Source of the DNA: Desulfurobacterium sp. TC5-1
GTDB lineage: Bacteria; Aquificota; Aquificia; Desulfurobacteriales; Desulfurobacteriaceae
Assembly (NCBI RefSeq): GCF_000421485.1
Contig: NZ_ATXC01000001.1
Coordinates: forward strand, 985,087 to 1,049,086
Direction of reading: 5' to 3'
DNA length: 64,000 nucleotides
The notes beneath the pieces were generated by a model that was not told where the DNA came from, made no database searches, and was given only the letters and a program-made list of their open reading frames with translations. This document shows, piece after piece, positions 1 through 64,000 of the stretch (positions are counted from its first letter, which is position 1; the number at the start of each line of letters is the position of its first letter). The position numbers and the translations under genes are program-made.

Positions 1-2
1 AA

Positions 3-1121
3 GCCAAGTGGCTCTACAACTACATAATTGCAGACATAGAAAACCGTCTAACCAAAGACTCCTGGAAGCTCAAGCAGGTAGAAATCAAAACACCCGAAGG
101 CTTTGAAAAGAGAGACATCAATACTCTCTCATCTCAAATGAGACAGGGAATAATCGAAAGGATAAAACACTCCCTTAAATCCCTCAAAAAAGCAAAAGAA
201 AAAGGAATCAAAGCAGGCAAACTCTCATTCAAAAGCGAAATAAGAAGCATACCCCTAAAACAGTATGGAATAACCTACAAAATTTCAGGAGACAGAAACA
301 GAATAAAGATACAGGGAATAAAGAAAAAGTTCAGAGTTTTAGGACTCCACCAGTTAATAGAGGACTGTGAAATAGCAAACGGACTGCTTGTAAAGAAACC
401 GAGTGGCTACTACCTCTACGTCACTTGCTACCTGCAAAAAGAAAAAGCATTAGAAGAAATCAAAAAGAAACAAACCAGACAACCTATTGGAATAGACCTT
501 GGAATAAAACACCAGATAACCCTATCAAACGGAGAAAAAATAAGCTGGTATGTAGAAGAAACCAAAAGACTCAAAAAACTACAAAAAACACTCTCAAGAA
601 AACAAAAAGGAAGCAAGAACTACTTTAAAACCAAGCTGAAAATTCAAAAAGAGTGGGAATATATTCAGAACAAGAGGAAAGACACCCTCAACAAAGCCAT
701 AAGCCACCTGAAGAAATTCTTCCTGATAGCAATTCAAAACGACTCAATAAAAGGCTGGCACGAAGGATACTTTGGTAAACAGGTTCAAAACACGGGGATA
801 GGAGGAATAACTGCAAGGCTGAAACGCCTTGCGACTCTTATTCCCGTGTTCTTTGTTGATAGATACGAACCTACCACACAAGTTTGTTCTTTCTGCGGAC
901 ACAGGCAGAAAATCCCCCTATCAGAAAGGACATACAAATGTCCTCTCTGCGGAAAAGAGATAGACCGGGACGTTAACTCTGCAAAGAACATACTCAAGAT
1001 AGCGGTAGAGAAACTCAAAGGAGAAGGAAAACTCCTTAAAACCCTACCCGTGGACTGCGGGGAAGTAACGCCTGTGGAGTGGGCAATAGCCCACGGTGAA
1101 GCAGGAAGCCTGCCACTTTAG
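3..1121 (+). CDS. tnpB: RNA-guided endonuclease TnpB (IS200/IS605 OrfB), 5' end outside window
   Basis: The reading frame is open to the first bases of the window; translation before the first internal ATG (138) gives a typical TnpB N-terminal helix (WLYNYI), so the gene starts upstream. RuvC-I is GIDLGIKHQ, a CxxC...CxxC zinc ribbon (CSFCGH / CPLCG) follows near the C-terminus, and RuvC-III is DRDVNSAKNIL. At the RuvC-II place, where most TnpBs have a glutamate in an 'xxEDL' context, this protein reads IAIQNDSIKGW, as in the TnpB branch with Q-D-E/N at this site. TnpB is a programmable nuclease guided by an RNA made from the element's right end. No TnpA is visible. Probably intact at the 3' end; activity cannot be judged. 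Confidence 0.9.
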   Translation, partial: AKWLYNYIIADIENRLTKDSWKLKQVEIKTPEGFEKRDINTLSSQMRQGIIERIKHSLKSLKKAKEKGIKAGKLSFKSEIRSIPLKQYGITYKISGDRNRIKIQGIKKKFRVLGLHQLIEDCEIANGLLVKKPSGYYLYVTCYLQKEKALEEIKKKQTRQPIGIDLGIKHQITLSNGEKISWYVEETKRLKKLQKTLSRKQKGSKNYFKTKLKIQKEWEYIQNKRKDTLNKAISHLKKFFLIAIQNDSIKGWHEGYFGKQVQNTGIGGITARLKRLATLIPVFFVDRYEPTTQVCSFCGHRQKIPLSERTYKCPLCGKEIDRDVNSAKNILKIAVEKLKGEGKLLKTLPVDCGEVTPVEWAIAHGEAGSLPL

Positions 1122-1138
1122 TGGTAGGAGGATGTCAC
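1010..1138 (+). ncRNA. Putative omega/reRNA scaffold and right end of the TnpB element
   Basis: TnpB guide RNAs come from the 3' end of tnpB and the element's right end. Here the stop codon lies in the loop of a hairpin: CCTGCCAC (1109-1116) and GTGGTAGG (1121-1128) pair over 8 bp with one G-U. The following GAGGATGTCAC is the kind of conserved tail seen at such right ends. The guide would begin near 1135-1140. The boundaries are inferred from the family pattern; only the hairpin is seen directly. Confidence 0.4.
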
Positions 1139-2031
1139 TTTGAAGACTTAAAGGAAAGGTACAACCAGCCAGAAAGAGCCGTAAATCCAGACATACATAG
1201 GATAAGAGTGTGGAAATAGACTGCGTAAGGAAGAGCCTTTTTAGCATTCATCCCTATAAGGGAAAAGCCACCAACCATTCCAGCTTCAAATGTTCCAAAT
1301 CCACCTATGCTGTGTATGGGAAGGATAGTCGTAAATTCTGCAAACGTTGAAACAAAAATAGTTTTAAAAAAGCCAAGCCCGAGATGAGCTGCATTTAGAA
1401 TAAACATAAACGCTGTGAACTTCAAAATCCATATACAGATAGAGAAGAAAAACATCTGCATTAATTTATCTACCCTGAAAAGAACTGCAGAAGCGATGAT
1501 TAACTTATCAAAAAAAGGAATTCTTTCCTTAAAAAAGTGTAGAAATTTATAAGCAACAAACAGAGCAATCCCGACAAGAGCAACCGCCAATATGGGGAAG
1601 AAAATCAACCTTTTATCAGAAAAAGAAACGGAAAATAGAGAGAATAGAAAGAGAATAGAAAGAGATAAAAGATCAAATACCCGTGCCCCAAAAAGGACAA
1701 CAGAAGAACGCGTCATATCTATACCGTAAAGCTTCTTCAAAATAAGGGGAAAAGAGGTTTCGCCGGAGCGAAAAGGCATCACATTATTAAAAAACGTGTG
1801 AACACCTATAACAGAAGCCATCTCTGAAAGGGGAATCTCTTCAATGTAAAGTTTAAGCCTCAAAGCCCGAAAAATATAAACAAACACGTAGATAAAAAGG
1901 GAAAAAGCAATATCCCTGTAACTTAAATCCTTTAACATGCTGGAAATTTGAGAAAATACATCGTACCTATAAAGGATGTATCCAAAAATTACTAAAATTA
2001 AAAGGGAAATAACTAAATTACTCTTTCTCAC
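1135..2031 (-). CDS. Flippase-like integral membrane protein (UPF0104 / LPG-synthase TM domain)
   Basis: 298 residues with about eight hydrophobic segments. The family pattern is present: a long periplasmic-edge stretch with FFNNVMPFRSGE, where the proline-arginine-glycine-glutamate core is characteristic of PF03706 proteins such as the membrane part of MprF and AglD. In MprF this domain flips lysyl-phosphatidylglycerol; in other bacteria such proteins sit with polyprenyl-phosphate sugar transferases. Its start overlaps the end of the upstream GT2 gene by 14 nt, so the two are cotranscribed and probably coupled. It may move the lipid-linked sugar made by that enzyme (inference). The last codons and the TGA stop fall at the edge of the TnpB element, so the C-terminus may have been altered by its insertion. 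Confidence 0.8.
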   Translation of the reverse strand: MRKSNLVISLLILVIFGYILYRYDVFSQISSMLKDLSYRDIAFSLFIYVFVYIFRALRLKLYIEEIPLSEMASVIGVHTFFNNVMPFRSGETSFPLILKKLYGIDMTRSSVVLFGARVFDLLSLSILFLFSLFSVSFSDKRLIFFPILAVALVGIALFVAYKFLHFFKERIPFFDKLIIASAVLFRVDKLMQMFFFSICIWILKFTAFMFILNAAHLGLGFFKTIFVSTFAEFTTILPIHSIGGFGTFEAGMVGGFSLIGMNAKKALPYAVYFHTLILCMSGFTALSGWLYLSFKSSK

Positions 2032-2983
2032 TATTAATAATTCTCCTTATCACGTAGGGTTTTTTACTCTGAGACTCAAAATAGATACGCATGAGAATCT
2101 CACTGATAATACCTGTTGTTAACATTTGAAGTCCGGAGATGATGAACATAACCGATATAATAAGAAGAGGTCTGCCTCCTATTGGATGCCCCATAATCTT
2201 TATACCCATAAGGTAGGAAAAAAAGACAAGACCAATAAACAGAAGCGTTAAACCTATACCGCCAAAAAAGTGAATCGGTTTCTGCATATACTTTTTAACA
2301 AACCAGACATAAAACAGGTCAACAATTACCTTAAAAGTCCTTGAAATACCGTACTTTGACTTACCATACTTCCTTGGATGGTGCTTTACGGGAATTTCTA
2401 TAATTTTATCCGGAGAAGTAACAGTAGAAACAACGGCAGGTATAAACCTGTGCATTTCACCGTAAAGCCTGACCCTCTTTATCACAGAACTTCTGTAAGC
2501 CTTGAGAGAACACCCGTAATCGTGAATTTTTATACCTGTCAACCTTCCTATCAACCAGTTTGCTATCCTGGAAGGAAGTTTTCTTGAAATCGCAGCGTCC
2601 TTTCTATTTTTTCTCCAGCCGCTCACAACATCATAGCCTTCTTCTATCTTCTCAAGAAGTCTCGGTATATCATCAGGATCATTCTGAAGGTCACCATCCA
2701 TCGTTATAATCACGTCACCACCGGCAAGATCCATTCCAGCCATCATCGCCGGTGTTTGACCAAAGTTTCTTGCAAACTCAATAACTTTTACCTTTTTATC
2801 TTTTGCGGCAATTGCCTCAAGCTTTTCAGCAGTTTTATCCGTACTGCCATCATCAACAAAAATTATCTCATAGTCAAGAGGCAGGGAATCAACAACCTTC
2901 TTAATACGCTGATAAAGTTCATTAACGTTATCCTCTTCGTTGTAAAGGGGAACAACTATGGAAATCTTTTTTACACCTTTCAT
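2018..2983 (-). CDS. GT2 glycosyltransferase, polyprenyl-phosphate sugar synthase type (DPM1/ArnC/GtrB-like)
   Basis: 321 residues. The N-terminal GT-A domain opens with ISIVVPLYNEEDNV, has VDDGSTD for nucleotide binding and the metal-binding TMDGDLQNDP. A cytoplasmic linker with HRFIPAV is followed by two C-terminal transmembrane segments (about residues 230-300). This is the plan of enzymes that move a sugar from a nucleotide donor to undecaprenyl phosphate on the cytoplasmic face. It overlaps the ArnT-like gene upstream (4 nt) and the flippase-like gene downstream (14 nt), giving the complete logic of charge, flip and transfer. The sugar cannot be read from sequence. Confidence 0.9.
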   Translation of the reverse strand: MKGVKKISIVVPLYNEEDNVNELYQRIKKVVDSLPLDYEIIFVDDGSTDKTAEKLEAIAAKDKKVKVIEFARNFGQTPAMMAGMDLAGGDVIITMDGDLQNDPDDIPRLLEKIEEGYDVVSGWRKNRKDAAISRKLPSRIANWLIGRLTGIKIHDYGCSLKAYRSSVIKRVRLYGEMHRFIPAVVSTVTSPDKIIEIPVKHHPRKYGKSKYGISRTFKVIVDLFYVWFVKKYMQKPIHFFGGIGLTLLFIGLVFFSYLMGIKIMGHPIGGRPLLIISVMFIISGLQMLTTGIISEILMRIYFESQSKKPYVIRRIINSEKE

Positions 2984-4539
2984 CTTTTCTCTCCTGAAGT
3001 TATTATTACCAACCTGTGTTTTGTGAGAAGCTCCTGCCTGACATCAACTACCCTGTACGGAACTTTCAACCTTTTGAGCCTGTTTTCCCTCGTAACTATC
3101 AGAACATTCTTATCTTTAAGGAGTTCTGCAGCTTTTCTAAAATCTATCTGTGGAATCTTCCCTTCACCGTAATAATAGACAATCTCAGGACTTGTATAGG
3201 CAAGCGAATAGACAGAGAGATTCGGATTCTTTAACTTCATGTGTCTTAATTCTTTTCCAATTAAAGGCTTTGCCCTGTAAGGTTCAAGAACGGGAAGGGT
3301 AACCCATTTAAAGAGAATCATCGTTGATAAAAATCCGTAGAGGAGCGGTTTGTACGGCTCTTTGCTTCTAAAGATGAAATAGAGAGAAACGGCAATAGGA
3401 ACAACCATGACTGCTGCAACTAAGGGCAATTTTTTTACAACAAGTGCAGCAGGAACGGCAATAATCAAAAAAAATAGAAGAACCGCTGTTAGATAGTAAG
3501 GAAGCTTTTCTCTATAATTTCTAACATAATAAGCGGTTAAGATTGCAAACGCAGGAAAAGACGGAAGTAAGTAATGTGCAAGTTTAGTGTGAGCTATTTG
3601 AAAAAATCCACAAATAATTAGAAACCATACAGTAGCAAACATTAAAAGGTCATCAACATATATCCTCTCTCTATCCTTCCAGAACTTATAAACTGCAAAT
3701 ATGAAAACTACAGAAAACGGAAGGAACATCCATGGATAGTTGACAAAATAGTACCACCACTCGGTTGGATGACCCGGAATTTTAGACGTAAATCTCTCTA
3801 TGTTGTGGAAGATAATGAAATCTTTAAAGAAAAGGTAACCGTGCTTCTTCAAAATTGCCGCATACCAGGGGGCAACTATGACTGTGAAAATGGCAAAGCC
3901 GGAAAACCACGGGATTTTTTTAAATGTTTTTATCAAATCACGTCTTAAAATCAGATAAACAACAGCAACAAGACCGGGAAGAGCAAGTCCAACGGGACCC
4001 TTAGTTAACGTTGCAAACCCTGCCGCCGCAAAAGCCGCTAAATAACACCGTTTCCTGTTTTCATGATAGCCGTTATAAAACGCCATAAGAGAAGCGGCTA
4101 TGAAAAATGTTAAAACTATATCAGGCATAGCCGCCGACGACATCACGATAAAATCAAGAAGAGAAAGTAATATAAGCGAAGACCAAAAAGCAAACTCCTC
4201 ATCCTTCCACTTTTTAATCCAGAGATACAAAAGTAAAACCAGCGCTACACCAAAAAGAGAAACGAAGAATCTTCCACCAAACTCATTAACACCAAAAAGT
4301 TTATAACCTGCAACGATGAGCCAGTAAATGAGAATCGGCTTGTCAAAGCGATATTCGTAGTTGTAGTAAGGGGTTATATAGTCACCACTTTTAACCATCT
4401 CGTGAGCAGCTTCAAGGTACTTTGGCTCATCCTTGTCAAAGGCTGAGTAAAAGCCGTTTGGAACAACAAGTAAAAGGATCGAAACAAGAGCTAAAATTAG
4501 AAATTTCTTGTCTTTTAATATCTTTAATATCTTCCTCAT
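2980..4539 (-). CDS. ArnT/PMT-like GT-C glycosyltransferase (GT83/GT39)
   Basis: 519 residues from the ATG at 4539, chosen over an upstream in-frame start because GAGAGG lies just ahead of it. There are about 12 membrane segments and a soluble C-terminal domain. The first periplasmic loop carries the acidic pair that defines GT-C enzymes (AFDKDEPKYLEAA), followed by RFDKPILIYW. Enzymes of this type take a sugar from a polyprenyl-phosphate carrier and add it to lipid A or protein in the periplasm. Its coupling to the GT2 gene suggests one pathway, such as modification of lipid A with an amino sugar or uronic acid. The acceptor is unknown. Confidence 0.85.
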   Translation of the reverse strand: MRKILKILKDKKFLILALVSILLLVVPNGFYSAFDKDEPKYLEAAHEMVKSGDYITPYYNYEYRFDKPILIYWLIVAGYKLFGVNEFGGRFFVSLFGVALVLLLYLWIKKWKDEEFAFWSSLILLSLLDFIVMSSAAMPDIVLTFFIAASLMAFYNGYHENRKRCYLAAFAAAGFATLTKGPVGLALPGLVAVVYLILRRDLIKTFKKIPWFSGFAIFTVIVAPWYAAILKKHGYLFFKDFIIFHNIERFTSKIPGHPTEWWYYFVNYPWMFLPFSVVFIFAVYKFWKDRERIYVDDLLMFATVWFLIICGFFQIAHTKLAHYLLPSFPAFAILTAYYVRNYREKLPYYLTAVLLFFLIIAVPAALVVKKLPLVAAVMVVPIAVSLYFIFRSKEPYKPLLYGFLSTMILFKWVTLPVLEPYRAKPLIGKELRHMKLKNPNLSVYSLAYTSPEIVYYYGEGKIPQIDFRKAAELLKDKNVLIVTRENRLKRLKVPYRVVDVRQELLTKHRLVIITSGEKR

Positions 4540-4626
4540 GTAAACCTCTCTATAGTCTGAAAACGGAACTGATGTAATTATAACCGAGATAGTATAATTC
4601 AACGGGAAATATTATGGAGGTTTGAA

Positions 4627-4896
4627 TTGAAATTCAAGAAGCTTCTTAAGTGTTCTAACTGCGGAAACATAGGAGAGTTCGAATACATCGGATCAAGGAA
4701 CTTGAATAGAAACGGTGAAGTGAAAGAGATAGTGGGCGATAAAGAACTGTGGGTAAGCTATTACAAATGTCCAAACTGCAACATTATAGATATAGAGATG
4801 CATCCGTCAGGAGAAAAACCCGACATACCGGAAGAATTTTTCAAAGAGGTGCTGATTGATGAAAAAAGTGAAGAAGAAACTTCCAGCGATAGATAG
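4627..4896 (+). CDS. Small zinc-ribbon protein of unknown function
   Basis: 89 residues starting at TTG, supported by GGAGG (4616-4620) six bases upstream. Two CxxC pairs (CSNCGN near residue 9 and CPNCN near 49) flank about 35 residues and should bind one zinc. The tail is acidic and serine rich. Its 3' end overlaps the start of the membrane glycosyltransferase gene by 38 nt, so the two are translated from one message. No function is recognised; a regulatory or chaperone role for its partner would be a guess. Confidence 0.75.
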   Translation: MKFKKLLKCSNCGNIGEFEYIGSRNLNRNGEVKEIVGDKELWVSYYKCPNCNIIDIEMHPSGEKPDIPEEFFKEVLIDEKSEEETSSDR

Positions 4897-6403
4897 AAAA
4901 ACCCTGAATCTGTTTTTAATCATGCTCTTTCTTGCAGGAACGGTGAACCTCTGGCTTTTAACACTCCATCACGAAGAACCGAGGCGGGGTATCGTTGCTC
5001 TTGAAATGCTGTTCAGACACAACTTTGTTCAGCCAACTGTACTGATGGTTCCCTACTTTAAAAAACCACCATTACATAACTGGATAACCATTCTATTTGC
5101 AGGGTTCAACCCTCACTGGATAAACGAATTCACACTGAGATTTCCATCACTTGTAGCGACAGGTCTAACCGCTCTCTTTCTCTACTACTTTGTAAAAGAA
5201 AAACTCGATGAAAGAAGAGCTGTCTTTTCATCAATAATATTTATGACAACGTGGACAGTATTAATAGGTTACTCAACCAAATGTGAACCGGATATGCTGT
5301 TTACTTTATTTACATTTCTTTCCATAAGCCTGTGGTACCACTTTTTTGACAAAAATAGAAAATTCATTGCCTGGACTGTGGGATATTTCCTTGCATCTCT
5401 TGCACTTTTAACAAAAGGACTACCGGGAATTCTTTTCTTCATCATTTCCTATATAGTGGTATTGTTTTCAAGAAAAGAGCTGAAAGAACTCCTAACACTT
5501 CAGCACATAGCAGGAATAGTAATAGGACTTATGCCATTTTTTTTATGGGTTATGGCAGTGTCTCCGGAAAAGGCGGTTTTAACACTATGGCACGAAGCGG
5601 TAAGGAGAACTGCGGTAGACAACCCTGTAACAAAGACATTAAAGGGCATAATCCTGTTCATTCCAAGGTTTATACTTGCCCTATTTCCATGGTCACTATT
5701 TGTCATCTATGAAATAATAAAGGATAAAGGCAGGGTAAAAGTTATTGAAAATCCATTCATGAAAGAGATAGCTTTCATAATAATAGCAAATATAACCGTG
5801 TATCTTTTCTCACCCGGAACAAGAATGAGATATATAATTCCGCTTATACCGTTTATATCTATCCTGTTAGCAGAAATTTTAAAAGATAAAAAAGTCAATC
5901 CTCAGAGGAGCATATCAAACATCCAGTTTTTAATGGATATCCTTCTATTTTTAGGAATTATTACAACAATATGGCTGACACTTCATGCAGAAATAGCTCT
6001 AAACTCTACAATTTTCTTCCTCATAGTGGCTTACTTTATCTATTTTTACGCAATGAAAAGGATAGATGTAACAAACTTTATCCTCATGGCAGGTTGCACA
6101 CTCTTTATAATTAGAGGATTTTATAGCGGTTACTATCTATCAATAGCTGAATTCAAATATCCAAAATATAAAAAAGCAGCCTGGGAAATTTCCACAATTA
6201 CAAAAGGGGATAAACTATCAACGCTGATACCGGAACTGAAAACGGGATTCTACATCGAGAAATTTAGACAACAGCCTTTACCACTCAAAAGAAAAACAGA
6301 ACTGGAGAAAGGTGAATTCTTTATCACGGAAAAACCTTTTGACAAGCAGGTAAAAGAGTTTAAATTGGGCAACAGGGTTCTCTACCTATGCAAAAAAGAA
6401 TAA
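4859..6403 (+). CDS. Second ArnT/PMT-like membrane glycosyltransferase (GT-C)
   Basis: 514 residues. The ATG at 4859 is preferred to the TTG one codon earlier; GAGGTG ends 8 nt upstream. The N-terminus has one membrane span followed by the periplasmic catalytic loop with HHEEPRRGIVALEML, the acidic motif of GT83/GT39 enzymes, then PYFKKPPLHNW. Around ten further spans and a short soluble C-terminus follow. It is divergently oriented to the first ArnT-like gene, separated by only about 90 bp that must hold promoters for both. It probably uses a polyprenyl-phosphate sugar, perhaps from the same GT2 enzyme. Confidence 0.85.
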   Translation: MKKVKKKLPAIDRKTLNLFLIMLFLAGTVNLWLLTLHHEEPRRGIVALEMLFRHNFVQPTVLMVPYFKKPPLHNWITILFAGFNPHWINEFTLRFPSLVATGLTALFLYYFVKEKLDERRAVFSSIIFMTTWTVLIGYSTKCEPDMLFTLFTFLSISLWYHFFDKNRKFIAWTVGYFLASLALLTKGLPGILFFIISYIVVLFSRKELKELLTLQHIAGIVIGLMPFFLWVMAVSPEKAVLTLWHEAVRRTAVDNPVTKTLKGIILFIPRFILALFPWSLFVIYEIIKDKGRVKVIENPFMKEIAFIIIANITVYLFSPGTRMRYIIPLIPFISILLAEILKDKKVNPQRSISNIQFLMDILLFLGIITTIWLTLHAEIALNSTIFFLIVAYFIYFYAMKRIDVTNFILMAGCTLFIIRGFYSGYYLSIAEFKYPKYKKAAWEISTITKGDKLSTLIPELKTGFYIEKFRQQPLPLKRKTELEKGEFFITEKPFDKQVKEFKLGNRVLYLCKKE

Positions 6404-6441
6404 ATTAAGAAAACTACAAATAATGCAAAGAGGTGTGAGCG

Positions 6442-7470
6442 TTGAAAACCGCTACCTTTCGAGTGTTTAGATTTAATCCTGAAACAGACAGAAAGCCTCA
6501 ATACCAGGATTACGAAATTCCTATCACAAAAGGAATAACAGTTCTTGAAGGATTAACATACATAAAAGATAACATAGATCCCACACTCGCTTTCAGGGCT
6601 TTCTGCAGAAGCGGAATATGCGGTTCGTGTGCCGTAAACATCAACGGGAAACCTCGCCTTGCATGTAAAACACCTATTGAAAAAATCATGGAGGAGTTTA
6701 GTTCTAAAACTATTATTATAGAACCCCTCTCAAGATTTAAAATCATAAAAGACCTTGTCGTTGACACGGAAGGTAAAAAAGAAACGATAAAACGCTTTAA
6801 CCTGTGGCTTGAGGAAAAAGAGCCTCCCAGAGATGCAGAATTTACCGTCTCACCTGAAGAGGTAAAACAGTACGAGAAAGAAACAGACTGCATCCTATGC
6901 CTTGCCTGTTGCAGTGTTTGTGAAGCGTTAAAAGAAAACATTCCATTCTCAGGTCCTTTTGCGTTTGTCAGAACCTTCAGGTTTCTGTCAGATTCAAGAG
7001 AAAAGGAAGAGATAAAAGAGAAAAGACTTGAAATAGCACTTAACGCCTCCGTATGGTCCTGCCTTCAGTGTCAGAAGTGCGTTGCAGTCTGTCCAAAAAA
7101 CATTGCACCTGCAGATGATATACAGAAAGTTAGAAGAGCAATCGTAAGAAGCGGGAAGAAAGAATCTCCTGGTGCAAAGAAGCTCTCCCACTACCTTAAC
7201 TGGATATACGCAACAGGACAGATTAACCGCCTATTTTTGCCGGCTGATGTTTACAACAGTGAAAAAGCTGTAAAAGAGTTTATAAAAACGTGCAGAGAAC
7301 ACGGCATTGAAGTGTGGGACATTCCACACCTTCCCGACGGATTCCTGGCGCTGAGAGACCTTATAATAAGGGCACTGGTGGAAGAAGGGAACATTGAAGC
7401 AATAGACTTTAAAAAGATACGGAAAATAGACGAAAAGATAGAAGCACTCCTTAAAGGAGAAGAGAAGTGA
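6442..7470 (+). CDS. frdB: Fumarate reductase/succinate dehydrogenase iron-sulfur subunit (TfrB N-half type)
   Basis: 342 residues from a TTG start with AGAGGTG upstream. The N-terminal plant-type ferredoxin domain holds a [2Fe-2S] site (C55, C60, C63, C75 in CRSGICGSC ... PRLAC). The C-terminal domain has CILCLACCSVC and CLQCQKCVAVCPKN for the other clusters. The protein is about 100 residues longer than common SdhB. The next gene encodes an HdrB-like protein overlapping by 4 nt; in methanogen thiol:fumarate reductase these two parts are fused as TfrB. In Aquificota a soluble multi-subunit fumarate reductase works in the reductive TCA cycle, and this pair likely belongs to it. The flavoprotein gene is not in the window. 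Confidence 0.88.
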   Translation: MKTATFRVFRFNPETDRKPQYQDYEIPITKGITVLEGLTYIKDNIDPTLAFRAFCRSGICGSCAVNINGKPRLACKTPIEKIMEEFSSKTIIIEPLSRFKIIKDLVVDTEGKKETIKRFNLWLEEKEPPRDAEFTVSPEEVKQYEKETDCILCLACCSVCEALKENIPFSGPFAFVRTFRFLSDSREKEEIKEKRLEIALNASVWSCLQCQKCVAVCPKNIAPADDIQKVRRAIVRSGKKESPGAKKLSHYLNWIYATGQINRLFLPADVYNSEKAVKEFIKTCREHGIEVWDIPHLPDGFLALRDLIIRALVEEGNIEAIDFKKIRKIDEKIEALLKGEEK

Positions 7471-8291
7471 GAAGAATTGGATTTTATAGAGGCTGCTGTT
7501 TTCAGGGACTTGATTTCATCCTGTTTGAAGTCATAAAAAACGTACTCAACAGGCTTAATGTCGAACTTCCCGAAGTGAGAAAGACCGTGTGTTGCGGCGG
7601 AAATGTCATTGATGAAGAGAGCAGATTTCTATCGGTTTTAATTAACGGCAGAAACATGGCCGCTGCGGAGAAAGAAAACCTTGATCTGTTAATAAGCTGC
7701 AACACCTGCTTCATGGTTATAAACAGAGCGAAAAAAGTTCTTGATGAAAATGAAGAAATAAAAGAAAAGATAAACAGAATCCTTAAGGAGGAAGAGCTCA
7801 CCTACACCGGCAACCTTAAACTCTGGCACATTTTACCCTTCCTGACACGAAAAATTGGTTTTAAAGAAATAGAAAGAGAAGTAAGGAGGAAGCTTCCCGT
7901 AAAAATGGCACCTTTTTACGGATGCCACCTGAGATATCCTGAAAAGGTCATTAAAGACGGGGAACTTGAAAAGCTTATAGAGGTATGTGGGGGCGTACCA
8001 ACAGAGTTTGAAGAATCAAACACATGCTGCGGCTACCATGCAATATATACAGACAGGGCAACTGCTCTTAAAAAAATTAAAAAGATTGTTGAAAGTGCGA
8101 AAGAAGCCGGAGCAGAAGTAATAGTAACACCATGCCCCTTATGCTTTAAAGCTTTTGATCTCTATCAGGCAGACGCAAAAATAAAAGAAAAACTACCTGT
8201 CCTATTTTTACCGGAGATGGTAGCCCTTGCTTTTGGAATGGATGAAATAGAATCAGGGATAAAGTACCACAAAATCCCTGTAGAGATATAA
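7467..8291 (+). CDS. HdrB-like CCG-domain protein, probable fumarate reductase subunit
   Basis: 274 residues from GTG, overlapping the FrdB stop by 4 nt (GTGA). Two cysteine-rich CCG domains are visible: first GCCFQG, TVCCGG and SCNTC; second YGCHLR, NTCCGYH and PCPLC. In HdrB such domains hold the noncubane [4Fe-4S] clusters that cleave or form disulfides; in succinate:quinone reductases of the E type a similar protein (SdhE) anchors the enzyme to the membrane. No membrane span is seen. Together with the FrdB protein it looks like a split version of TfrB. Whether the electron partner is a thiol, quinol or NADH-linked subunit is open. Confidence 0.85.
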   Translation: MRRIGFYRGCCFQGLDFILFEVIKNVLNRLNVELPEVRKTVCCGGNVIDEESRFLSVLINGRNMAAAEKENLDLLISCNTCFMVINRAKKVLDENEEIKEKINRILKEEELTYTGNLKLWHILPFLTRKIGFKEIEREVRRKLPVKMAPFYGCHLRYPEKVIKDGELEKLIEVCGGVPTEFEESNTCCGYHAIYTDRATALKKIKKIVESAKEAGAEVIVTPCPLCFKAFDLYQADAKIKEKLPVLFLPEMVALAFGMDEIESGIKYHKIPVEI

Positions 8292-8314
8292 AAACCCCGC
8301 CCTTAAAAGGCGGG
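8292..8314 (-). terminator. Intrinsic terminator of the 26-codon gene
   Basis: CCCGCC (8296-8301) pairs with GGCGGG (8309-8314). Read on the minus strand the stem is followed by GTTTTTATATC, a proper U-tract; on the plus strand no T-run follows. It therefore ends the minus-strand microprotein transcript, six bases after its stop codon. Confidence 0.75.
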
Positions 8315-8319
8315 AACCG

Positions 8320-8400
8320 TTAATCCTTAATGGGACCAACTATAGCTATGAAAGCCACCAAAATTCCCCACGCCTTAGCTGCAAGAGCAAGAGCATCCAT
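8320..8400 (-). CDS. 26-residue hydrophobic microprotein
   Basis: A 26-codon reading frame too short for usual gene callers. It begins MDALALAAKAWGILVAF and ends VGPIKD: one hydrophobic segment of about 18 residues with a single lysine and tryptophan, acidic at the start and charged at the end. It is supported by GGGGAGG six bases before the ATG, a sigma-70-like promoter 32 bp upstream and a terminator directly after the stop. This complete, stand-alone unit argues strongly for a real gene. It resembles in size single-span accessory subunits such as CydX or KdpF, but no family is recognised. Confidence 0.7.
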   Translation of the reverse strand: MDALALAAKAWGILVAFIAIVGPIKD

Positions 8401-8432
8401 TTTGAACCTCCCCATCTTCTGGTATTAATTGT

Positions 8433-8461
8433 AATTTACCAGCTATTCTTATATATGTCAA
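8433..8461 (-). promoter_or_regulatory. Sigma-70-type promoter of the microprotein gene
   Basis: On the minus strand TTGACA (8456-8461, perfect -35) is followed after 17 bp by TAAATT (8433-8438, 4 of 6 for -10). The transcript would start near 8426 and carry a leader of about 25 nt with the SD. Confidence 0.65.
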
Positions 8462-8502
8462 ATATTATGGTTGAAATAAAAAAGAAAGAAAGCTTTTATC
8501 TA

Positions 8503-10953
8503 TCAAGCAATTTCAACAAAGTTTTCATTTCCCTTAAAGCGGTACTTTATTAAATCCTTAAGGTCATCAAAACCTTCAAGGTTCGGATTTTTCTCAACAA
8601 ACTCAAAAGCATCTTCTCTTGCCATCTTTAAAAGTTCAAAGTCCCGCCTTAAATCCGCTATTTTAAACTCACCTATACCAGACTGCCTTGTTCCCATAAG
8701 TTCTCCGGGACCTCTAAACATAAGGTCCGCCTCTGCAACCTTAAAACCGTCTGTCGTGGCTTCAAGGACTCTCAAACGTTTTATCGCATCTTCACTTACG
8801 GTTCTTTTTGTTATGAGAAAACAGAAAGACTGCCTGTCACTCCTCCCAACTCTGCCTCTCAACTGATGAAGCTGGGCAAGCCCGAACCGTTCAGCATGTT
8901 CAATTACCATAACAGTTGCCTCAGGAACATCAACACCAACTTCTATAACAGTCGTTGAGACAAGCACATGAAACTCACCGGACTTAAATTTTGACATAAC
9001 TTCATCCTTCTCTTCCTGTTTCATCCTGCCGTGAAGAAGCCCAACGGAAAAATCTTTAAGCTTCTCACTCCAGAAGTGAAACATCTCTGTTGCTGCCTTA
9101 AGTTCAATCTTTTCAGACTCCTCAACAAGCGGATAAACAATGTATGCCCTGTTCCCCTTCAAAAGCTCTTTTCTTAAAAAAGAAACTACCTTTTCCATCT
9201 CATCATCAAAAACAATCTTTGTTTTCACGGGTTTGCGTCCTGCTGGCATTTCATCTATAACAGAAACATCAAGATCTCCATAGGCGGTAAGGGCAAGAGT
9301 CCTCGGTATAGGCGTCGCTGTCATAACAAGAACATCCGGACGGCTCCCCTTATTTTTAAGTTCCGCTCTCTGCTTGACGCCAAACCTGTGCTGTTCATCA
9401 ATAATAACAAGACCTAAATTTTCAAACTCCACCTTTTCCTGAATAAGAGCGTGAGTGCCAACAATCACCTTAAAATAGCCCTTTCTTATCGCTTTGAGGG
9501 TAGTCTCTTTAGCTTTCGGCGTCATGCTGCCTGTCAAAATTCCAACAGGAATACCAAAGTGAGAGAAAAACTCCTTAAACTTCTTAAAGTGCTGCTTGGC
9601 AAGAATTTCCGTCGGTGCCATAACCGCAACCTGATATCCACTCTTTACAGCAAGATAGGCAGCAGCTGCAGCAACAACCGTTTTACCACTACCAACATCT
9701 CCCTGAATCAGGCGGTTCATAGGTTTTTCACTCTTCATATCCGCTACTATTTCCTTTAGAACTCTCTCCTGAGCACCAGTTAGACAAAATGGCAGATTCT
9801 TCTTAAATTCGTCCAACATCTTTTCCGTTACAGGAAAACCTATACCCTTTTCTTCCTTTATACGTCTTCTCACAAGGGCCAATGCCACCTGGAACAGGAA
9901 AAATTCATCGTATATCAAACGCTGCTGATAAGCCGTCTTGAACTCCTGAAGTTCTTCAACAGGTGATGAAGGAAAGTGAACCTCCCATATTGATCGAGAT
10001 ATAGAAGGCAACTTTCTCTTTTTTACTATTTCTCCTGGAAGATACTCCGGAAAACGGAGAAGTGTTTTCTTCACAACAAAGGCTATATCTTTTCTTACAA
10101 GGTTCTGCTTCAATCCCTCCATTAGATGGTAAACAGGCAGTATAACGCCAACCTTTGAATAACTCTTTTTCTCTTCAAAAATCTCAACTTCTGGATGAAC
10201 CATGGTGAAAGAAAGACCACTCCTTTTAACTTTACCGTAAGCTACCACATCCTTTCCCAACTCTCTGGCCTGAGAAAAGAGCTTTTTGTAAAACCCAAAA
10301 ACTCTCTGCTGCAGAAAGAGAAGCGTTACCTTCCCGTGCCTATCGTAGAGTATAACTTTCAAAAGCTTTTTTCCTCTTTTAGTAACCGTATCTACAATCC
10401 CTGCAACCTTTCCTTTTACGAGGGCAGTTTCTCCATCTCTCAGGAGATTTAGAGGCGTTATAGTCGTCCTATCTTCATACCTGAAAGGAACATAAAAGAG
10501 AACATCTAAAATGGTGTTAAGACCCAACTTTTTTAACCGTGAAATGGCGTATTTGTTCAACCCCTTCACCGTCTCCGGCGGCTGGAAAAAAGCTTTTAAA
10601 GGATACTTTTCCGCTTCCTCTACGAATCCTGAAGAGGATGAGGATACAATCTTTTCTAACTTTTTTTTCTGAACCTCTCTTTCTATCTCTTCAAGAGAAA
10701 ACCTCAAAACAAAAACTGTATGAAGTTCTTTAATAAGCCGCTTCCTATCACTATCAGAAAGGTACCTGTAACCCTTCAAAAACTTCTCGGCCTTTTCAAC
10801 AAAAGAGATTCTCTTTTCTGAAAGAAAAGGTTTTAACTTTGAAAACATTGCAAGGAGAGCTTTATCAGGATCTCTAACCCTATCAAAGTATCTAAAATCC
10901 TCTTTTACAAGAAGGGTAAGCAACCTTTTTATGTTCTCCAGGGTTTCCCTCAT
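8503..10953 (-). CDS. recG: ATP-dependent DNA helicase RecG
   Basis: 816 residues, longer than E. coli RecG (693) because of an extra helical N-terminal region of about 130 residues, as in Thermotoga-type RecG. It is followed by the wedge (OB-fold) domain and two helicase domains: Walker A GDVGSGKTVV, DEQH box (VIIDEQHRFG), motif III TATPIPRTLA and motif VI with QLRGRVGRSD. RecG drives branch migration and fork reversal at stalled replication forks. It is transcribed away from the TPR lipoprotein gene, with 66 bp between the starts. No terminator with a clear stem is seen downstream. Confidence 0.97.
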   Translation of the reverse strand: MRETLENIKRLLTLLVKEDFRYFDRVRDPDKALLAMFSKLKPFLSEKRISFVEKAEKFLKGYRYLSDSDRKRLIKELHTVFVLRFSLEEIEREVQKKKLEKIVSSSSSGFVEEAEKYPLKAFFQPPETVKGLNKYAISRLKKLGLNTILDVLFYVPFRYEDRTTITPLNLLRDGETALVKGKVAGIVDTVTKRGKKLLKVILYDRHGKVTLLFLQQRVFGFYKKLFSQARELGKDVVAYGKVKRSGLSFTMVHPEVEIFEEKKSYSKVGVILPVYHLMEGLKQNLVRKDIAFVVKKTLLRFPEYLPGEIVKKRKLPSISRSIWEVHFPSSPVEELQEFKTAYQQRLIYDEFFLFQVALALVRRRIKEEKGIGFPVTEKMLDEFKKNLPFCLTGAQERVLKEIVADMKSEKPMNRLIQGDVGSGKTVVAAAAAYLAVKSGYQVAVMAPTEILAKQHFKKFKEFFSHFGIPVGILTGSMTPKAKETTLKAIRKGYFKVIVGTHALIQEKVEFENLGLVIIDEQHRFGVKQRAELKNKGSRPDVLVMTATPIPRTLALTAYGDLDVSVIDEMPAGRKPVKTKIVFDDEMEKVVSFLRKELLKGNRAYIVYPLVEESEKIELKAATEMFHFWSEKLKDFSVGLLHGRMKQEEKDEVMSKFKSGEFHVLVSTTVIEVGVDVPEATVMVIEHAERFGLAQLHQLRGRVGRSDRQSFCFLITKRTVSEDAIKRLRVLEATTDGFKVAEADLMFRGPGELMGTRQSGIGEFKIADLRRDFELLKMAREDAFEFVEKNPNLEGFDDLKDLIKYRFKGNENFVEIA

Positions 10954-11019
10954 AAACTTTACCTTTGAAGGTGGTATAATTTGCTATAGTAAAATATCCC
11001 TATTTCAGAGGATAACCAT

Positions 11020-12714
11020 ATGAAAAAACTTGCCGCTCTGCTATCTGCCTTCATACTTGCATCTTCCTGCGCAACTCAGCAAAAGCCGGTTACAAAACCG
11101 CCAAAGTTAACAGAGAAAAAAAACGATGACTTCCTCTACTATTATATGAATTTCTCAATAGCGACAAAGGAAGGAAAGAGAGAAGAAGCAGAAAAGTACC
11201 TTGAAAAAGCCCTAAAAGTAAGACCAAACAACACAGAATTAAAACTTACAGCTGCCATGTTTTATGCATCAATCGGCGACCTGAACAAAGCGATAGAAAC
11301 GGCAAAATCCATAACAAATGAATCTGAAAAATCCCTTAGAATTTTAGGAAAACTCTTCATAATGAACGGCATGAACAAACAAGCGGCACATGTATTTTTA
11401 AAACTGACTCAAAAATCTAAAAAACCTGATGATTTTGTAATCTGTGGAAAACTTTTAATAGGTGAAAAGCGGTATGACGAAGCTGCCAAAATACTGGAAA
11501 AAGGACTAAAAATCGACCCCGAAAATTCTCTTCTTAACTTCCTGACAGGATACAGTTACTACAAGGAAAAACAGTACAAGAAAGCTGAAAAATACCTTGA
11601 AAAAGCTGCAGAATTAAACCCCGAAATAGATGATGCTTACCAGATTCTCGAAACCATTTACCAGAAAAATCACAGTAAAAACATAAAAAGATTTTTTGAA
11701 AAGCTGTGCAGGAGAAAAGATGCACCGCTGCCGGCACTTAGAGAACTTGCAAAGATATATATAATAGATGGAGAAAAAGGCAAAGCTGTAAAAATTCTCA
11801 ACAGAATAGTAGAAAGAGAACCATACAATTTGAAAAACTTAACCCAGGTTGCTACAAGCCTGCTTAACCTGAAAGAGTATAAGAAAGTTATCCCCGTAAT
11901 AGAGAGAATAACAAAGCTTAATCCTGACAATCCAAACGTTTACTTCCTTTTAGGTCTTGCCTATGAATTAACGGGACAGAAAGAAAAGGCAGTAAAAGCT
12001 TATGAAAAATCGTTAGACCTGTTCCCTGAAAACACAACCGTAATTGAGCAGCTTGCAACTTTGTATTTAAGACTTGGAAAAATAGAAGAGGCAAAAGCCT
12101 ACTTTGAGAGACTATATCAACTTACCAAGAAAAGCGATTATGCTCTTAGAATAGCAGCTATCGCAGATAAAAATGGCAATACCCGGGAAGCTTACAGTTT
12201 CCTCAAATCAATTGTAAGCAAGGGAAGTAACGATCCAAGACTCTACTTTTCCCTTGCCGTTTATGCCGACAAACTTGGAAAAGAAGAAGAGGCAGAAAGA
12301 TATCTGAAAAAGCTTCTGGAAAAGCATCCTGACGACCCGGCAGCCCTCAATTACCTCGCATACCTTTACGCAAACAGAGGTGAAAACCTTCAAGAAGCAC
12401 TAAAACTGATAAGAAAAGCCCTCAAAAAGAGGCCTGATAATGGCGCCTATATTGACACCTACGGCTGGATACTCTTTAAGATGGGAAAGTATGACAAAGC
12501 CTGCAAAGAACTTCAAAGAGCGCTCAAACTTAGCAACGGTGACGCGGTCGTTGAGGAACATTTAGGAGAATGCCTGTACTACAAAGGGGACTGGGATAGG
12601 GCAAAAGATCACCTTAAAAGGGCTCTCAAAAAGATGACAAAGAATCCTGAATCAATAGAGGGCGAAGGCAACATAAAATACCGGGCGCAGGAGATACTTA
12701 AACGTCTTGAATAG
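11020..12714 (+). CDS. Tetratricopeptide-repeat lipoprotein
   Basis: 564 residues. The N-terminus (MKKLAALLSAFILASSC) is a signal peptide ending in a lipobox-like ASSC, so the protein is probably lipid-anchored. The rest is a run of about 12-14 TPR units, recognisable by repeated A..Y/L...L.PN/PD..... and G......A..yl.kAl patterns. TPR proteins are scaffolds; several act in outer-membrane assembly, wall synthesis or pilus biogenesis. It precedes the YtxH-like and mur/fts genes on the same strand by 62 bp, so an envelope role is plausible. TATAAT-like boxes occur at 10975-10980. Confidence 0.85.
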   Translation: MKKLAALLSAFILASSCATQQKPVTKPPKLTEKKNDDFLYYYMNFSIATKEGKREEAEKYLEKALKVRPNNTELKLTAAMFYASIGDLNKAIETAKSITNESEKSLRILGKLFIMNGMNKQAAHVFLKLTQKSKKPDDFVICGKLLIGEKRYDEAAKILEKGLKIDPENSLLNFLTGYSYYKEKQYKKAEKYLEKAAELNPEIDDAYQILETIYQKNHSKNIKRFFEKLCRRKDAPLPALRELAKIYIIDGEKGKAVKILNRIVEREPYNLKNLTQVATSLLNLKEYKKVIPVIERITKLNPDNPNVYFLLGLAYELTGQKEKAVKAYEKSLDLFPENTTVIEQLATLYLRLGKIEEAKAYFERLYQLTKKSDYALRIAAIADKNGNTREAYSFLKSIVSKGSNDPRLYFSLAVYADKLGKEEEAERYLKKLLEKHPDDPAALNYLAYLYANRGENLQEALKLIRKALKKRPDNGAYIDTYGWILFKMGKYDKACKELQRALKLSNGDAVVEEHLGECLYYKGDWDRAKDHLKRALKKMTKNPESIEGEGNIKYRAQEILKRLE

Positions 12715-12776
12715 TTGTTCAAATCAGGATAAATCAATAAATTAATTACAGAACAGGAAAGGAAGGAGGATTGCAG

Positions 12777-13082
12777 ATGAAAAAGGGAACGATAATGTTT
12801 ATTCTTGGAAGCCTCGTTGGAGCAGGGGCAGCCTATCTTGCAACAACAAGGAAAGAAGAGATAATGGAAAAATTGCAGGAACTTCAGGAACAACTTAAAG
12901 ACAGTGACCTTCCTGAAAGGGCTAAAAAGCTGGTTAAAGAAATAGCTGAAAACATTCAAACACTTGTAATGTCACCAGAAGAAGAACTTTCTGAGGAAGA
13001 GAAAAAGGATATTTTAGACGAAGTGGAATCAAAGATTCAAAAGTTAGAAGAAGCGATTAAAGGAGACGAAACAGAAGCTTGA
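12777..13082 (+). CDS. YtxH-like small membrane protein
   Basis: 101 residues from the ATG at 12777, which has AGGAGG seven bases upstream; a TTG six bases earlier lies too near the SD. One N-terminal glycine/alanine-rich membrane span (IMFILGSLVGAGAAYLATT) followed by KEEIMEKLQELQEQL begins a long charged coiled coil. This is the plan of YtxH-domain proteins, whose function is poorly known. It overlaps the murE start by 4 nt and opens the division cluster, in the place where other bacteria carry short FtsL-like coiled-coil proteins; here the helix would be cytoplasmic or periplasmic depending on topology. Confidence 0.75.
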   Translation: MKKGTIMFILGSLVGAGAAYLATTRKEEIMEKLQELQEQLKDSDLPERAKKLVKEIAENIQTLVMSPEEELSEEEKKDILDEVESKIQKLEEAIKGDETEA

Positions 13083-14527
13083 AACTATCACAGTTAATAG
13101 AAAAAATAGATATAGAAGCCATTCAATTTGAAGATTGCATCATTCGTGGCATATCAGAAGATAGCCGGCAGATAAAGCCTGGCTATCTTTTTTTTGCGGT
13201 GAAAGGTTTTCAGGCAGACGGCCATAACTATATTGAAAATGCCATCTCAAAGGGTGCCGTTGCCATTATAGGCACAGACAGAAAAGCACTAAAAAAGGCA
13301 GCAGAAAAAGGTGTAACAGCACTCTTAACAAGAGAGATAAGAAAAACAGAAGGCATAATAGCACACCGCTTCTTCGATAAACCTTCAGAAAAACTGAAGT
13401 TAATAGGAATAACAGGAACAAACGGGAAAACAACAACTTCTTTCATACTTTACAACGCTTTAAAAAGCGCAGGATTCAAAACAGGACTGATAGGAACAGT
13501 TGAATACGTAACACCAAATAGCAGAAAAAAGGCAGAAAGAACGACTCCACCGCCGATAGAGCTAAACGCTCTTTTAAAGCAAATGGTTGATGAAGGTGCT
13601 GAATATGTCGTAATGGAAATTTCTTCCCACGCCGTATCATTATCAAGAATAGAGGGACTCACCTTCCAGGGAGGTGTTTTCACAAATCTTTCGCCAGAGC
13701 ATCTTGACTTTTATCAAAATATATACAACTACTTCCTGGCAAAGTATGGTTTCCTTAAATACATAAACCCGGAGGGATTCTTCCTCACAAACAGTGACGA
13801 CTTCTTCGGAAGTGTCATAGAGGGAACAAAAACCATCCATAGATTTGAAACTATATCTTACGGAAGATCGGGAAAACTGAAAATAACAGAGATAAAGCCA
13901 ATACCAAACGGAACACAGGTAAAAGTTACATTTAAAGGAAAAACATTTACGCTAAAAACAAATCTTAAAGGAAAATACAACGCCTACAATGTGACTGCTG
14001 CTTTCGGCGCCCTTTTAAAATTAGGATTTGAAAACGCTGAAGACTACTTCAAACAAATAACGGTGCCGGGACGGCTGGAGGAAATCGCACCAGACATCTA
14101 CATAGATTACGCCCACACGCCGGACGCACTTGAAAACGTCCTTAAAACACTGAAAGAAATATACCCGCACAAAAAACTCACGGTAGTTTTTGGATGTGGC
14201 GGAAACAGGGATAAGCAGAAAAGACCCCTCATGGGGAGAATCGCATCGAAGATCGCCGATAGAGTTATAGTGACAACAGATAATCCCCGATTTGAAAATC
14301 CTGAAGAGATAATCAAAAATATCTTAAAAGGCTGTGACTTGAAAAAAACAAAAGTTATTCCCGATAGAAAAAGTGCCATAGAAACTGCAATAAAGGAAAG
14401 CAGTGGTGTTATCCTTATAGCAGGCAAGGGACATGAAGATTACCAGGAAGTTAGAGGAAAAAAATACCACTTTAGCGACAAAGAAGTAGCATTAGAGGTG
14501 ATAGGTGAAATTAAAAGAGATAGCTAA
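13079..14527 (+). CDS. murE: UDP-MurNAc-L-Ala-D-Glu:meso-diaminopimelate ligase MurE
   Basis: 482 residues from TTG overlapping the preceding stop. ATP site GITGTNGKTTTS, then the Mur-ligase middle domain with EISSHAVSLSRIEG, and the C-terminal signature TTDNPRFENPEEI. The DNPR tetrapeptide is the mark of meso-diaminopimelate specificity, so the peptidoglycan should be of the Gram-negative mDAP type. It adds the third residue of the stem peptide in the cytoplasm. murF follows with a 23-nt overlap. Confidence 0.97.
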   Translation: MKLSQLIEKIDIEAIQFEDCIIRGISEDSRQIKPGYLFFAVKGFQADGHNYIENAISKGAVAIIGTDRKALKKAAEKGVTALLTREIRKTEGIIAHRFFDKPSEKLKLIGITGTNGKTTTSFILYNALKSAGFKTGLIGTVEYVTPNSRKKAERTTPPPIELNALLKQMVDEGAEYVVMEISSHAVSLSRIEGLTFQGGVFTNLSPEHLDFYQNIYNYFLAKYGFLKYINPEGFFLTNSDDFFGSVIEGTKTIHRFETISYGRSGKLKITEIKPIPNGTQVKVTFKGKTFTLKTNLKGKYNAYNVTAAFGALLKLGFENAEDYFKQITVPGRLEEIAPDIYIDYAHTPDALENVLKTLKEIYPHKKLTVVFGCGGNRDKQKRPLMGRIASKIADRVIVTTDNPRFENPEEIIKNILKGCDLKKTKVIPDRKSAIETAIKESSGVILIAGKGHEDYQEVRGKKYHFSDKEVALEVIGEIKRDS

Positions 14528-15797
14528 CATAACAGGTGGAACTATCAAAGGAAACTTAAACGTTAACGTTGAACGGTTTGAATTTGACTCAAGAAAGGTT
14601 ACGGAAAAAACGCTATTCATACCGCTAAAAGGAAACAGGGATGGCCACAATTTTATAGACGACGCCGCAAAAAGAGGCGCTGCTGCGACACTATCAGAAA
14701 AAGAATTAAAACCGATACTCCCTACGATCCACGTTGAAAACACGATGGAAGCTTTCAAAAAAATTGCACTTCACAAGCGAGAAATTTTTAGCGGAAACGT
14801 CATAGGCATAACAGGAAGCGTTGGCAAAACAACCACTAAAGAACTTCTTACCTACGTTTTATCCAAATTTTCCACCGTCCACTCAAACGTAGAAAGCTAC
14901 AACAACCTTTTAGGGATTACCCACACTCTCGCTAATTTGAAAAAGTGCAACGTGTACATTCAAGAAATAGGGACAAACAGTCCCGGGGAAGTGGCGACTC
15001 TAACAGAAATGGTGAAACCACACATTGGTGTAGTAACTGCAGTAGAACCGGGTCACCTTGAAGGATTTAAAACATTTGAAAATCTACTAAAAGAAAAGTT
15101 TTCACTGATCGAAAATACAGAAGTTAAAATTGCACCATCACATCTTGCAAAAGAGAAAAACATTTTAACTTTTGGCAAAGGTGGCACTGCAGAAATTATA
15201 GAAGCACATTTTTATCCAGAAAAAACGCTATTCACAGCGAAAATCAACAGTAAAACGGTAAACGGTCAGGTAAACATCCCGGGAAGAGGCATACTAAACG
15301 CAATTTTAATAACACTGTTGATTGGAAACGTTCTGAACATCCCACCCGAAGAGATTGTGGAAATTGTGAAAACTTTTAAACCACCAAAGTGGAGAATGGA
15401 AATTGTAAAGCTTGGCAGTATAACTCTGATACGGGATTACTACAACGCCAATCCTGCATCAATGAAAAATGCGATAGATGTTTTATCCCTCTACGAAACG
15501 CCAAAGGTTGCGGTATTAGGTGAAATGTTAGAACTTGGGAACCACTCTGAAAAGCTTCATAGAGATATAGGCAAATACCTTTCGGAAAAAGGCATAGAAG
15601 AAGCCCTATTTTTTGGTAAAAACAGCGTTTTCTACCTTTCAAATTTCAACGGCAGAGGTTATCATTTTAATAACAGGGACGAATTTTTACAGTTTTTAAA
15701 AACCTTTGATTTCAGCGGGAAAACCGTTCTTATAAAAGGTTCCAGAGGGAACAAACTTGAAGAAGTTGAAACCATAATAAGAGAGAGGTTCCAGTGA
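14505..15797 (+). CDS. murF: UDP-MurNAc-tripeptide:D-alanyl-D-alanine ligase MurF
   Basis: 430 residues from GTG within the end of murE. The P-loop is GITGSVGKTTTKELL, followed by NSYN-type NVESYNNLLGI, and the C-terminal ADP-binding domain contains DYYNANPASMKNAI and VLGEMLELG. MurF attaches D-Ala-D-Ala, the product of the ligase encoded next, to complete the pentapeptide precursor. The tight coupling of murE, murF and ddl fits coordinated synthesis. Confidence 0.97.
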   Translation: MKLKEIANITGGTIKGNLNVNVERFEFDSRKVTEKTLFIPLKGNRDGHNFIDDAAKRGAAATLSEKELKPILPTIHVENTMEAFKKIALHKREIFSGNVIGITGSVGKTTTKELLTYVLSKFSTVHSNVESYNNLLGITHTLANLKKCNVYIQEIGTNSPGEVATLTEMVKPHIGVVTAVEPGHLEGFKTFENLLKEKFSLIENTEVKIAPSHLAKEKNILTFGKGGTAEIIEAHFYPEKTLFTAKINSKTVNGQVNIPGRGILNAILITLLIGNVLNIPPEEIVEIVKTFKPPKWRMEIVKLGSITLIRDYYNANPASMKNAIDVLSLYETPKVAVLGEMLELGNHSEKLHRDIGKYLSEKGIEEALFFGKNSVFYLSNFNGRGYHFNNRDEFLQFLKTFDFSGKTVLIKGSRGNKLEEVETIIRERFQ

Positions 15798-16666
15798 TAG
15801 TCGTTCTTAAAGGTGGACCTTCCCCGGAAGCGGAAGTTTCAAGAAAAAGCGCAGCTGCCGTAGTAAAAGCATTGAAAAAGTTAGGATATGAAGTTTTAGA
15901 CCTTGAATTTGACGAAAATGCTGCAAAAAACCTAATAGAGCTCAAGCCGGAAAGGGTGTTCATAGCCCTACACGGTGTTCCCGGTGAAGATGGTTCCGTT
16001 CAGGGACTTTTAGAAAGTTTAGGAATACCTTACACAGGATGCGGCGTTGAATCAAGCGCCATTTGCATGGACAAAGACGCAACAAAAAGATATCTTAAAA
16101 GCTTTGGCATTCCGGTACCTGCAGGAGAAACTTATTTCTCAAAAGAGGAAGTTGACTGGATGGAGATACCGTGCGTCGTAAAACCGGCAAGAACAGGCTC
16201 AACGGTAGGCATATCTGTCGTTAAAACAGAAGAAGAGCTTGAAAAAGCAGTTGAAATTGCATTTAAGTATGACACAAAAATTCTCATTGAAGAGTTTATA
16301 GAAGGGAGAGAACTGACAATCCCGGTGCTGAATGGAAAGGCTCTTCCAATCGTTGAAGTTATCCCCGAAGGAGGTTTTTACGACTATGAAGCAAAATATA
16401 AAAAACATACAACAAAATATGAAGTACCTGCCAGAATTCCAGAAAAAACAGCTAAAAAAATAAATAAGTTGGCTGAAAAAATATTTCGCATTTTAGAGTG
16501 CCGCGGAGCCATCAGGATAGATCTCAGACTTGATGAAATGAATGTTCCGTACATCCTTGAAGTTAACACAATTCCCGGCATGACAGAGAGAAGTTTACTG
16601 CCAAAATCTGCCGCTGCTGCCGGCATAACATTTGAAAAACTGATTGAGGAAATCCTAAAAGGATGA
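15794..16666 (+). CDS. ddl: D-alanine--D-alanine ligase
   Basis: 290 residues from GTG, overlapping the murF stop by 4 nt. ATP-grasp fold with GGPSPEAEVSRKSA near the N-terminus, HGVPGEDGSVQG for the first D-Ala, the central KPARTGSTVGI and the C-terminal EVNTIPGMTERSLLP that binds the second D-Ala and magnesium. It supplies the dipeptide used by MurF. The length is normal for a short-form bacterial Ddl. Confidence 0.97.
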   Translation: MIVVLKGGPSPEAEVSRKSAAAVVKALKKLGYEVLDLEFDENAAKNLIELKPERVFIALHGVPGEDGSVQGLLESLGIPYTGCGVESSAICMDKDATKRYLKSFGIPVPAGETYFSKEEVDWMEIPCVVKPARTGSTVGISVVKTEEELEKAVEIAFKYDTKILIEEFIEGRELTIPVLNGKALPIVEVIPEGGFYDYEAKYKKHTTKYEVPARIPEKTAKKINKLAEKIFRILECRGAIRIDLRLDEMNVPYILEVNTIPGMTERSLLPKSAAAAGITFEKLIEEILKG

Positions 16667-17376
16667 AGAGGCCACTATTTATAATTTTCTTTATATTAAT
16701 TCTACTTTCCGGTCTAATCCTCTTCATCTATTCACCAATGAAAATTGAAAGGGTCAGAATAAAACTTGACAAAAATCTATGGGGAAGCAAAATAACAGAT
16801 ATGCTGACCGGACAGATATTAATAAATTCTCCCTATGATGAGAACAAAATAAAAGATTTGACTTCTTTTATAAGCTCACTTCCCTGGGTAAGAAAGGTAG
16901 ATATCTCTTTTATCAAAGGAACTTTAACAATCAATATTGAAGAAGAACCTGTAAAGTTATGTATCATCTCTAAAAACGAGGCCTTTAACGTGGGAGAAAA
17001 TGGTTACATCCTCGGAAAGGATAAAAAACTCTGTTCCCAAAATCAAACCTTTTTTTACAAAGGGAAAACTCCTTTTTTTATAAAGGACTCTAAAGGATTT
17101 CCAAAAGTTACGGAAAATATCTTACTTGAAATTTCCCTTATAACTCAATACATTTCATCTAAAAATCCCATTAAAGAGAAACCGGAAATTTTACTGACAG
17201 ATACAGGTATAAAATTACTTTACCCCCAGCATAAAATAATCGTTTTCCTTGGAAACGGTGAAAATAGCTGGCAGAATTTCCAAAAATTGTTTAAAATTCT
17301 ATCCAGGCCATATTCCGGCTACTACGATTTAAGATTCTCAGGCCTTCTGATTGAGAAGGGGAGGAAAAATGATTGA
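16663..17376 (+). CDS. ftsQ: Cell division protein FtsQ/DivIB
   Basis: 237 residues, ATG overlapping the ddl stop (ATGA). A short cytoplasmic N-terminus and one membrane span (about residues 5-22) lead to a POTRA-type domain (IERVRIKL ... LPWVRKVDISFIKG ... INIEEE) and a FtsQ beta domain. Position between ddl and ftsA is the classical one. FtsQ links the FtsBL complex and the septal synthase to the ring. Sequence identity in this family is low, so the call rests on topology and context. Confidence 0.85.
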   Translation: MKRPLFIIFFILILLSGLILFIYSPMKIERVRIKLDKNLWGSKITDMLTGQILINSPYDENKIKDLTSFISSLPWVRKVDISFIKGTLTINIEEEPVKLCIISKNEAFNVGENGYILGKDKKLCSQNQTFFYKGKTPFFIKDSKGFPKVTENILLEISLITQYISSKNPIKEKPEILLTDTGIKLLYPQHKIIVFLGNGENSWQNFQKLFKILSRPYSGYYDLRFSGLLIEKGRKND

Positions 17377-18619
17377 AGAAAAAATCCTTACCATAGATTT
17401 AGGAACAAGCTACATAAGGGCCACACTTGGTGTTATAGATAGAAAAGGCAACAAAAAAATAATAGCTATGGCATCTGTTCCTTCAAAAGGAATTAAAAGT
17501 GGAAACATTTCAAGCGTTGTATCGGTTAAAGATGCCCTTAATGCAGTTCTTAACAAACTCAAGATAGAAGCCTCTACCACACTGCCAAATGAAGCTTACG
17601 TTATCATTTCAGGTACCCACACACTCAGCTACAAAATAGAGGCAAAGATAAACTTTCCCGGTATTCAAACAATCCAATTCAAGGATGTTAATGATCTCAA
17701 AAACAAAGCAGAAAGGGAACTTATGGAAAAAAAAGGCCCACCCGTAAAACAACATTATGAAACAATGCACATAATACCCCAAGAATTTATAATAGAAAAT
17801 CTTACCGGCATCCAAAATCCTGTCGGACATAGTGGAAGAGAACTTGCAATGAAAGCCCTCATCGTTCTTGTAACAAAACACACAAAAAGAACGATAGAAG
17901 AACTCTTAAAAGATTGCGGGATAAAACTTAATAGTCTGATACTGCAGTCCCTTGCAGCCTTTTACGGAATAAAAGGCAAGGAAAACATCTACTTTAACAA
18001 CAACCTTTTTATATACATGGGAGCAGGTACCACTGAATACTTCTACTTTAGAGAAGACAAACCTGTTTTTAACAAGTATATCCCTGACGGTGGAAACGAC
18101 ATAATAAAATTCATAATCAGCAAGTTGAAACTTAACAAGAAGGAAATCGAAAAGTTATTTTTTGAACATGGAAGCGCATACGCACTTAAAGTTCCTCAAA
18201 ACGAATACATCACAATTTCTATAGGTGGCAAATTGGCCAAGCTTCCAAAAATTGTAATTCCGGCTCTCGTACAGATAAGACTGCGAAAAATTTTAAAAGA
18301 CATTAAAACGGAGCTTGAAAACACTGATCCATCAATGGTAGTTAATCTCAACAAAATCTATCTCACCGGAGGACTGGCCAAACTTAAGGATATAGATGTC
18401 CTTACAAAGAAAATCTTTAAAGCACCTGTAGAGATATGCAGCCCCGATTACAACGTTACGGATCTCTCACTAACACCTGTCATCGGAGCTATAAACTACA
18501 TAGCTGCAACAAGAAAACCGGAAGGAAAACTCTTCGAAGTGAAAGACGATATAATTCCAAAAAGCCACGAAGCAGGCGTGTTTGGTTGGGTAAAAAGGCT
18601 TATTGATCAACTAATATAG
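17369..18619 (+). CDS. ftsA: Cell division protein FtsA
   Basis: 416 residues from ATG at 17369, with GGGGAGG five bases upstream, overlapping ftsQ by 8 nt. Actin-like ATPase: phosphate-1 LTIDLGTSYI, the SHS2/1C insertion around residues 80-160, phosphate-2 IYMGAGTTEYFYF and the adenosine motif TGGLAKL. It ends in an amphipathic helix (GVFGWVKRLIDQLI) matching the membrane-targeting sequence of FtsA. It tethers FtsZ to the inner membrane. Confidence 0.95.
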   Translation: MIEEKILTIDLGTSYIRATLGVIDRKGNKKIIAMASVPSKGIKSGNISSVVSVKDALNAVLNKLKIEASTTLPNEAYVIISGTHTLSYKIEAKINFPGIQTIQFKDVNDLKNKAERELMEKKGPPVKQHYETMHIIPQEFIIENLTGIQNPVGHSGRELAMKALIVLVTKHTKRTIEELLKDCGIKLNSLILQSLAAFYGIKGKENIYFNNNLFIYMGAGTTEYFYFREDKPVFNKYIPDGGNDIIKFIISKLKLNKKEIEKLFFEHGSAYALKVPQNEYITISIGGKLAKLPKIVIPALVQIRLRKILKDIKTELENTDPSMVVNLNKIYLTGGLAKLKDIDVLTKKIFKAPVEICSPDYNVTDLSLTPVIGAINYIAATRKPEGKLFEVKDDIIPKSHEAGVFGWVKRLIDQLI

Positions 18620-18650
18620 AGATGACAAGAACACAAAGTGGAGGTTTTAG

Positions 18651-19751
18651 ATGTTTGACATAGCAGAAGAAAGCTTCTTAGGACCAGTTATAAAGGTAAT
18701 AGGTGTGGGAGGCGGTGGTGGCAACGCCGTATCACGAATGTTTGAGAACGGTATAGAAGGCGTTGATTTCGTCGTTGTTAATACAGATGCCCAGGTTCTT
18801 TCAAAATCACCAATACCTATAAAAGTTCAAATAGGTGAGAAGTTAACAAAAGGGTTAGGCGCCGGTGGAAAGCCTGAAATCGGCGAGCAGGCGGCACTTG
18901 AAGACGAACCAAAAATAAGAGAGGTCCTTGAAGGTGCAGATATGGTGTTTATCACCGCAGGAATGGGCGGTGGAACAGGAACAGGTGCAGCGCCAATAGT
19001 TGCAAAAATAGCAAAAGACATGGGCATCCTCACTGTTGGCGTAGTGACAAGACCTTTCGACTTTGAAGGAAGAAAACGCCACGAATACGCAGAGCAGGGC
19101 ATAAGAAGACTGAAGGAGTTTGTTGATACACTTATGGTTGTTCCTAACCAAAAACTTTTAACAGTTGCACCAAAAGATATGAGCATACTTAACGCATTTA
19201 AACTTGCAGACAACGTTCTCTACCAAGCTGTTAAAGGCATAACAGAAGTCATAACAAGACCTGGACTCATAAACCTTGACTTTGCAGACGTAAAAGCTGT
19301 AATGCACAGCGGTGGTTACGCGTTGATGGGAACAGGTGAAGCAAGTGGAGAAGACAGAGCACTTACAGCTGCAAGAAAGGCAATTGATAACCCGCTTCTT
19401 GAAAACGTTCAAGTTGAAGGAGCAAGCAGAATTCTTGTAAACATAACAGGTGGAACAGATCTTACACTTGACGAAGCTTACGCTGCTGCAGGACTTATTA
19501 AAGAGAGAGCAAAGAGGGATGATACAAACTTCTACTTTGGTGTAACCCTCGATGAATCCCTTGAAGATTCTATACAGGTTACTGTAATAGCAACCGGATT
19601 TGATGAAAAAGGAAGGCCTACATTCCCACCAGGATTCACGGCAGCAACCACTTCCACATCATTTGGAAGTAAAAGAGAACCTGAAGAAGAAATCATAGAT
19701 TTAAACATTGACATAGCAAGTCTTTTAGAACAACTTAAAGACGAAGAGTGA
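18651..19751 (+). CDS. ftsZ: Cell division GTPase FtsZ
   Basis: 366 residues, 31 bp after ftsA with GGAGG before the ATG. The N-terminal VIGVGGGGGNAVSRM and the tubulin signature GGGTGTGAAP are exact, followed by the T7 loop NLDFADVKAVM. The linker is very short and the C-terminal peptide (DLNIDIASLLEQL) is acidic and unlike the common DIPAFLR form, so binding to FtsA may differ. FtsZ forms the division ring. The stop overlaps the next start (GTGA). Confidence 0.98.
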   Translation: MFDIAEESFLGPVIKVIGVGGGGGNAVSRMFENGIEGVDFVVVNTDAQVLSKSPIPIKVQIGEKLTKGLGAGGKPEIGEQAALEDEPKIREVLEGADMVFITAGMGGGTGTGAAPIVAKIAKDMGILTVGVVTRPFDFEGRKRHEYAEQGIRRLKEFVDTLMVVPNQKLLTVAPKDMSILNAFKLADNVLYQAVKGITEVITRPGLINLDFADVKAVMHSGGYALMGTGEASGEDRALTAARKAIDNPLLENVQVEGASRILVNITGGTDLTLDEAYAAAGLIKERAKRDDTNFYFGVTLDESLEDSIQVTVIATGFDEKGRPTFPPGFTAATTSTSFGSKREPEEEIIDLNIDIASLLEQLKDEE

Positions 19752-21382
19752 TTGAGTTAAACGCTTTATGTAATCACCTGCAGGTCAAAAAGACAGACCT
19801 GCAGGTTTGTCTTATCTATCCGGGCGATGCTTTTTCAGGATTTTCAAGCCTTGCCCTTTCCAACATCTATTCCAACCTCAACGCTATCGACGGTATCTCA
19901 TGTGATATTGGATTTGGCTCTCACAGGACCAGTTTTTTTCTTGACAAACCTTTTAAAGAGTTTGACATTTTAGCATTCTCAATAACATACGAGGAACATC
20001 TATTTGACGTAATAAAAACACTTACAAACTGGAAAATAGAACCGGACAGAGAAAAAAGAGAAGAAGCACCCTTAATCTTTGCTGGTGGTATAGGCGTTTT
20101 CTACAATCCCGCTCCCTTCCTGCCACTATTTGACATAATATACTTAGGCGAAGCAGAAGAGAGAATAGAAAATATATTCAGAAAACTTGCAGGCAAAAAA
20201 AATAAAAAACAATTAATTGGAATCATGTCTGAGTTTGACAACATCATCGTTTCTCAAAACTACTCTTTCAAGTACAAAAATGACCGGGTAGAGGACTTTA
20301 AAGGCGCCGTCAAAAAGATATTCCGGTCAAAAGAGTATTCAAAACGCCTCTCATGCTCCTGCTTCATAACAGAAGAAACCGCCTTCAAAAACATGGTTCT
20401 CATAGAGTTAAGCAGAGGCTGTCCTGAAAAGTGTCGCTTCTGTGTTGCCCAGGCAATGGGACTTCCATATAGAGAAAAAGAGATAGAACTCGTAGAAAAA
20501 GAAATCATTGCAGCATCAAGAATAACGAACAGAGTTGGACTGATAGGAACAGCTGTAACCGATTACTCAGAAATGGAAAAACTCTATGCTATCCTAAAAA
20601 AATACAACATGAAGGCCTCCTTTTCGTCCCTGAGAGTCTCTTCAACTTTAGATTACGTGTTAAAGATAGTAAAAGAATCACGGCAGAAAACGGTAACCAT
20701 TGCGCCAGAAGCTGGAAGAGAAGAAAAGCGAATGGCACTGAATAAAAAAGTGACAGACCGGGAATTTTTCAAATTCTGCAGGAAACTCTTTGAAAACGGA
20801 GTTGAAAATCTCAAACTTTACTTTCTTATAGGAATTCCAAATGAAACAGAAGAGGACATAGAAGCAATAGCCTCAATGACATCAGAATTCAGAAAGATAG
20901 CCATGGAATTCTGGAAAGAACGGAAAAGAACAGGAAAGATAAGTTTAAGCGTAAACCCCGTAATACCCAAACCATTTACGCCAATGCAGTGGTTTGGAAT
21001 GCCACTTAAAAGCCAGATAGACAAAAAGATACGAAACTTAGGAAAACTGATCAAAAAGATACCTAACGTTGAATTCACGTTTGAAAACACAAGAAACGCT
21101 ATTATTCAGGCAGTAATTTCTCGGGGCGATGACAGAATCGGAATAGCAGCAATAAATACGGTAAAGAATAGCCTTAACTTTAAAAGAGCGCTTAAAGAGT
21201 TAAACCTGAAAATTGACAACCTTTACACGAGAGAACGAGAAAAGGACGAACTCTTCCCCTGGGAAATCGTCGACAGCGGAATAAAGAGAAACTATCTATG
21301 GAAAGAGTATCAAAAAATATACACAGGTGAACCTTCACCTGTTTGCTTTAAAGGGTGCAAAGCGTGCGGACTGTGCAAATAA
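19748..21382 (+). CDS. B12-binding-domain radical SAM protein
   Basis: 544 residues. The only plausible start is GTG at 19748 inside the ftsZ stop. An N-terminal cobalamin-binding-like domain (LIYPGDAFSGFSSLALSN ... AGGIGVFYNP ... IIYLGEAEER) precedes the radical SAM core with CPEKCRFC at about residues 221-228 and a TIM-barrel pattern (TIAPEAGREEKRMALNKKV). The C-terminus ends in a cysteine cluster (CFKGCKACGLC) that may hold another iron-sulfur centre. Substrate unknown. It is tail-to-tail with the minus-strand gene, the two stop codons being directly adjacent. Confidence 0.85.
   Translation: MIELNALCNHLQVKKTDLQVCLIYPGDAFSGFSSLALSNIYSNLNAIDGISCDIGFGSHRTSFFLDKPFKEFDILAFSITYEEHLFDVIKTLTNWKIEPDREKREEAPLIFAGGIGVFYNPAPFLPLFDIIYLGEAEERIENIFRKLAGKKNKKQLIGIMSEFDNIIVSQNYSFKYKNDRVEDFKGAVKKIFRSKEYSKRLSCSCFITEETAFKNMVLIELSRGCPEKCRFCVAQAMGLPYREKEIELVEKEIIAASRITNRVGLIGTAVTDYSEMEKLYAILKKYNMKASFSSLRVSSTLDYVLKIVKESRQKTVTIAPEAGREEKRMALNKKVTDREFFKFCRKLFENGVENLKLYFLIGIPNETEEDIEAIASMTSEFRKIAMEFWKERKRTGKISLSVNPVIPKPFTPMQWFGMPLKSQIDKKIRNLGKLIKKIPNVEFTFENTRNAIIQAVISRGDDRIGIAAINTVKNSLNFKRALKELNLKIDNLYTREREKDELFPWEIVDSGIKRNYLWKEYQKIYTGEPSPVCFKGCKACGLCK
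19776..19806 (+). promoter_or_regulatory. Perfect 11-bp hairpin at the ftsZ / radical SAM junction
   Basis: ACCTGCAGGTC (19776-19786) and GACCTGCAGGT (19796-19806) are perfect complements with a 9-nt A-rich loop. The structure lies 25 bp after the ftsZ stop and inside codons 10-20 of the next gene; only TTGTCTT follows, a poor U-tract. It may reduce read-through from ftsZ or mark the message end. Confidence 0.5.
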
Positions 21383-22099
21383 TTACCTAAGCTTTATTAC
21401 AAACCTTCCACAATAGGGACACCTTGTCCTTCCGGGTTCAAGCTCTCTTAAAAGAGAGGCAAATTCTGCAGATGAATAGGCCATACCACACCCTTCACAG
21501 GCACCAGAAGATATATCAGAAAAGACAAGGCCGTTGTATTTTTCCTTAAGGTTTTCATACTCTCTGCATACATCATCGGGCAACGTTTCTCTAATAGAAA
21601 GAGCCTTATTCTCAAGTTCTGAAATCCGCTCTTTCTGCTCTTTAATACTTCTCTCTGTTTCCTTTAACTCTCCTTCCGTCTTTTCAATAGCCTCTTTCAA
21701 AAATTTCCTTTCCGTCTTTGACTCTTCAACAAGCTCATCAAGCTCTACCTGCAATCTGGCAAGTTCCGAATTCGCCCTTATTATCTCATCTTCAGTCTTG
21801 GCTATCTGTCTGAGAATCTCTTTAAAACTCTTCCTGCTTGTAGCATGTTCCCTCTGTTTTTGAAGCCCCTTTAATCTATCCTGCTTGTAAAGGACAAAAT
21901 TCTTTAAATCCTCTATCTCTGCCCTGACTCTGTTAATTCTGTCTTCTAACAAAAAAAGTCTTTTTCTAAACTCTTCCTGCTTCTTTAACAGATCTCTTTT
22001 TCTTTTCTTTAACTGACTTAAATGATTCCTTTCTCTTAGAATTTCAATTTCAACATTCTGAAGTTCTAAAAGCTTATCAAGAACGGTAGATACGTTCAT
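21383..22099 (-). CDS. Coiled-coil protein with C4 zinc ribbon (DUF164/CT398-like)
   Basis: 238 residues from the ATG at 22099, chosen because GAGGTG precedes it; a longer reading frame upstream lies within the nif3-like gene. Residues 5-180 form a long antiparallel coiled coil rich in E, K, R and L, and the C-terminus holds CEGCG ... CPYCG, a zinc ribbon. This is the design of the CT398/HP0958 family; HP0958 of Helicobacter binds RpoN and flagellin mRNA, but the function varies. Overlaps the nif3-like gene by 23 nt. Confidence 0.85.
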   Translation of the reverse strand: MNVSTVLDKLLELQNVEIEILRERNHLSQLKKRKRDLLKKQEEFRKRLFLLEDRINRVRAEIEDLKNFVLYKQDRLKGLQKQREHATSRKSFKEILRQIAKTEDEIIRANSELARLQVELDELVEESKTERKFLKEAIEKTEGELKETERSIKEQKERISELENKALSIRETLPDDVCREYENLKEKYNGLVFSDISSGACEGCGMAYSSAEFASLLRELEPGRTRCPYCGRFVIKLR

Positions 22100-22874
22100 C
22101 GGACACCTCAAACGGCGATTTTTCAGATTCAGCATCGAGGAAAGTTATTTCGGGAAATCGTTCTTTCAAGGCTTTAATAATTTTTTCACTAAAAAGCTTT
22201 TCCGTTCCAAAATGACCCGCATCAAAAACGGTAAGTCCTAACATAACTGCAAGTTCAGCATCGTGATACTTCACATCACCTGTAACATAAAACTCACTCA
22301 CAGCTGCGGCATTCTCAATAAGAGAACCGCCACTTCCGGAGCAGACAGAAACTTTCCTGACAACCTTTTCCGGCTCATAATTGATAACCCTACGAACATC
22401 AAGGGGAAGGAAATTACATAACCTCTTCACCAATTCCTTTTGAGGTATTGGCTCAATCTCACCCACAAGACCGTAAGGGGGTACACCCTGTTGAACAACA
22501 AGGGGCATTGTATTCTTAAGCCCCATTTTCTCTGCAATAATAGCCGTTGGGCCGAAAGGAGAAACATCAAGATTGGTATGCATCGAATAAACAGGGATAC
22601 CTTCTTTTATTAGAGTGAGGTAAAACTTTTCTGGAACACTGCTTTCATCAATAAATTTAACAGGGGAAATTGTAACCGGATGATGAGTAATAATCATATC
22701 CACCTTTTTTTCCACTGCCTCTTTAACAACAGAATCGCTGATAGATAGTGCAAAAAGTATCCTGTTTACCTCTTTCTCAAAACCTATCTGAATACCGCTG
22801 TTATCCCAGGAATCCTGCATTCCTTCGGGAACTACTGTTTTTAAAAATTCAACGACTCTTCTAAATGACGCCAT
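22077..22874 (-). CDS. Nif3-like dinuclear metal-centre protein (YbgI family)
   Basis: 265 residues. Conserved metal-binding histidines and acids are visible: DMIITHHPV near residue 60, YSMHTNLD near 97 and, at the C-terminus, VTGDVKYHDA and VFDAGHFGTEK. The family forms toroidal hexamers with two metals per subunit and is often mis-called GTP cyclohydrolase type 2; its true substrate is unknown. It lacks the PII-like insertion seen in longer members. It follows hisE by 10 bp in the same transcript. Confidence 0.93.
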   Translation of the reverse strand: MASFRRVVEFLKTVVPEGMQDSWDNSGIQIGFEKEVNRILFALSISDSVVKEAVEKKVDMIITHHPVTISPVKFIDESSVPEKFYLTLIKEGIPVYSMHTNLDVSPFGPTAIIAEKMGLKNTMPLVVQQGVPPYGLVGEIEPIPQKELVKRLCNFLPLDVRRVINYEPEKVVRKVSVCSGSGGSLIENAAAVSEFYVTGDVKYHDAELAVMLGLTVFDAGHFGTEKLFSEKIIKALKERFPEITFLDAESEKSPFEVSDERIYRS

Positions 22875-22884
22875 AACAGCCTCT

Positions 22885-23172
22885 CTACTTCATTCTTCTC
22901 TCAAGCTCAACAGCCACATCATCAAGTGTTACACCCTTTTCAACCATAGCTACGAAAAGGTGATAGAGTAAATCTGAGGTTTCATAAACTATCTCTTTCC
23001 TGCTACCCGATTTAAACGCAAGTATGGCCTCTATCGCCTCTTCACCTACCTTTTGAAGAATTCTATCCTCCCCTTTCTTAAACAGAGAAGCTGTATAAGA
23101 ACCTTCCGGGAGCGTTCTCTTTCTTTCTTCAATAATCTCATAAAGCTTTTCAAAAACCTCGCAAAATCTCAT
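22885..23172 (-). CDS. hisE: Phosphoribosyl-ATP pyrophosphatase HisE
   Basis: 95 residues, the usual size of a free-standing HisE. The all-alpha MazG-like fold is shown by [12 protein letters not shown] and [14 protein letters not shown], whose acids bind magnesium. It performs the second step of histidine synthesis, PR-ATP to PR-AMP. The ATG overlaps the hisI stop by 4 nt, so the two activities that are fused in many bacteria are separate but coupled here. Confidence 0.95.
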
Positions 23173-23534
23173 CTCTCATCTCCCTCTGCAAGCGTTCTGT
23201 AAAAACAACTCCAGTTTCCTGTATGGCAGGCTACACCCGTCTGTTCAACAATGTAAAGGAGCGTATCCTCATCGCAATCAATCAGAACACTCTTAACCTT
23301 TTGAACGTGTCCTGAAGTTTTCCCCTTCATCCACAACTCATTTCTACTTCGGGAAAAGTAATGGGCAAAACCTGTTTTAAGCGTTTCCTCAACAGCTTTC
23401 CTATTAGCATAAGCAACCATCAAAACATCCTTCGTTTTGGCATCCTGAACAACAACTGGAACAAGACCGTTTCCCTTATCAAAATTTATCTTCTCTAAAA
23501 GCTCTCTATTAACCTTTATATCACACCTCCACAA
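23169..23534 (-). CDS. hisI: Phosphoribosyl-AMP cyclohydrolase HisI
   Basis: 121 residues if TTG at 23534 is used. Metal and active-site motifs are present: [40 protein letters not shown] and [11 protein letters not shown]. It opens the purine ring of PR-AMP, the third step of histidine synthesis. The start is uncertain: the strongest SD (GGAGGTG) lies just downstream of that TTG, and the codon at the right distance after it is ATA (23519), while TTG itself has only AGAAGG. Residues before about 6 are not conserved in the family. Confidence 0.93.
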
Positions 23535-23664
23535 ACATGCCTTCTATTGAAAAGACTATTTTAACCTAATTTAATGGTAAATCTACCTGCATCGCTAAAA
23601 ATTTAGATAGAAATTTTGTATCATAAAGGTTAATTTTCACGAAACCTACATGGAGGTTCATTAA

Positions 23665-24876
23665 GTGCTGGTAGTCCAGAAATTCGGCGGAACATCAATG
23701 GGAAACATAGAGAGGATAAAACACGTGGCTTCGAGAGTGATAGAAGAAAAAGCTAAAGGCAACGATGTTGTTGTGGTTGTCTCAGCAATGGCAGGAGAAA
23801 CCGACAGGCTGATAAAGCTTGTAAAAGAGATAACACCAGAACCAAACGAAAGAGACATGGATTTTGTCGTCGCAACAGGCGAACAGGTATCTGCAGGACT
23901 TCTGTCAATCACATTAAACAGTCTTGGATACCATGCTGTTTCTCTAACAGGATGGCAGGCAGGAATAAAAACAGACACCGCATTCACAAAAGCAAGAATT
24001 CTTGACATAAATGTCGAAAGGATAAAAGAACATCTAAAAAACGGAAAAATTGTTGTTATAACGGGATTTCAGGGAATAACAGAAACAGGAGAGATAACAA
24101 CACTTGGAAGAGGTGGTTCAGACACATCTGCTGTTGCTATAGCCGCAGCGCTTAACGCTGACAGGTGCGACATTTACACAGATGTTGACGGCGTTTACAC
24201 AGCAGACCCAAGAATCGTCGAAAATGCCCAAAAGATAGATGAAATATCTTACGAAGAGATGTTAGAACTTGCCTCTCTTGGTGCAAAGGTTCTTCAAATA
24301 AGGTCTGTAGAATTTGCAATGAAGTATAAAGTTCCGCTTAGAGTCCGCTGCACATTTACAACCGACGAAGGAACGCTCATAAAGGAGGAAGATGAAGAGA
24401 TGGAAAAGGTCGTTGTAAGAGGCATAGCTCACAATAAAAACGAGGCAAGAATAACCGTAGAAAGGGTTCCTGACAGGCCAGGAATCGCTGCCAAGCTATT
24501 TGAAGCCCTTGCAGAAGCTAACATTCCAGTTGATATGATAGTTCAAAACGTTTCTGTTGACGGATACACCGACATATCTTTCACGGTTGATAAAAACGAC
24601 CTATCAAAGGCAGAAAAGATAACAGAAGCCGTCGCAAAAGAAATTAACGCGAGAGGAGTAATAACAGACGACAGGATAGCAAAGGTATCTATTGTTGGAC
24701 TGGGTATGAGAAACCACGCAGGTGTAGCGGGAAAGGTTTTCGATACGCTTGCCAAGTACGGTATAAACATCTTAATGATATCAACATCAGAGATCAAAAT
24801 ATCCTGTATCATAGAAGAGAAATTCACAGAACTTGCCGTAAGAGTCCTCCACGAAGCATTCCACCTTGATAAATAA
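23665..24876 (+). CDS. lysC: Aspartate kinase
   Basis: 403 residues from GTG with GGAGG eight bases upstream. It opens with [10 protein letters not shown], the kinase signature, and continues with [16 protein letters not shown] and [12 protein letters not shown]. Two ACT domains follow (about 265-400), giving the usual allosteric site for lysine and/or threonine. It makes aspartyl phosphate for lysine, mDAP, threonine and methionine. An inverted repeat separates it from cimA. Confidence 0.97.
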
Positions 24877-24910
24877 CTTTCATTTAAATAATATTAAATA
24901 TCACCACCCT

Positions 24911-24928
24911 GGCGGCTTAGAAGCCGCC
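24911..24928 (+). terminator. GC-rich hairpin between lysC and cimA, possible attenuator
   Basis: GGCGGC and GCCGCC pair around TTAGAA (an inverted repeat of 8+8 nt overall). It is followed by GTTAAATATTTT, a weak U-tract. It may end some lysC transcripts or only stabilise them. Confidence 0.45.
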
Positions 24929-24957
24929 GTTAAATATTTTCCGCAAGGGGTAAAAAG

Positions 24958-26556
24958 ATGGTCTATATCTACGATACAACTTTAAGAGACGGCGCACAGG
25001 GAAAAGGTGTCTCGTTCTCTTTAGAAGACAAACTAAGAATAACAATGGCACTTGACGATTTAGGCATTCATTACATAGAGGGGGGCTGGCCTGGTTCAAA
25101 TCCAAAAGACATGGCATATTTTGAAGAGGTAAAAAAAATAAAACTTAAGAACGCCAAAATCGTCGCATTTTCATCAACAAAAAGAGCAAAAATTAAGATA
25201 GAAGACGACAAAAATATACAAACACTCATAGAAGCTGAAACCCCGGCAATAACAGTATTTGGAAAAAGCTGGGATTTACACGTTAAAGAAGCATTAAGGA
25301 TACCTCTTGAAGAAAACTTAGAACTTATCTTTGACACGATATCCTATCTAAAAAAATATACAGATGAGGTCTTCTTTGACGCAGAACACTTTTTTGACGG
25401 ATTCAAAGACAATCCCGAATACTCACTAAAAGCATTAAAAGCAGCAGAAGAAGCCGGTGCCGACTGTATTGTCCTTGCAGACACAAACGGCGGAACACTC
25501 TGGTACGAAACAGAAGAAATAATAGAAAAGGTAAAAAAAGAAATCAATGCACCTCTTGGAATTCACGCCCACAACGATTCAGACATGGCGGTGGTTAACT
25601 CACTGATAGCTGTTAGAAAGGGCGCCATACAGGTTCAAGGAACGATAAACGGTCTCGGTGAAAGAACAGGAAACGCAAATCTCTGCTCTATCATCCCAAA
25701 CCTGGTTCTTAAAATGGGAATAGAAGCCATAAGCAGAGAAAATCTCAAAAAACTCTACTCTGTATCACGCCTTGTTTCAGAGCTTTCGAACAGACCCCAT
25801 CCTGAAAATCTACCATTCGTGGGAGACAGCGCTTTTGCACATAAAGCCGGTGTTCACGTATCAGCCGTTGAGAAAAATCCAAGAACTTACGAACACATCA
25901 ATCCTGAACTCGTCGGTAACAAACGACAGATAATGGTATCTGAACTTTCCGGAAGGAGCAACATTATAAACAAGGCAAAAGAGCTCGGCATAGAGCTTTC
26001 AAAAGATTCACCAGCCGTTAAAAAGGTTCTTGAAAAGATAAAATACCTTGAGTCTCAAGGATACCAGTTTGAAGGAGCTGAAGCCTCATTTGAAATCCTC
26101 CTCAAAGAAGCTCTTGGACAGACAAAGAAATATTTTGAACTTAAAGGATTCAGAGTCCTAACTGAAAAACGGTCTGAAAGTGAAGAGGCCTACGCAGAGG
26201 CAACGATAAAGGTTGAAATTCCTGAAGAAATCGCCAAAGAAAAAGGACTTAAAGAGAGAGTTGAACATACGGCTGCAGACGGAAGAGGTCCAGTTGAAGC
26301 ATTAGACAAGGCTCTGAGAAAAGCTCTTGAAAAGTTCTATCCAAACTTAAAAGAGGTAAAACTCACAGACTACAAAGTTAGAATCCTTAACGAAACTGCT
26401 GGAACAGAAGCATCTCCCCGTGTCCTCATAGAATCAACGGATGGAAAAGATAAGTGGGGAACTGTTGGCGTCTCACCTAACATCATAGAAGCATCCTGGC
26501 TGGCACTTATAGACGCCATAAAATACAAACTGATGAAAGACGAAGAAAACAAATAA
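24958..26556 (+). CDS. cimA: (R)-citramalate synthase
   Basis: 532 residues. It begins [18 protein letters not shown], where the DTTLRDG motif marks the DRE-TIM acyltransferases, and has [10 protein letters not shown] and [12 protein letters not shown] for metal and acceptor binding. The C-terminal regulatory domain is present (about 390-525). Size and the [12 protein letters not shown] motif match CimA rather than isopropylmalate synthase. It condenses pyruvate with acetyl-CoA for isoleucine synthesis without threonine. Homocitrate synthase is a less likely alternative. Confidence 0.9.
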
Positions 26557-26582
26557 AAAAGGGGGCTTTAAGCCCCCTTTAT
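26555..26582. terminator. Bidirectional terminator between cimA and amt
   Basis: GGGGGC and GCCCCC around a TTTAA loop, with A6 before and TTTATATTT after, so both strands see a stem followed by a T-run. It ends the convergent cimA (+) and amt (-) transcripts. Confidence 0.9.
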
Positions 26583-26584
26583 AT

Positions 26585-27883
26585 TTATTCAAGCTCAAAC
26601 GCTCTCTCACCGTGGATAGACTTATCAAGTCCATCGTACTCCTGCTCATCATCAACTCTGAGTCCACCGGTGATGGCCTTAACAACAGAACCGATAATAA
26701 ACGTAACGATACCAGCATAAAGAGTAACAGCAATAACAGAAATAAGCTGAACAACTACCTGATGAGGATTACCAAAGAAAAGACCTGCTTTCCCGCTCAT
26801 TGAAGGATTGGCAAAAAGTCCAGTAGCAATAGCTCCCCACATTCCACAGAGACCATGAACCCCAAAAGCATCAAGTGAATCATCATATCCAAGTTTTGGT
26901 TTGAGAATCGCAACGCCAAAATAACCAACAATTGCTGACGTAATACCAATAATCAGGGCTCCAATGATACCTACAAAACCTGCCGCCGGTGTAATACCTA
27001 CAAGTCCTGCAACAACACCAGAAACAATACCAAGAACTGTAGGATGACCGTCTCTCATCCACTCAATAATCATCCATGTGATAGCACCCATAGCGGCAGC
27101 TGTATTTGTTGTAATAAGAGCAAGAGCTGCTGACTGATTTGCAGCAAGCGCTGAACCACCGTTAAATCCGAACCAGCCGAACCAGAGAAGACCTACACCA
27201 AGAGCTGTAAGAGCAATACTTGAAGGGAACATCGCCGTTTTTCCGTAACCTTTTCTCTTACCTACAAGGTAAGCCAGAACAAGACCTGAAATACCTGCAT
27301 TGATGTGAATTACAGCACCACCTGCAAAATCAAGGGCATCCATTTTCAAAAGCCAACCACCGTCACCCCACACCCAATGGGCAATAGGTGCATAAACAAA
27401 AATTATCCAGAGAGCTGAAAAGATTGCCCAGGAAGAAAACTTCATTCTTTCAATTACAGAACCACTAACAATGGCCACCGCAATACCGGCAAATGCCATC
27501 TGGAAAGACACAAAAAGAAGTGCGGGAATCGTTCCAGAAACATCGTTAACACCAATACCGGAAAGGAAGAGATGGTTTAAACCGCCTATAAATCCACCAA
27601 TATCCTTACCAAAAGCGAGAGAGTAACCTATAACAACCCACACAACACTTGCAACAGCATAAGCTATGTAGCTCATACCAATTGTGTTAAGAACGTTTTT
27701 GACCCTTGCCATACCGGCGTAAAACATTGCAAGGCCAGCCGGGGTCATCATTACAACAAGAGCAGTAGCAATGAGCAACCACGCGGTATCACCATGATTG
27801 ATACCGTTACCTGCAAACGCAGGCGTTGAAAGTACCAGTGCCAGCAGCGCACCTTTTAACAGACTGGCTTTTCCTGTCTTCAT
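26585..27883 (-). CDS. amt: Ammonium transporter, Amt family (copy 2)
   Basis: 432 residues from ATG 27883 with GGAGGT seven bases upstream. A cleavable signal peptide (LALVLSTPAFAG) precedes eleven membrane helices, as in AmtB. The twin histidines are present in GGAVIHINAG and DAFGVHGLCG, and the phenylalanine-gate region AGMARVKNV and DDSLDAFG are typical. It carries ammonium across the inner membrane. It is last in glnB-amt-amt, separated from the first amt by two hairpins, so its expression may be lower. Confidence 0.95.
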   Translation of the reverse strand: MKTGKASLLKGALLALVLSTPAFAGNGINHGDTAWLLIATALVVMMTPAGLAMFYAGMARVKNVLNTIGMSYIAYAVASVVWVVIGYSLAFGKDIGGFIGGLNHLFLSGIGVNDVSGTIPALLFVSFQMAFAGIAVAIVSGSVIERMKFSSWAIFSALWIIFVYAPIAHWVWGDGGWLLKMDALDFAGGAVIHINAGISGLVLAYLVGKRKGYGKTAMFPSSIALTALGVGLLWFGWFGFNGGSALAANQSAALALITTNTAAAMGAITWMIIEWMRDGHPTVLGIVSGVVAGLVGITPAAGFVGIIGALIIGITSAIVGYFGVAILKPKLGYDDSLDAFGVHGLCGMWGAIATGLFANPSMSGKAGLFFGNPHQVVVQLISVIAVTLYAGIVTFIIGSVVKAITGGLRVDDEQEYDGLDKSIHGERAFELE

Positions 27884-27961
27884 ACCCTTACCTCCTACAA
27901 AAGTTTTAAAATCCTGCAAAATGTAGTAAAATTCATATGCCCTTCGCGCTTCAAGGTAAGG

Positions 27962-27993
27962 GGCATCGGTGCCGTGGCAGCGGCACCGATGCC
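27962..27993 (-). promoter_or_regulatory. Perfect 13-bp hairpin between the two amt genes
   Basis: GGCATCGGTGCCG (27962-27974) pairs perfectly with CGGCACCGATGCC (27981-27993), with a 6-nt loop. There is no U-tract on either strand, so it is more likely an mRNA stability or processing element, or a protein site, than a terminator. Confidence 0.55.
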
Positions 27994-27999
27994 GGACAG

Positions 28000-28039
28000 A
28001 AAAAGCCAGCGGTAAGTCGTAAGCGGCTTACCTGCTGGC
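28000..28039 (-). terminator. Terminator after the first amt gene
   Basis: On the minus strand GCCAGCAGGTAAG (28027-28039) pairs with CTTACCGCTGGC (28005-28016), one bulged base, and TTTTT follows (28000-28004). It lies 5 bp after the stop codon and should separate most transcripts of the two amt genes. Confidence 0.8.
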
Positions 28040-28043
28040 ACTC

Positions 28044-29357
28044 TTATGCAACAATTTTACCCTCCTTTTTTGCCTTTTCATAAGCTGTTGCAGGTACCGG
28101 ATCTTCAAAATGGTAAGCTCTTAAGTGGTGTTCTGTAATGTCAAGACCTTCCTGCTCCCACTCAACAGGAACCCTGAGTCCACCTGCAAAGAACCCTGCA
28201 ATCTTAGCAGCAATGTATCCTACAACCACGCCGTAAACCAGACAAAGAACTACTGCAACTATTTGCCATCCAAGATTAACGCCTCCGAGACCACCAAAAG
28301 CTTTCATACCAAATACACCTGCAAGTATAGCACCTGTTGCACCGCCCCCAAAGTGAACAGGGAATATACCGCAAGAATCATCAATTCCGAGTTTTTCAAT
28401 AAGAGAGAAAACTATAGGCACCTGAGCACCTGCAACAAGTCCTATGACAAGAGCTCCAAAAGGACTTACAACATTAGTTCCAGCGCAGATAGCAACAAGT
28501 CCTGCAAGGAAACCGTTAGCTGTTGCAAGAGGATCAAAGTGAGAAACGACCATAGCAGATATAGCACCTGCACACATAGCCATTGTTGTTGTTACAGCAA
28601 CAAGACCCGAAACATCTTTCAAAAAGATGGAACTACCAACGTTAAATCCGTACCATCCAAAGGCGAGACAGAAAGCACCAAAAATTGCCATCGGAACATC
28701 GTGACCGGGAATTGGAACCGGTATTCTTTTTCCATCTTTAATCTTGAACCTTCCAATCCTTGGTCCAAGGGCAATTATGGCACCGAGTCCTATCGCACCT
28801 CCAAGAGCGTGAACGTTCAGGCTTCCTGCATAGTCATGGTAAGGAATTATATTGGCACCCCAGGGGCCAAGATGAACCCAGATAGGGTAGAGAAGTCCGG
28901 TAACGATTACTGAAAGAAAAACATAAGCAAGGAAGTTTATCCTTTCTGCCACTCCACCTGAAATAATTGTCGCAGTGGTGGCACAAAATACAAGCCCGAA
29001 GAACCACTCAGCCATCACAAGACCATTGTGAGAAGAACTTGCTGCAGCATCAAACACATGTTTGTACCATGCAGCCCAGTCACTAAATCCCAATCCGTAG
29101 GTAGCGATACAGTAACCGACAAAGAGCCAGAGAGGACCACCGACCATAAAGTCGAGGATGTTCTTCATCATAACGTTGTTAACGTTTTTAGTCCTGGCCT
29201 GTCCTCCCTCAAGCATTGCGAAGCCCCACTGCATAATAAACACCAGGGCACCCATTACGACAAGGTAGAAAACGTCTGAAGCATCGGAAAAGTGCTTCAG
29301 GTTTTCCACCAGCCCCGAAAGGGCATTCACATTCTGAAACAGTTCGGCTGTCGCCAT
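28044..29357 (-). CDS. amt: Ammonium transporter, Amt family (copy 1)
   Basis: 437 residues from ATG 29357, with GGGAGGTAGG before it. Eleven to twelve membrane helices; no cleavable signal but a longer N-terminal extracytoplasmic start. The twin histidines lie in GSLNVHALGG and GIFPVHFGGG, and DPLATANGF and GWYGFNVGS are family motifs. It is clearly divergent from copy 2, so this is not a recent duplication. Directly downstream of glnB (23 bp), whose product would block the pore when nitrogen is plentiful. Confidence 0.93.
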   Translation of the reverse strand: MATAELFQNVNALSGLVENLKHFSDASDVFYLVVMGALVFIMQWGFAMLEGGQARTKNVNNVMMKNILDFMVGGPLWLFVGYCIATYGLGFSDWAAWYKHVFDAAASSSHNGLVMAEWFFGLVFCATTATIISGGVAERINFLAYVFLSVIVTGLLYPIWVHLGPWGANIIPYHDYAGSLNVHALGGAIGLGAIIALGPRIGRFKIKDGKRIPVPIPGHDVPMAIFGAFCLAFGWYGFNVGSSIFLKDVSGLVAVTTTMAMCAGAISAMVVSHFDPLATANGFLAGLVAICAGTNVVSPFGALVIGLVAGAQVPIVFSLIEKLGIDDSCGIFPVHFGGGATGAILAGVFGMKAFGGLGGVNLGWQIVAVVLCLVYGVVVGYIAAKIAGFFAGGLRVPVEWEQEGLDITEHHLRAYHFEDPVPATAYEKAKKEGKIVA

Positions 29358-29380
29358 TTTCCTACCTCCCAACCAGAAGT

Positions 29381-29778
<398 letters not shown>

Positions 29779-29871
29779 GGAAGCAGAGGGAACAAAAGAT
29801 AAGCAGGAGATTATCTGTACCTTAGATGTTTGAAAAAGATGACTCGTTTTTAGACATTTAGAGAAACAAAC

Positions 29872-29888
29872 TGCACTTATTTTGTGCA
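29872..29888 (-). promoter_or_regulatory. NtrC-like activator binding site
   Basis: TGCAC-N7-GTGCA, a perfect palindrome with the half-site sequence and spacing of NtrC sites (TGCACC-N5-GGTGCA). It is about 95 bp upstream of the sigma-54 promoter, a usual enhancer distance, and overlaps the last codons of the neighbouring gene. Only one site is evident. Confidence 0.65.
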
Positions 29889-30806
29889 ACAACCATTCTG
29901 AAGGCGAGAACCTATATATATAAGAAAATCAAAGAGGAGAAAAAGCCTGAGAAAATTCTCTTTAGAACCAAATTTTACAGAAATTCCATGCATAACAGCG
30001 TTCCGGTTCAACCTTCCGTCATCTTCAAAATCAACAAACTTAACCCAGTCAAATACTTGTGGAACCCTTCCATCGCCCGTAAGGTTTTCTGTTATAAGCT
30101 TTAAAGCATATTGTATCGTTATAAACTTTCTGTTCCTCTTTCTTATTAGAGACTCTATATCTGACTCCAATGGATTATTCTTAACAAATATTTCCCACAC
30201 AACTCCTTCTATCTGAACAAAGAGACCGTAAATAGAAAGCTCCAAGAAGCCGGAAAAGAAAGTCTGCAAAATCTCCTCTAAAATGTGATAACGGAAAGTA
30301 AGAAAACCAAGATTTTTATAGCTGTTAAACCGCTCCCTCAAATAATGTTCTTTAAGAAAATCTTTGAAAGAATCAAAAGGTCTTCCACCTCTATAAGCTC
30401 TTACAGCATAGGGTGGAACAATCCATCCCAATGTTACAAGCTGCCTGACTCTGGAAACAGAACCTGCTTCAACAAGGTAATCAGCAATGGCTTTAGAAAG
30501 GAGGACTTCAAGCTCTTTACGCCAATTTTCTATCTTATGCGTCCACTCCTTCTCAACCTTTGCTCTAAAGTAAGAACGAAAAGCCTTCCTTAAAGCATTA
30601 TAGATGTTTTTGCTTCCTGAAAGGGAAAAGTAGGGCTCAAGGTTGTTCTCTTTGACAATTCTTAAAATTATCTCTTCATGGTTTAACGTCTTAAAATCCC
30701 TTCTGGAGAGATTCCCACCTTTCATCTCTTTCAAAAGGGCAAAAAGGAACTCTCTGGCACTCCCTTCCTTCTCCGCCTTTTTAAAAATCTCTTCAGTTAC
30801 CTTCAT
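29877..30806 (-). CDS. Uncharacterised protein with HEPN-like C-terminal motif
   Basis: 309 residues, soluble, mostly alpha-helical by composition, no signal peptide. Near the C-terminus it reads GRLNRNAVMHG, which contains R-x4-H, followed by an amphipathic LFLLFDFLIYIG helix. This layout (RN...HG, then a hydrophobic helix) occurs in HEPN-type nucleic-acid-binding or RNase proteins, and in several DUFs. The N-terminal 200 residues match nothing I recognise. It lies 1 bp from the thioesterase gene upstream, in an operon with fmt. The assignment to HEPN is tentative. Confidence 0.55.
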   Translation of the reverse strand: MKVTEEIFKKAEKEGSAREFLFALLKEMKGGNLSRRDFKTLNHEEIILRIVKENNLEPYFSLSGSKNIYNALRKAFRSYFRAKVEKEWTHKIENWRKELEVLLSKAIADYLVEAGSVSRVRQLVTLGWIVPPYAVRAYRGGRPFDSFKDFLKEHYLRERFNSYKNLGFLTFRYHILEEILQTFFSGFLELSIYGLFVQIEGVVWEIFVKNNPLESDIESLIRKRNRKFITIQYALKLITENLTGDGRVPQVFDWVKFVDFEDDGRLNRNAVMHGISVKFGSKENFLRLFLLFDFLIYIGSRLQNGCCTK

Positions 30807-31190
30807 TTACCTTTCCAGAACGTGCTTTTCAGGCACTATTGCCACAAACTCTCCATCAAAAACGACATCCTCCCCTTTCTTAACCTTAACTATCACTTTA
30901 TACTTTTTGCCCCTTGATTCAACAACAGAGGCAACGGCCCTTAATCTATCCCCAACCTTAACAGGCTTCAAAAATCTAACAGAGGCAGCACCTAAAACAA
31001 CATTGGGGTGGTTAACGGCAAGCATCGCAGCATAATCGGCAAGACCAAAAATAAAACCACCGTGGACAAGGCCCTTCTCGTCTGCCGCCATCTCTTCAGT
31101 AACTTCAAGAACAACCTCTGCCATGTTTTCAGCAACTTTTACGGGTTCACCACACAGATGCTTGTTGATCTTTTTGTGAGTATTAATCAT
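30807..31190 (-). CDS. Hotdog-fold thioesterase-like protein
   Basis: 127 residues. The hotdog signature GLVHGGFIFGLADYAAMLAVN (quoted from GLVHGG to ADYAAM) is followed by ASVRFLKPVKVGDRL, the usual beta-strand pattern of PaaI/FlK-like acyl-CoA thioesterases. The ATG overlaps the end of fmt by 4 nt. Substrate unknown; a housekeeping acyl-CoA hydrolase is likely. Confidence 0.85.
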   Translation of the reverse strand: MINTHKKINKHLCGEPVKVAENMAEVVLEVTEEMAADEKGLVHGGFIFGLADYAAMLAVNHPNVVLGAASVRFLKPVKVGDRLRAVASVVESRGKKYKVIVKVKKGEDVVFDGEFVAIVPEKHVLER

Positions 31191-32134
31191 CTCCCCTCCC
31201 CCAAACGATCTCCCGTTTTCAACCTGTAACCTCTGACAAAGTCATCGGCATTCATCTCTCTCTTTCCTTCAGGCTTCACCTTTAAAACCTTTAAAACACC
31301 TTTACCGGTCCCCACATAAAACCCTTCTCTATCAACATCCATCACAACACCAGGTTCACCATGACCTTCAACAGGTAAGGCTTTCGTAATCTTAAGAAGT
31401 TTCCCTTTAAAGTGTGTAAAAGCAGAAGGCCACGGCGTAAAAGCCCTTACTTTATTAAATATATTCTCAACATCATCCCGCCAGTCAATTCGGCCATCTT
31501 CCTTTTTAATCTGAGTGCAGTAGGTAGCCTTACTATCATCTTGCGGTACCGGTTTTAACTTACCAGAAGCAATGAGAGGAAGAGCCTTAACAAGCAACCT
31601 GCCACCAATTTTTGCAAGCCTGTCGTGGAGCGTCTGGGCAGTATCGTCAAGAGAAATGGAAGTCTCTTCCTGAATGTAGATATCACCTGAATCAAGTTTT
31701 TCTGTTATCTTCATAATAGTTACGCCTGTTTTCGCATCACCATTTAAGAGAGCAGACTGAATAGGAGAAGCACCTCTATACCTTGGAAGCAGGGAAGCGT
31801 GAACGTTCACAGGTGCAATTTTCGGTATCTCAAGAAGTTCTGAAGGAAGAATCTTTCCGTAAGCGGCAACGACTATAAAATCCGGTGAGATTGCTTTTAA
31901 ACGATCCATCAATTCTTCATTTCCCTTAACTTTCAAAGGCTGAACAACCGGAATTCCATGACTTTCTGCAATAACCTTGACAGGTGGTGCCTTTAACCTC
32001 CTCCCCCTTCCCGCCGGTTTATCTGGTTGAGTAACGACCAGAGAAACGTTGAACATATCACTATCAAGTAATCCTTTAAGGGAAGGAACAGCAAAATCGG
32101 GTGTTCCCATAAAAACAACGTTAAACTTCTCCAT
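31187..32134 (-). CDS. fmt: Methionyl-tRNA formyltransferase
   Basis: 315 residues from ATG 32134 with GGAG nine bases upstream. It begins NVVFMGTPDFAVPSL and carries the 10-formyl-THF site NVHASLLPRYRGASPIQ and the catalytic Asp in EKLDSGDIY. The C-terminal OB-fold domain that binds tRNA is complete. It formylates initiator Met-tRNA. The def gene is not beside it; instead hotdog and HEPN-like genes follow. Confidence 0.97.
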   Translation of the reverse strand: MEKFNVVFMGTPDFAVPSLKGLLDSDMFNVSLVVTQPDKPAGRGRRLKAPPVKVIAESHGIPVVQPLKVKGNEELMDRLKAISPDFIVVAAYGKILPSELLEIPKIAPVNVHASLLPRYRGASPIQSALLNGDAKTGVTIMKITEKLDSGDIYIQEETSISLDDTAQTLHDRLAKIGGRLLVKALPLIASGKLKPVPQDDSKATYCTQIKKEDGRIDWRDDVENIFNKVRAFTPWPSAFTHFKGKLLKITKALPVEGHGEPGVVMDVDREGFYVGTGKGVLKVLKVKPEGKREMNADDFVRGYRLKTGDRLGEGR

Positions 32135-32182
32135 AACCGTCTCCAAAAAAATTTATAATTGATAATTTATCCCAAAATTTGC

Positions 32183-32863
32183 TTACAAAACAAACTTCCA
32201 CCCGTTAACCTTTAACCACCTGTCCCTCTCTCTAAAATCGGGAAGAAGTGATTCAACCAAATCCCAAAACCTCTTAGAATGGTTTTTCTCACGAATATGA
32301 GCAATTTCATGAACTACAACATAATCTATAATCTCTTCAGGAAGCATTAAAACCCTGTATGAAAAACAGAGGCCATTTTTCCTTGAACAGGACCCCCACC
32401 TCTTCTCAGCCCGTGTAATCTTCACACCTTTAAAACGAAAAATCTCACCTGTAAAAAACTCTACACGCCGAACAACATAAGGAAGTCCTACCTTTTTATA
32501 CCAACTGATAAAAATGTCTCTTGCATGCTGCAGATAGCTGGAAGAAAGAAAAAACATTCCACCTCTTAACTCAAGTGGAAGATGAGAGCTCACTATCTTC
32601 AAAGGATAAGATTTGCCGAGGAAAAAGAAAGGAACACCGTTTTTAAAACCTCTTTTACCCAAATATCTTTTCCTTTCCCGAACCTTCCCAAGCTTACTAA
32701 CTATCCAGGTTCTATGTTTAGAGACAAAGTTCTTAAGAGAATTAATAGAAACATCTTCTGGTGCTCTCACAAGAACATCACCGGAGGGGGTAACCTCTAT
32801 AGAAACTGTCTTCCTGTTGCTCCTTACAACATTAATCCGAATATCTTCAATTCTCATCAACAT
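32183..32863 (-). CDS. YgjP-like zinc metallopeptidase-fold protein (DUF45)
   Basis: About 226 residues. The zincin motif VVHEIAHIREKNHSKRFW contains HExxH plus a downstream histidine, and the N-terminal SIEVTPSGDVLVRAPEDV is typical of the family. The family is often encoded near restriction or housekeeping loci and its substrate is unknown. The start is uncertain between ATG 32863 and 32857; both follow GAGAGG at a rather long distance. It overlaps the ABC ATPase gene end slightly, so it is probably translated from the transporter message. Confidence 0.85.
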   Translation of the reverse strand: MLMRIEDIRINVVRSNRKTVSIEVTPSGDVLVRAPEDVSINSLKNFVSKHRTWIVSKLGKVRERKRYLGKRGFKNGVPFFFLGKSYPLKIVSSHLPLELRGGMFFLSSSYLQHARDIFISWYKKVGLPYVVRRVEFFTGEIFRFKGVKITRAEKRWGSCSRKNGLCFSYRVLMLPEEIIDYVVVHEIAHIREKNHSKRFWDLVESLLPDFRERDRWLKVNGWKFVL

Positions 32864-33776
32864 TAAAACAGGCAACCTCTCTACCATTCACAATGACAGG
32901 TTCTGGAAGTTCCTTAAAGCATTTTTCTGAAGCTACCGGGCATCTTGGTGCAAAAGGACAACCTTCAACCTTTCTATCCTCAAGAGGGATATCTGGAATT
33001 GAGGTATCATGAATGTCGTACTTTGGAACACACGATATAAGAAGCCTCGTGTAAGGATGAACCGGCGAATGGAGAACCTTATCCTTCTCTCCCTTTTCCA
33101 TAATTACGCCTTTGTACATAACTGCAACCTTATCGGCCACCTCATTCACAACACCCATATCGTGAGTAATGAGAAGCGTTGCCGTGTCAAACATTTCTTT
33201 CGTCTTATCTATCAATCCCAAAACCTTTTTCTGGGCAAGAACGTCAAGTGCGGTTGTCGGTTCGTCAAGAATAATGAGGCGAGGATTTAGAACAAGAGCA
33301 ATAGCAAACATAACCCTCTGACGTTGGCCGCCGGAAAGCTCAAAAGGGAAAGAGTTAACCTTCTCAAACGGAAGGTCTATAAAATCAAAAAGTTCTTTTA
33401 CTCTATTAAGGAGTTCTCCCTTAGAACGTTTAACACCATGAGCAGCAAACGTTTCAAAAAAGTGCTTCCTTACCTTAACGAGAGGATTAAGCGCGTTAAG
33501 GGGATCCTGAAATACCATACCTATCTCTTTTCCTCTAACCTTCCTCATTTCTCTTTCTTTAAGAGAAACAATCTCTCTTCCAGAAAGTTTAAATGAACCG
33601 TCTATCCTGCTACCCTTTGGAAGAAGCCTGATAAGTGCATGAGCTGTCGTTGACTTCCCACAACCACTTTCACCTACGAGAGCAAATACCTCTTTTTTCT
33701 CAATCTTAAACGAAACATTCCTAACTGCAACAAATCCATTGGGATACGTAATAGTCAAGCGGCTAACATCTATCAT
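32847..33776 (-). CDS. Peptide ABC transporter ATP-binding protein (DppD/OppD type)
   Basis: 309 residues from ATG 33776, with AGAGG upstream. Walker A GESGCGKSTT, ABC signature LSGGQRQRV, Walker B RLIILDEPTTALD and the C-terminal oligopeptide extension with HPYTRLL and a cysteine-rich CPFAPRCPVASEKC, which in OppD/DppD homologues binds an iron-sulfur cluster. It powers the two permeases encoded upstream. The usual second ATPase (OppF/DppF) is missing from the operon, so either this one works as a homodimer or the partner is elsewhere. Confidence 0.93.
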   Translation of the reverse strand: MIDVSRLTITYPNGFVAVRNVSFKIEKKEVFALVGESGCGKSTTAHALIRLLPKGSRIDGSFKLSGREIVSLKEREMRKVRGKEIGMVFQDPLNALNPLVKVRKHFFETFAAHGVKRSKGELLNRVKELFDFIDLPFEKVNSFPFELSGGQRQRVMFAIALVLNPRLIILDEPTTALDVLAQKKVLGLIDKTKEMFDTATLLITHDMGVVNEVADKVAVMYKGVIMEKGEKDKVLHSPVHPYTRLLISCVPKYDIHDTSIPDIPLEDRKVEGCPFAPRCPVASEKCFKELPEPVIVNGREVACFNVDEN

Positions 33777-34570
33777 AGCTTTTCCTCTGAAAGGTAGTCT
33801 CCAATAAGAGCAAACCCAAGCACTGCAAGGAATATTGCAAGACCTGAAAAGACAAAACACCACCAGTAGTCCTGCAATATGTAGTGCTGCCCCGTTGAAA
33901 GGTCAGCTCCCCAGTCAGGTGTTGGTGGAGGAACACCAAGCCCAAGATAGGAAAGTCCTGCCTCTGTTAAAATAGCATCGCCTATTGAAAGTGCAAGAAT
34001 ACCTGCAAGCGTAGGTATTATAGGAAGCAAAACATAAACAAAAATTATTTTCCATAAAGGTACCTTAAAAACCTGAGCTGCCTCTACAAAAGGCTCCTTT
34101 TTAAGAGAGAGGACCTGATTTCTGACAAGTCTGAAATAGGTAGGAACAAAAGCAATGGCAATAGCTATTGCAACATTCCGTATCCCCTGTCCCAAAAACG
34201 CCGTAAACGTGATGGCAAGAAGCAGTCCCGGAAACGCATACATAGCATCCATCATGAGAACAAGAATTCTGTCAACAATACCGCCAAAAAAGCCGGATAC
34301 AAGCCCCAGGAACGTACCTGCAGATACCCCTATCGCAACGGCAAGAAGAGAAACCAGAAGGGAAATCCTCGCACCGTAGAGAACCCTTGCAAAGATATCC
34401 CGCCCAAGGGCGTCCGTTCCGAAAATATGCTGCGGAGAAGGTGGCGAAAACGTTGCGTTTGAAATTGCAATTGGATCAACGGATGTAAAGTACGGGCCAA
34501 AAAGTGCAACTGCAATAAGCATAACAACAATAACTATTCCCAGGTAAAGCTGCATCTTTTTTAAACTCAT
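33773..34570 (-). CDS. Peptide ABC transporter permease (DppC/OppC)
   Basis: 265 residues from ATG 34570 (an in-frame ATG at 34588 inside the upstream gene is also possible but has no SD). N-terminal OppC segment with HIFGTDALGRDIFAR, five further spans, and the EAA loop for ATPase contact (FVEAAQVFKVPLWKIIF). It overlaps the ATPase gene by 4 nt. Together with the DppB-type protein it forms the membrane channel. Confidence 0.95.
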   Translation of the reverse strand: MSLKKMQLYLGIVIVVMLIAVALFGPYFTSVDPIAISNATFSPPSPQHIFGTDALGRDIFARVLYGARISLLVSLLAVAIGVSAGTFLGLVSGFFGGIVDRILVLMMDAMYAFPGLLLAITFTAFLGQGIRNVAIAIAIAFVPTYFRLVRNQVLSLKKEPFVEAAQVFKVPLWKIIFVYVLLPIIPTLAGILALSIGDAILTEAGLSYLGLGVPPPTPDWGADLSTGQHYILQDYWWCFVFSGLAIFLAVLGFALIGDYLSEEKL

Positions 34571-34580
34571 CCTGCAAACC

Positions 34581-35597
34581 CTACTCATACTTGATTTTTG
34601 GATTCATAAGAGCACAGATAATATCTATAGCTATAGAGATAAAAACAACGATAACGGCATAAAAGAGAATAGCTCCCTGAATTGCGGGGAAATCTCTGTA
34701 ACCAATCCTTTCAATAAGGTAAGACCCAAGGCCTGGCCATGAAAAAACGTTCTCAGTGAGGATTGCTCCTCCTAAAAGTCCTGCAAACTGCAAACCTATA
34801 AGGGTAAATATGGGAATAAAAGCATTCTTAAAGGCGTGGTAATAAACAACCCTCTTCTCTTTTAAACCTCTTGCCCTTGCAGCTTTCACATATTCCTTTT
34901 TAAGCTGCAAAATCATGTTGCTCCGCGTAATTCTGTATATGACGGAAAAAAGAACAAGTGATAAAGAGAAAGCAGGGAGGAAAATATGCTTAAGAGCATC
35001 AACGAATCCAGCAAAATTCCTGGTTAAAAGAGTATCAATAAGGTACAAACCTGTTATAACACGGTCAGGTTCGTTAAGAGGATCAATTCTTCCAGAAATC
35101 GGAAACCAGCCAAGTTTCACACCAAATATGTACTGCATCATAATACCGACGAAAAATATAGGAATAGCATAAAAAGAAAGAGCAACAAGTTTTGTAACAA
35201 AATCGAAAACGCCACCCTCACGCCTTGCACCTTCAATACCTAAAATAATTCCCCATCCGGCTGCTAAAATAATGCTGACTATGGAAAGTTCCAGAGTTGC
35301 AGGAAATCTTTCAAGAAGCTCGCTTTTAATACTTTCACCGGTAACAATAGAAGTTCCTAAATTACCATGAAGTATATCGGACAAGAACTTAAAGTACTGC
35401 TTATATATAGGCAGGTTAAGTCCCAACTGCTCTTTTAACTGTTTAACAACTTCGGGTGGTGCTTTACCACCGGTAAGTGCTAAAACCGGATCACCTGGTA
35501 GAATTCTAAGCAGGAAAAATACAAATGTAACCATAAGAAAAATCATTACAACAGAAGATGCAAGCCTGTATCCTATGTACTTCAGCAGTCCTCTCAT
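34581..35597 (-). CDS. Peptide ABC transporter permease (DppB/OppB)
   Basis: 338 residues, AAAGGGG before the ATG. It begins with the OppB pattern (LPGDPVLALTGG ... LGLNLPIYKQYFKFL) and ends with the EAA loop YVKAARARGLKEKRVVYYHAFKN region and NVFSWPGLG. Six membrane helices. First of the three membrane-complex genes, 83 bp after the binding-protein gene and behind a strong hairpin that lowers their expression. Confidence 0.95.
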   Translation of the reverse strand: MRGLLKYIGYRLASSVVMIFLMVTFVFFLLRILPGDPVLALTGGKAPPEVVKQLKEQLGLNLPIYKQYFKFLSDILHGNLGTSIVTGESIKSELLERFPATLELSIVSIILAAGWGIILGIEGARREGGVFDFVTKLVALSFYAIPIFFVGIMMQYIFGVKLGWFPISGRIDPLNEPDRVITGLYLIDTLLTRNFAGFVDALKHIFLPAFSLSLVLFSVIYRITRSNMILQLKKEYVKAARARGLKEKRVVYYHAFKNAFIPIFTLIGLQFAGLLGGAILTENVFSWPGLGSYLIERIGYRDFPAIQGAILFYAVIVVFISIAIDIICALMNPKIKYE

Positions 35598-35634
35598 TAC
35601 CCCTTTCTCATCTCCTTAACGGTGAAGTAAACAC

Positions 35635-35672
35635 AAAAAGTCCCCCTTCTGTATTATTCTTAAGGGGGACTT
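35635..35672 (-). terminator. Partial terminator between binding protein and permease genes
   Basis: On the minus strand an 11-bp stem (AAGTCCCCCTT / AAGGGGGACTT, 35662-35672 with 35638-35648) with a 13-nt loop is followed by TTTTTGTG. Such intercistronic terminators let the binding protein be made in excess over the permease. Confidence 0.85.
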
Positions 35673-35680
35673 TGAAAAAG

Positions 35681-37201
35681 TTACTTGTGAAGAAGATAGT
35701 ATCTCGGGTAGATAGGATCGTTTGTCACACCTTTAACACTCTTGTTGGCAACGATAGCTGCCTCTGACTGAAAGAGCGGAATGTAAGGAACGTCTTTCCA
35801 GAGGTACTCTTGAATCTCCGCATACAGCTTTTCTCTTTCAGCCTTATCATTAACTGAACGGGCTTTTTGAATAAGGGCATCAACCTTAGGATTTGAGTAG
35901 AAAGAACCTAAAGAAGCGTCTGCCTTTGAGTGCATAAATGGATAGATATAATCGTCCGGGTCAACATAGTCAGGCGCCCATCCAAGTCTGAACATTCCAA
36001 GAATACCCTTCGTCATATAGTCAAGGTACGTTGGCCACTCAGTTGTTTTCAGATTAACCTTTATAACACCTGTTTTCTCAAGCTGAGATTTGATAATCTG
36101 AGCCTCCTTATCCACATCAGCACCGTAGTGACCTTGAGGATACCAGTAATTTATGACAAGAGGATGACTCCTGTTATAGCCGGCCTCTGCAAGAAGCTTC
36201 AAAGCCTTTTCAATACTCGGCTTTTTATTAAAAACATCCTTATGTCCCCACATATTGATTGGGATAAGAGAGTAAAGATTCTCATGGAGGATGTTGTTGT
36301 AAGCAAACTTTTTGATTTCATCCCTATCTATAAGGTAAGCAATCGCTTTCCTGACCCTTGGATCATCAAACGGTGCCTTTTTAACGTTAAAGACAATGTA
36401 GGAAATCACAAAACTTGGAGCAACATAAACGTTAAAGCGGGACTTAAGTGACGGATTGGTCATAAAGTCCTTAACATCAAGGGTGTTAAGTGAACCTGTC
36501 ATGTCAATATCACCCCTTTCAAGGGCAAGACGAATCGTCTGAGCGTTCTGATACTGTCTGATCAAAATTTTCTTGGCCTTAACGTCCTTGAAATTGAAAT
36601 ATTTAGGATTTTTCGTAAGGTAAACGTATCTATCCCTCTTAACTTTCTTTATCGTAAGAGGGCCAGAGGCAGGATATTTTGCTCCCTTAAAGAAGCTGTT
36701 TTCAGGATAAACAGAGGGAACAGGATAAGCCACCGTGAAAGCAGTAACAGCTAAAAACGGTGAAAACGGATACTTAAGGTGAACCTCAAAAGTGTATTTA
36801 TCTCTGGCTTTATAAGACTTAACAACATCTGTCAGCAGAAATGCAGGATCACCCTTAAGTTTAAAAACTCTATCCCATGAACGTTTAAGTGTATAAGCAG
36901 TAATCTCCTCACCGTTCTGGAACTTAAAGCCTTTCTTAAGATGAAAAACATATGTTTTCCCATCCTTTGAAATATCAACACTTTTAGCAAGTACCGGTTC
37001 TGGAACAGTGGAACCTGGCCTGTAACCATAAAGACCTATAAGCGTGTTCTGCATAAGGTTACAACTCATAACATCATATGCCTTCGCTGGATCAAGAATC
37101 TTCCACTTATCAAGAGTCCCTATAACCACCGTATCAGGAGAACCTGCAAAAGCCGCTGAAGCAACAATCAAAGGTAACGATAGAGCAAGCAACTTTCTCA
37201 T
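35681..37201 (-). CDS. Peptide ABC transporter substrate-binding protein (SBP_bac_5)
   Basis: 506 residues from ATG 37201 with GGAGGTGG upstream. A signal peptide (LALSLPLIVASAAFAG) without a lipobox cysteine precedes the mature protein, so it is periplasmic. Family 5 motifs include YTFEVHLKYPFSPFL, DPRVRKAIAYLIDRD and DYVDPDDYIYPFMHS. It delivers peptides or similar solutes to the DppBC permease. The ligand cannot be told from sequence. Confidence 0.95.
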   Translation of the reverse strand: MRKLLALSLPLIVASAAFAGSPDTVVIGTLDKWKILDPAKAYDVMSCNLMQNTLIGLYGYRPGSTVPEPVLAKSVDISKDGKTYVFHLKKGFKFQNGEEITAYTLKRSWDRVFKLKGDPAFLLTDVVKSYKARDKYTFEVHLKYPFSPFLAVTAFTVAYPVPSVYPENSFFKGAKYPASGPLTIKKVKRDRYVYLTKNPKYFNFKDVKAKKILIRQYQNAQTIRLALERGDIDMTGSLNTLDVKDFMTNPSLKSRFNVYVAPSFVISYIVFNVKKAPFDDPRVRKAIAYLIDRDEIKKFAYNNILHENLYSLIPINMWGHKDVFNKKPSIEKALKLLAEAGYNRSHPLVINYWYPQGHYGADVDKEAQIIKSQLEKTGVIKVNLKTTEWPTYLDYMTKGILGMFRLGWAPDYVDPDDYIYPFMHSKADASLGSFYSNPKVDALIQKARSVNDKAEREKLYAEIQEYLWKDVPYIPLFQSEAAIVANKSVKGVTNDPIYPRYYLLHK

Positions 37202-37301
37202 TCTTTCCACCTCCCGTGAAGATTGAATCACCATTCAAATCATCATACATCAAAACAGGAAAAATGTGAAGATTACTGAAAAGTATTTAAGAGTGATACA
37301 C

Positions 37302-37988
37302 CTAAATTACCTTGACAGGTCTCCCTTTCTGTGAGATCAGCCACTTAGCGATAAAAAGTCCTGCTAAAAATCCGCCTATATGGGCAAACCAGGCAACACC
37401 TGCACCACCGGCTGAAGCAGTGGAAAGAAGGCTTAAAAGTTGCATAATAAACCAAAAAATTATCCAGACGTACGCCGGAATAACAATAACATCTATGAAA
37501 AAGCCAAGAAAAACAAGTGTAACAATCTTTGCATCCGGATAAAGGATAAAATATGCCCCCAATACACCACTTATTGCCCCAGATGCACCAATCAATGGTG
37601 CCACCGAATCGGGATAGGCAAAAACCTGTATAAGAGCGGCAACTATACCGCAAAAAGTATAAAAAAGAAAAAAGGGTATTTTCCCAAAGTAATCCTCAAC
37701 ATTGTCACCAAAAATCCACAGGAAAAGCATGTTTCCCAGAATGTGAAAGAAACCACCATGGAGGTACTGATGCGTTATCAGATTACCATAAGGCGTAAAA
37801 GGATCTGGCGGCGGAATATCAACACCGTGAGTTATCTCGTAAGGAACAACTCCAAAAGCGTGAATGAGATAGATAACATACTTTCCGGCAGCCAATTCGT
37901 AGAAAAAAATAACAAAGCAGGTTATCACCAAAAAGGTGGTAACCACAGGAACTGTTCTACTTTTATTTAGATCCTTTAGTGGTATCAC
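37302..37988 (-). CDS. Rhomboid intramembrane serine protease
   Basis: 228 residues, six to seven membrane helices. The catalytic serine lies in IGASGAISG (helix 4), the catalytic histidine in FAHIGGFLAG (helix 6), and the conserved HQYLHGGFFHILGNMLFLW supplies the H..N of helix 2. It cleaves membrane-protein substrates within the bilayer. It is encoded 3 bp after the dUTPase-fusion gene in the pnp direction, perhaps the end of that operon. Confidence 0.95.
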   Translation of the reverse strand: MIPLKDLNKSRTVPVVTTFLVITCFVIFFYELAAGKYVIYLIHAFGVVPYEITHGVDIPPPDPFTPYGNLITHQYLHGGFFHILGNMLFLWIFGDNVEDYFGKIPFFLFYTFCGIVAALIQVFAYPDSVAPLIGASGAISGVLGAYFILYPDAKIVTLVFLGFFIDVIVIPAYVWIIFWFIMQLLSLLSTASAGGAGVAWFAHIGGFLAGLFIAKWLISQKGRPVKVI

Positions 37989-37991
37989 CTG

Positions 37992-38855
37992 TTACCTTCC
38001 TGTGCTTCCAAATCCTCCCTCCCCTCTTAACGTCTCGTCAAGAGATGCAACCTGCCGCATCTCAAGGGGATAGTAGCGTCTCGGTATAAGCTGTACCGCC
38101 CTCCAAGGAAGCTCCGGCTCTGGTGCTTCAGAATTAACCTTAACAAGAGGAACCTTAATCGTTCCCCTGTAAGTCATATCTATAATACCAACAGAGTTTG
38201 CCAGCATGAAACCACTTTTAAATATGCTTGAACGTGGTACAAGGTCAAGATAATACCCCGCAGGCGGCTTAACTTTTACCTTTGTATCAAAGAAATAGAC
38301 ATTTCCTTCTTTCTTTATCAACTCGACAAGGTGAAGATCCCACCCACTATCAGAAACCCTCTTTTTAAACGGCGGAATGCCTCCGTCATCAACAGCAACC
38401 TCTATGTACTTTCTCTCCCACTGAGAACCGAAGAGAAAAGAAAGAAACTTTTCAAAGTGGTAGTTGGAACGCTCTCCGGATGACTCATCGTAAATGGCGT
38501 GCAGAAAAAGCGTGGCTCCATCACCGTTTAAGAAAAAGCCTTCTTTTGTCTTTACCGGAAAAAACGGTGACAGAACATTTTCCATTTCCTTCTCAAAGGA
38601 AGAAATTAGAGGAATAAATACACTCTTGTTTCCCCACACACCACCAGCTTCAAATGCACCCTTAACAAACTCAATATCAACTTTATCAACGGAAGGAAAG
38701 GCAGGAAGAGAAAGAACAAAGTGGTTCTCCTCCCTATCTATCTTACCACCAAATATATCGTGAAGTTTAACGGCAACATCCAAAAATCTATCGTCAAAAG
38801 CTATTCTTGTTCCTTTTACATATACCCAGCCGGCACCCCAGCTTAACTTACTCAC
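37992..38855 (-). CDS. dut: dUTPase with an extra N-terminal LAGLIDADG-like domain
   Basis: 287 residues, almost twice a normal dUTPase. The C-terminal half (from about 150) has all five trimeric dUTPase motifs: SDSGWDLHLVE, PRSSIFKSGF, NSVGIIDMTYRG with the catalytic Asp, RAVQLIPRR and RGEGGFGSTGR. It should hydrolyse dUTP to dUMP. The N-terminal half (1-145) is foreign to dUTPases; IEFVKGAFEAGGVWG resembles one LAGLIDADG helix and NGDGATLFLHAIY with HFEKFLSFL resembles the later part of that fold. The acid that would end the motif is glycine, so cleavage activity is doubtful. The start overlaps the pnp stop by 4 nt. Confidence 0.85.
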   Translation of the reverse strand: MSKLSWGAGWVYVKGTRIAFDDRFLDVAVKLHDIFGGKIDREENHFVLSLPAFPSVDKVDIEFVKGAFEAGGVWGNKSVFIPLISSFEKEMENVLSPFFPVKTKEGFFLNGDGATLFLHAIYDESSGERSNYHFEKFLSFLFGSQWERKYIEVAVDDGGIPPFKKRVSDSGWDLHLVELIKKEGNVYFFDTKVKVKPPAGYYLDLVPRSSIFKSGFMLANSVGIIDMTYRGTIKVPLVKVNSEAPEPELPWRAVQLIPRRYYPLEMRQVASLDETLRGEGGFGSTGR

Positions 38856-40990
38856 TCTTCATCAACCTCCGGTGCAGAGTAGAAACCGCCGCTCTTCCTC
38901 AATTCTCTCTCCTCTTCCTCGTTAACATCTATCCTGCTGAGTTTCGGTCTTCCCATCTGATCAACATCAACAACCTTAACAGGAAGAAGATCACCGACCT
39001 TTATCTTCTTGAAAATGTCCTCTTTAAGTTCAGGAGGAAGTTTAGATATGTGAACAAGTCCAACTTTACCGGGAATCATTTCCACGAAGGCACCATAATT
39101 TTCAACTCTTGTAACTTTTCCAAGGTAAGTATTACCAACAGCTATATCTCTTGTAACATCCTGTATCATTTTTATAGCCTGCATTGCCGCTTCTTCAGAA
39201 GGTGCTGAAACGAGAACTGTCCCGTCTTCTTTTATGTCTATCTTAACACCAGCCTTATCAAGAATCATTTTAATCGTCTTTCCGCCAGGACCTATAAGAT
39301 CTCTTGTCTTATCAGGATCAATATGAGTTGTAACGATCCTTGGTGCATAAGGCGAAATTTCCTTGCGCGGTTTGCTTATCACGGCATCCATTTTGTCAAG
39401 GATAAACATTCTTCCATCCCTTGCCTGCTTTAAAGCCGTTACAAGAATATCCCTATTTATACCTGTTACCTTCAAATCCATCTGAATTGCAGTAACACCC
39501 TTCCTCGTACCTGCAACCTTAAAGTCCATATCACCAAGGTGATCCTCATCACCCAAAATATCAGAGAGAACAACAAATTTATCACCTTCAATAATCAGTC
39601 CCATGGCAATACCGGCAACCTGAGCCTTTATAGGAACACCTGCATCCATAAGTGAAAGACTTCCACCACAAACAGTTGCCATTGAGGATGAGCCGTTTGA
39701 TTCAAGAATATCTGAAACAACTCTTATAACATAAGGGAATTCAGATTCGTCAGGAATAACAGGAGCAAGGGCTCTTTCTGCAAGGGCACCATGTCCTATC
39801 TCTCTCCTTCCAGGTCCTCTCATAGGAGAAATCTCACCAACACAGAAAGGCGGGAAGTTGTAGTGAAGCATAAATCTCTTCTCTTCACCTGGCATCAAAC
39901 CCTCAACGAACTGATACTCCTCCGGTGTTCCCAACGTTGTAGTAACAAGAGCCTGTGTCTGTCCTCTCGTAAATAGGGCAGAACCGTGAGCCCTTGGAAG
40001 CGTTCCCACCTCTATGGAAATAGGCCTTATCTCATCTGGCTTTCTTCCATCGATCCTTACACCTTTCTCAAGAACAAGCTGTCTAACAAACTTTTTCTCG
40101 GCTTCAGCAAAGGCCTCTTTTGCAAGTTTTGCGAGCTCTTCAGGAATATTAAGCTCAACAAACATCTCTTCCCTTAGAGCACGAAGTTTCATTCGCCTTT
40201 CGTGCTTGTCAGGAATGGTTATTACAGGCTCTATCCTTTCAATTACCCACTTTTCTATCTTATCTTTGGTCTCTTCATCAAGAGACGGAACAGTAAATTC
40301 ATACTTTTCTTTACCCACAAGACTTCTAAGCTCTTCCTGAAGCTTTATTATCTTCTTAATCTCTTCATGGGCAAAAAGGATAGCATCAAGGACTTCTTCC
40401 TCTGGAACCTCATTTGCACCACCTTCAACCATAACAACAGCATCTTCCGTTCCGGAAACAATAAGGTTAATATCGGCCCGGTGTCTCTCCTCGTAAGAGG
40501 GATTAATCACAAGCTTACCATCTATACGGCATACCCTAACGCCGGCAACTGGTTTTTCAAAGGGAATTCTTGAAATGTGAAGTGCTGCTGAAGCGCCATT
40601 TATCGCAAGAATTGAAGGATCGTTTTCCTGGTCAGCAGAAATGACAAAGGCTATTACCTGAACATCGTTTCTGAAACCTTTTGGAAAGATTGGACGGATT
40701 GATCGATCTATAACCCTTGACTTCAGAACCTCTTCATCAGAAGGTTTCCCCTCTCTTTTGATGAATCCACCAGGAATTTTCCCGGCAGCGTAAGCTCTCT
40801 CCCTATACTCAACAAGCAGTGGAAAGAAATCTATATCTTCCCTTGGCTCATCAGACATTACCGCTGTGACAAGAACAACTGTATCACCCTGAGAAACAAG
40901 AACACTCCCATCTGCCTGTTTGGCCACCTTTCCTGTTTGAAAAACAAGAGGTCTCCCTCCAATTTCACCTGAAACTTCTGTTATTGACAT
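38852..40990 (-). CDS. pnp: Polyribonucleotide nucleotidyltransferase (PNPase)
   Basis: 712 residues. Two RNase PH domains (GGRPLVFQTGKVAKQADGS at the N-terminus; RAHGSALFTRGQTQALVTTT in the second), an alpha-helical linker, then KH (IGPGGKTIKMILDKAG) and S1 (GNTYLGKVTRVENYGAFVEM) domains. It degrades mRNA by phosphorolysis. It lies downstream of rpsO as in most bacteria, but behind a strong terminator and with a likely promoter of its own around 41071-41076 (TATACT on the minus strand); the leader of about 75 nt could carry autoregulation. Confidence 0.98.
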   Translation of the reverse strand: MSITEVSGEIGGRPLVFQTGKVAKQADGSVLVSQGDTVVLVTAVMSDEPREDIDFFPLLVEYRERAYAAGKIPGGFIKREGKPSDEEVLKSRVIDRSIRPIFPKGFRNDVQVIAFVISADQENDPSILAINGASAALHISRIPFEKPVAGVRVCRIDGKLVINPSYEERHRADINLIVSGTEDAVVMVEGGANEVPEEEVLDAILFAHEEIKKIIKLQEELRSLVGKEKYEFTVPSLDEETKDKIEKWVIERIEPVITIPDKHERRMKLRALREEMFVELNIPEELAKLAKEAFAEAEKKFVRQLVLEKGVRIDGRKPDEIRPISIEVGTLPRAHGSALFTRGQTQALVTTTLGTPEEYQFVEGLMPGEEKRFMLHYNFPPFCVGEISPMRGPGRREIGHGALAERALAPVIPDESEFPYVIRVVSDILESNGSSSMATVCGGSLSLMDAGVPIKAQVAGIAMGLIIEGDKFVVLSDILGDEDHLGDMDFKVAGTRKGVTAIQMDLKVTGINRDILVTALKQARDGRMFILDKMDAVISKPRKEISPYAPRIVTTHIDPDKTRDLIGPGGKTIKMILDKAGVKIDIKEDGTVLVSAPSEEAAMQAIKMIQDVTRDIAVGNTYLGKVTRVENYGAFVEMIPGKVGLVHISKLPPELKEDIFKKIKVGDLLPVKVVDVDQMGRPKLSRIDVNEEEERELRKSGGFYSAPEVDEE

Positions 40991-41118
40991 CTGTTTCCTC
41001 CTTAAAATACCTTTATCACAATCTATCCATATAAACGGTTATTTTTCTTATTTGTAAAACACATGTATAGTATATCACTAAACCGGAAACGTTCGATAAA
41101 GGAATTTTGATGGCTGAA

Positions 41119-41147
41119 AAAAGAAAAGGGGGCTTTGAAGCCCCCTG
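41119..41147 (-). terminator. Terminator after rpsO
   Basis: GGGGGC/GCCCCC stem (41128-41133 with 41140-41145) followed on the minus strand by TTTTCTTTTTTC. It lies 3 bp from the rpsO stop and separates rpsO from pnp. Confidence 0.9.
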
Positions 41148-41149
41148 GA

Positions 41150-41419
41150 TTACTTTCTTAAACCAAGCTTCAGAACGATATTCTTATACCTGTTAAAGTC
41201 TTTCTCTTTCAAATACTTCAGAAGTCTTTTCCTTCTTCCTACCAACTTGTAAAGGGCTCTCTTGTTGTTGTTATCGTGCTTATGCTCTTTAAAATGCTCC
41301 GTTAGAATTTTAATCCTTTCAGTAAGAAGAGCTATCTGCACTTCTGGTGAACCGGTATCCTTCTCATGGAAACCGTACTTCTTTATAATTTCTTGCTTTA
41401 CATCTTTATCTACAGCCAT
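41150..41419 (-). CDS. rpsO: 30S ribosomal protein S15
   Basis: 89 residues from ATG 41419 (GGAGG six bases upstream), exactly the family length. S15 motifs: [34 protein letters not shown] and RLLKYLK. It binds 16S rRNA helices 20-22 early in small-subunit assembly. The 45-nt leader may be a target of S15 autoregulation. Confidence 0.98.
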
Positions 41420-41463
41420 CAAAAACCTCCTATTCTGTTTCACCGGTGGCAAAGGCAAAGTGA

Positions 41464-41492
41464 AATTTATCAAAGAGAGTATCGTTTGTAAA
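41464..41492 (-). promoter_or_regulatory. Probable promoter of rpsO
   Basis: TTTACA (41487-41492, 5 of 6 for -35), 17 bp, TAAATT (41464-41469, 4 of 6 for -10) on the minus strand; the start of transcription would be about 40 nt before the ATG. Confidence 0.5.
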
Positions 41493-41528
41493 GGGGCAAC
41501 TCCTTTTTTCTAAAAAAACAAATTCAAG

Positions 41529-41534
41529 TATAAT
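41529..41534 (+). promoter_or_regulatory. -10 element for the TatA-like gene
   Basis: A perfect TATAAT 45 bp before the GTG start, in the divergent region with rpsO; no good -35 is evident at the proper distance. Confidence 0.45.
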
Positions 41535-41578
41535 GTATATTAGCATACCACGACGTTAATGAAAAGTTGGAGGAAACC

Positions 41579-41758
41579 GTGCTTGAATGGATACTGATTG
41601 CAATTATTGCCGTTCTTGCGTTTAAAGGTGACAGGCTCATAAAATTAATCAAAAGTTTCAAGATAGCCAAAGAAGAGTTTAAAAAAGGAAAAGAAGGCAT
41701 AGAAGAAGAGGTGCTGTGCGACGGCAAACCAACGATAAAAGTGGTTAAAAAAGGATAA
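41579..41758 (+). CDS. TatA-like small membrane protein
   Basis: 59 residues from GTG 41579, placed five bases after GGAGG; an upstream in-frame TTG overlaps that SD and is less likely. A short hydrophobic N-terminal helix (LEWILIAIIAVLAF) is followed by a KGDRL hinge and a basic amphipathic helix (IKLIKSFKIAKEEFKKG), the plan of TatA/B/E. The normal phenylalanine-glycine hinge is here F-K-G. The C-terminus is acidic then hydrophobic. It could be a diverged Tat component or an unrelated single-span protein; no tatC is near. Confidence 0.6.
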   Translation: MLEWILIAIIAVLAFKGDRLIKLIKSFKIAKEEFKKGKEGIEEEVLCDGKPTIKVVKKG

Positions 41759-41816
41759 TTCTGCCCTGATAACTGATATAATCTCTCTGTAAATATCCTT
41801 CAAACTCCGAGGCATC

Positions 41817-42227
41817 ATGAAAGACGAGCTCAACCTTCCCAAGAGAGATAACTTCTGTTTTGTCTGCGGTGAAGAAAATCCTAAAGGAATGCACCTAAAA
41901 TTCAACAAGTATTCAGACAGAGTTGAAAGTACATTCAGTTTAGACAAAATTTATCAGGGATACGATAACATTATCCATGGAGGCATTATCTCTCTTATAT
42001 TAGACGAAGCAATGGCCTATCTGCAAAGTAAAGAAGAAAGATTCCTTACCGGAAGAATAACTGTCAAGTTTCACAACCCACTGCTGGCAGGTGAGGAGGT
42101 AAAAGTAAAAGCGTGGATAAAGAAAGATAGAAAGAGAATAAAAGAGACCTGCGCCGTCATGGAAAAGTTAGACGGAACAAAAATAGCTGAAGCTGAAGCC
42201 ATTATGTTTGTGAGGAGAGAGAAATGA
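41817..42227 (+). CDS. Hotdog-fold thioesterase-like protein (PaaI type)
   Basis: 136 residues. After a CFVCGEENPKGMHL start, common in this sub-family, comes the hotdog motif IIHGGIISLILDEAMAY, then TVKFHNPLLAGEEV. It is predicted to hydrolyse acyl-CoA or acyl-ACP thioesters. The stop overlaps the start of the SH3-like gene by 4 nt. The cysteine pair at the N-terminus is a conserved feature of unknown use. Confidence 0.85.
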   Translation: MKDELNLPKRDNFCFVCGEENPKGMHLKFNKYSDRVESTFSLDKIYQGYDNIIHGGIISLILDEAMAYLQSKEERFLTGRITVKFHNPLLAGEEVKVKAWIKKDRKRIKETCAVMEKLDGTKIAEAEAIMFVRREK

Positions 42228-43360
42228 GGTTAATTAAAAATATTGCTTTAGCGACCATTATATTTGGTCTATTCAATACGACGGCGGTAGCTGATACTGC
42301 AACGGTGATGATAGACTCTCTATCCGTAAGAACAAAACCAAAGGGAGAAATTGTAGAAACTATAGACAAAAATTCACAAATCCCCGTTTTCAACTATTAC
42401 AAAAACTGGATAAGAAGCCAAAATGGATGGACTGACAGCGATTTTACAAAATTAGAGGAAAACCTACCTGATGTCCTTTTTACTGAAGAAATAAAAGGGA
42501 AATTTATTCTTATCAACAAAGAAAAAAATGGACTGTCAAGAACCGGTAAAACAGTCCTCAAAGCCGGAAAAGTGTATCCCGTTGTAACTCTTAAAGGTGA
42601 TGTTGCAGTAGTTCAAACAGAAAAAGGACCTGTTTCCTTTTCAACAGACTTTACAACCCTGCTCAGCGGCCAATTCCCGGCAGGTATTCTCATGAAAAAC
42701 GCCTCTCTAATATCCCCCGAGACGGGAAGAGAAATAGCTTTTATTAAAAAAGGAACCTTCTGCATAAAACTAAAAGACAACCTCTTTTTGGTCAACGGCA
42801 TTGCCGGAAATCTCGTTCCCATTCATTCTTCCCAAAATTCTTACTTCTCCATATCAACATTGCTCAACAAACTTAACATGGTAATAGATACATTTAACAG
42901 TGCACGTGTATCCAGTGCTATTACAGAAAGGCTGGGATACTTCCCAAAAGTTTTGCCTCTCACGGAAAAAGATGTTCGCTCGGTCTCTCTTGAAAACGGG
43001 AAAAGGGGCATTTTTGTGGATCTCAGATATCTATTCTATGACTTGGACGGTTCCGAAATAAAGGACAGAAAGACACGTCTTATCCTTAAAAAAGGAAACG
43101 AGGTTTTCTGGCAAAAGTTAGCAAAGGAAATATTTGAATCCTCTTCAAACATAAAATTTGTTCAGCTCAACATACTGAGATTTAATGGGAACGGAAATTT
43201 CGCGAAGAAAGGATTTGTGGCTGTTGGCGTAACAGATTACAGAAACGGTATCTGCGACGCTCCACCGGAACAGTTTATGGACAGAACAGAATCGGAACTG
43301 AGCGAAGATCTCTGGTTCTTTGCAAACGAAGTCTATGAGAGGGTAGAAAATGGAAATTAA
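42224..43360 (+). CDS. Secreted protein with N-terminal SH3-like domain
   Basis: 378 residues. A signal peptide (residues 1-23, ending TAVADTA) is followed by a bacterial SH3-like domain (VMIDSLSVRTKPKGEIVETI ... NWIRSQNGWTDSDF; the tandem residues SVRTKP and GW are typical). The remaining 300 residues contain beta-rich segments and match nothing I know. Such SH3b domains bind peptidoglycan or act as periplasmic sensors. It lies between a thioesterase and yggS with overlapping ends, so it is in an operon with housekeeping genes. Confidence 0.7.
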   Translation: MRLIKNIALATIIFGLFNTTAVADTATVMIDSLSVRTKPKGEIVETIDKNSQIPVFNYYKNWIRSQNGWTDSDFTKLEENLPDVLFTEEIKGKFILINKEKNGLSRTGKTVLKAGKVYPVVTLKGDVAVVQTEKGPVSFSTDFTTLLSGQFPAGILMKNASLISPETGREIAFIKKGTFCIKLKDNLFLVNGIAGNLVPIHSSQNSYFSISTLLNKLNMVIDTFNSARVSSAITERLGYFPKVLPLTEKDVRSVSLENGKRGIFVDLRYLFYDLDGSEIKDRKTRLILKKGNEVFWQKLAKEIFESSSNIKFVQLNILRFNGNGNFAKKGFVAVGVTDYRNGICDAPPEQFMDRTESELSEDLWFFANEVYERVENGN

Positions 43361-44036
43361 AGAGAGGATATCCATCATAAAAGAAAGAATGGCAAAAGCT
43401 GCCGAAAGAGCAGGTAGAAAACCCGAAGAGATAACGTTGCTTGCCGCCTCAAAGACAAGAACCCCTGATGAAATCAGAGAAGCATTCGAAGCCGGTGTAA
43501 AGATTTTTGGTGAAAATCGTGTACAAGAAGCAAGGAACAAAATTCCCGCTCTCTCAGACCTTCCAATAGAATGGCATCTTATAGGACACCTTCAAAAAAA
43601 CAAAGCAAAGTACGCAGTTAAAATGTTTAAACTCATTCACTCAGTCGATTCAATATCTTTGATAGAAGAACTTGAAAAAAGAGCTGCAAAAGAACATAAA
43701 ATCCAGGAAATTCTTATAGAAGTTAAACTCTCCCCCGAAGAAACAAAGCACGGATGCAAAGAAGAGGAAGTACCACAACTAATAGAAAACATCTTTGAAA
43801 AAGAACACCTGAAACTCTCAGGATTTATGGTAGTTCCACCATACCTTGAAAATCCTGAAGAAGTAAGACCATATTTCCGTAAATTGAGAGAAATAAAAGA
43901 GTTCATGGAAAAAACTTTCGAAACCAAATTCCCCCATCTATCAATGGGCATGTCCCATGATTTTGAAGTTGCAATAGAAGAAGGGGCAACAATTGTTAGA
44001 ATTGGAACAGCACTTTTTGGACCAAGAAACTATTGA
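43350..44036 (+). CDS. Pyridoxal-phosphate homeostasis protein (YggS/PLPBP)
   Basis: 228 residues. Alanine-racemase N-terminal-like barrel with the PLP lysine in LLAASKTRTPDEI, then IFGENRVQEARNK, WHLIGHLQKNKAKYA and SMGMSHDFEVAIEEGAT. It has no known enzyme activity but keeps PLP and amino-acid pools in balance. The start overlaps the previous gene by 11 nt; purL follows 12 bp later. Confidence 0.96.
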   Translation: MEIKERISIIKERMAKAAERAGRKPEEITLLAASKTRTPDEIREAFEAGVKIFGENRVQEARNKIPALSDLPIEWHLIGHLQKNKAKYAVKMFKLIHSVDSISLIEELEKRAAKEHKIQEILIEVKLSPEETKHGCKEEEVPQLIENIFEKEHLKLSGFMVVPPYLENPEEVRPYFRKLREIKEFMEKTFETKFPHLSMGMSHDFEVAIEEGATIVRIGTALFGPRNY

Positions 44037-44048
44037 AGGAGCCACAAC

Positions 44049-46262
44049 ATGGACAGAAAAACTATAGAAAGCCATGTAACAATGGAAGAGTACAAAAAAA
44101 TAGTTGATCTTTTGGGAAGAGAACCTAACCTTGTTGAACTTGGAATATTCTCTGCCATGTGGTCTGAACACTGTTCGTACAAATCCTCAAGAGTCCATCT
44201 ATCAAAGTTTCCAACAAAAGCACCATGGGTTGTTCAGGGACCTGGAGAAAATGCAGGAATAATCATGGTTGATGAAGAAAAAGAAATATGTGCGGCGTTT
44301 AAAGTGGAATCACACAACCACCCATCATTCATAGAACCGTTCAACGGAGCAGCTACCGGCGTAGGAGGTATTTTAAGAGACGTTTTCACAATGGGTGCAA
44401 GACCCATAGCTTGCATGGACTCTCTCAGGTTTGGTGAACTTAACGACCCTAAGATGAAATACATCGTTAAAGGTGTTGTCTCCGGAATAAGTCACTACGG
44501 AAACTGCGTCGGTGTGCCAACCGTAGGCGGTGAAGCCTACTTTGATAGCTGTTATCAGACAAACCCTCTTGTAAACGCTTTCGCCCTAGGCCTTGTTGAA
44601 AAGAAAAAGATATTCTACGCAAGAGCTGCAGGAATTGGTAACCCTGTAATCTACGTAGGTTCTAAAACAGGAAGAGACGGAATACACGGTGCAACAATGG
44701 CTTCAGAAGAATTCTCCTCAGAAGAAGAAGTTGAAAAGAAGGCAAATGTCCAGGTTGGCGACCCATTTGTTGAAAAACTGCTCATAGAGGCATGCCTTGA
44801 AGCCATGGAAACAGACGGAATAGTAGCCATCCAGGACATGGGAGCTGCAGGTCTAACATCATCATCTGTAGAAATGGCCTCAAGGGGAAACGTCGGAATA
44901 AAGCTTGACCTTGATAAGGTTCCAACAAGAGAAGAGGGAATGACTCCCTACGAAATAATGCTTTCTGAATCGCAGGAAAGAATGTTAGTCGTATGCGAGA
45001 AAGGAAAAGAAGAGAAGGTTATGAACGTGTTTAAAAAATGGGGCCTTGACGCTTGCGTAATAGGTGAAATCATAGAAAAACCTGTTATCAAGCTATTGTG
45101 GCACGGCGAAAAAGTTGCCGAACTTCCAATAGACATACTGACAGAGGAAGCACCTGTATATTATAGACCTTTTAAAATGCCTTCATACATAAAAGAAAAC
45201 ATGAAATACAATCCTGAAGAGATAGAAGAACCAAGAGACTACAACGAAATTACAAAGAAACTTCTCTCTTCTCCAACGATAGCAAGCAAACGCTGGATAT
45301 ACCAGCAGTACGACCACATGGTTCAGATTAACACCACTGTATATCCAGGATCTGATGCTGCTGTTTTAAGAGTAAAAGGAACAGAAAAAGGAATAGCTAT
45401 AAGCTCTGACTGCAACTCCCGCTACTGTTACCTTAATCCGTACGAAGGTGGAAAGATTGCTGTAGCTGAAGCGGCAAGGAACGTAGCCTGCAGCGGAGCA
45501 GTACCAAAAGCAATAACAGACTGCCTCAACTTTGGAAGTCCGGAGGACCCGGAAATAATGTGGCAGTTTGTAAAGTGCACCGATGGAATGGCTGACGCCT
45601 GTAAGATCCTTGAAACGCCCGTTGTTAGCGGTAATGTGAGTTTTTACAACGAAACCGTTGTTGGTGACAGAAAGAGAGCCATATTCCCGACACCTACCGT
45701 GGTCTGTGTAGGTGTACTTGAAAACATTGAAAACAGAACAACAAAGGACTTTAAAGACGAAGGTGATGTCATTATCCTGTTAGGCGAAAACAGCGGTAAC
45801 ATCTCCGGAAGCGAATACCAAAAACTTGTAGAAGGCGAATTTAAGGGAACGGGACAGGCTATAGACCTAACTTTCGAAAAGAACCTCCAGAAAAGTATTG
45901 TAGAAGCAATATCCAAAGGTTTCATAAAAAGTGCTCACGATATATCCGAAGGTGGAATAGCAGTGGCTCTATTTGAATCTGCCTTTGGAAACGGTATTGG
46001 ATTTGAAGTAAATATAGAAGACGATATAAGGACTGACTTCCTTCTTTTTGGTGAGGAACAGAGTCGTATAATCATATCTGTTTCCCCGGAAAACGCCGAA
46101 AAGGCACTTAAATTCTTTGAAAAGAAAGCCATCCCGGCTAAAATAATAGGAAAAACCGGCGGCGAAAATGGAAGAATAATGCATAAGAGTAGAGAAGTTA
46201 TAAACATACCCTTAGTGGAAGCGCAAACCCTCTATGAGCAGAGTCTTGAAGAAAAACTCTGA
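44049..46262 (+). CDS. purL: Phosphoribosylformylglycinamidine synthase subunit PurL
   Basis: 737 residues, the small PurL type that works with separate PurQ and PurS. Motifs: [15 protein letters not shown] with the catalytic histidine, [36 protein letters not shown] and the second-half [12 protein letters not shown]. It converts FGAR to FGAM in purine synthesis. purQ and purS are not in the window. The 3' end overlaps the histidine kinase start by 29 nt. Confidence 0.97.
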
Positions 46263-47460
46263 AAAGATAGCTTTTTGGAAGGATTTTTTTCTCTACTATA
46301 AGGTTTCGCGGTTTATATTTTCATCATCACTGTTTCTAATTTTAATCTCCCTCTCTCTTTTGAGAGAGGGAATTATCATTTACAACGTTTATTCCCTCGG
46401 CGTTATCTTCCTATACTCAACCGTATCTCTGCTTTCGCTCTTTTATCGAAGGGAAAACCCCTACGACTTTCTACTCGACATAATGTTCATATCTGCACTT
46501 ATAAAGAGCAACATTCTCTACTGGGACTATATAGCTATACTCTATCTGTTTCCCATATTCTTCTCTGCTTTTTTCCTTGAATCTCCAATAACGGAATTGT
46601 TTCCTGTAATTTCGCTCGTAATCTACGGAATAACACTGTACACCACCAAAATGTACACCCTTCAGGATCTAACGATAAAACTTTTTCTCAACGGTGTTGC
46701 CTTTTTTGCTATATACATAGCTGGAAAAACATTTGCAAAAAAGATGACAAATCAAATGAGATACATAGCAGAATTAGAGGAAGAAAAGAAAAAAAATGAA
46801 GTATTCAAAAGGCTCTACCGCATAAGCGCAGACCTTGCTCACGAAATAAAGAATCCTCTCGCCTCAATAAAAGCAGCTGTGGATCTAATGTTTGAAACGG
46901 AACAGGCAAACAAAAACCTGTTAGAGCTTTTAAAAAGGGAAACAGAACGACTTTCATCAGTTATAAATGACTTTTTGATGCTTTCAAGACCTCTTGATGT
47001 TCATCAAACAGAAGTAGATATAAAAGAACTCATTAAACAGGTTGTTGAAGCAGTTAGATATGTATATCCTGAAAAAAATTGCAAATTGATACTTCCCGAA
47101 AGCAAGATAACTATCAAAATACCATACAAATCTTTCTACTCTGCCATTTCAAATGTGATTAAAAATGCATTTGAGTGGTCAAAAAAAACTGTAATAATTT
47201 CTGTGTCATACGAGAAAGGGCTTCTCAAAATCTGTATAGAAGACGATGGACCCGGAATAAAGGACGAAGAGAAAGAAAAAATATTCGAACCATTTTTCAC
47301 AAAAAAGAAAGAGGGTACAGGACTGGGACTGGCAATAGCCAAAAGAGTCGCCATTGAGTTAGGTGGAAGACTTACAGTCACCTCCTCCATCCATGGAGGC
47401 TGCGTATTTTGCTTTGAAATTCCTGTAGAGGGAGAAAATGAGAGCACTTATAATCGATGA
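46234..47460 (+). CDS. Membrane sensor histidine kinase (NtrB/PilS-like)
   Basis: 408 residues. About six N-terminal membrane spans (residues 25-165) with very short loops, then a coiled-coil linker and the kinase core: H-box [19 protein letters not shown]-box [14 protein letters not shown]1 [14 protein letters not shown]-box [12 protein letters not shown] and G2 [11 protein letters not shown]. There is no PAS domain and no large periplasmic sensor, so the signal is probably sensed in or at the membrane, as for PilS. It overlaps the NtrC-family gene by 23 nt and will phosphorylate its product. Confidence 0.92.
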
Positions 47461-48766
47461 TGAAAAAAGTATAAGAGACATCCTTGGAATGATGCTTGAA
47501 GATTTTGATTTTGATATAGAAAAAGCAGGTAGCGTTCAGGAGGGACTGTCAAAACTCCAAGAAGAAAATTTCGATCTCATTCTCCTTGACCTGAGACTTC
47601 CCGATGGTTCCGGTATGGAAATTCTGCGAAAGCTCAGAGAAAAACGCATGAAAACAGAAGTAATAATAATCACAGCATTTGCATCATCAGAAACAGCAAA
47701 AGAAGCAATAAGACTGGGAGCCTTCGATTACGTATCAAAACCTTTCGATGTTTCTGAATTAAGACTAATATTCAGAAATGTTAAAAAGAAAATAGAGCTT
47801 GAAAAAAAAGTAGAGGAATATGAAGATTCTTACAAAGATTTCATAGGTGAATCGCCAAAAATAAAAAAAATAAAAGAATTTGTAAAGAAAATAGCCCCCT
47901 ATGATACAAACGTCCTCATCACAGGCGAAAGCGGAACGGGTAAAGAAGTTGTAGCAAGAACCATACACAACTTAAGCAATAGAAAAACCGCACCGTTTAT
48001 CGCAATTAACTGCGCATCATTACCATCTGAACTTCTCGAAAGTGAACTCTTCGGGTATAAGAAAGGAGCTTTTACCGGTGCAACAAGGAATAAAAAAGGT
48101 CTTATAGAAGAAGCAGATGGTGGAACTCTATTTTTAGACGAAATAGGCGATATGCCTCTTGCTCTTCAAGCAAAATTATTAAGGTTTTTAGAAGAGAAAA
48201 AAATAAGACCAATAGGCGGAATAGAAGAAATAAACGTTGATGTAAGAATAATAGCTGCTACAAACCGCAATTTAGAAGAGAAAATAAACGAAGGGCTATT
48301 TAGAGAAGACCTATTTTATAGGCTATCAACTATCACTATTAACCTCCCGCCTCTTAGGGAACGAAAAGAAGACATCCCATTGCTTATAGAATATTTTGCA
48401 AAAAAACTATCAAAAAAATACGGAAAAAAATTTAGAACCATCTCAAAAGAGTTTATAAATTACGTCATGTCGCTTCCCTTAAAAGGGAATGTGAGAGAAC
48501 TAAGAAATATTGTGGAAAAAGCTGTAATACTATCAGACAGAGACATTCTTTCTTTACCTCTGAGCAATGAAGAGACAAAATCCCACAGAGAAATTATAAT
48601 TCCGGATGAAGGTGTCAATTTAAAAGAAATACTTGAAAACTTAGAAAAAGAATATCTGTTAAAAGCTCTTAAAAAAACAGGAGGAAAGAAAAAGGAGGCA
48701 GCTTCCCTCCTGGGACTTACATTCAGAGAATTCAGGTATAGATTATCCAAATACGGAATTTCATAA
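47438..48766 (+). CDS. Sigma-54-dependent response regulator (NtrC family)
   Basis: 442 residues. Receiver domain with the acid pocket [11 protein letters not shown] and phospho-acceptor LILLDLRLPDGSG; AAA+ domain with Walker A GESGTGKEVVA, the sigma-54 contact loop KKGAFTGA and Walker B GGTLFLDEIGD; C-terminal Fis-type helix-turn-helix (KKEAASLLGLTFREFRYRL). All parts needed for activating sigma-54 promoters are present. Candidate targets in this window are the glnK promoter and, less likely, the cytochrome gene. It could be called PilR, AtoC or NtrC by homology; the target decides. Confidence 0.95.
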   Translation: MRALIIDDEKSIRDILGMMLEDFDFDIEKAGSVQEGLSKLQEENFDLILLDLRLPDGSGMEILRKLREKRMKTEVIIITAFASSETAKEAIRLGAFDYVSKPFDVSELRLIFRNVKKKIELEKKVEEYEDSYKDFIGESPKIKKIKEFVKKIAPYDTNVLITGESGTGKEVVARTIHNLSNRKTAPFIAINCASLPSELLESELFGYKKGAFTGATRNKKGLIEEADGGTLFLDEIGDMPLALQAKLLRFLEEKKIRPIGGIEEINVDVRIIAATNRNLEEKINEGLFREDLFYRLSTITINLPPLRERKEDIPLLIEYFAKKLSKKYGKKFRTISKEFINYVMSLPLKGNVRELRNIVEKAVILSDRDILSLPLSNEETKSHREIIIPDEGVNLKEILENLEKEYLLKALKKTGGKKKEAASLLGLTFREFRYRLSKYGIS

Positions 48767-48813
48767 TGGTAAGAAATTTTTAACAAAAGATTTTGAGGAG
48801 ATTTGGAATATTG

Positions 48814-48842
48814 TTGACAGTGCATAGTCTCTCTGTTATTAT
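48814..48842 (+). promoter_or_regulatory. Sigma-70-type promoter of the cytochrome gene
   Basis: TTGACA (48814-48819, perfect), 17 bp, TATTAT (48837-48842, 5 of 6). The transcript would start near 48849 and carry a leader of about 37 nt with GGAGGG. No sigma-54 motif was found in this gap. Confidence 0.75.
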
Positions 48843-48885
48843 TAGATGTAAAGTTGAAAATCCCAAAGCAGGAGGGTTGTTAATA

Positions 48886-49959
48886 ATGAGAGGGAAATTA
48901 AAGGCACTCATCCTCTGCTCTGCGCTGATGGGTGCTACAACGGCTTACGGTGTGACCCTTACAAACTGCCCACCCTCCCTTACAAACGGAGGAAATCTTC
49001 CGAAGATAGGTCCGGAAGAGAAGGCTTTATTTACTAAACCGGTTCAGCCGCTCAAGCCAGCCGATTGTGGCGCCTGTCACTACAGCATCTACAAAGCAAT
49101 GCAGAAAGAGGGTGGAAGGCACCAGTTCAGCTGTACTATCTGTCACGAAAGATTTCACGAGTGGAGCCCCAAGAAAGGCGTGAAGGGCTGGGAAGAAGAA
49201 ATGCCCAAATGTACAAGATGCCACGGTCTCTACCACGGGCCTTCTATCCCGGATTGCATGAAGTGTCACACAGATCCACACGCTATCAAGAAGCCAATGC
49301 TTGTTACAACACCTTTCACAGGTTATGTTGGCGGAAAGAAATATCCTGGAACAGGGCAACCTGAAAACTTTGTCGCAAAGAACTGTAAGGTTTGCCACGG
49401 TCCCATCTATGACCTTATGCAGGAAAAGCCAACCAAGCACACACAGATTGGTTGTGCAGCATGCCACCACAGCACTCACGGCTACATTCCTCAGTGTCTT
49501 GAATGTCACCTTCCGCATAGACCTGATCAGACAAATAACGACTGCTTTGCATGTCACCACAACCCACACTACCCTGTCAACATCACATACGGCAAAAATA
49601 CACCGAATTCTCAGTGTGCTGCATGCCACAGCTATGTTGCACACAATCTCGAAACATCTCAGACAAAACACAGCAAAGTCGCCTGTGTTGCTTGTCACCA
49701 CAACAAGCACGGTTTCATTCCAAGATGTCAGGATTGCCACGGCGAATATCCTCACGGAAAGGCTATTGCCGAGAAGTATCCAAACTGCCTCACATGTCAC
49801 ATTACACCTCACGACCCGGCTTGCAAAGACAACCACAAGCCAGACGACGTTCTCAAGGCAGAATTTGCCAAAGAGAAAGCTTTACTCAAGAAGCTCAAAG
49901 CCTTCAGAGCAAAAGGTGGAAAGCTCAACTACATCAATCTCGAAAAGATTACAAAGTAA
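48886..49959 (+). CDS. Secreted dodecahaem c-type cytochrome
   Basis: 357 residues from ATG 48886 (GGAGG ten bases upstream). A signal peptide ends near TTAYG. Twelve CxxCH haem motifs are present in order: CGACH, CTICH, CTRCH, CMKCH, CKVCH, CAACH, CLECH, CFACH, CAACH, CVACH, CQDCH, CLTCH. They form three repeats of a four-haem module (about 75 residues each) with extra histidines (KH, HH, PH) that can serve as sixth ligands. It should sit in the periplasm and shuttle electrons, for example between quinol oxidation and a terminal reductase. No membrane anchor or reductase gene adjoins it. It is monocistronic, with its own promoter and terminator. Confidence 0.93.
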   Translation: MRGKLKALILCSALMGATTAYGVTLTNCPPSLTNGGNLPKIGPEEKALFTKPVQPLKPADCGACHYSIYKAMQKEGGRHQFSCTICHERFHEWSPKKGVKGWEEEMPKCTRCHGLYHGPSIPDCMKCHTDPHAIKKPMLVTTPFTGYVGGKKYPGTGQPENFVAKNCKVCHGPIYDLMQEKPTKHTQIGCAACHHSTHGYIPQCLECHLPHRPDQTNNDCFACHHNPHYPVNITYGKNTPNSQCAACHSYVAHNLETSQTKHSKVACVACHHNKHGFIPRCQDCHGEYPHGKAIAEKYPNCLTCHITPHDPACKDNHKPDDVLKAEFAKEKALLKKLKAFRAKGGKLNYINLEKITK

Positions 49960-49970
49960 CCTTTCCTATA

Positions 49971-49993
49971 GAGAGGGGGTTTCCCCTCTCTTT
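49971..49993 (+). terminator. Terminator of the cytochrome gene
   Basis: GAGAGGGG (49971-49978), GTTT loop, CCCCTCTC (49983-49990), then TTT; 11 bp after the stop codon. Confidence 0.85.
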
Positions 49994-50016
49994 CCCAATT
50001 ATTCCTGCCGTCTCTT

Positions 50017-50045
50017 TTGCGCCGCATAGATTTATCGTATATAAT
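50017..50045 (+). promoter_or_regulatory. Possible promoter of cysE
   Basis: TTGCGC (weak -35, 50017-50022), 17 bp, TATAAT (perfect -10, 50040-50045); the start of transcription would be about 35 nt before the ATG at 50089. Confidence 0.5.
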
Positions 50046-50088
50046 CTTCCTCTGACCTTCCTTTATGTGGCAAAGAGGTAGACCTGAA

Positions 50089-50745
50089 ATGCTTAAAAGA
50101 ATCCGAGAAGACATCGCTGTTGTTTTCGAAAGAGACCCCGCCGCCAGGAGCGTTATTGAAGTTATAACCTGTTATCCCGGACTCCACGCAATATGGCTAC
50201 ACAGGATAGCACACTTCCTCTGGGAAAAGAAACTCAAGTTACTTGCAAGAATGGTATCCCACTTCTCAAGGTGGTTTACAGGCATAGAGATTCACCCGGG
50301 TGCAAAGATAGGAAGACGATTTTTCATAGACCACGGTATGGGCGTGGTAATAGGTGAAACAACCGAGATAGGTAACGATGTAACGATATACCATCAGGTA
50401 ACCCTCGGCGGAACAAGTACTCATAAAGGGAAAAGACATCCAACAATAGGCAATAACGTTGTAATAGGTGCCGGAGCAAAGATACTTGGCCCGATAAAGA
50501 TAGGTGATAACTGTAAAATAGGCGCCAATTCCGTTGTAGTAAGAGATGTCCCACCGAACTCAACAGTTGTTGGTATTCCTGGTAAAATAGTTAAGAGAGA
50601 TGGAATACGTACAACCCGTGTTGATCTTGAACATGGGCAGTTACCCGACCCTGTTATGGAATCTCTAAGGCAGATGTTAGACATCATACACTCTCTTGAA
50701 GTAGAAGTAAAAACTCTTAAAAAGGAAACGAAGGGGGAAGAGTAA
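50089..50745 (+). CDS. cysE: Serine O-acetyltransferase
   Basis: 218 residues from ATG 50089 (AGAGGT upstream; an ATG eight codons earlier lies before that SD). N-terminal helices with [18 protein letters not shown], then a left-handed beta helix of hexapeptide repeats: [51 protein letters not shown]. The active-site His-Asp pair is present. It makes O-acetylserine for cysteine. Short plant/epsilon-type CysE. Confidence 0.96.
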
Positions 50746-51882
50746 GTGAAAAGATTCTGGTTAATTATCATAACATTACTTATTTTTCCTGCATCAGCTT
50801 TTGCCAGGATTTTCTACTCTATTCAACTGTGCGCAAGAAAAAACATAGATGCAGCATATAAAACCCTAAAACAAACAGAAAAGTATCCCGATGCAAGGAT
50901 AGATATAGTCGATGGATATTACAAGGTAAGGGTGGGCTTATTTAATACCTACGATGAAGCAAAAGAATTTCTTATCAAGAATAAAATAAGAAAGATATTT
51001 AAGGGAGCCTTTATTGCAAAAGTGGATGATAAAACCCTGCAAACAAGTATTTTTCCCAAAAAACATAACAAGAACATATCTAAAAATCCGGCAAATGCAA
51101 CACAAAATAAAACAGAAAAACAACCGGCAAAAGTTTCAAAGTCAGAAAATGCAACATATTCCGTTCTTCTCTACAAAACCAATAATAAAGAGAAGGCGAT
51201 TAACTTTTTCAAAGGGTTACCCGACGAAATTAAAAAAGAAGCCTTTCTCTATGAGGACAACAACACATACTCTGTTAGAGCATTCTTGGTAAAAGGTTAT
51301 AAAAAAGCAGCAGAAAAGGAAAAATCCATCGGATATCTTCACTTTGAAACCGAAATCAAACCCACAAAAAGAGAAAAGATAGAGAAAATTCCTGAACCTG
51401 AAAAGAAAATGATTAAACCCCGGATATCTACAAAACCCAAGGTTAATTCACAACCAATGGTATCAAAAGCGAAAAAGCCAAAAACAGTCGTAACAAAAGA
51501 AAAGAAAACTCCCATATACTTTATAGCTCTAATCCTTGCAGCAGCAATAGCCATTGTGATTACCGGACTAAAAGCATTTAAAGGCAAAGCAGTTTCAAAA
51601 GAAGCTGAAGATATGTATGATGTTCTCACGAAAGCCCTTGAAAAGGGAGACACAGCCCTTGTAAAGGAGATCGTGGTTCCGTACCTTGCAAGATATCCTG
51701 AAGATTTAAAAGCACAGGAACTTTATGCTATGGCACTTGAGAAAGAGGGAAGATATATGGAAGCAGCTGACATATACTTTGCCATAGCGGAGGTATTGGA
51801 GGGAAAAAAGCAGTTTGAAGAAGCTGAAAAGTTTAAAAAAAAAGCTGAGGAGTTAGTCAGCAGAGAATTCAAAAAGAAATAG
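50746..51882 (+). CDS. Membrane protein with SPOR-like and TPR-like domains
   Basis: 378 residues from GTG directly after the cysE stop. A signal-like hydrophobic N-terminus (1-20) is followed by a SPOR-like domain (FYSIQLCARKNIDAAYKTL ... YYKVRVGLFNTYDEAKEF), a second weaker copy (YSVLLYKTNNKEKA ... YSVRAFLVKGYKKA), a lysine/proline-rich linker, one membrane span near residue 260 and a TPR-like C-terminal domain (about 285-375). SPOR domains bind denuded glycan at division sites. The plan suggests a link between wall and cytoplasm. The first hydrophobic part may be a cleaved signal or a second anchor. Confidence 0.7.
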   Translation: MKRFWLIIITLLIFPASAFARIFYSIQLCARKNIDAAYKTLKQTEKYPDARIDIVDGYYKVRVGLFNTYDEAKEFLIKNKIRKIFKGAFIAKVDDKTLQTSIFPKKHNKNISKNPANATQNKTEKQPAKVSKSENATYSVLLYKTNNKEKAINFFKGLPDEIKKEAFLYEDNNTYSVRAFLVKGYKKAAEKEKSIGYLHFETEIKPTKREKIEKIPEPEKKMIKPRISTKPKVNSQPMVSKAKKPKTVVTKEKKTPIYFIALILAAAIAIVITGLKAFKGKAVSKEAEDMYDVLTKALEKGDTALVKEIVVPYLARYPEDLKAQELYAMALEKEGRYMEAADIYFAIAEVLEGKKQFEEAEKFKKKAEELVSREFKKK

Positions 51883-51904
51883 TCCGGGCAGTCTGGAGTA
51901 AAAA

Positions 51905-54421
51905 ATGTCTGAAAAGAGAGTTTATCTATTTGACGGAACAAGCTTTGCATACAGAGCGTTCTATGCAATAAAAGGGCTAACAACATCTTACGGATTTCCA
52001 ACAAATGCAATCTACGGCTTTGCAAGAATGTTCCTTAAACTATTCAAAGAGATAAAGCCGGAATACGCTGCGGTAGCATTTGATGTAAGTAGAAAAACAT
52101 TCAGAGAAAAAATATCAGCAGACTACAAGGCCAACAGAAAACCCACTCCTGACGACTTCAAAGTACAACTTCCCTACATAAAAAAGTTCCTTGAATGCTT
52201 CGGTGTACCGGTGATTGAAAAGGAAGGATACGAAGCTGACGATATTCTTGGAACAATAGGAAAAAAACTTGCAGAAGAAGGATACGAAGTAATAATTGTC
52301 TCTCCCGATAAAGACATCAGGCAGTTGATTGAAGAAAACGTTCACGTACTTTCAATATCACCACAGAAAAAAACAGAAACTTTATACACACTTGAAACTT
52401 TCAGAGAAAAGTTCGGGTACGAACCGGGACAAATTCCCGATATTTTTGGCCTTGCCGGCGATACAAGTGACAATATACCGGGTGTCCCGGGAATTGGCGA
52501 AAAGACCGCAACGAAATTGATAAAAGAATTCGGTTCTCTTGAAAAGTTGTACGAAAACCTTGACAAACTTCCATCTAAAAGAAAAAAAGCCCTTGAAGAC
52601 TATAGAGATCAGGCATTTATGAGCAAGAAACTTGCTACGATAGATAAAAACGTCCCGATAGACGTTGAACCCGGAAACCTAAAACTAAAAGATCCTGACG
52701 TCGAATGCCTATTTAAACTTTTTAAAAAACTTGAGATGAAATCCCTGATAAAAGAGATAAAAGAATTCTTCCCCAACATCCAGTTTCAGGGAAAAAATAT
52801 AGAAAAAACACAAGAAACGGATAAAAAAAGTTTTTTAAAATTCCTGGAATCAGATGACCTTTTCTCAAAGAAAGAGTGTGCAATAGTAGTCAATGAAAAT
52901 CTTTTCGCCTCTGTTGACAGACACTTCAGCCAGATAGATAGAGAAACTTTTAAAGAAATATGCAAAAAGAGTGGAAAAATATACACGTTTAACCTAAAAG
53001 AGCTTTATCACCTTACAGGAACAACCGGAAAACATAAACAGTTTTTTGATATATCTATAGGTGAATATCTTCTTAATTCTATTCAAAAAGACTATTCACC
53101 AGAAACAATACTAAAAAAATATCTCGAAACTTCAGATATAGAACCTGTTGAAAGATATTCTCACCATATAATAGACGTCGGAAAAAAGGTAATAGAAAAC
53201 CTTAAAAGAGAAAACCTTCTAACTTTATACGAAAAGATAGAACATCCCCTTATAGAAGTTCTCTATTATATGGAAAAACGGGGTGTTTTATTTGATAGAA
53301 AATACATGACAACCTTAAAAAGCAACTTTTTATCGAAAATGCAACGTTTAAAAGAAGAAATTTTTTCAATAGCCGGCGAAAGTTTCAATCTGAATTCACC
53401 GAAGCAGCTTGCAAAAATACTCTTTGAGAAACTTAAAATAAAACCCGTGAAAAAGACACGGACGGGATACTCCACAGATGTTGAAGTCCTCACAACACTT
53501 GCATTAAACGGCTATGAAATCGCTGAACTTATACTTGAATACAGAAAATATTCAAAACTGTTAGGCACATTCATAGACGGCATAACAAAACACATGGACG
53601 AAGAAGGCAGAGTTCACACAAACTTCATACAAACAGGAACAGCAACGGGAAGATTATCAAGTGCCGAGCCAAATCTACAAAATCTGCCAGTTTCTGACGA
53701 GATATCCAGACAGATAAGAAACGCAGTAATCGCACCAGAAGGATATAAACTGATCTGGGCAGACTACTCACAGATAGAGCTCAGAGTCTTAGCTCACCTT
53801 TCAGGCGACGAAAGGTTAGTTGAAGCCTACAAAAAAGATAGAGACATCCACACTGAAACTGCCTCCATACTCTTTGGAACTGAACCTGAAAATGTATCAC
53901 CTGAAATGAGAAAAGTGGCAAAGATGGTGAACTTTGGAATCATATACGGAATGAGTCCTCAAGGACTATCCCAGCGACTTGGAATAGGATTTAACGAAGC
54001 GAAAAACTACATCGACAGTTACTTTGCAAAATTCCCAACGGTAAAAGAGTTTATAGAGAAAACACTATCGGAAGCTTACGAAAAGGGGTATGTCAGAACG
54101 CTATTTGGCAGAAAAAGACCTGTTCCGGAACTTAAAGCGAAAAATAAAAACATAAAGCAGTTTGGTGAAAGGGCAGCCTTCAACGCAGTCATTCAAGGAA
54201 CAGCAGCCGATATAATGAAGATGGCAATGATAGCACTGTTTAAAGAGTTTAAAAATAAAGATAGCTTTCTAACTCTTCAGATTCACGATGAAATAATAAT
54301 GGAAGCACCCGAAACCAGGGCAAAAGAAATAGAAAACAGAGTAAAAGAGATAATGGAAAATATTGCCAACCTTGACGTTCCCTTAAAGGTTGACATTAAA
54401 AGCGGGAAGAGATGGGAGTAG
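51905..54421 (+). CDS. polA: DNA polymerase I
   Basis: 838 residues. The 5' nuclease domain (1-290) has YLFDGTSFAYRAFYA, YEADDILGTI and GDTSDNIPGVPGIGEKTA. The middle domain lacks the acidic residues of 3'-5' exonuclease, as in Taq polymerase, so proofreading is not expected. Polymerase motifs: A (WADYSQIELRVLAHLSGD), B (RKVAKMVNFGIIYGMSPQG), C (LQIHDEIIMEAP). It fills gaps and removes primers. It is convergent with the RNase P RNA gene, the stop touching the 3' end of that RNA. Confidence 0.98.
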   Translation: MSEKRVYLFDGTSFAYRAFYAIKGLTTSYGFPTNAIYGFARMFLKLFKEIKPEYAAVAFDVSRKTFREKISADYKANRKPTPDDFKVQLPYIKKFLECFGVPVIEKEGYEADDILGTIGKKLAEEGYEVIIVSPDKDIRQLIEENVHVLSISPQKKTETLYTLETFREKFGYEPGQIPDIFGLAGDTSDNIPGVPGIGEKTATKLIKEFGSLEKLYENLDKLPSKRKKALEDYRDQAFMSKKLATIDKNVPIDVEPGNLKLKDPDVECLFKLFKKLEMKSLIKEIKEFFPNIQFQGKNIEKTQETDKKSFLKFLESDDLFSKKECAIVVNENLFASVDRHFSQIDRETFKEICKKSGKIYTFNLKELYHLTGTTGKHKQFFDISIGEYLLNSIQKDYSPETILKKYLETSDIEPVERYSHHIIDVGKKVIENLKRENLLTLYEKIEHPLIEVLYYMEKRGVLFDRKYMTTLKSNFLSKMQRLKEEIFSIAGESFNLNSPKQLAKILFEKLKIKPVKKTRTGYSTDVEVLTTLALNGYEIAELILEYRKYSKLLGTFIDGITKHMDEEGRVHTNFIQTGTATGRLSSAEPNLQNLPVSDEISRQIRNAVIAPEGYKLIWADYSQIELRVLAHLSGDERLVEAYKKDRDIHTETASILFGTEPENVSPEMRKVAKMVNFGIIYGMSPQGLSQRLGIGFNEAKNYIDSYFAKFPTVKEFIEKTLSEAYEKGYVRTLFGRKRPVPELKAKNKNIKQFGERAAFNAVIQGTAADIMKMAMIALFKEFKNKDSFLTLQIHDEIIMEAPETRAKEIENRVKEIMENIANLDVPLKVDIKSGKRWE

Positions 54422-54742
54422 GCAGGCCCGTAAGCCGGGTTCTGTTTTAGAGAGCCATTTATCTAAGCGGCTTACCCGTCGGCATCGGGCGGGCAACCCT
54501 CAAGCGCCGACCTATTCAGCCTTGCTCCGGGAGGGGGTTACCGTGCCCTCTCTCCTCGCGGAAAGAGGCGGTGGTCTCTTACACCACCTTTTCACCCTTA
54601 CCCCGAAAATCGGGGCGGTCTATTTTCTGTGGCCCTGTCCGCAGGGTTTCCCCTGCCTGGCTCAACGCCAGCTCCCCGCCCTGTGGAGCCCGGACTTTCC
54701 TCTTCCTTTAAAGGAAGCGGCTCTCCAGCCTACCTCTCCCGG
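54422..54742 (-). ncRNA. rnpB: RNase P RNA (type A)
   Basis: The minus strand shows the universal core: GAGGAAAGTCCGGGCTCC near the 5' end (P4 5' half) and ACAGAACCCGGCTTACGG near the 3' end, with intervening ACAGAAA, AGGGTGAAAAGG and GGTAAACCCC-like sections. It is the catalytic RNA that matures tRNA 5' ends. The 5' end is set from the promoter, 3' end by the terminal stem (GGGCCTGCC). There is no clear terminator before polA's last codons. Confidence 0.95.
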
Positions 54743-54749
54743 CATATAG

Positions 54750-54778
54750 AATATAAGACTATTCAAAAGATTATACAA
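54750..54778 (-). promoter_or_regulatory. Promoter of rnpB
   Basis: TTGTAT (54773-54778), 17 bp, TATATT (54750-54755) on the minus strand, ending seven bases before the start of the RNA. It is downstream of the tRNA block, so rnpB can be made alone or by read-through. Confidence 0.65.
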
Positions 54779-54831
54779 TCTCATGGACGATTTATACGTG
54801 ATATGCGATGGATATTAAAGAAGTATATAGA

Positions 54832-54908
54832 TGGTGGGCCTGGGAGGACTCGAACCTCCGACCGTCCGGTTATGAGCCGGATGCTCTAACCAACTGAGCT
54901 ACAGGCCC
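54832..54908 (-). tRNA. tRNA with CAT anticodon (Met, elongator; Ile2 possible)
   Basis: Cloverleaf with GGGCCTG acceptor, D loop AGTTGGTTA, anticodon stem CCGGC?/loop CTCATAA and T loop TTCGAGT; CCA is encoded. The CAT anticodon reads AUG, or AUA if modified to lysidine; the D-stem and the 5' GGGCC end do not decide. It is not an initiator: the three G-C pairs at the base of the anticodon stem are absent. Confidence 0.9.
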
Positions 54909-54916
54909 TTATTCGT

Positions 54917-54992
54917 TGGTGGAGCCGGTGGGATTCGAACCCACGACCTTCAGACTGCCAGCCTGACGCTCTCCCAGCTGAGCTACGGCCCC
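54917..54992 (-). tRNA. tRNA-Ala (GGC)
   Basis: Starts GGGGCCGTAGCTCAG; loop CTGGCAG has anticodon GGC. The acceptor stem has G3-U70, the alanine identity pair. CCA encoded. Confidence 0.95.
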
Positions 54993-55030
54993 GAATCTAC
55001 AAAACAGATTCGGCTATTATATGACAAATT

Positions 55031-55108
<78 letters not shown>

Positions 55109-55116
55109 GCTTAAAA

Positions 55117-55192
<76 letters not shown>

Positions 55193-55208
55193 ACGGTTAG
55201 CGTGGAAT

Positions 55209-55237
55209 AATATAGGCTCAGGTATCTACAATGTCAA
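55209..55237 (-). promoter_or_regulatory. Strong promoter of the Lys-Glu-Ala-Met tRNA operon
   Basis: TTGACA (55232-55237, perfect), 17 bp, TATATT (55209-55214) on the minus strand, about 17 bp before the first tRNA. The -35 lies inside the last codons of a transposase remnant. Confidence 0.85.
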
Positions 55238-55376
55238 CTGTTTGTACGAGTTCAATACATGGAGAACACCCGGATTTTCTAATATAATCCTCGAACTTCT
55301 CAGCGGGAGCCATATAACCTAAAGCATAATGAGGCCTCACAAAATTAATGTCACCACATAACTGTTCCAAGTCTGT
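55218..55376 (-). pseudogene. Remnant of a DDE transposase (integrase-core C-terminus)
   Basis: The minus strand, frame ending TGA at 55218-55220, reads INFVRPHYALGYMAPAEKF and continues to LVQTVDIVDT. The RPH-xxLGY-xxPAE block is the conserved C-terminal end of rve-type transposases (IS481/IS3-like). An in-frame stop (TAA) lies just upstream at 55377-55379 and no further transposase sequence is evident, so only about 50 codons remain. The upstream 150 bp (55380-55540) hold no gene I can support. Confidence 0.7.
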
Positions 55377-55545
55377 TTAAGATTGCCGCCATCTGTGAGA
55401 AGCTTTTACGCTTTTAACAGGCTAATGTTTTTTCTTCCTTTTTTCAGGGTCTTTTTGAAGGTCGCATCTGCACCTGATACGTAAAAAGAAATGCCCCTTT
55501 CACCGGATATCTGATTTTTCTAAATTACAACAGTGCTTTTTGTTT

Positions 55546-55575
55546 AGCTGGCTCTACCTTCAGGTAGAGCCAGCT
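55546..55575. repeat. Perfect 13-bp inverted repeat downstream of the YfdX-like gene
   Basis: AGCTGGCTCTACC (55546-55558), TTCA loop, GGTAGAGCCAGCT (55563-55575). A very stable hairpin, six bases from the stop codon of the minus-strand gene. No U-tract follows on the minus strand (AAACAAAAAG), so it may be a 3'-end stabiliser or an atypical terminator. Confidence 0.6.
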
Positions 55576-55580
55576 TGAAC

Positions 55581-56591
55581 TTATTCTGTTCTGGAAAGTA
55601 TTTCTTTTGTGGCCTTCTTCTTCAGCAATTTTAACTTTTGAAGTATTGAACCAAATAGAGAACCTGTTTCTTTTTTTCCTTCTATTGCCATCTCAAGTTG
55701 CTTCAACTCTCTATCCATTTCATTATAGGTTTTTTCGAAGTCGTAAGCATAGCCCAGAGCTTTTGCAAGTTCCAGTTCTTTTTGCGCTTCTTTCAGATAA
55801 GCCACAGCAAGTTTTCTGTTTTTCTTGCTCATCACTTTAGCCTTCTCAATTAAGGCTTCTGCTTTCACCATTGGTACCGGAATTACAATTTTTTGTATGG
55901 CTATACTGTCTCTTATGGCCATTAACATTCTTACAGCTTCTTTCTTTTTACCTTTATCTATCTCTTTAATTGCATCTTTTACAACCTTTCTATACATGGA
56001 TAGAGGAAGATAAACATTTATAACATCTATCTCGTCAGACAGGGTGTTGAGCAGAGCTTTTGCATCTTGAATTCTTCCTTCCTTCAATAGTTTCTCTGCT
56101 TCTTTTTTAATTTTTTCAACAGTTTTTACATCTCCCCTGAATTCTACAACAGCTATCTGTTGATTGAGAGGGACAAAACCCATTCCCCTATTTTCTTTCA
56201 TGTATGTTTCAACGTACTTCTCTGCTTCCATTAAAACTTGTTTTGCCTTTTCTGCCTTTCCTTCCTCAAGCAATTTTATTGCCTGGTCAACTTTTTCCAT
56301 TGCCGTTAAAGCTGTCTTAAAAGAAGGTCTCATCCTTCTGAGAGATTCAACTTTTCTCTTTACGGCATTCATTGATGTTTTTTTTGCTTCCATTTTCTCT
56401 CTGGTTTCTGTGTTTATTTTCCAGAAAGAAGCTGATGATGTGCCGTGTTCAGACATCATACTTTCATTCATATTGCTCCGAGCGCTGTTTTCCGTACTTT
56501 TTGTTCTTTCTCCAGACTTCATTGATGCTGCCAGTGCGCCTGATGGAGCAACAAGAGCAACTGCTAACAGGATAGACATAACTCTCCTCAT
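55581..56591 (-). CDS. Secreted YfdX-family protein
   Basis: 336 residues with AAGGAGGAG before the ATG. A signal peptide (about 1-21, ending GALAAS) and a serine/methionine-rich spacer to residue 60 are followed by a helical domain. It has the YfdX pattern of alternating A...L..G....A and the two PL motifs INVYLPLSMYRKVV and IVIPVPMVKAEALIEKA. YfdX proteins are induced by the EvgA acid-stress regulator in E. coli but their role is unknown. TTGCAA-N17-TAATTT upstream (minus) could be its promoter. Stands alone in a low-gene-density stretch. Confidence 0.75.
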   Translation of the reverse strand: MRRVMSILLAVALVAPSGALAASMKSGERTKSTENSARSNMNESMMSEHGTSSASFWKINTETREKMEAKKTSMNAVKRKVESLRRMRPSFKTALTAMEKVDQAIKLLEEGKAEKAKQVLMEAEKYVETYMKENRGMGFVPLNQQIAVVEFRGDVKTVEKIKKEAEKLLKEGRIQDAKALLNTLSDEIDVINVYLPLSMYRKVVKDAIKEIDKGKKKEAVRMLMAIRDSIAIQKIVIPVPMVKAEALIEKAKVMSKKNRKLAVAYLKEAQKELELAKALGYAYDFEKTYNEMDRELKQLEMAIEGKKETGSLFGSILQKLKLLKKKATKEILSRTE

Positions 56592-56927
56592 CTTACTCCT
56601 CCTTAAATGGATATTTTATCTTCGCTTTTAAATTAGAAATTTTGTAATAATTTTGCAAGCTTTAGGAATTTTTAGTGTAATCCCGGTGAATATTTTTCTT
56701 TAAAAAATCCATTTTAGGTTTGAAATTAATTATCTGCTTATTTGCGGATTTTTATAAATTCCTAACTTGTAATAGAAATGAACAACATGAAATCCATAGC
56801 TCTGGAACTGAATAACTGCATTTAATGTTTTAATACACTAAACAGCTCCATACCTTTCTTTCATTTCTTTTTCTATAATGATACCGGTAAATTTCTCAAG
56901 TTTCAATCAGAAATTCTTAACGTTTAG
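56592..56927. other. 336-bp intergenic region, no gene seen
   Basis: Very A+T-rich region between two divergent genes. It holds the probable promoter of the YfdX-like gene on the minus strand and a TATAAT (56874-56879) before the recombinase-like gene on the plus strand, without a convincing -35. No reading frame, tRNA or strong hairpin is visible. Confidence 0.6.
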
Positions 56928-57719
56928 ATGAGGTTTAGTGTGGGTGCGAAGGTAAAGGAATTCAGGGATTATCTGAAAGGGGAAGGGTACTCTGAGAATT
57001 CAATAGCTACTTATGTTAGAGCGGTTGAGAAGTTTTACCTGTTTTTAAAGTTTTACGGGTTTAAAGAGAGGAGTTTTGACGAGGATAAGTTGGTTTCTTT
57101 TTTATCTTCCACGTATAAGACGGCAGGGAGTCTGAAAACGGCACTTTCCGGGATAAGAAAGTACCTGCACTTTGCCTTTGACTTTAAATTAACGATTTCC
57201 GTTAACGTAGAGGAAGACTTCAAGGATTTTGTTCTGATTAAGAAGGAGAAGCTGAAAGAATTTTTTGAAAGAGCAATGAAAAGTAGAAAACAGGGGATAA
57301 GAGCTGCCCTTATTATGATGCTCTATCTTGGCTTGAAACCTTCAGAGATAGCAAAGCTAAAAAGATTTTCCCTTAAGTATATTGATAAAGTTCCTGCTAT
57401 TGATGAAGGCAGGATTAAGAGGTTGTTGATAGATAGAGAAGTTGTGGAAGTGCTAAAAGAGCTTGAGAAGGACGGTATTGTTTCTCTTTCAGTAAATCCG
57501 CAGAGTTTGAAAGTAACGTTTTTTAAGATAACCGGGAAAGACTTTTCTCTCAGCGATTTTAAGGAGAATTACGCTTATAGACTTATAGAAAAGGGGCTTC
57601 CGGTTGATATCGTTGTTGAATTTTCAGGACTCTCTTTAGATAGGGTTTCCTACCTCCACCGCTTTTTCACTCTCAAGAGCAAACAGGAGATTATCGGCGA
57701 AAAGCTTGCAGATCTTTGA
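56928..57719 (+). CDS. Degenerate tyrosine-recombinase-like (Xer-type) protein
   Basis: 263 residues. The N-terminal core-binding domain is normal (FRDYLKGEGYSENSIATY ... FYLFLK). In the catalytic domain the box-I arginine is lysine (YLGLKPSEIAKLKR), the H-x-L-R of box II is S-D-F-K (LSDFKENYAYRLIEKG), and the later histidine of LGH is leucine (FSGLSLDRVSYLHRF). A tyrosine survives at the right place (VSYLH). It therefore probably binds DNA without normal recombination. The weak SD makes the start uncertain. Its last 84 bp overlap the convergent scpA end. Confidence 0.75.
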   Translation: MRFSVGAKVKEFRDYLKGEGYSENSIATYVRAVEKFYLFLKFYGFKERSFDEDKLVSFLSSTYKTAGSLKTALSGIRKYLHFAFDFKLTISVNVEEDFKDFVLIKKEKLKEFFERAMKSRKQGIRAALIMMLYLGLKPSEIAKLKRFSLKYIDKVPAIDEGRIKRLLIDREVVEVLKELEKDGIVSLSVNPQSLKVTFFKITGKDFSLSDFKENYAYRLIEKGLPVDIVVEFSGLSLDRVSYLHRFFTLKSKQEIIGEKLADL

Positions 57720-58391
57720 AATGATAATGTCTCCATCTTGTTGACATACTGCTGCTTCGCCTATTTTGCACAGTTCAAGTATAGCTAAGAAGTAAACTAC
57801 AACTTCAAGTTTACATATAGATTCTTCCATAAGTTCAGAAAACCTGATTACTTCCCGTTTTTTAAGGAGTCTTCGTAGCTTTTCTATCTTTGTTGATACT
57901 TTAAATCGCTCGCTGTTTAGTGATAACTTTGTCCCTTCATCTATATCTTTCTTTTCAAGGAGGTTCAGAAATGTCTCTTTAAGATCCTCTGCCGTATTGG
58001 CTATTTTGATTTTATCCTGAAATTGAAATACAATGTCGGCGGTATTGTTTGGGAACATTTCTGACTGAAGATTCTCCAACTCTTCTAACTTTTTAACACC
58101 TTTTTTTATCTTTAGATATTCCTCTATTGCCTGGACAATGGCCTTTCGTGGGTCGTAATCATCCTCTCTTGGAATGAGCATTTCTGACTTTATTTTTGCC
58201 AGCGTCGCTGCCATTACGATAAATTCTGAAGCTAACGGAATGTTAAGTTCTTTCATCGTTTCTATGTAATGCAGGAACTCTTCCGTTATTTCAGAAATAG
58301 GAATGTCGTAAATGCTCACTTCTTTTTTCTTTATGAGGTAGATTAGAAGATCAAGGGGCCCTTCGAAAAGTTCAAGGTCAACCCGATACAT
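57636..58391 (-). CDS. scpA: Segregation and condensation protein A
   Basis: 251 residues. The N-terminus has the SMC-kleisin motif LELFEGPLDLLIYLIKKKEVSIYDIPIS, then ASEFIVMAATLAKIKSEMLIPR, and the C-terminal winged helix (VVYFLAILELCKIGEAAV). It bridges SMC heads in the condensin complex. scpB is not adjacent. It lies 4 bp after the CBS gene in the same direction and ends inside the recombinase-like gene. Confidence 0.95.
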   Translation of the reverse strand: MYRVDLELFEGPLDLLIYLIKKKEVSIYDIPISEITEEFLHYIETMKELNIPLASEFIVMAATLAKIKSEMLIPREDDYDPRKAIVQAIEEYLKIKKGVKKLEELENLQSEMFPNNTADIVFQFQDKIKIANTAEDLKETFLNLLEKKDIDEGTKLSLNSERFKVSTKIEKLRRLLKKREVIRFSELMEESICKLEVVVYFLAILELCKIGEAAVCQQDGDIIISKICKLFADNLLFALESEKAVEVGNPI

Positions 58392-58395
58392 ACGG

Positions 58396-58794
58396 TTAGC
58401 TCCTTATTGCACCGACGAGATTGGCGAACTCAGTTACTAAAACTTCAAGAACATCGTCAATTGAAATTATACCTTCTAACCTCCCTTTTTTGTCAACAAC
58501 AACAACTCTTCTAATGCCGTAATCCCTGAATTTTTTTGTCAACGTGAAAAATCCACTATCAGAAGTTATTGTTATCAGTTCAGGAGTCATGACTGACTTT
58601 ACAGGTGTATCGGGAGGTTTTCCAAGAGCCCTTATCGCTATATCTCTGTCTGTCACGATTCCAACAGGTTTGTCTCCGTCCATTACTACTAAGCTTCCAA
58701 CGTTTTTCTCTTCCATCCTTTTTACTGCGTATTCAATAGGATCTTCTATATCAATGGTTATGACTTTCTTTATCATGATATCCTTTATTGGCAT
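58396..58794 (-). CDS. CBS-domain pair protein
   Basis: 132 residues from ATG 58794, with GGAGGGG before it (an ATG four codons upstream sits in the SD). Two CBS motifs: DIMIKKVITIDIEDPIEYA with VGIVTDRDIAIRA, and SVMTPELITITSDS with LEGIISIDDVLE. Such free-standing pairs bind adenine nucleotides and regulate partners. The target here is unknown; scpA follows. Confidence 0.9.
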   Translation of the reverse strand: MPIKDIMIKKVITIDIEDPIEYAVKRMEEKNVGSLVVMDGDKPVGIVTDRDIAIRALGKPPDTPVKSVMTPELITITSDSGFFTLTKKFRDYGIRRVVVVDKKGRLEGIISIDDVLEVLVTEFANLVGAIRS

Positions 58795-58944
58795 TCTCCC
58801 CTCCATTAAAGAAGGTTACCTTTCTTTAAATTAAGTAATTATCTTTCTTTTGTCATTCAAAGGGTTAAATTTTCCTGTGAGGTTCTTTTATCCTATCTGT
58901 TTTGAGTATAAAATAGCTTTTAACATTTCTTCAGTGGAGAGTGT

Positions 58945-60021
58945 ATGTTTTACGGTCTTTTTTATAAATTACTTGGTATTAATATCTTTAAGTACATAAC
59001 CTTCAGATTAGTATATGCAACTATCACGGCTATTCTTGCAGGCTTCTTTATATATCCAAAACTAAAGAAATTTCTTAATCATCTTCAATTTGAACAGGCG
59101 ATTAAAGAGTACATGCCTGAGAATCACAAGAAAAAACACGTTCCTACAATGGGCGGAGTTCTAATAATTTCAGCTTTTCTTATATCAGTACTTTTGTGGA
59201 ACAAGTGGAACAACCTTTTCGTCTGGCTTGCGATAATGGCAATATGTGGATTTGGTCTAATAGGTTTTGTTGACGATTATATAAAGGCTAAATTGAAGAA
59301 TCCAGAAGGACTGTCAGAAAAGAGAAAATTTCTTTCACAGATTATAGTTGCCCTTGCAATATCTGTGATTCTCTACGCTTCTGATTTTTCAACGGTTCTC
59401 TACTTTCCGGTATTTAAAAATCTTCACATGGATCTTGGAGTGTTTTTCATCATCTGGTCTGTTATAGTGATTGTTGGATCTTCAAATGCAGTTAATCTTA
59501 CGGACGGTCTCGACGGTCTTGCGATAGGTCCCGTTATTACAACTTCCCTGGTACTTCTTGTCTATGCTTACGTTGCCGGTAACGTGAAGTTTTCCTCTTA
59601 CCTTCACCTTCCGTATGTTGCTGGTGCTGGAGAGCTTTCTATAGTTTGTGGTGCCGTTATTGGCGCATCTCTTGTTTTTCTCTGGTTTAACGCCTATCCT
59701 GCGGAAGTCTTTATGGGTGACGTTGGCTCCCTTGCACTTGGGGCACTCCTTGGAACTGTGGCGGTTATCATTAAGCAGGAATTTATTCTTGCTATTGCAG
59801 GCGGTATTTTTGTTTTAGAAACACTCTCTGTGATTATTCAGAGGTATTACTTCAAGTACACGAGAAAAAAGTTTGGACAGGGAAAGAGAATCTTTCTCAT
59901 GGCACCTCTTCATCACCATTTTGAGAAGAAAGGATGGGAAGAGCCAAAAATTACTGTGCGTTTCTGGATAATATCTATACTTCTTGCCCTGCTTTCCTTG
60001 AGTTTTCTGAAGATAAGATAG
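58945..60021 (+). CDS. mraY: Phospho-N-acetylmuramoyl-pentapeptide transferase MraY
   Basis: 358 residues, ten membrane helices. Motifs: PTMGGVLII, the metal-binding FVDDYIKA, NAVNLTDGLDGLA, NAYPAEVFMGDVGSLALG and the cytoplasmic APLHHHFEKKGW with the HHH loop. It forms lipid I from UDP-MurNAc-pentapeptide. It is separated from the murE-ftsZ cluster by 39 kb and instead precedes a DksA-like gene. Confidence 0.98.
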   Translation: MFYGLFYKLLGINIFKYITFRLVYATITAILAGFFIYPKLKKFLNHLQFEQAIKEYMPENHKKKHVPTMGGVLIISAFLISVLLWNKWNNLFVWLAIMAICGFGLIGFVDDYIKAKLKNPEGLSEKRKFLSQIIVALAISVILYASDFSTVLYFPVFKNLHMDLGVFFIIWSVIVIVGSSNAVNLTDGLDGLAIGPVITTSLVLLVYAYVAGNVKFSSYLHLPYVAGAGELSIVCGAVIGASLVFLWFNAYPAEVFMGDVGSLALGALLGTVAVIIKQEFILAIAGGIFVLETLSVIIQRYYFKYTRKKFGQGKRIFLMAPLHHHFEKKGWEEPKITVRFWIISILLALLSLSFLKIR

Positions 60022-60083
60022 TTGATTGACAATTTAGGAATTTGTTTTTACATTACAACCTCAAATTGGCCGGAGGGTTAGTT

Positions 60084-60467
60084 ATGAAAGGGAACCAGTG
60101 CCTGACTAAAGAGCAACTTCAGGAGTTCAAGAAAATACTTGAAGAGAAAAAAAGGGAATTAATTGAGGATATCAAGAGAGGTATCCTTGAAGAGGCAAGT
60201 GCAGAAAGGGAAGTCGGCGATCTTGTTGATATGTCGACAGAGGAGATTTTAAGAACGTTCGAAATGAGAATAAGGGACAGGGAAGCCAAGTATCTTAAGA
60301 AGATAGAGAAGGCTCTTCAGAAAATAGAAGAGGGAACTTACGGTATTTGTGAAGAGTGCGGTAAGTGTATATCTTATGAAAGATTGAAACTGCGGCCTGT
60401 CGCAGAGCTATGCATAAACTGCAAATTGAAACAGGAAAAGCTTGAAAGAAAGTTTGGAGAAGAGTAA
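60084..60467 (+). CDS. DksA/TraR-type zinc-finger protein
   Basis: 127 residues from ATG 60084 (GGAGGG eight bases upstream). A long coiled coil (QEFKKILEEKKRELIEDI ... MRIRDREAKYLKKIEKAL) leads to a C4 zinc finger CEECGKCI ... CINCK. DksA proteins enter the RNA polymerase secondary channel; the acidic tip residues (DLVD near 50) are present. It may regulate transcription with ppGpp. Confidence 0.92.
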   Translation: MKGNQCLTKEQLQEFKKILEEKKRELIEDIKRGILEEASAEREVGDLVDMSTEEILRTFEMRIRDREAKYLKKIEKALQKIEEGTYGICEECGKCISYERLKLRPVAELCINCKLKQEKLERKFGEE

Positions 60468-60473
60468 TTTTAT

Positions 60474-60494
60474 ATAGGGGGCGTAAGCCCCCAA
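60474..60494. terminator. Terminator between dksA-like gene and speD
   Basis: GGGGGC (60477-60482), GTAA loop, GCCCCC (60487-60492). T-runs are short on either side, so termination may be partial. It serves two convergent genes. Confidence 0.7.
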
Positions 60495-60893
60495 TTATGC
60501 CTCCAACGAGCAGGCGGATGCGAATTCCACCTCCTCACTTTCATCAATCACCCCTCTAAAGTGAACGTCTTTTTCCACTCTTGAGGGCTTGAGCTTTTCT
60601 ACGATGTAGTCAAAAGCCTTAAAGGCAAGTTCGTGTGCCCCGCATGTGTAAACGTCTATCGCTACGTATCCGTGTTCAGGCCATGTGTGGAAAGAAAGGT
60701 GAGACTCTGAGATCACAATTACCCCTGTTGCACCGTAGGGGTAAAACTGATGAAAGTGAGAAGACAGTTTGTTCAGTTTCGCTTCTCTTACAGCACCCTC
60801 AAAAATTTCAGCCATTCTGTCGGCAGATTTGAGGATTTCCGGATCGCAACCGTAAAGGTCAGCTACAATGTGGACGCCGAGAGTCTTGGCCAT
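60495..60893 (-). CDS. speD: S-adenosylmethionine decarboxylase proenzyme
   Basis: 132 residues from ATG 60893 (GGAGGAGTGG upstream). The self-cleavage site is VISESHLSFHTWPEHGY, where the serine becomes the pyruvoyl group; the SHF and CGA catalytic pairs are also present. It makes decarboxylated SAM for spermidine and longer polyamines, important in thermophiles. Short bacterial type 1b. Confidence 0.97.
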   Translation of the reverse strand: MAKTLGVHIVADLYGCDPEILKSADRMAEIFEGAVREAKLNKLSSHFHQFYPYGATGVIVISESHLSFHTWPEHGYVAIDVYTCGAHELAFKAFDYIVEKLKPSRVEKDVHFRGVIDESEEVEFASACSLEA

Positions 60894-60968
60894 TTCCACT
60901 CCTCCTTTAAGACGATTTTCGCAATCAAGGCTGGTTTGCCTCCTAAAGATTAGGTTTGCAACCTTACT

Positions 60969-60996
60969 ATTATATGCTAAAAGGGAGGGTGTGCAA
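60969..60996 (-). promoter_or_regulatory. Promoter of speD
   Basis: TTGCAC (60991-60996), 16 bp, TATAAT (60969-60974, perfect) on the minus strand; a leader of about 70 nt with a second, unused GGAGG follows. Confidence 0.65.
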
Positions 60997-61089
60997 TCTA
61001 AATTTTAAGGAATATTCCAGAAGGCCTGGTCCTTTTCTCTCTTAAACCTGTGGTAAAATTAATAAACCTTTAAAAGCTAAAGAGGTTGT

Positions 61090-61509
61090 ATGAAAAAGGA
61101 AAACAGATTAGCACCGAGGCTGGAAGATTATCTTGAAACGATCTATCTCCTTGAGAAGGAAAATGGAGTAGCAAGGGTAAAGGAGATAGCAAAAAAGCGG
61201 AACGTTAAGATGCCAACGGTCACAGAAGTTCTGAAGAGACTTTCCGAAAGAGGTTATGTAAACTATGAGCCTTATGGACTTGTGAGAACTACGGAAAAAG
61301 GGAGAAAGTACGCAGAGGAACTTTTTGAGAAGCATAAGATTCTTGAGGAGTTTATGAGAGTTGTTCTTCATCTTCCTGACGAGATGGCTGAAGAGGAAGG
61401 GTGTCTGCTTGAGCACCATCTTAGTGCTACCACTATCAGCAGAATAGGGAAACTCACCAAATTTCTCAAAGAGAAAGGGTTAATAGATGAAATTGGAGAT
61501 GAATATTGA
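61090..61509 (+). CDS. DtxR/MntR-family metal-dependent regulator
   Basis: 139 residues. Winged helix-turn-helix (RLEDYLETIYLLEKENG ... NVKMPTVTEVLKRLSERGYV) and the dimerisation/metal domain HKILEEFMRV, AEEEGCLLEHHLS with the E-x-C-x2-E-H-H ligand set. There is no SH3-like C-terminal domain, as in MntR. It senses Fe(II) or Mn(II). It overlaps the first mqnE by 23 nt and is thus co-expressed with it, an unusual link. Confidence 0.9.
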   Translation: MKKENRLAPRLEDYLETIYLLEKENGVARVKEIAKKRNVKMPTVTEVLKRLSERGYVNYEPYGLVRTTEKGRKYAEELFEKHKILEEFMRVVLHLPDEMAEEEGCLLEHHLSATTISRIGKLTKFLKEKGLIDEIGDEY

Positions 61510-62599
61510 GCCTTTTATAGAGGATAAAGCCCTTTTTCCTGTCTATGAAAAGGTAATGTCAGGTGAAAGGATATCTTTTGAAGATGGTGTCAAGCTGTTT
61601 GAAAGCGATGATATCCTTACGATAGGGAAACTTGCCTCTATCGTGAACGAAAGAAAAAATGGAAAGCTTGTCTATTTTGTTGTTAACAGACACGTTAATC
61701 CGACCAATATCTGTATAGGAAACTGTAAATTTTGCGCTTTCAGAAAGAATAAAGGAGAACAGGGGGCTTACGAGCTCTCCATAGAAGAAGTTGTTGAGAA
61801 AGTGAAAGAACATGTTGATAAGGGAATAACTGAAATTCACATTGTTGGAGGATTACACCCCGATTGGAACTATGACTACTATATAAAAATGATAAAGGCA
61901 GTTCACGAGGCTTTTCCGTCTCTTCACATTCAGGCTTTTACAGCTGAAGAGATAGACCATCTTGCAAAGATAGGGAAGAAGAGCATTGAAGAGGTTCTTT
62001 CTGATCTTGTGATGGCAGGTCTTGGTTCTCTTCCGGCAGGTGGTGCGGAGGTTTTTAAGGAAACACTGCGAAAGAAGTTGTGTCCCGAAAAGCTTTCCTC
62101 TTCCCGTTACATAGAGATTCATAAAACTGCCCATAGGTTTGGATTAAAGAGTAACGCTTCCATACTTTACGGTCACGTTGAAACGGTGGAAGATAGGGTT
62201 GACCACCTTATTAGACTGAGAGAAGCCCAGGATGAAACGGGCGGATTTCAGGCTTTTCTATCGTTTGCGTACCATCCTGACAATACGCAGCTTGGTGGAA
62301 AGCCCACTACAGGTTTTGATGATTTAAAGATGCTTGCCGTTGCACGGCTTATGCTTGATAACTTTCCCCACATAAGAGCCTTCTGGATAATGTTAGGAGA
62401 AAAGCTTGCCCAAACTTCTCTCTTTTTTGGTGTAGATGATCTTGATGGGACAGTTATAGAAGAAGAGATAACGCATTCAGCAGGGGCAAATACCGGAAGT
62501 TACATGCCAAAAAGCAGGCTTATAAAACTTATTAAAGAAGCTGGCAGGATTCCCGTTGAGAGGGATACAGTTTATAATGTTGTCAATGTTTATCTGTGA
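61487..62599 (+). CDS. mqnE: Aminofutalosine synthase MqnE (first copy)
   Basis: 370 residues. Radical SAM motif CIGNCKFCAFRK near residues 76-87, then TEIHIVGGLHPDW and QAFTAEEIDHL, which distinguish MqnE from the related cyclase MqnC. It joins SAM-derived adenosyl radical to 3-enolpyruvyl-benzoate in the futalosine route to menaquinone. It follows the DtxR-like gene with overlap and precedes its paralogue by 9 bp. Confidence 0.9.
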   Translation: MKLEMNIEPFIEDKALFPVYEKVMSGERISFEDGVKLFESDDILTIGKLASIVNERKNGKLVYFVVNRHVNPTNICIGNCKFCAFRKNKGEQGAYELSIEEVVEKVKEHVDKGITEIHIVGGLHPDWNYDYYIKMIKAVHEAFPSLHIQAFTAEEIDHLAKIGKKSIEEVLSDLVMAGLGSLPAGGAEVFKETLRKKLCPEKLSSSRYIEIHKTAHRFGLKSNASILYGHVETVEDRVDHLIRLREAQDETGGFQAFLSFAYHPDNTQLGGKPTTGFDDLKMLAVARLMLDNFPHIRAFWIMLGEKLAQTSLFFGVDDLDGTVIEEEITHSAGANTGSYMPKSRLIKLIKEAGRIPVERDTVYNVVNVYL

Positions 62600-62608
62600 G
62601 GTCTAAAG

Positions 62609-63709
62609 ATGGAAGCATTTTCTTTCATAAAGGATAAAAATCTCTATTCAATTGCTGAAAAGGTTTTTTCTGGAGAAAGGCTCTCTTTTGCAGATGGTTT
62701 AAAGCTTTTTGAAAGTAACGATTTAAACGCAATTGGCATCCTCGCATCTTACGCAAATGAGAAAAAAAATGGGGATAAGGTCTATTTTAACGTTAATGTT
62801 CACATAACACCGACAAACATCTGTGTTGGAACGTGTAAGTTCTGTGCCTTTCGTAAGAATAAAGGTGATGAAAATGCTTACGAGCTTTCGATAGATAGAA
62901 TTCTTGAAAAGATGAGAAACATGAATCTATCCGGTGTTACTGAAGTTCATATTGTTGGCGGGCTTCATCCTGAATGGGGATTTGACTATTACCTTGAAAT
63001 GGTTAAAAGGATTAAAGAGGAATTTCCTGAAATTCAGATAAAGGCTTTCACTGCTGAAGAAATTAAGCATATAGCAGGGAAAGGTGGAAAAAGTATAGAA
63101 GATACACTTATATCTTTGAAAGAAGCAGGACTTTCATCGATGCCAGGAGGAGGCGGAGAAATATTTGACGAAGAGATAAGACAGAAATTGTGTCCTGATA
63201 AGATTTCTGGTGAGGAGTATTTAAACATACATAAAACTGCTCATAGATTAGGTATAAAGACCAATGCAACGATGCTTTTTGGTCATGTTGAGACCTATGC
63301 CCACAGGGTTGACCACCTTATCAAACTGAGGGAAGCTCAGGATGAAACGGGCGGATTTCAGGCGTTTATTCCTCTGGCTTTCCATCCTGTGAATACAGAG
63401 ATAGAGGGGGCAGATTACACTACAGGTGTTGATGAGATAAAAACGCTTGCCATATCAAGGCTTATGCTGGACAATTTTCTCCACATAAAGGCTTACTGGA
63501 TAATGCTTGGCGAGAAAATATCTCAAATGTCACTCTTTTACGGTGTTGATGACCTTGACGGGACGGTTGTAGAGGAGGAGATAACGCAGGCTGCCGGTGC
63601 CAGAGCTGGTGAGTACATGCCAAAATCAAGATTGGTAAGGTTGATAAAAGAAGCGGGAAAAACGCCTGTGGAGAGAGATTCTCTATACAACGTTATAAAA
63701 GTATATTGA
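62609..63709 (+). CDS. Aminofutalosine synthase MqnE-like protein (second copy)
   Basis: 366 residues, strongly similar to the first copy throughout (common CxGxCKFCAFRKNKG, HIVGGLHP, KTAHR.G.K.NA, LREAQDETGGFQAF, DDLDGTV.EEEIT), differing most between about residues 165 and 200. All radical SAM cysteines are kept. One copy may have gained another substrate or allow different conditions; neither can be assigned the main role from sequence. A terminator follows. Confidence 0.85.
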   Translation: MEAFSFIKDKNLYSIAEKVFSGERLSFADGLKLFESNDLNAIGILASYANEKKNGDKVYFNVNVHITPTNICVGTCKFCAFRKNKGDENAYELSIDRILEKMRNMNLSGVTEVHIVGGLHPEWGFDYYLEMVKRIKEEFPEIQIKAFTAEEIKHIAGKGGKSIEDTLISLKEAGLSSMPGGGGEIFDEEIRQKLCPDKISGEEYLNIHKTAHRLGIKTNATMLFGHVETYAHRVDHLIKLREAQDETGGFQAFIPLAFHPVNTEIEGADYTTGVDEIKTLAISRLMLDNFLHIKAYWIMLGEKISQMSLFYGVDDLDGTVVEEEITQAAGARAGEYMPKSRLVRLIKEAGKTPVERDSLYNVIKVY

Positions 63710-63735
63710 GAGGCAGGTCGAACCTACCTCTCTTT
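63708..63735 (+). terminator. Terminator after the second mqnE
   Basis: GAGAGG-x-AGGT (63708-63718), CGA loop, ACCT-x-CCTCTC (63722-63732), then TTT. One mismatch. It lies across the end of the convergent purD. Confidence 0.7.
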
Positions 63736-64000
63736 AAGAGCTTTTGCGCCTATATCTTTTCTATAGTGCATTCCTTCAAAGTGTATTCTGTTTACTGCTG
63801 CGTAAACGTTGTCCATGGCTTCCCTGATGTCTTTCCCCATAGCTGTGACGTTTAGAACTCTTCCTCCGTTTGTTACCAATTTTCCGTCTTTTATAGCTGT
63901 TCCTGCGTGGAATACAACAACGTCGTCAATCTTTTCTGCCTCTTCTATGCCTGTTATCTCTTTACCTTTTTCGTATTTTCCGGGATATCCTCTGGAAGCA
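63724..64000 (-). CDS. purD: Phosphoribosylamine--glycine ligase PurD, C-terminal part
   Basis: The minus strand encodes 91 residues from the window edge to TAG (63724-63726). The stretch RGYPGKYEKGKEITG and then VVFHAGTAIKDGKLVTNGG, RVLNVTAMGKDIREA are the known PurD C-terminal blocks. It makes GAR in purine synthesis. The 5' part lies beyond the window. Confidence 0.96.
   Translation of the reverse strand, partial: ASRGYPGKYEKGKEITGIEEAEKIDDVVVFHAGTAIKDGKLVTNGGRVLNVTAMGKDIREAMDNVYAAVNRIHFEGMHYRKDIGAKALKER

Follow-up and report, generated by a model that had tools for sequence, protein, structure and literature searches.

An orphan 26-codon gene, conserved within one bacterial genus and predicted to encode a single-helix membrane protein

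Results

The stretch of DNA analysed here (the window, 64 kb in all, from Desulfurobacterium sp. TC5-1) carries on its minus strand, at 8461-8295, a complete small transcription unit with a promoter, a Shine-Dalgarno (SD) sequence, a 26-codon frame and a terminator. The promoter (8433-8461) consists of a -35 element TTGACA (8461-8456), a 17-bp spacer and a -10 element TAAATT (8438-8433) preceded by a TGn extended element, and it scores 10/12 in a scan against the consensus. The 5' leader of the mRNA is predicted to be only about 26 nt long, and the SD, read from the sequence as GGGGAGG, lies at 8407-8413. The microprotein gene, which encodes MDALALAAKAWGILVAFIAIVGPIKD, occupies 8320-8400 (ATG at 8400-8398, TAA stop at 8322-8320) and is followed by an intrinsic terminator hairpin at 8295-8315, with 9 pairs, 6 of them G-C, a T-rich tail and a predicted stability of -14.1 kcal/mol. 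From promoter to terminator the unit is compact, at about 130 nt. The -35, the -10 at 17 bp, the SD, the 26-codon frame and the terminator had been proposed in the original prediction, as signals lying between two convergent genes, and all were confirmed. A 31-aa version of the protein, starting at a second in-frame ATG (8415, five codons upstream of 8400), was rejected as not conserved: that ATG lies across the SD and two of four relatives lack it, which leaves the 26-codon start as the one that is conserved.

The microprotein gene lies between the convergent ends of a plus-strand gene for a CCG (cysteine-rich) domain protein (7467-8291, Pfam CCG, 3.9e-20) and minus-strand recG (8503-10953, Pfam RecG_wedge, DEAD, Helicase_C and RecG_dom3_C). 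recG is upstream and co-directional, and the microprotein gene has a promoter of its own. The CCG gene overlaps a gene for a 2Fe-2S/4Fe-4S subunit (6442-7470, Pfam Fer2_3, 6.3e-36, and Fer4_8, 1.3e-09); together the two (6442-8291) resemble parts of a split enzyme of the fumarate or heterodisulfide reductase type, with no flavoprotein gene directly beside them. Elsewhere in the window are two divergently oriented PMT/ArnT-like membrane glycosyltransferase genes (2980-6403) and, on the minus strand at 54415-55192, RNase P RNA (class A) with a cluster of four tRNAs, as identified by Rfam.

How unusual is such a set of signals by chance? A promoter or a terminator alone, within 1.6 kb, is unremarkable: a simple consensus scan found 2 promoters against 2.9 expected and 1 terminator against 1.8 expected. 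The combination is another matter. When the whole window was scanned for frames of 15-60 codons with an SD, a promoter of at least 10/12 and a terminator, all in the correct order, only this location was returned, matched by two overlapping frames. The same scan gave 6 matches in 400 Markov-shuffled 64-kb windows, about 0.015 per window, a result that is supportive only, as the thresholds were chosen with the case already known; the comparison with relatives is therefore the stronger test. For this window it was fair to call such support rare in a frame of this length, as the original description did, but small membrane proteins are a familiar class.

When 21 related genomes were searched at the DNA level, the region turned up solely in three others of the same genus. 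Using tblastn with the peptide, a check that had been suggested at the outset, we recovered an orthologue that is full length and free of stops from each of the four genomes of the genus (G000, G001, G002 and G003) and from none of the 18 other genomes of the family. The peptide is MDALALAAKAWGILVAFIAIVGPIKD in G000 and G001 and MEALALAAKAWGILTAFIAIVGPLKDE in G002 and G003, with 23 of 26 residues identical between these two clades. At the DNA level the clades differ at 19 of 78 bases, 15 of the 19 in codon position 3 (p=3e-6), and within clades position 3 takes 7/7 differences in one (p=2.5e-4) and 3/3 in the other, all synonymous, counts that rest on few independent events because the four genomes form two close pairs. 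The suggested Ka/Ks comparison gave a dN/dS of about 0.05-0.09 between clades, and among the six frames that of the microprotein has the lowest dN (0.11) and the highest dS. When the same changes were placed randomly in 20,000 trials, they never produced as few as 3 amino-acid replacements, and 56% of trials created a stop codon. An open frame overlapping on the opposite strand was also considered and rejected, with a higher dN (0.19 vs 0.11) and a start that is not kept.

These comparisons bear directly on whether the locus might instead specify a small non-coding RNA (sRNA) in which a short frame occurs by chance. Its compact promoter-terminator layout would suit an sRNA, and one might then expect relatives with broken frames and retained signals. 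We looked for these and found none: the frame is intact, free of frameshifts, in all four genomes. The differences between relatives are found in the leader and at synonymous positions of the frame, the protein is conserved, no Rfam family reaches its gathering threshold, and the sole weak match, to anti-hemB (16.6 bits against a gathering threshold of 49.5, E 0.13), is at chance level. The codon pattern and the absence of Rfam matches rule the sRNA reading out for practical purposes, and we regard it as very improbable. Because the frame is intact, the differences are synonymous and the signals are kept in relatives, we take the locus to be a gene for a protein and not an sRNA. On this comparative evidence it is almost certainly protein-coding, and the codon pattern indicates that selection acts on the protein, not the RNA. 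The isolated microprotein gene that was first proposed thus stands, with intact orthologues in four of four genomes, purifying selection, and a conserved promoter and terminator hairpin.

The signals around the frame have diverged to different degrees. The 29-bp promoter block occurs once in each of the four genomes and, allowing up to 3 mismatches, at no further site in them. Its spacer (8439-8455) has changed at 4 of 17 positions, vs 15 of 26 third codon positions (Fisher p=0.03), a conservation that may reflect the extended -10 element or a regulator site. The SD is identical in G001 and is the weaker GGGGGTT in G002 and G003, and the leader, from promoter to SD, is not alignable between clades. 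At the corresponding position, each of the three other genomes has a terminator hairpin that differs in sequence but is similar in predicted stability (-13.4 to -18.3 kcal/mol).

The CCG gene adjoins the microprotein gene in all four genomes and is the sole neighbour kept in all of them. In G002 and G003 a divergent ABC transporter gene, with homologues of only about 33% identity in G000 and G001, lies directly upstream, and recG is about 5 kb away. The microprotein gene thus remains whole in both clades despite the change of gene upstream of it, as an independent unit. The block between recG and the microprotein gene in G002 and G003 (L072, 2721-7595 in G003) holds PMT-like, PAP2-like, 359-aa and ABC transporter genes, the PMT-like and PAP2-like names having been assigned by eye in G003. 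The ABC and PAP2 genes are without a close counterpart in G000 and G001, a clade-specific insertion or loss.

Beyond the genus, tblastn and profile HMM searches of 136 genomes of the phylum found no orthologue; the weak matches that they returned were short and local, and most lay within longer frames or in short frames that are unrelated. Of eight pattern matches in GTDB, seven prove unrelated when their translation context is considered, and the eighth is the G002 orthologue itself. The peptide matched nothing in phages, plasmids or IMG/VR, no Pfam, NCBIfam or PHROGs family at E<=10, and no PDB sequence, in keeping with the original statement that it belongs to no known family. In other genera we recognised no diverged copy of the gene at the orthologous CCG and recG loci. 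One of these loci (L056, in G010) carries, at most 0.9 kb downstream of recG and on the opposite strand, a hydrophobic 36-aa frame, MNESLQLAIGIFGILVVGIAFTYFISVVLKDVWGSK, which has an SD and is possibly another small membrane protein, unrelated to this one. The microprotein is a new orphan family, restricted to its genus, within the well-known kind of small membrane proteins; its gene may have arisen in this genus or may have been lost outside it.

The predicted product is hydrophobic. Residues 3-21 have a mean Kyte-Doolittle hydropathy of 2.29 (2.03 in G003) over a 19-residue window, a hydrophobic segment within the 15-30 aa expected of small single-span membrane proteins, which have fewer than 60 aa in all; the peptide carries a net charge of 0 to -1 and has a low hydrophobic moment (0.24-0.26). 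AlphaFold2, run on the 34-residue stop-to-stop frame, predicts one continuous helix (core pLDDT about 87-90, pTM 0.38), a model that adds little beyond 'helical'. The only variable positions are 2 (D/E), 15 (V/T) and 24 (I/L) together with an extra C-terminal E, all conservative save V/T, and Lys9, Trp11, Gly12 and Gly22-Pro23 are invariant in the four genomes. The overall picture is of a single hydrophobic helix in which a buried lysine never varies.

Discussion

Having found that a 26-codon frame is maintained as a protein across the genus, the next question is what so small a protein might do. We propose that the monocistronic gene encodes a protein that would insert into the inner membrane as one helix (residues ~3-24) and there serve as a small accessory subunit or regulator, bound to some larger membrane protein or complex. 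The invariant Lys9 within the helix and the AKAWG stretch would be the likely contact points. This is the reading that we favour, held with about as much belief as doubt. Small single-span bacterial membrane proteins such as AcrZ and the CcoQ/CcoS class are well documented (survey PMC10903887), and the peptide is like them in having fewer than 60 aa and one hydrophobic helix, in being intergenic and easily overlooked, and in being conserved between species. It is unlike them in being restricted to one genus and without similarity to any family searched.

Another possibility is a stress peptide that resembles type I toxins or depolarises the membrane, slows growth and is held in check at the level of RNA or transcription. 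DinQ of E. coli, a 27-aa single transmembrane peptide of a type I toxin-antitoxin-like system (PMC3567139), is the closest point of comparison: the two are alike in length, in having a single hydrophobic helix predicted to span the membrane, and in lysine(s) towards one end. Read-through from the convergent CCG gene would, moreover, yield a transcript antisense to the microprotein gene. Against this, the gene is single copy in each genome and keeps a stable genomic position, the peptide matched nothing in phages or plasmids, its net charge is near neutral and its hydrophobic moment is low. Nor did we find an antisense RNA promoter in the window, with no sigma-70-like promoter on the plus strand between 7600 and 9200; G003 has a weak 9/12 promoter-like site on the strand opposite the gene. 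The predicted leader is short and unconserved, and so gives no hint of the leader-based RNA control that type I toxins typically have. A toxin is thus less likely than an accessory subunit or regulator, and on balance we think it unlikely.

If the peptide is indeed an accessory subunit or regulator, a tentative candidate for its partner is the convergent CCG-domain redox protein. In the narrowest form of this idea the peptide would act specifically on the adjacent CCG-domain/iron-sulfur reductase, as its membrane tether or regulator, anchoring an otherwise peripheral enzyme. Enzymes with CCG and Fer2_3/Fer4_8 pairs are known without classical membrane anchors, and the neighbouring genes are just such a pair; convergent adjacency to the CCG gene is also kept in four of four genomes while the other neighbour differs. 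But the microprotein gene sits on the opposite strand with a separate promoter, and CCG homologues occur in 22 of 22 family genomes while the peptide is found in just four, all of this genus. With four close genomes, furthermore, linkage can scarcely be told from inertia, and the shared adjacency could be leftover synteny. We therefore view a dedicated tether as doubtful. More doubtful still is the proposal that it is a newly evolved, lineage-specific single-helix anchor, acquired by the genus, that tethers or gates the convergent CCG/Fe-S reductase.

A different kind of membrane partner is suggested by PmrR, a membrane peptide that inhibits LpxT (PMC8129183). Like PmrR, the peptide is encoded by a tiny gene with its own promoter, opposite its neighbour's strand, and it might by analogy inhibit a lipid-modifying PAP2 phosphatase or transferase. 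The ArnT/PMT-like glycosyltransferases nearby in the window would fit such a role, as would the PMT-like protein and the 186-aa PAP2-like protein (both named by eye) within 5 kb in G003. Unlike in the PmrR case, two of the four peptide-carrying genomes lack this candidate partner: at E<=0.001, neither G000 nor G001 has a homologue of the PAP2-like protein. Because both of these genomes keep the peptide without it, a PmrR-like role acting on the G003 protein is largely refuted, and we give it the least credence of the readings considered here.

The general phenomenon of small membrane proteins is well documented, and in that sense the surprise is moderate. What stands out is how unusually clean the case is: in a thermophile lineage that branches deeply, an orphan gene too short for the length cut-off of gene finders passes a test for selection at the codon level. 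Its peptide represents a sequence family that none of the libraries searched contains. In its hot-vent Desulfurobacterium-type host, the peptide is almost unchanged within one genus. Its partner, if found, would reveal how a 26-residue helix peculiar to one genus comes to be fixed.
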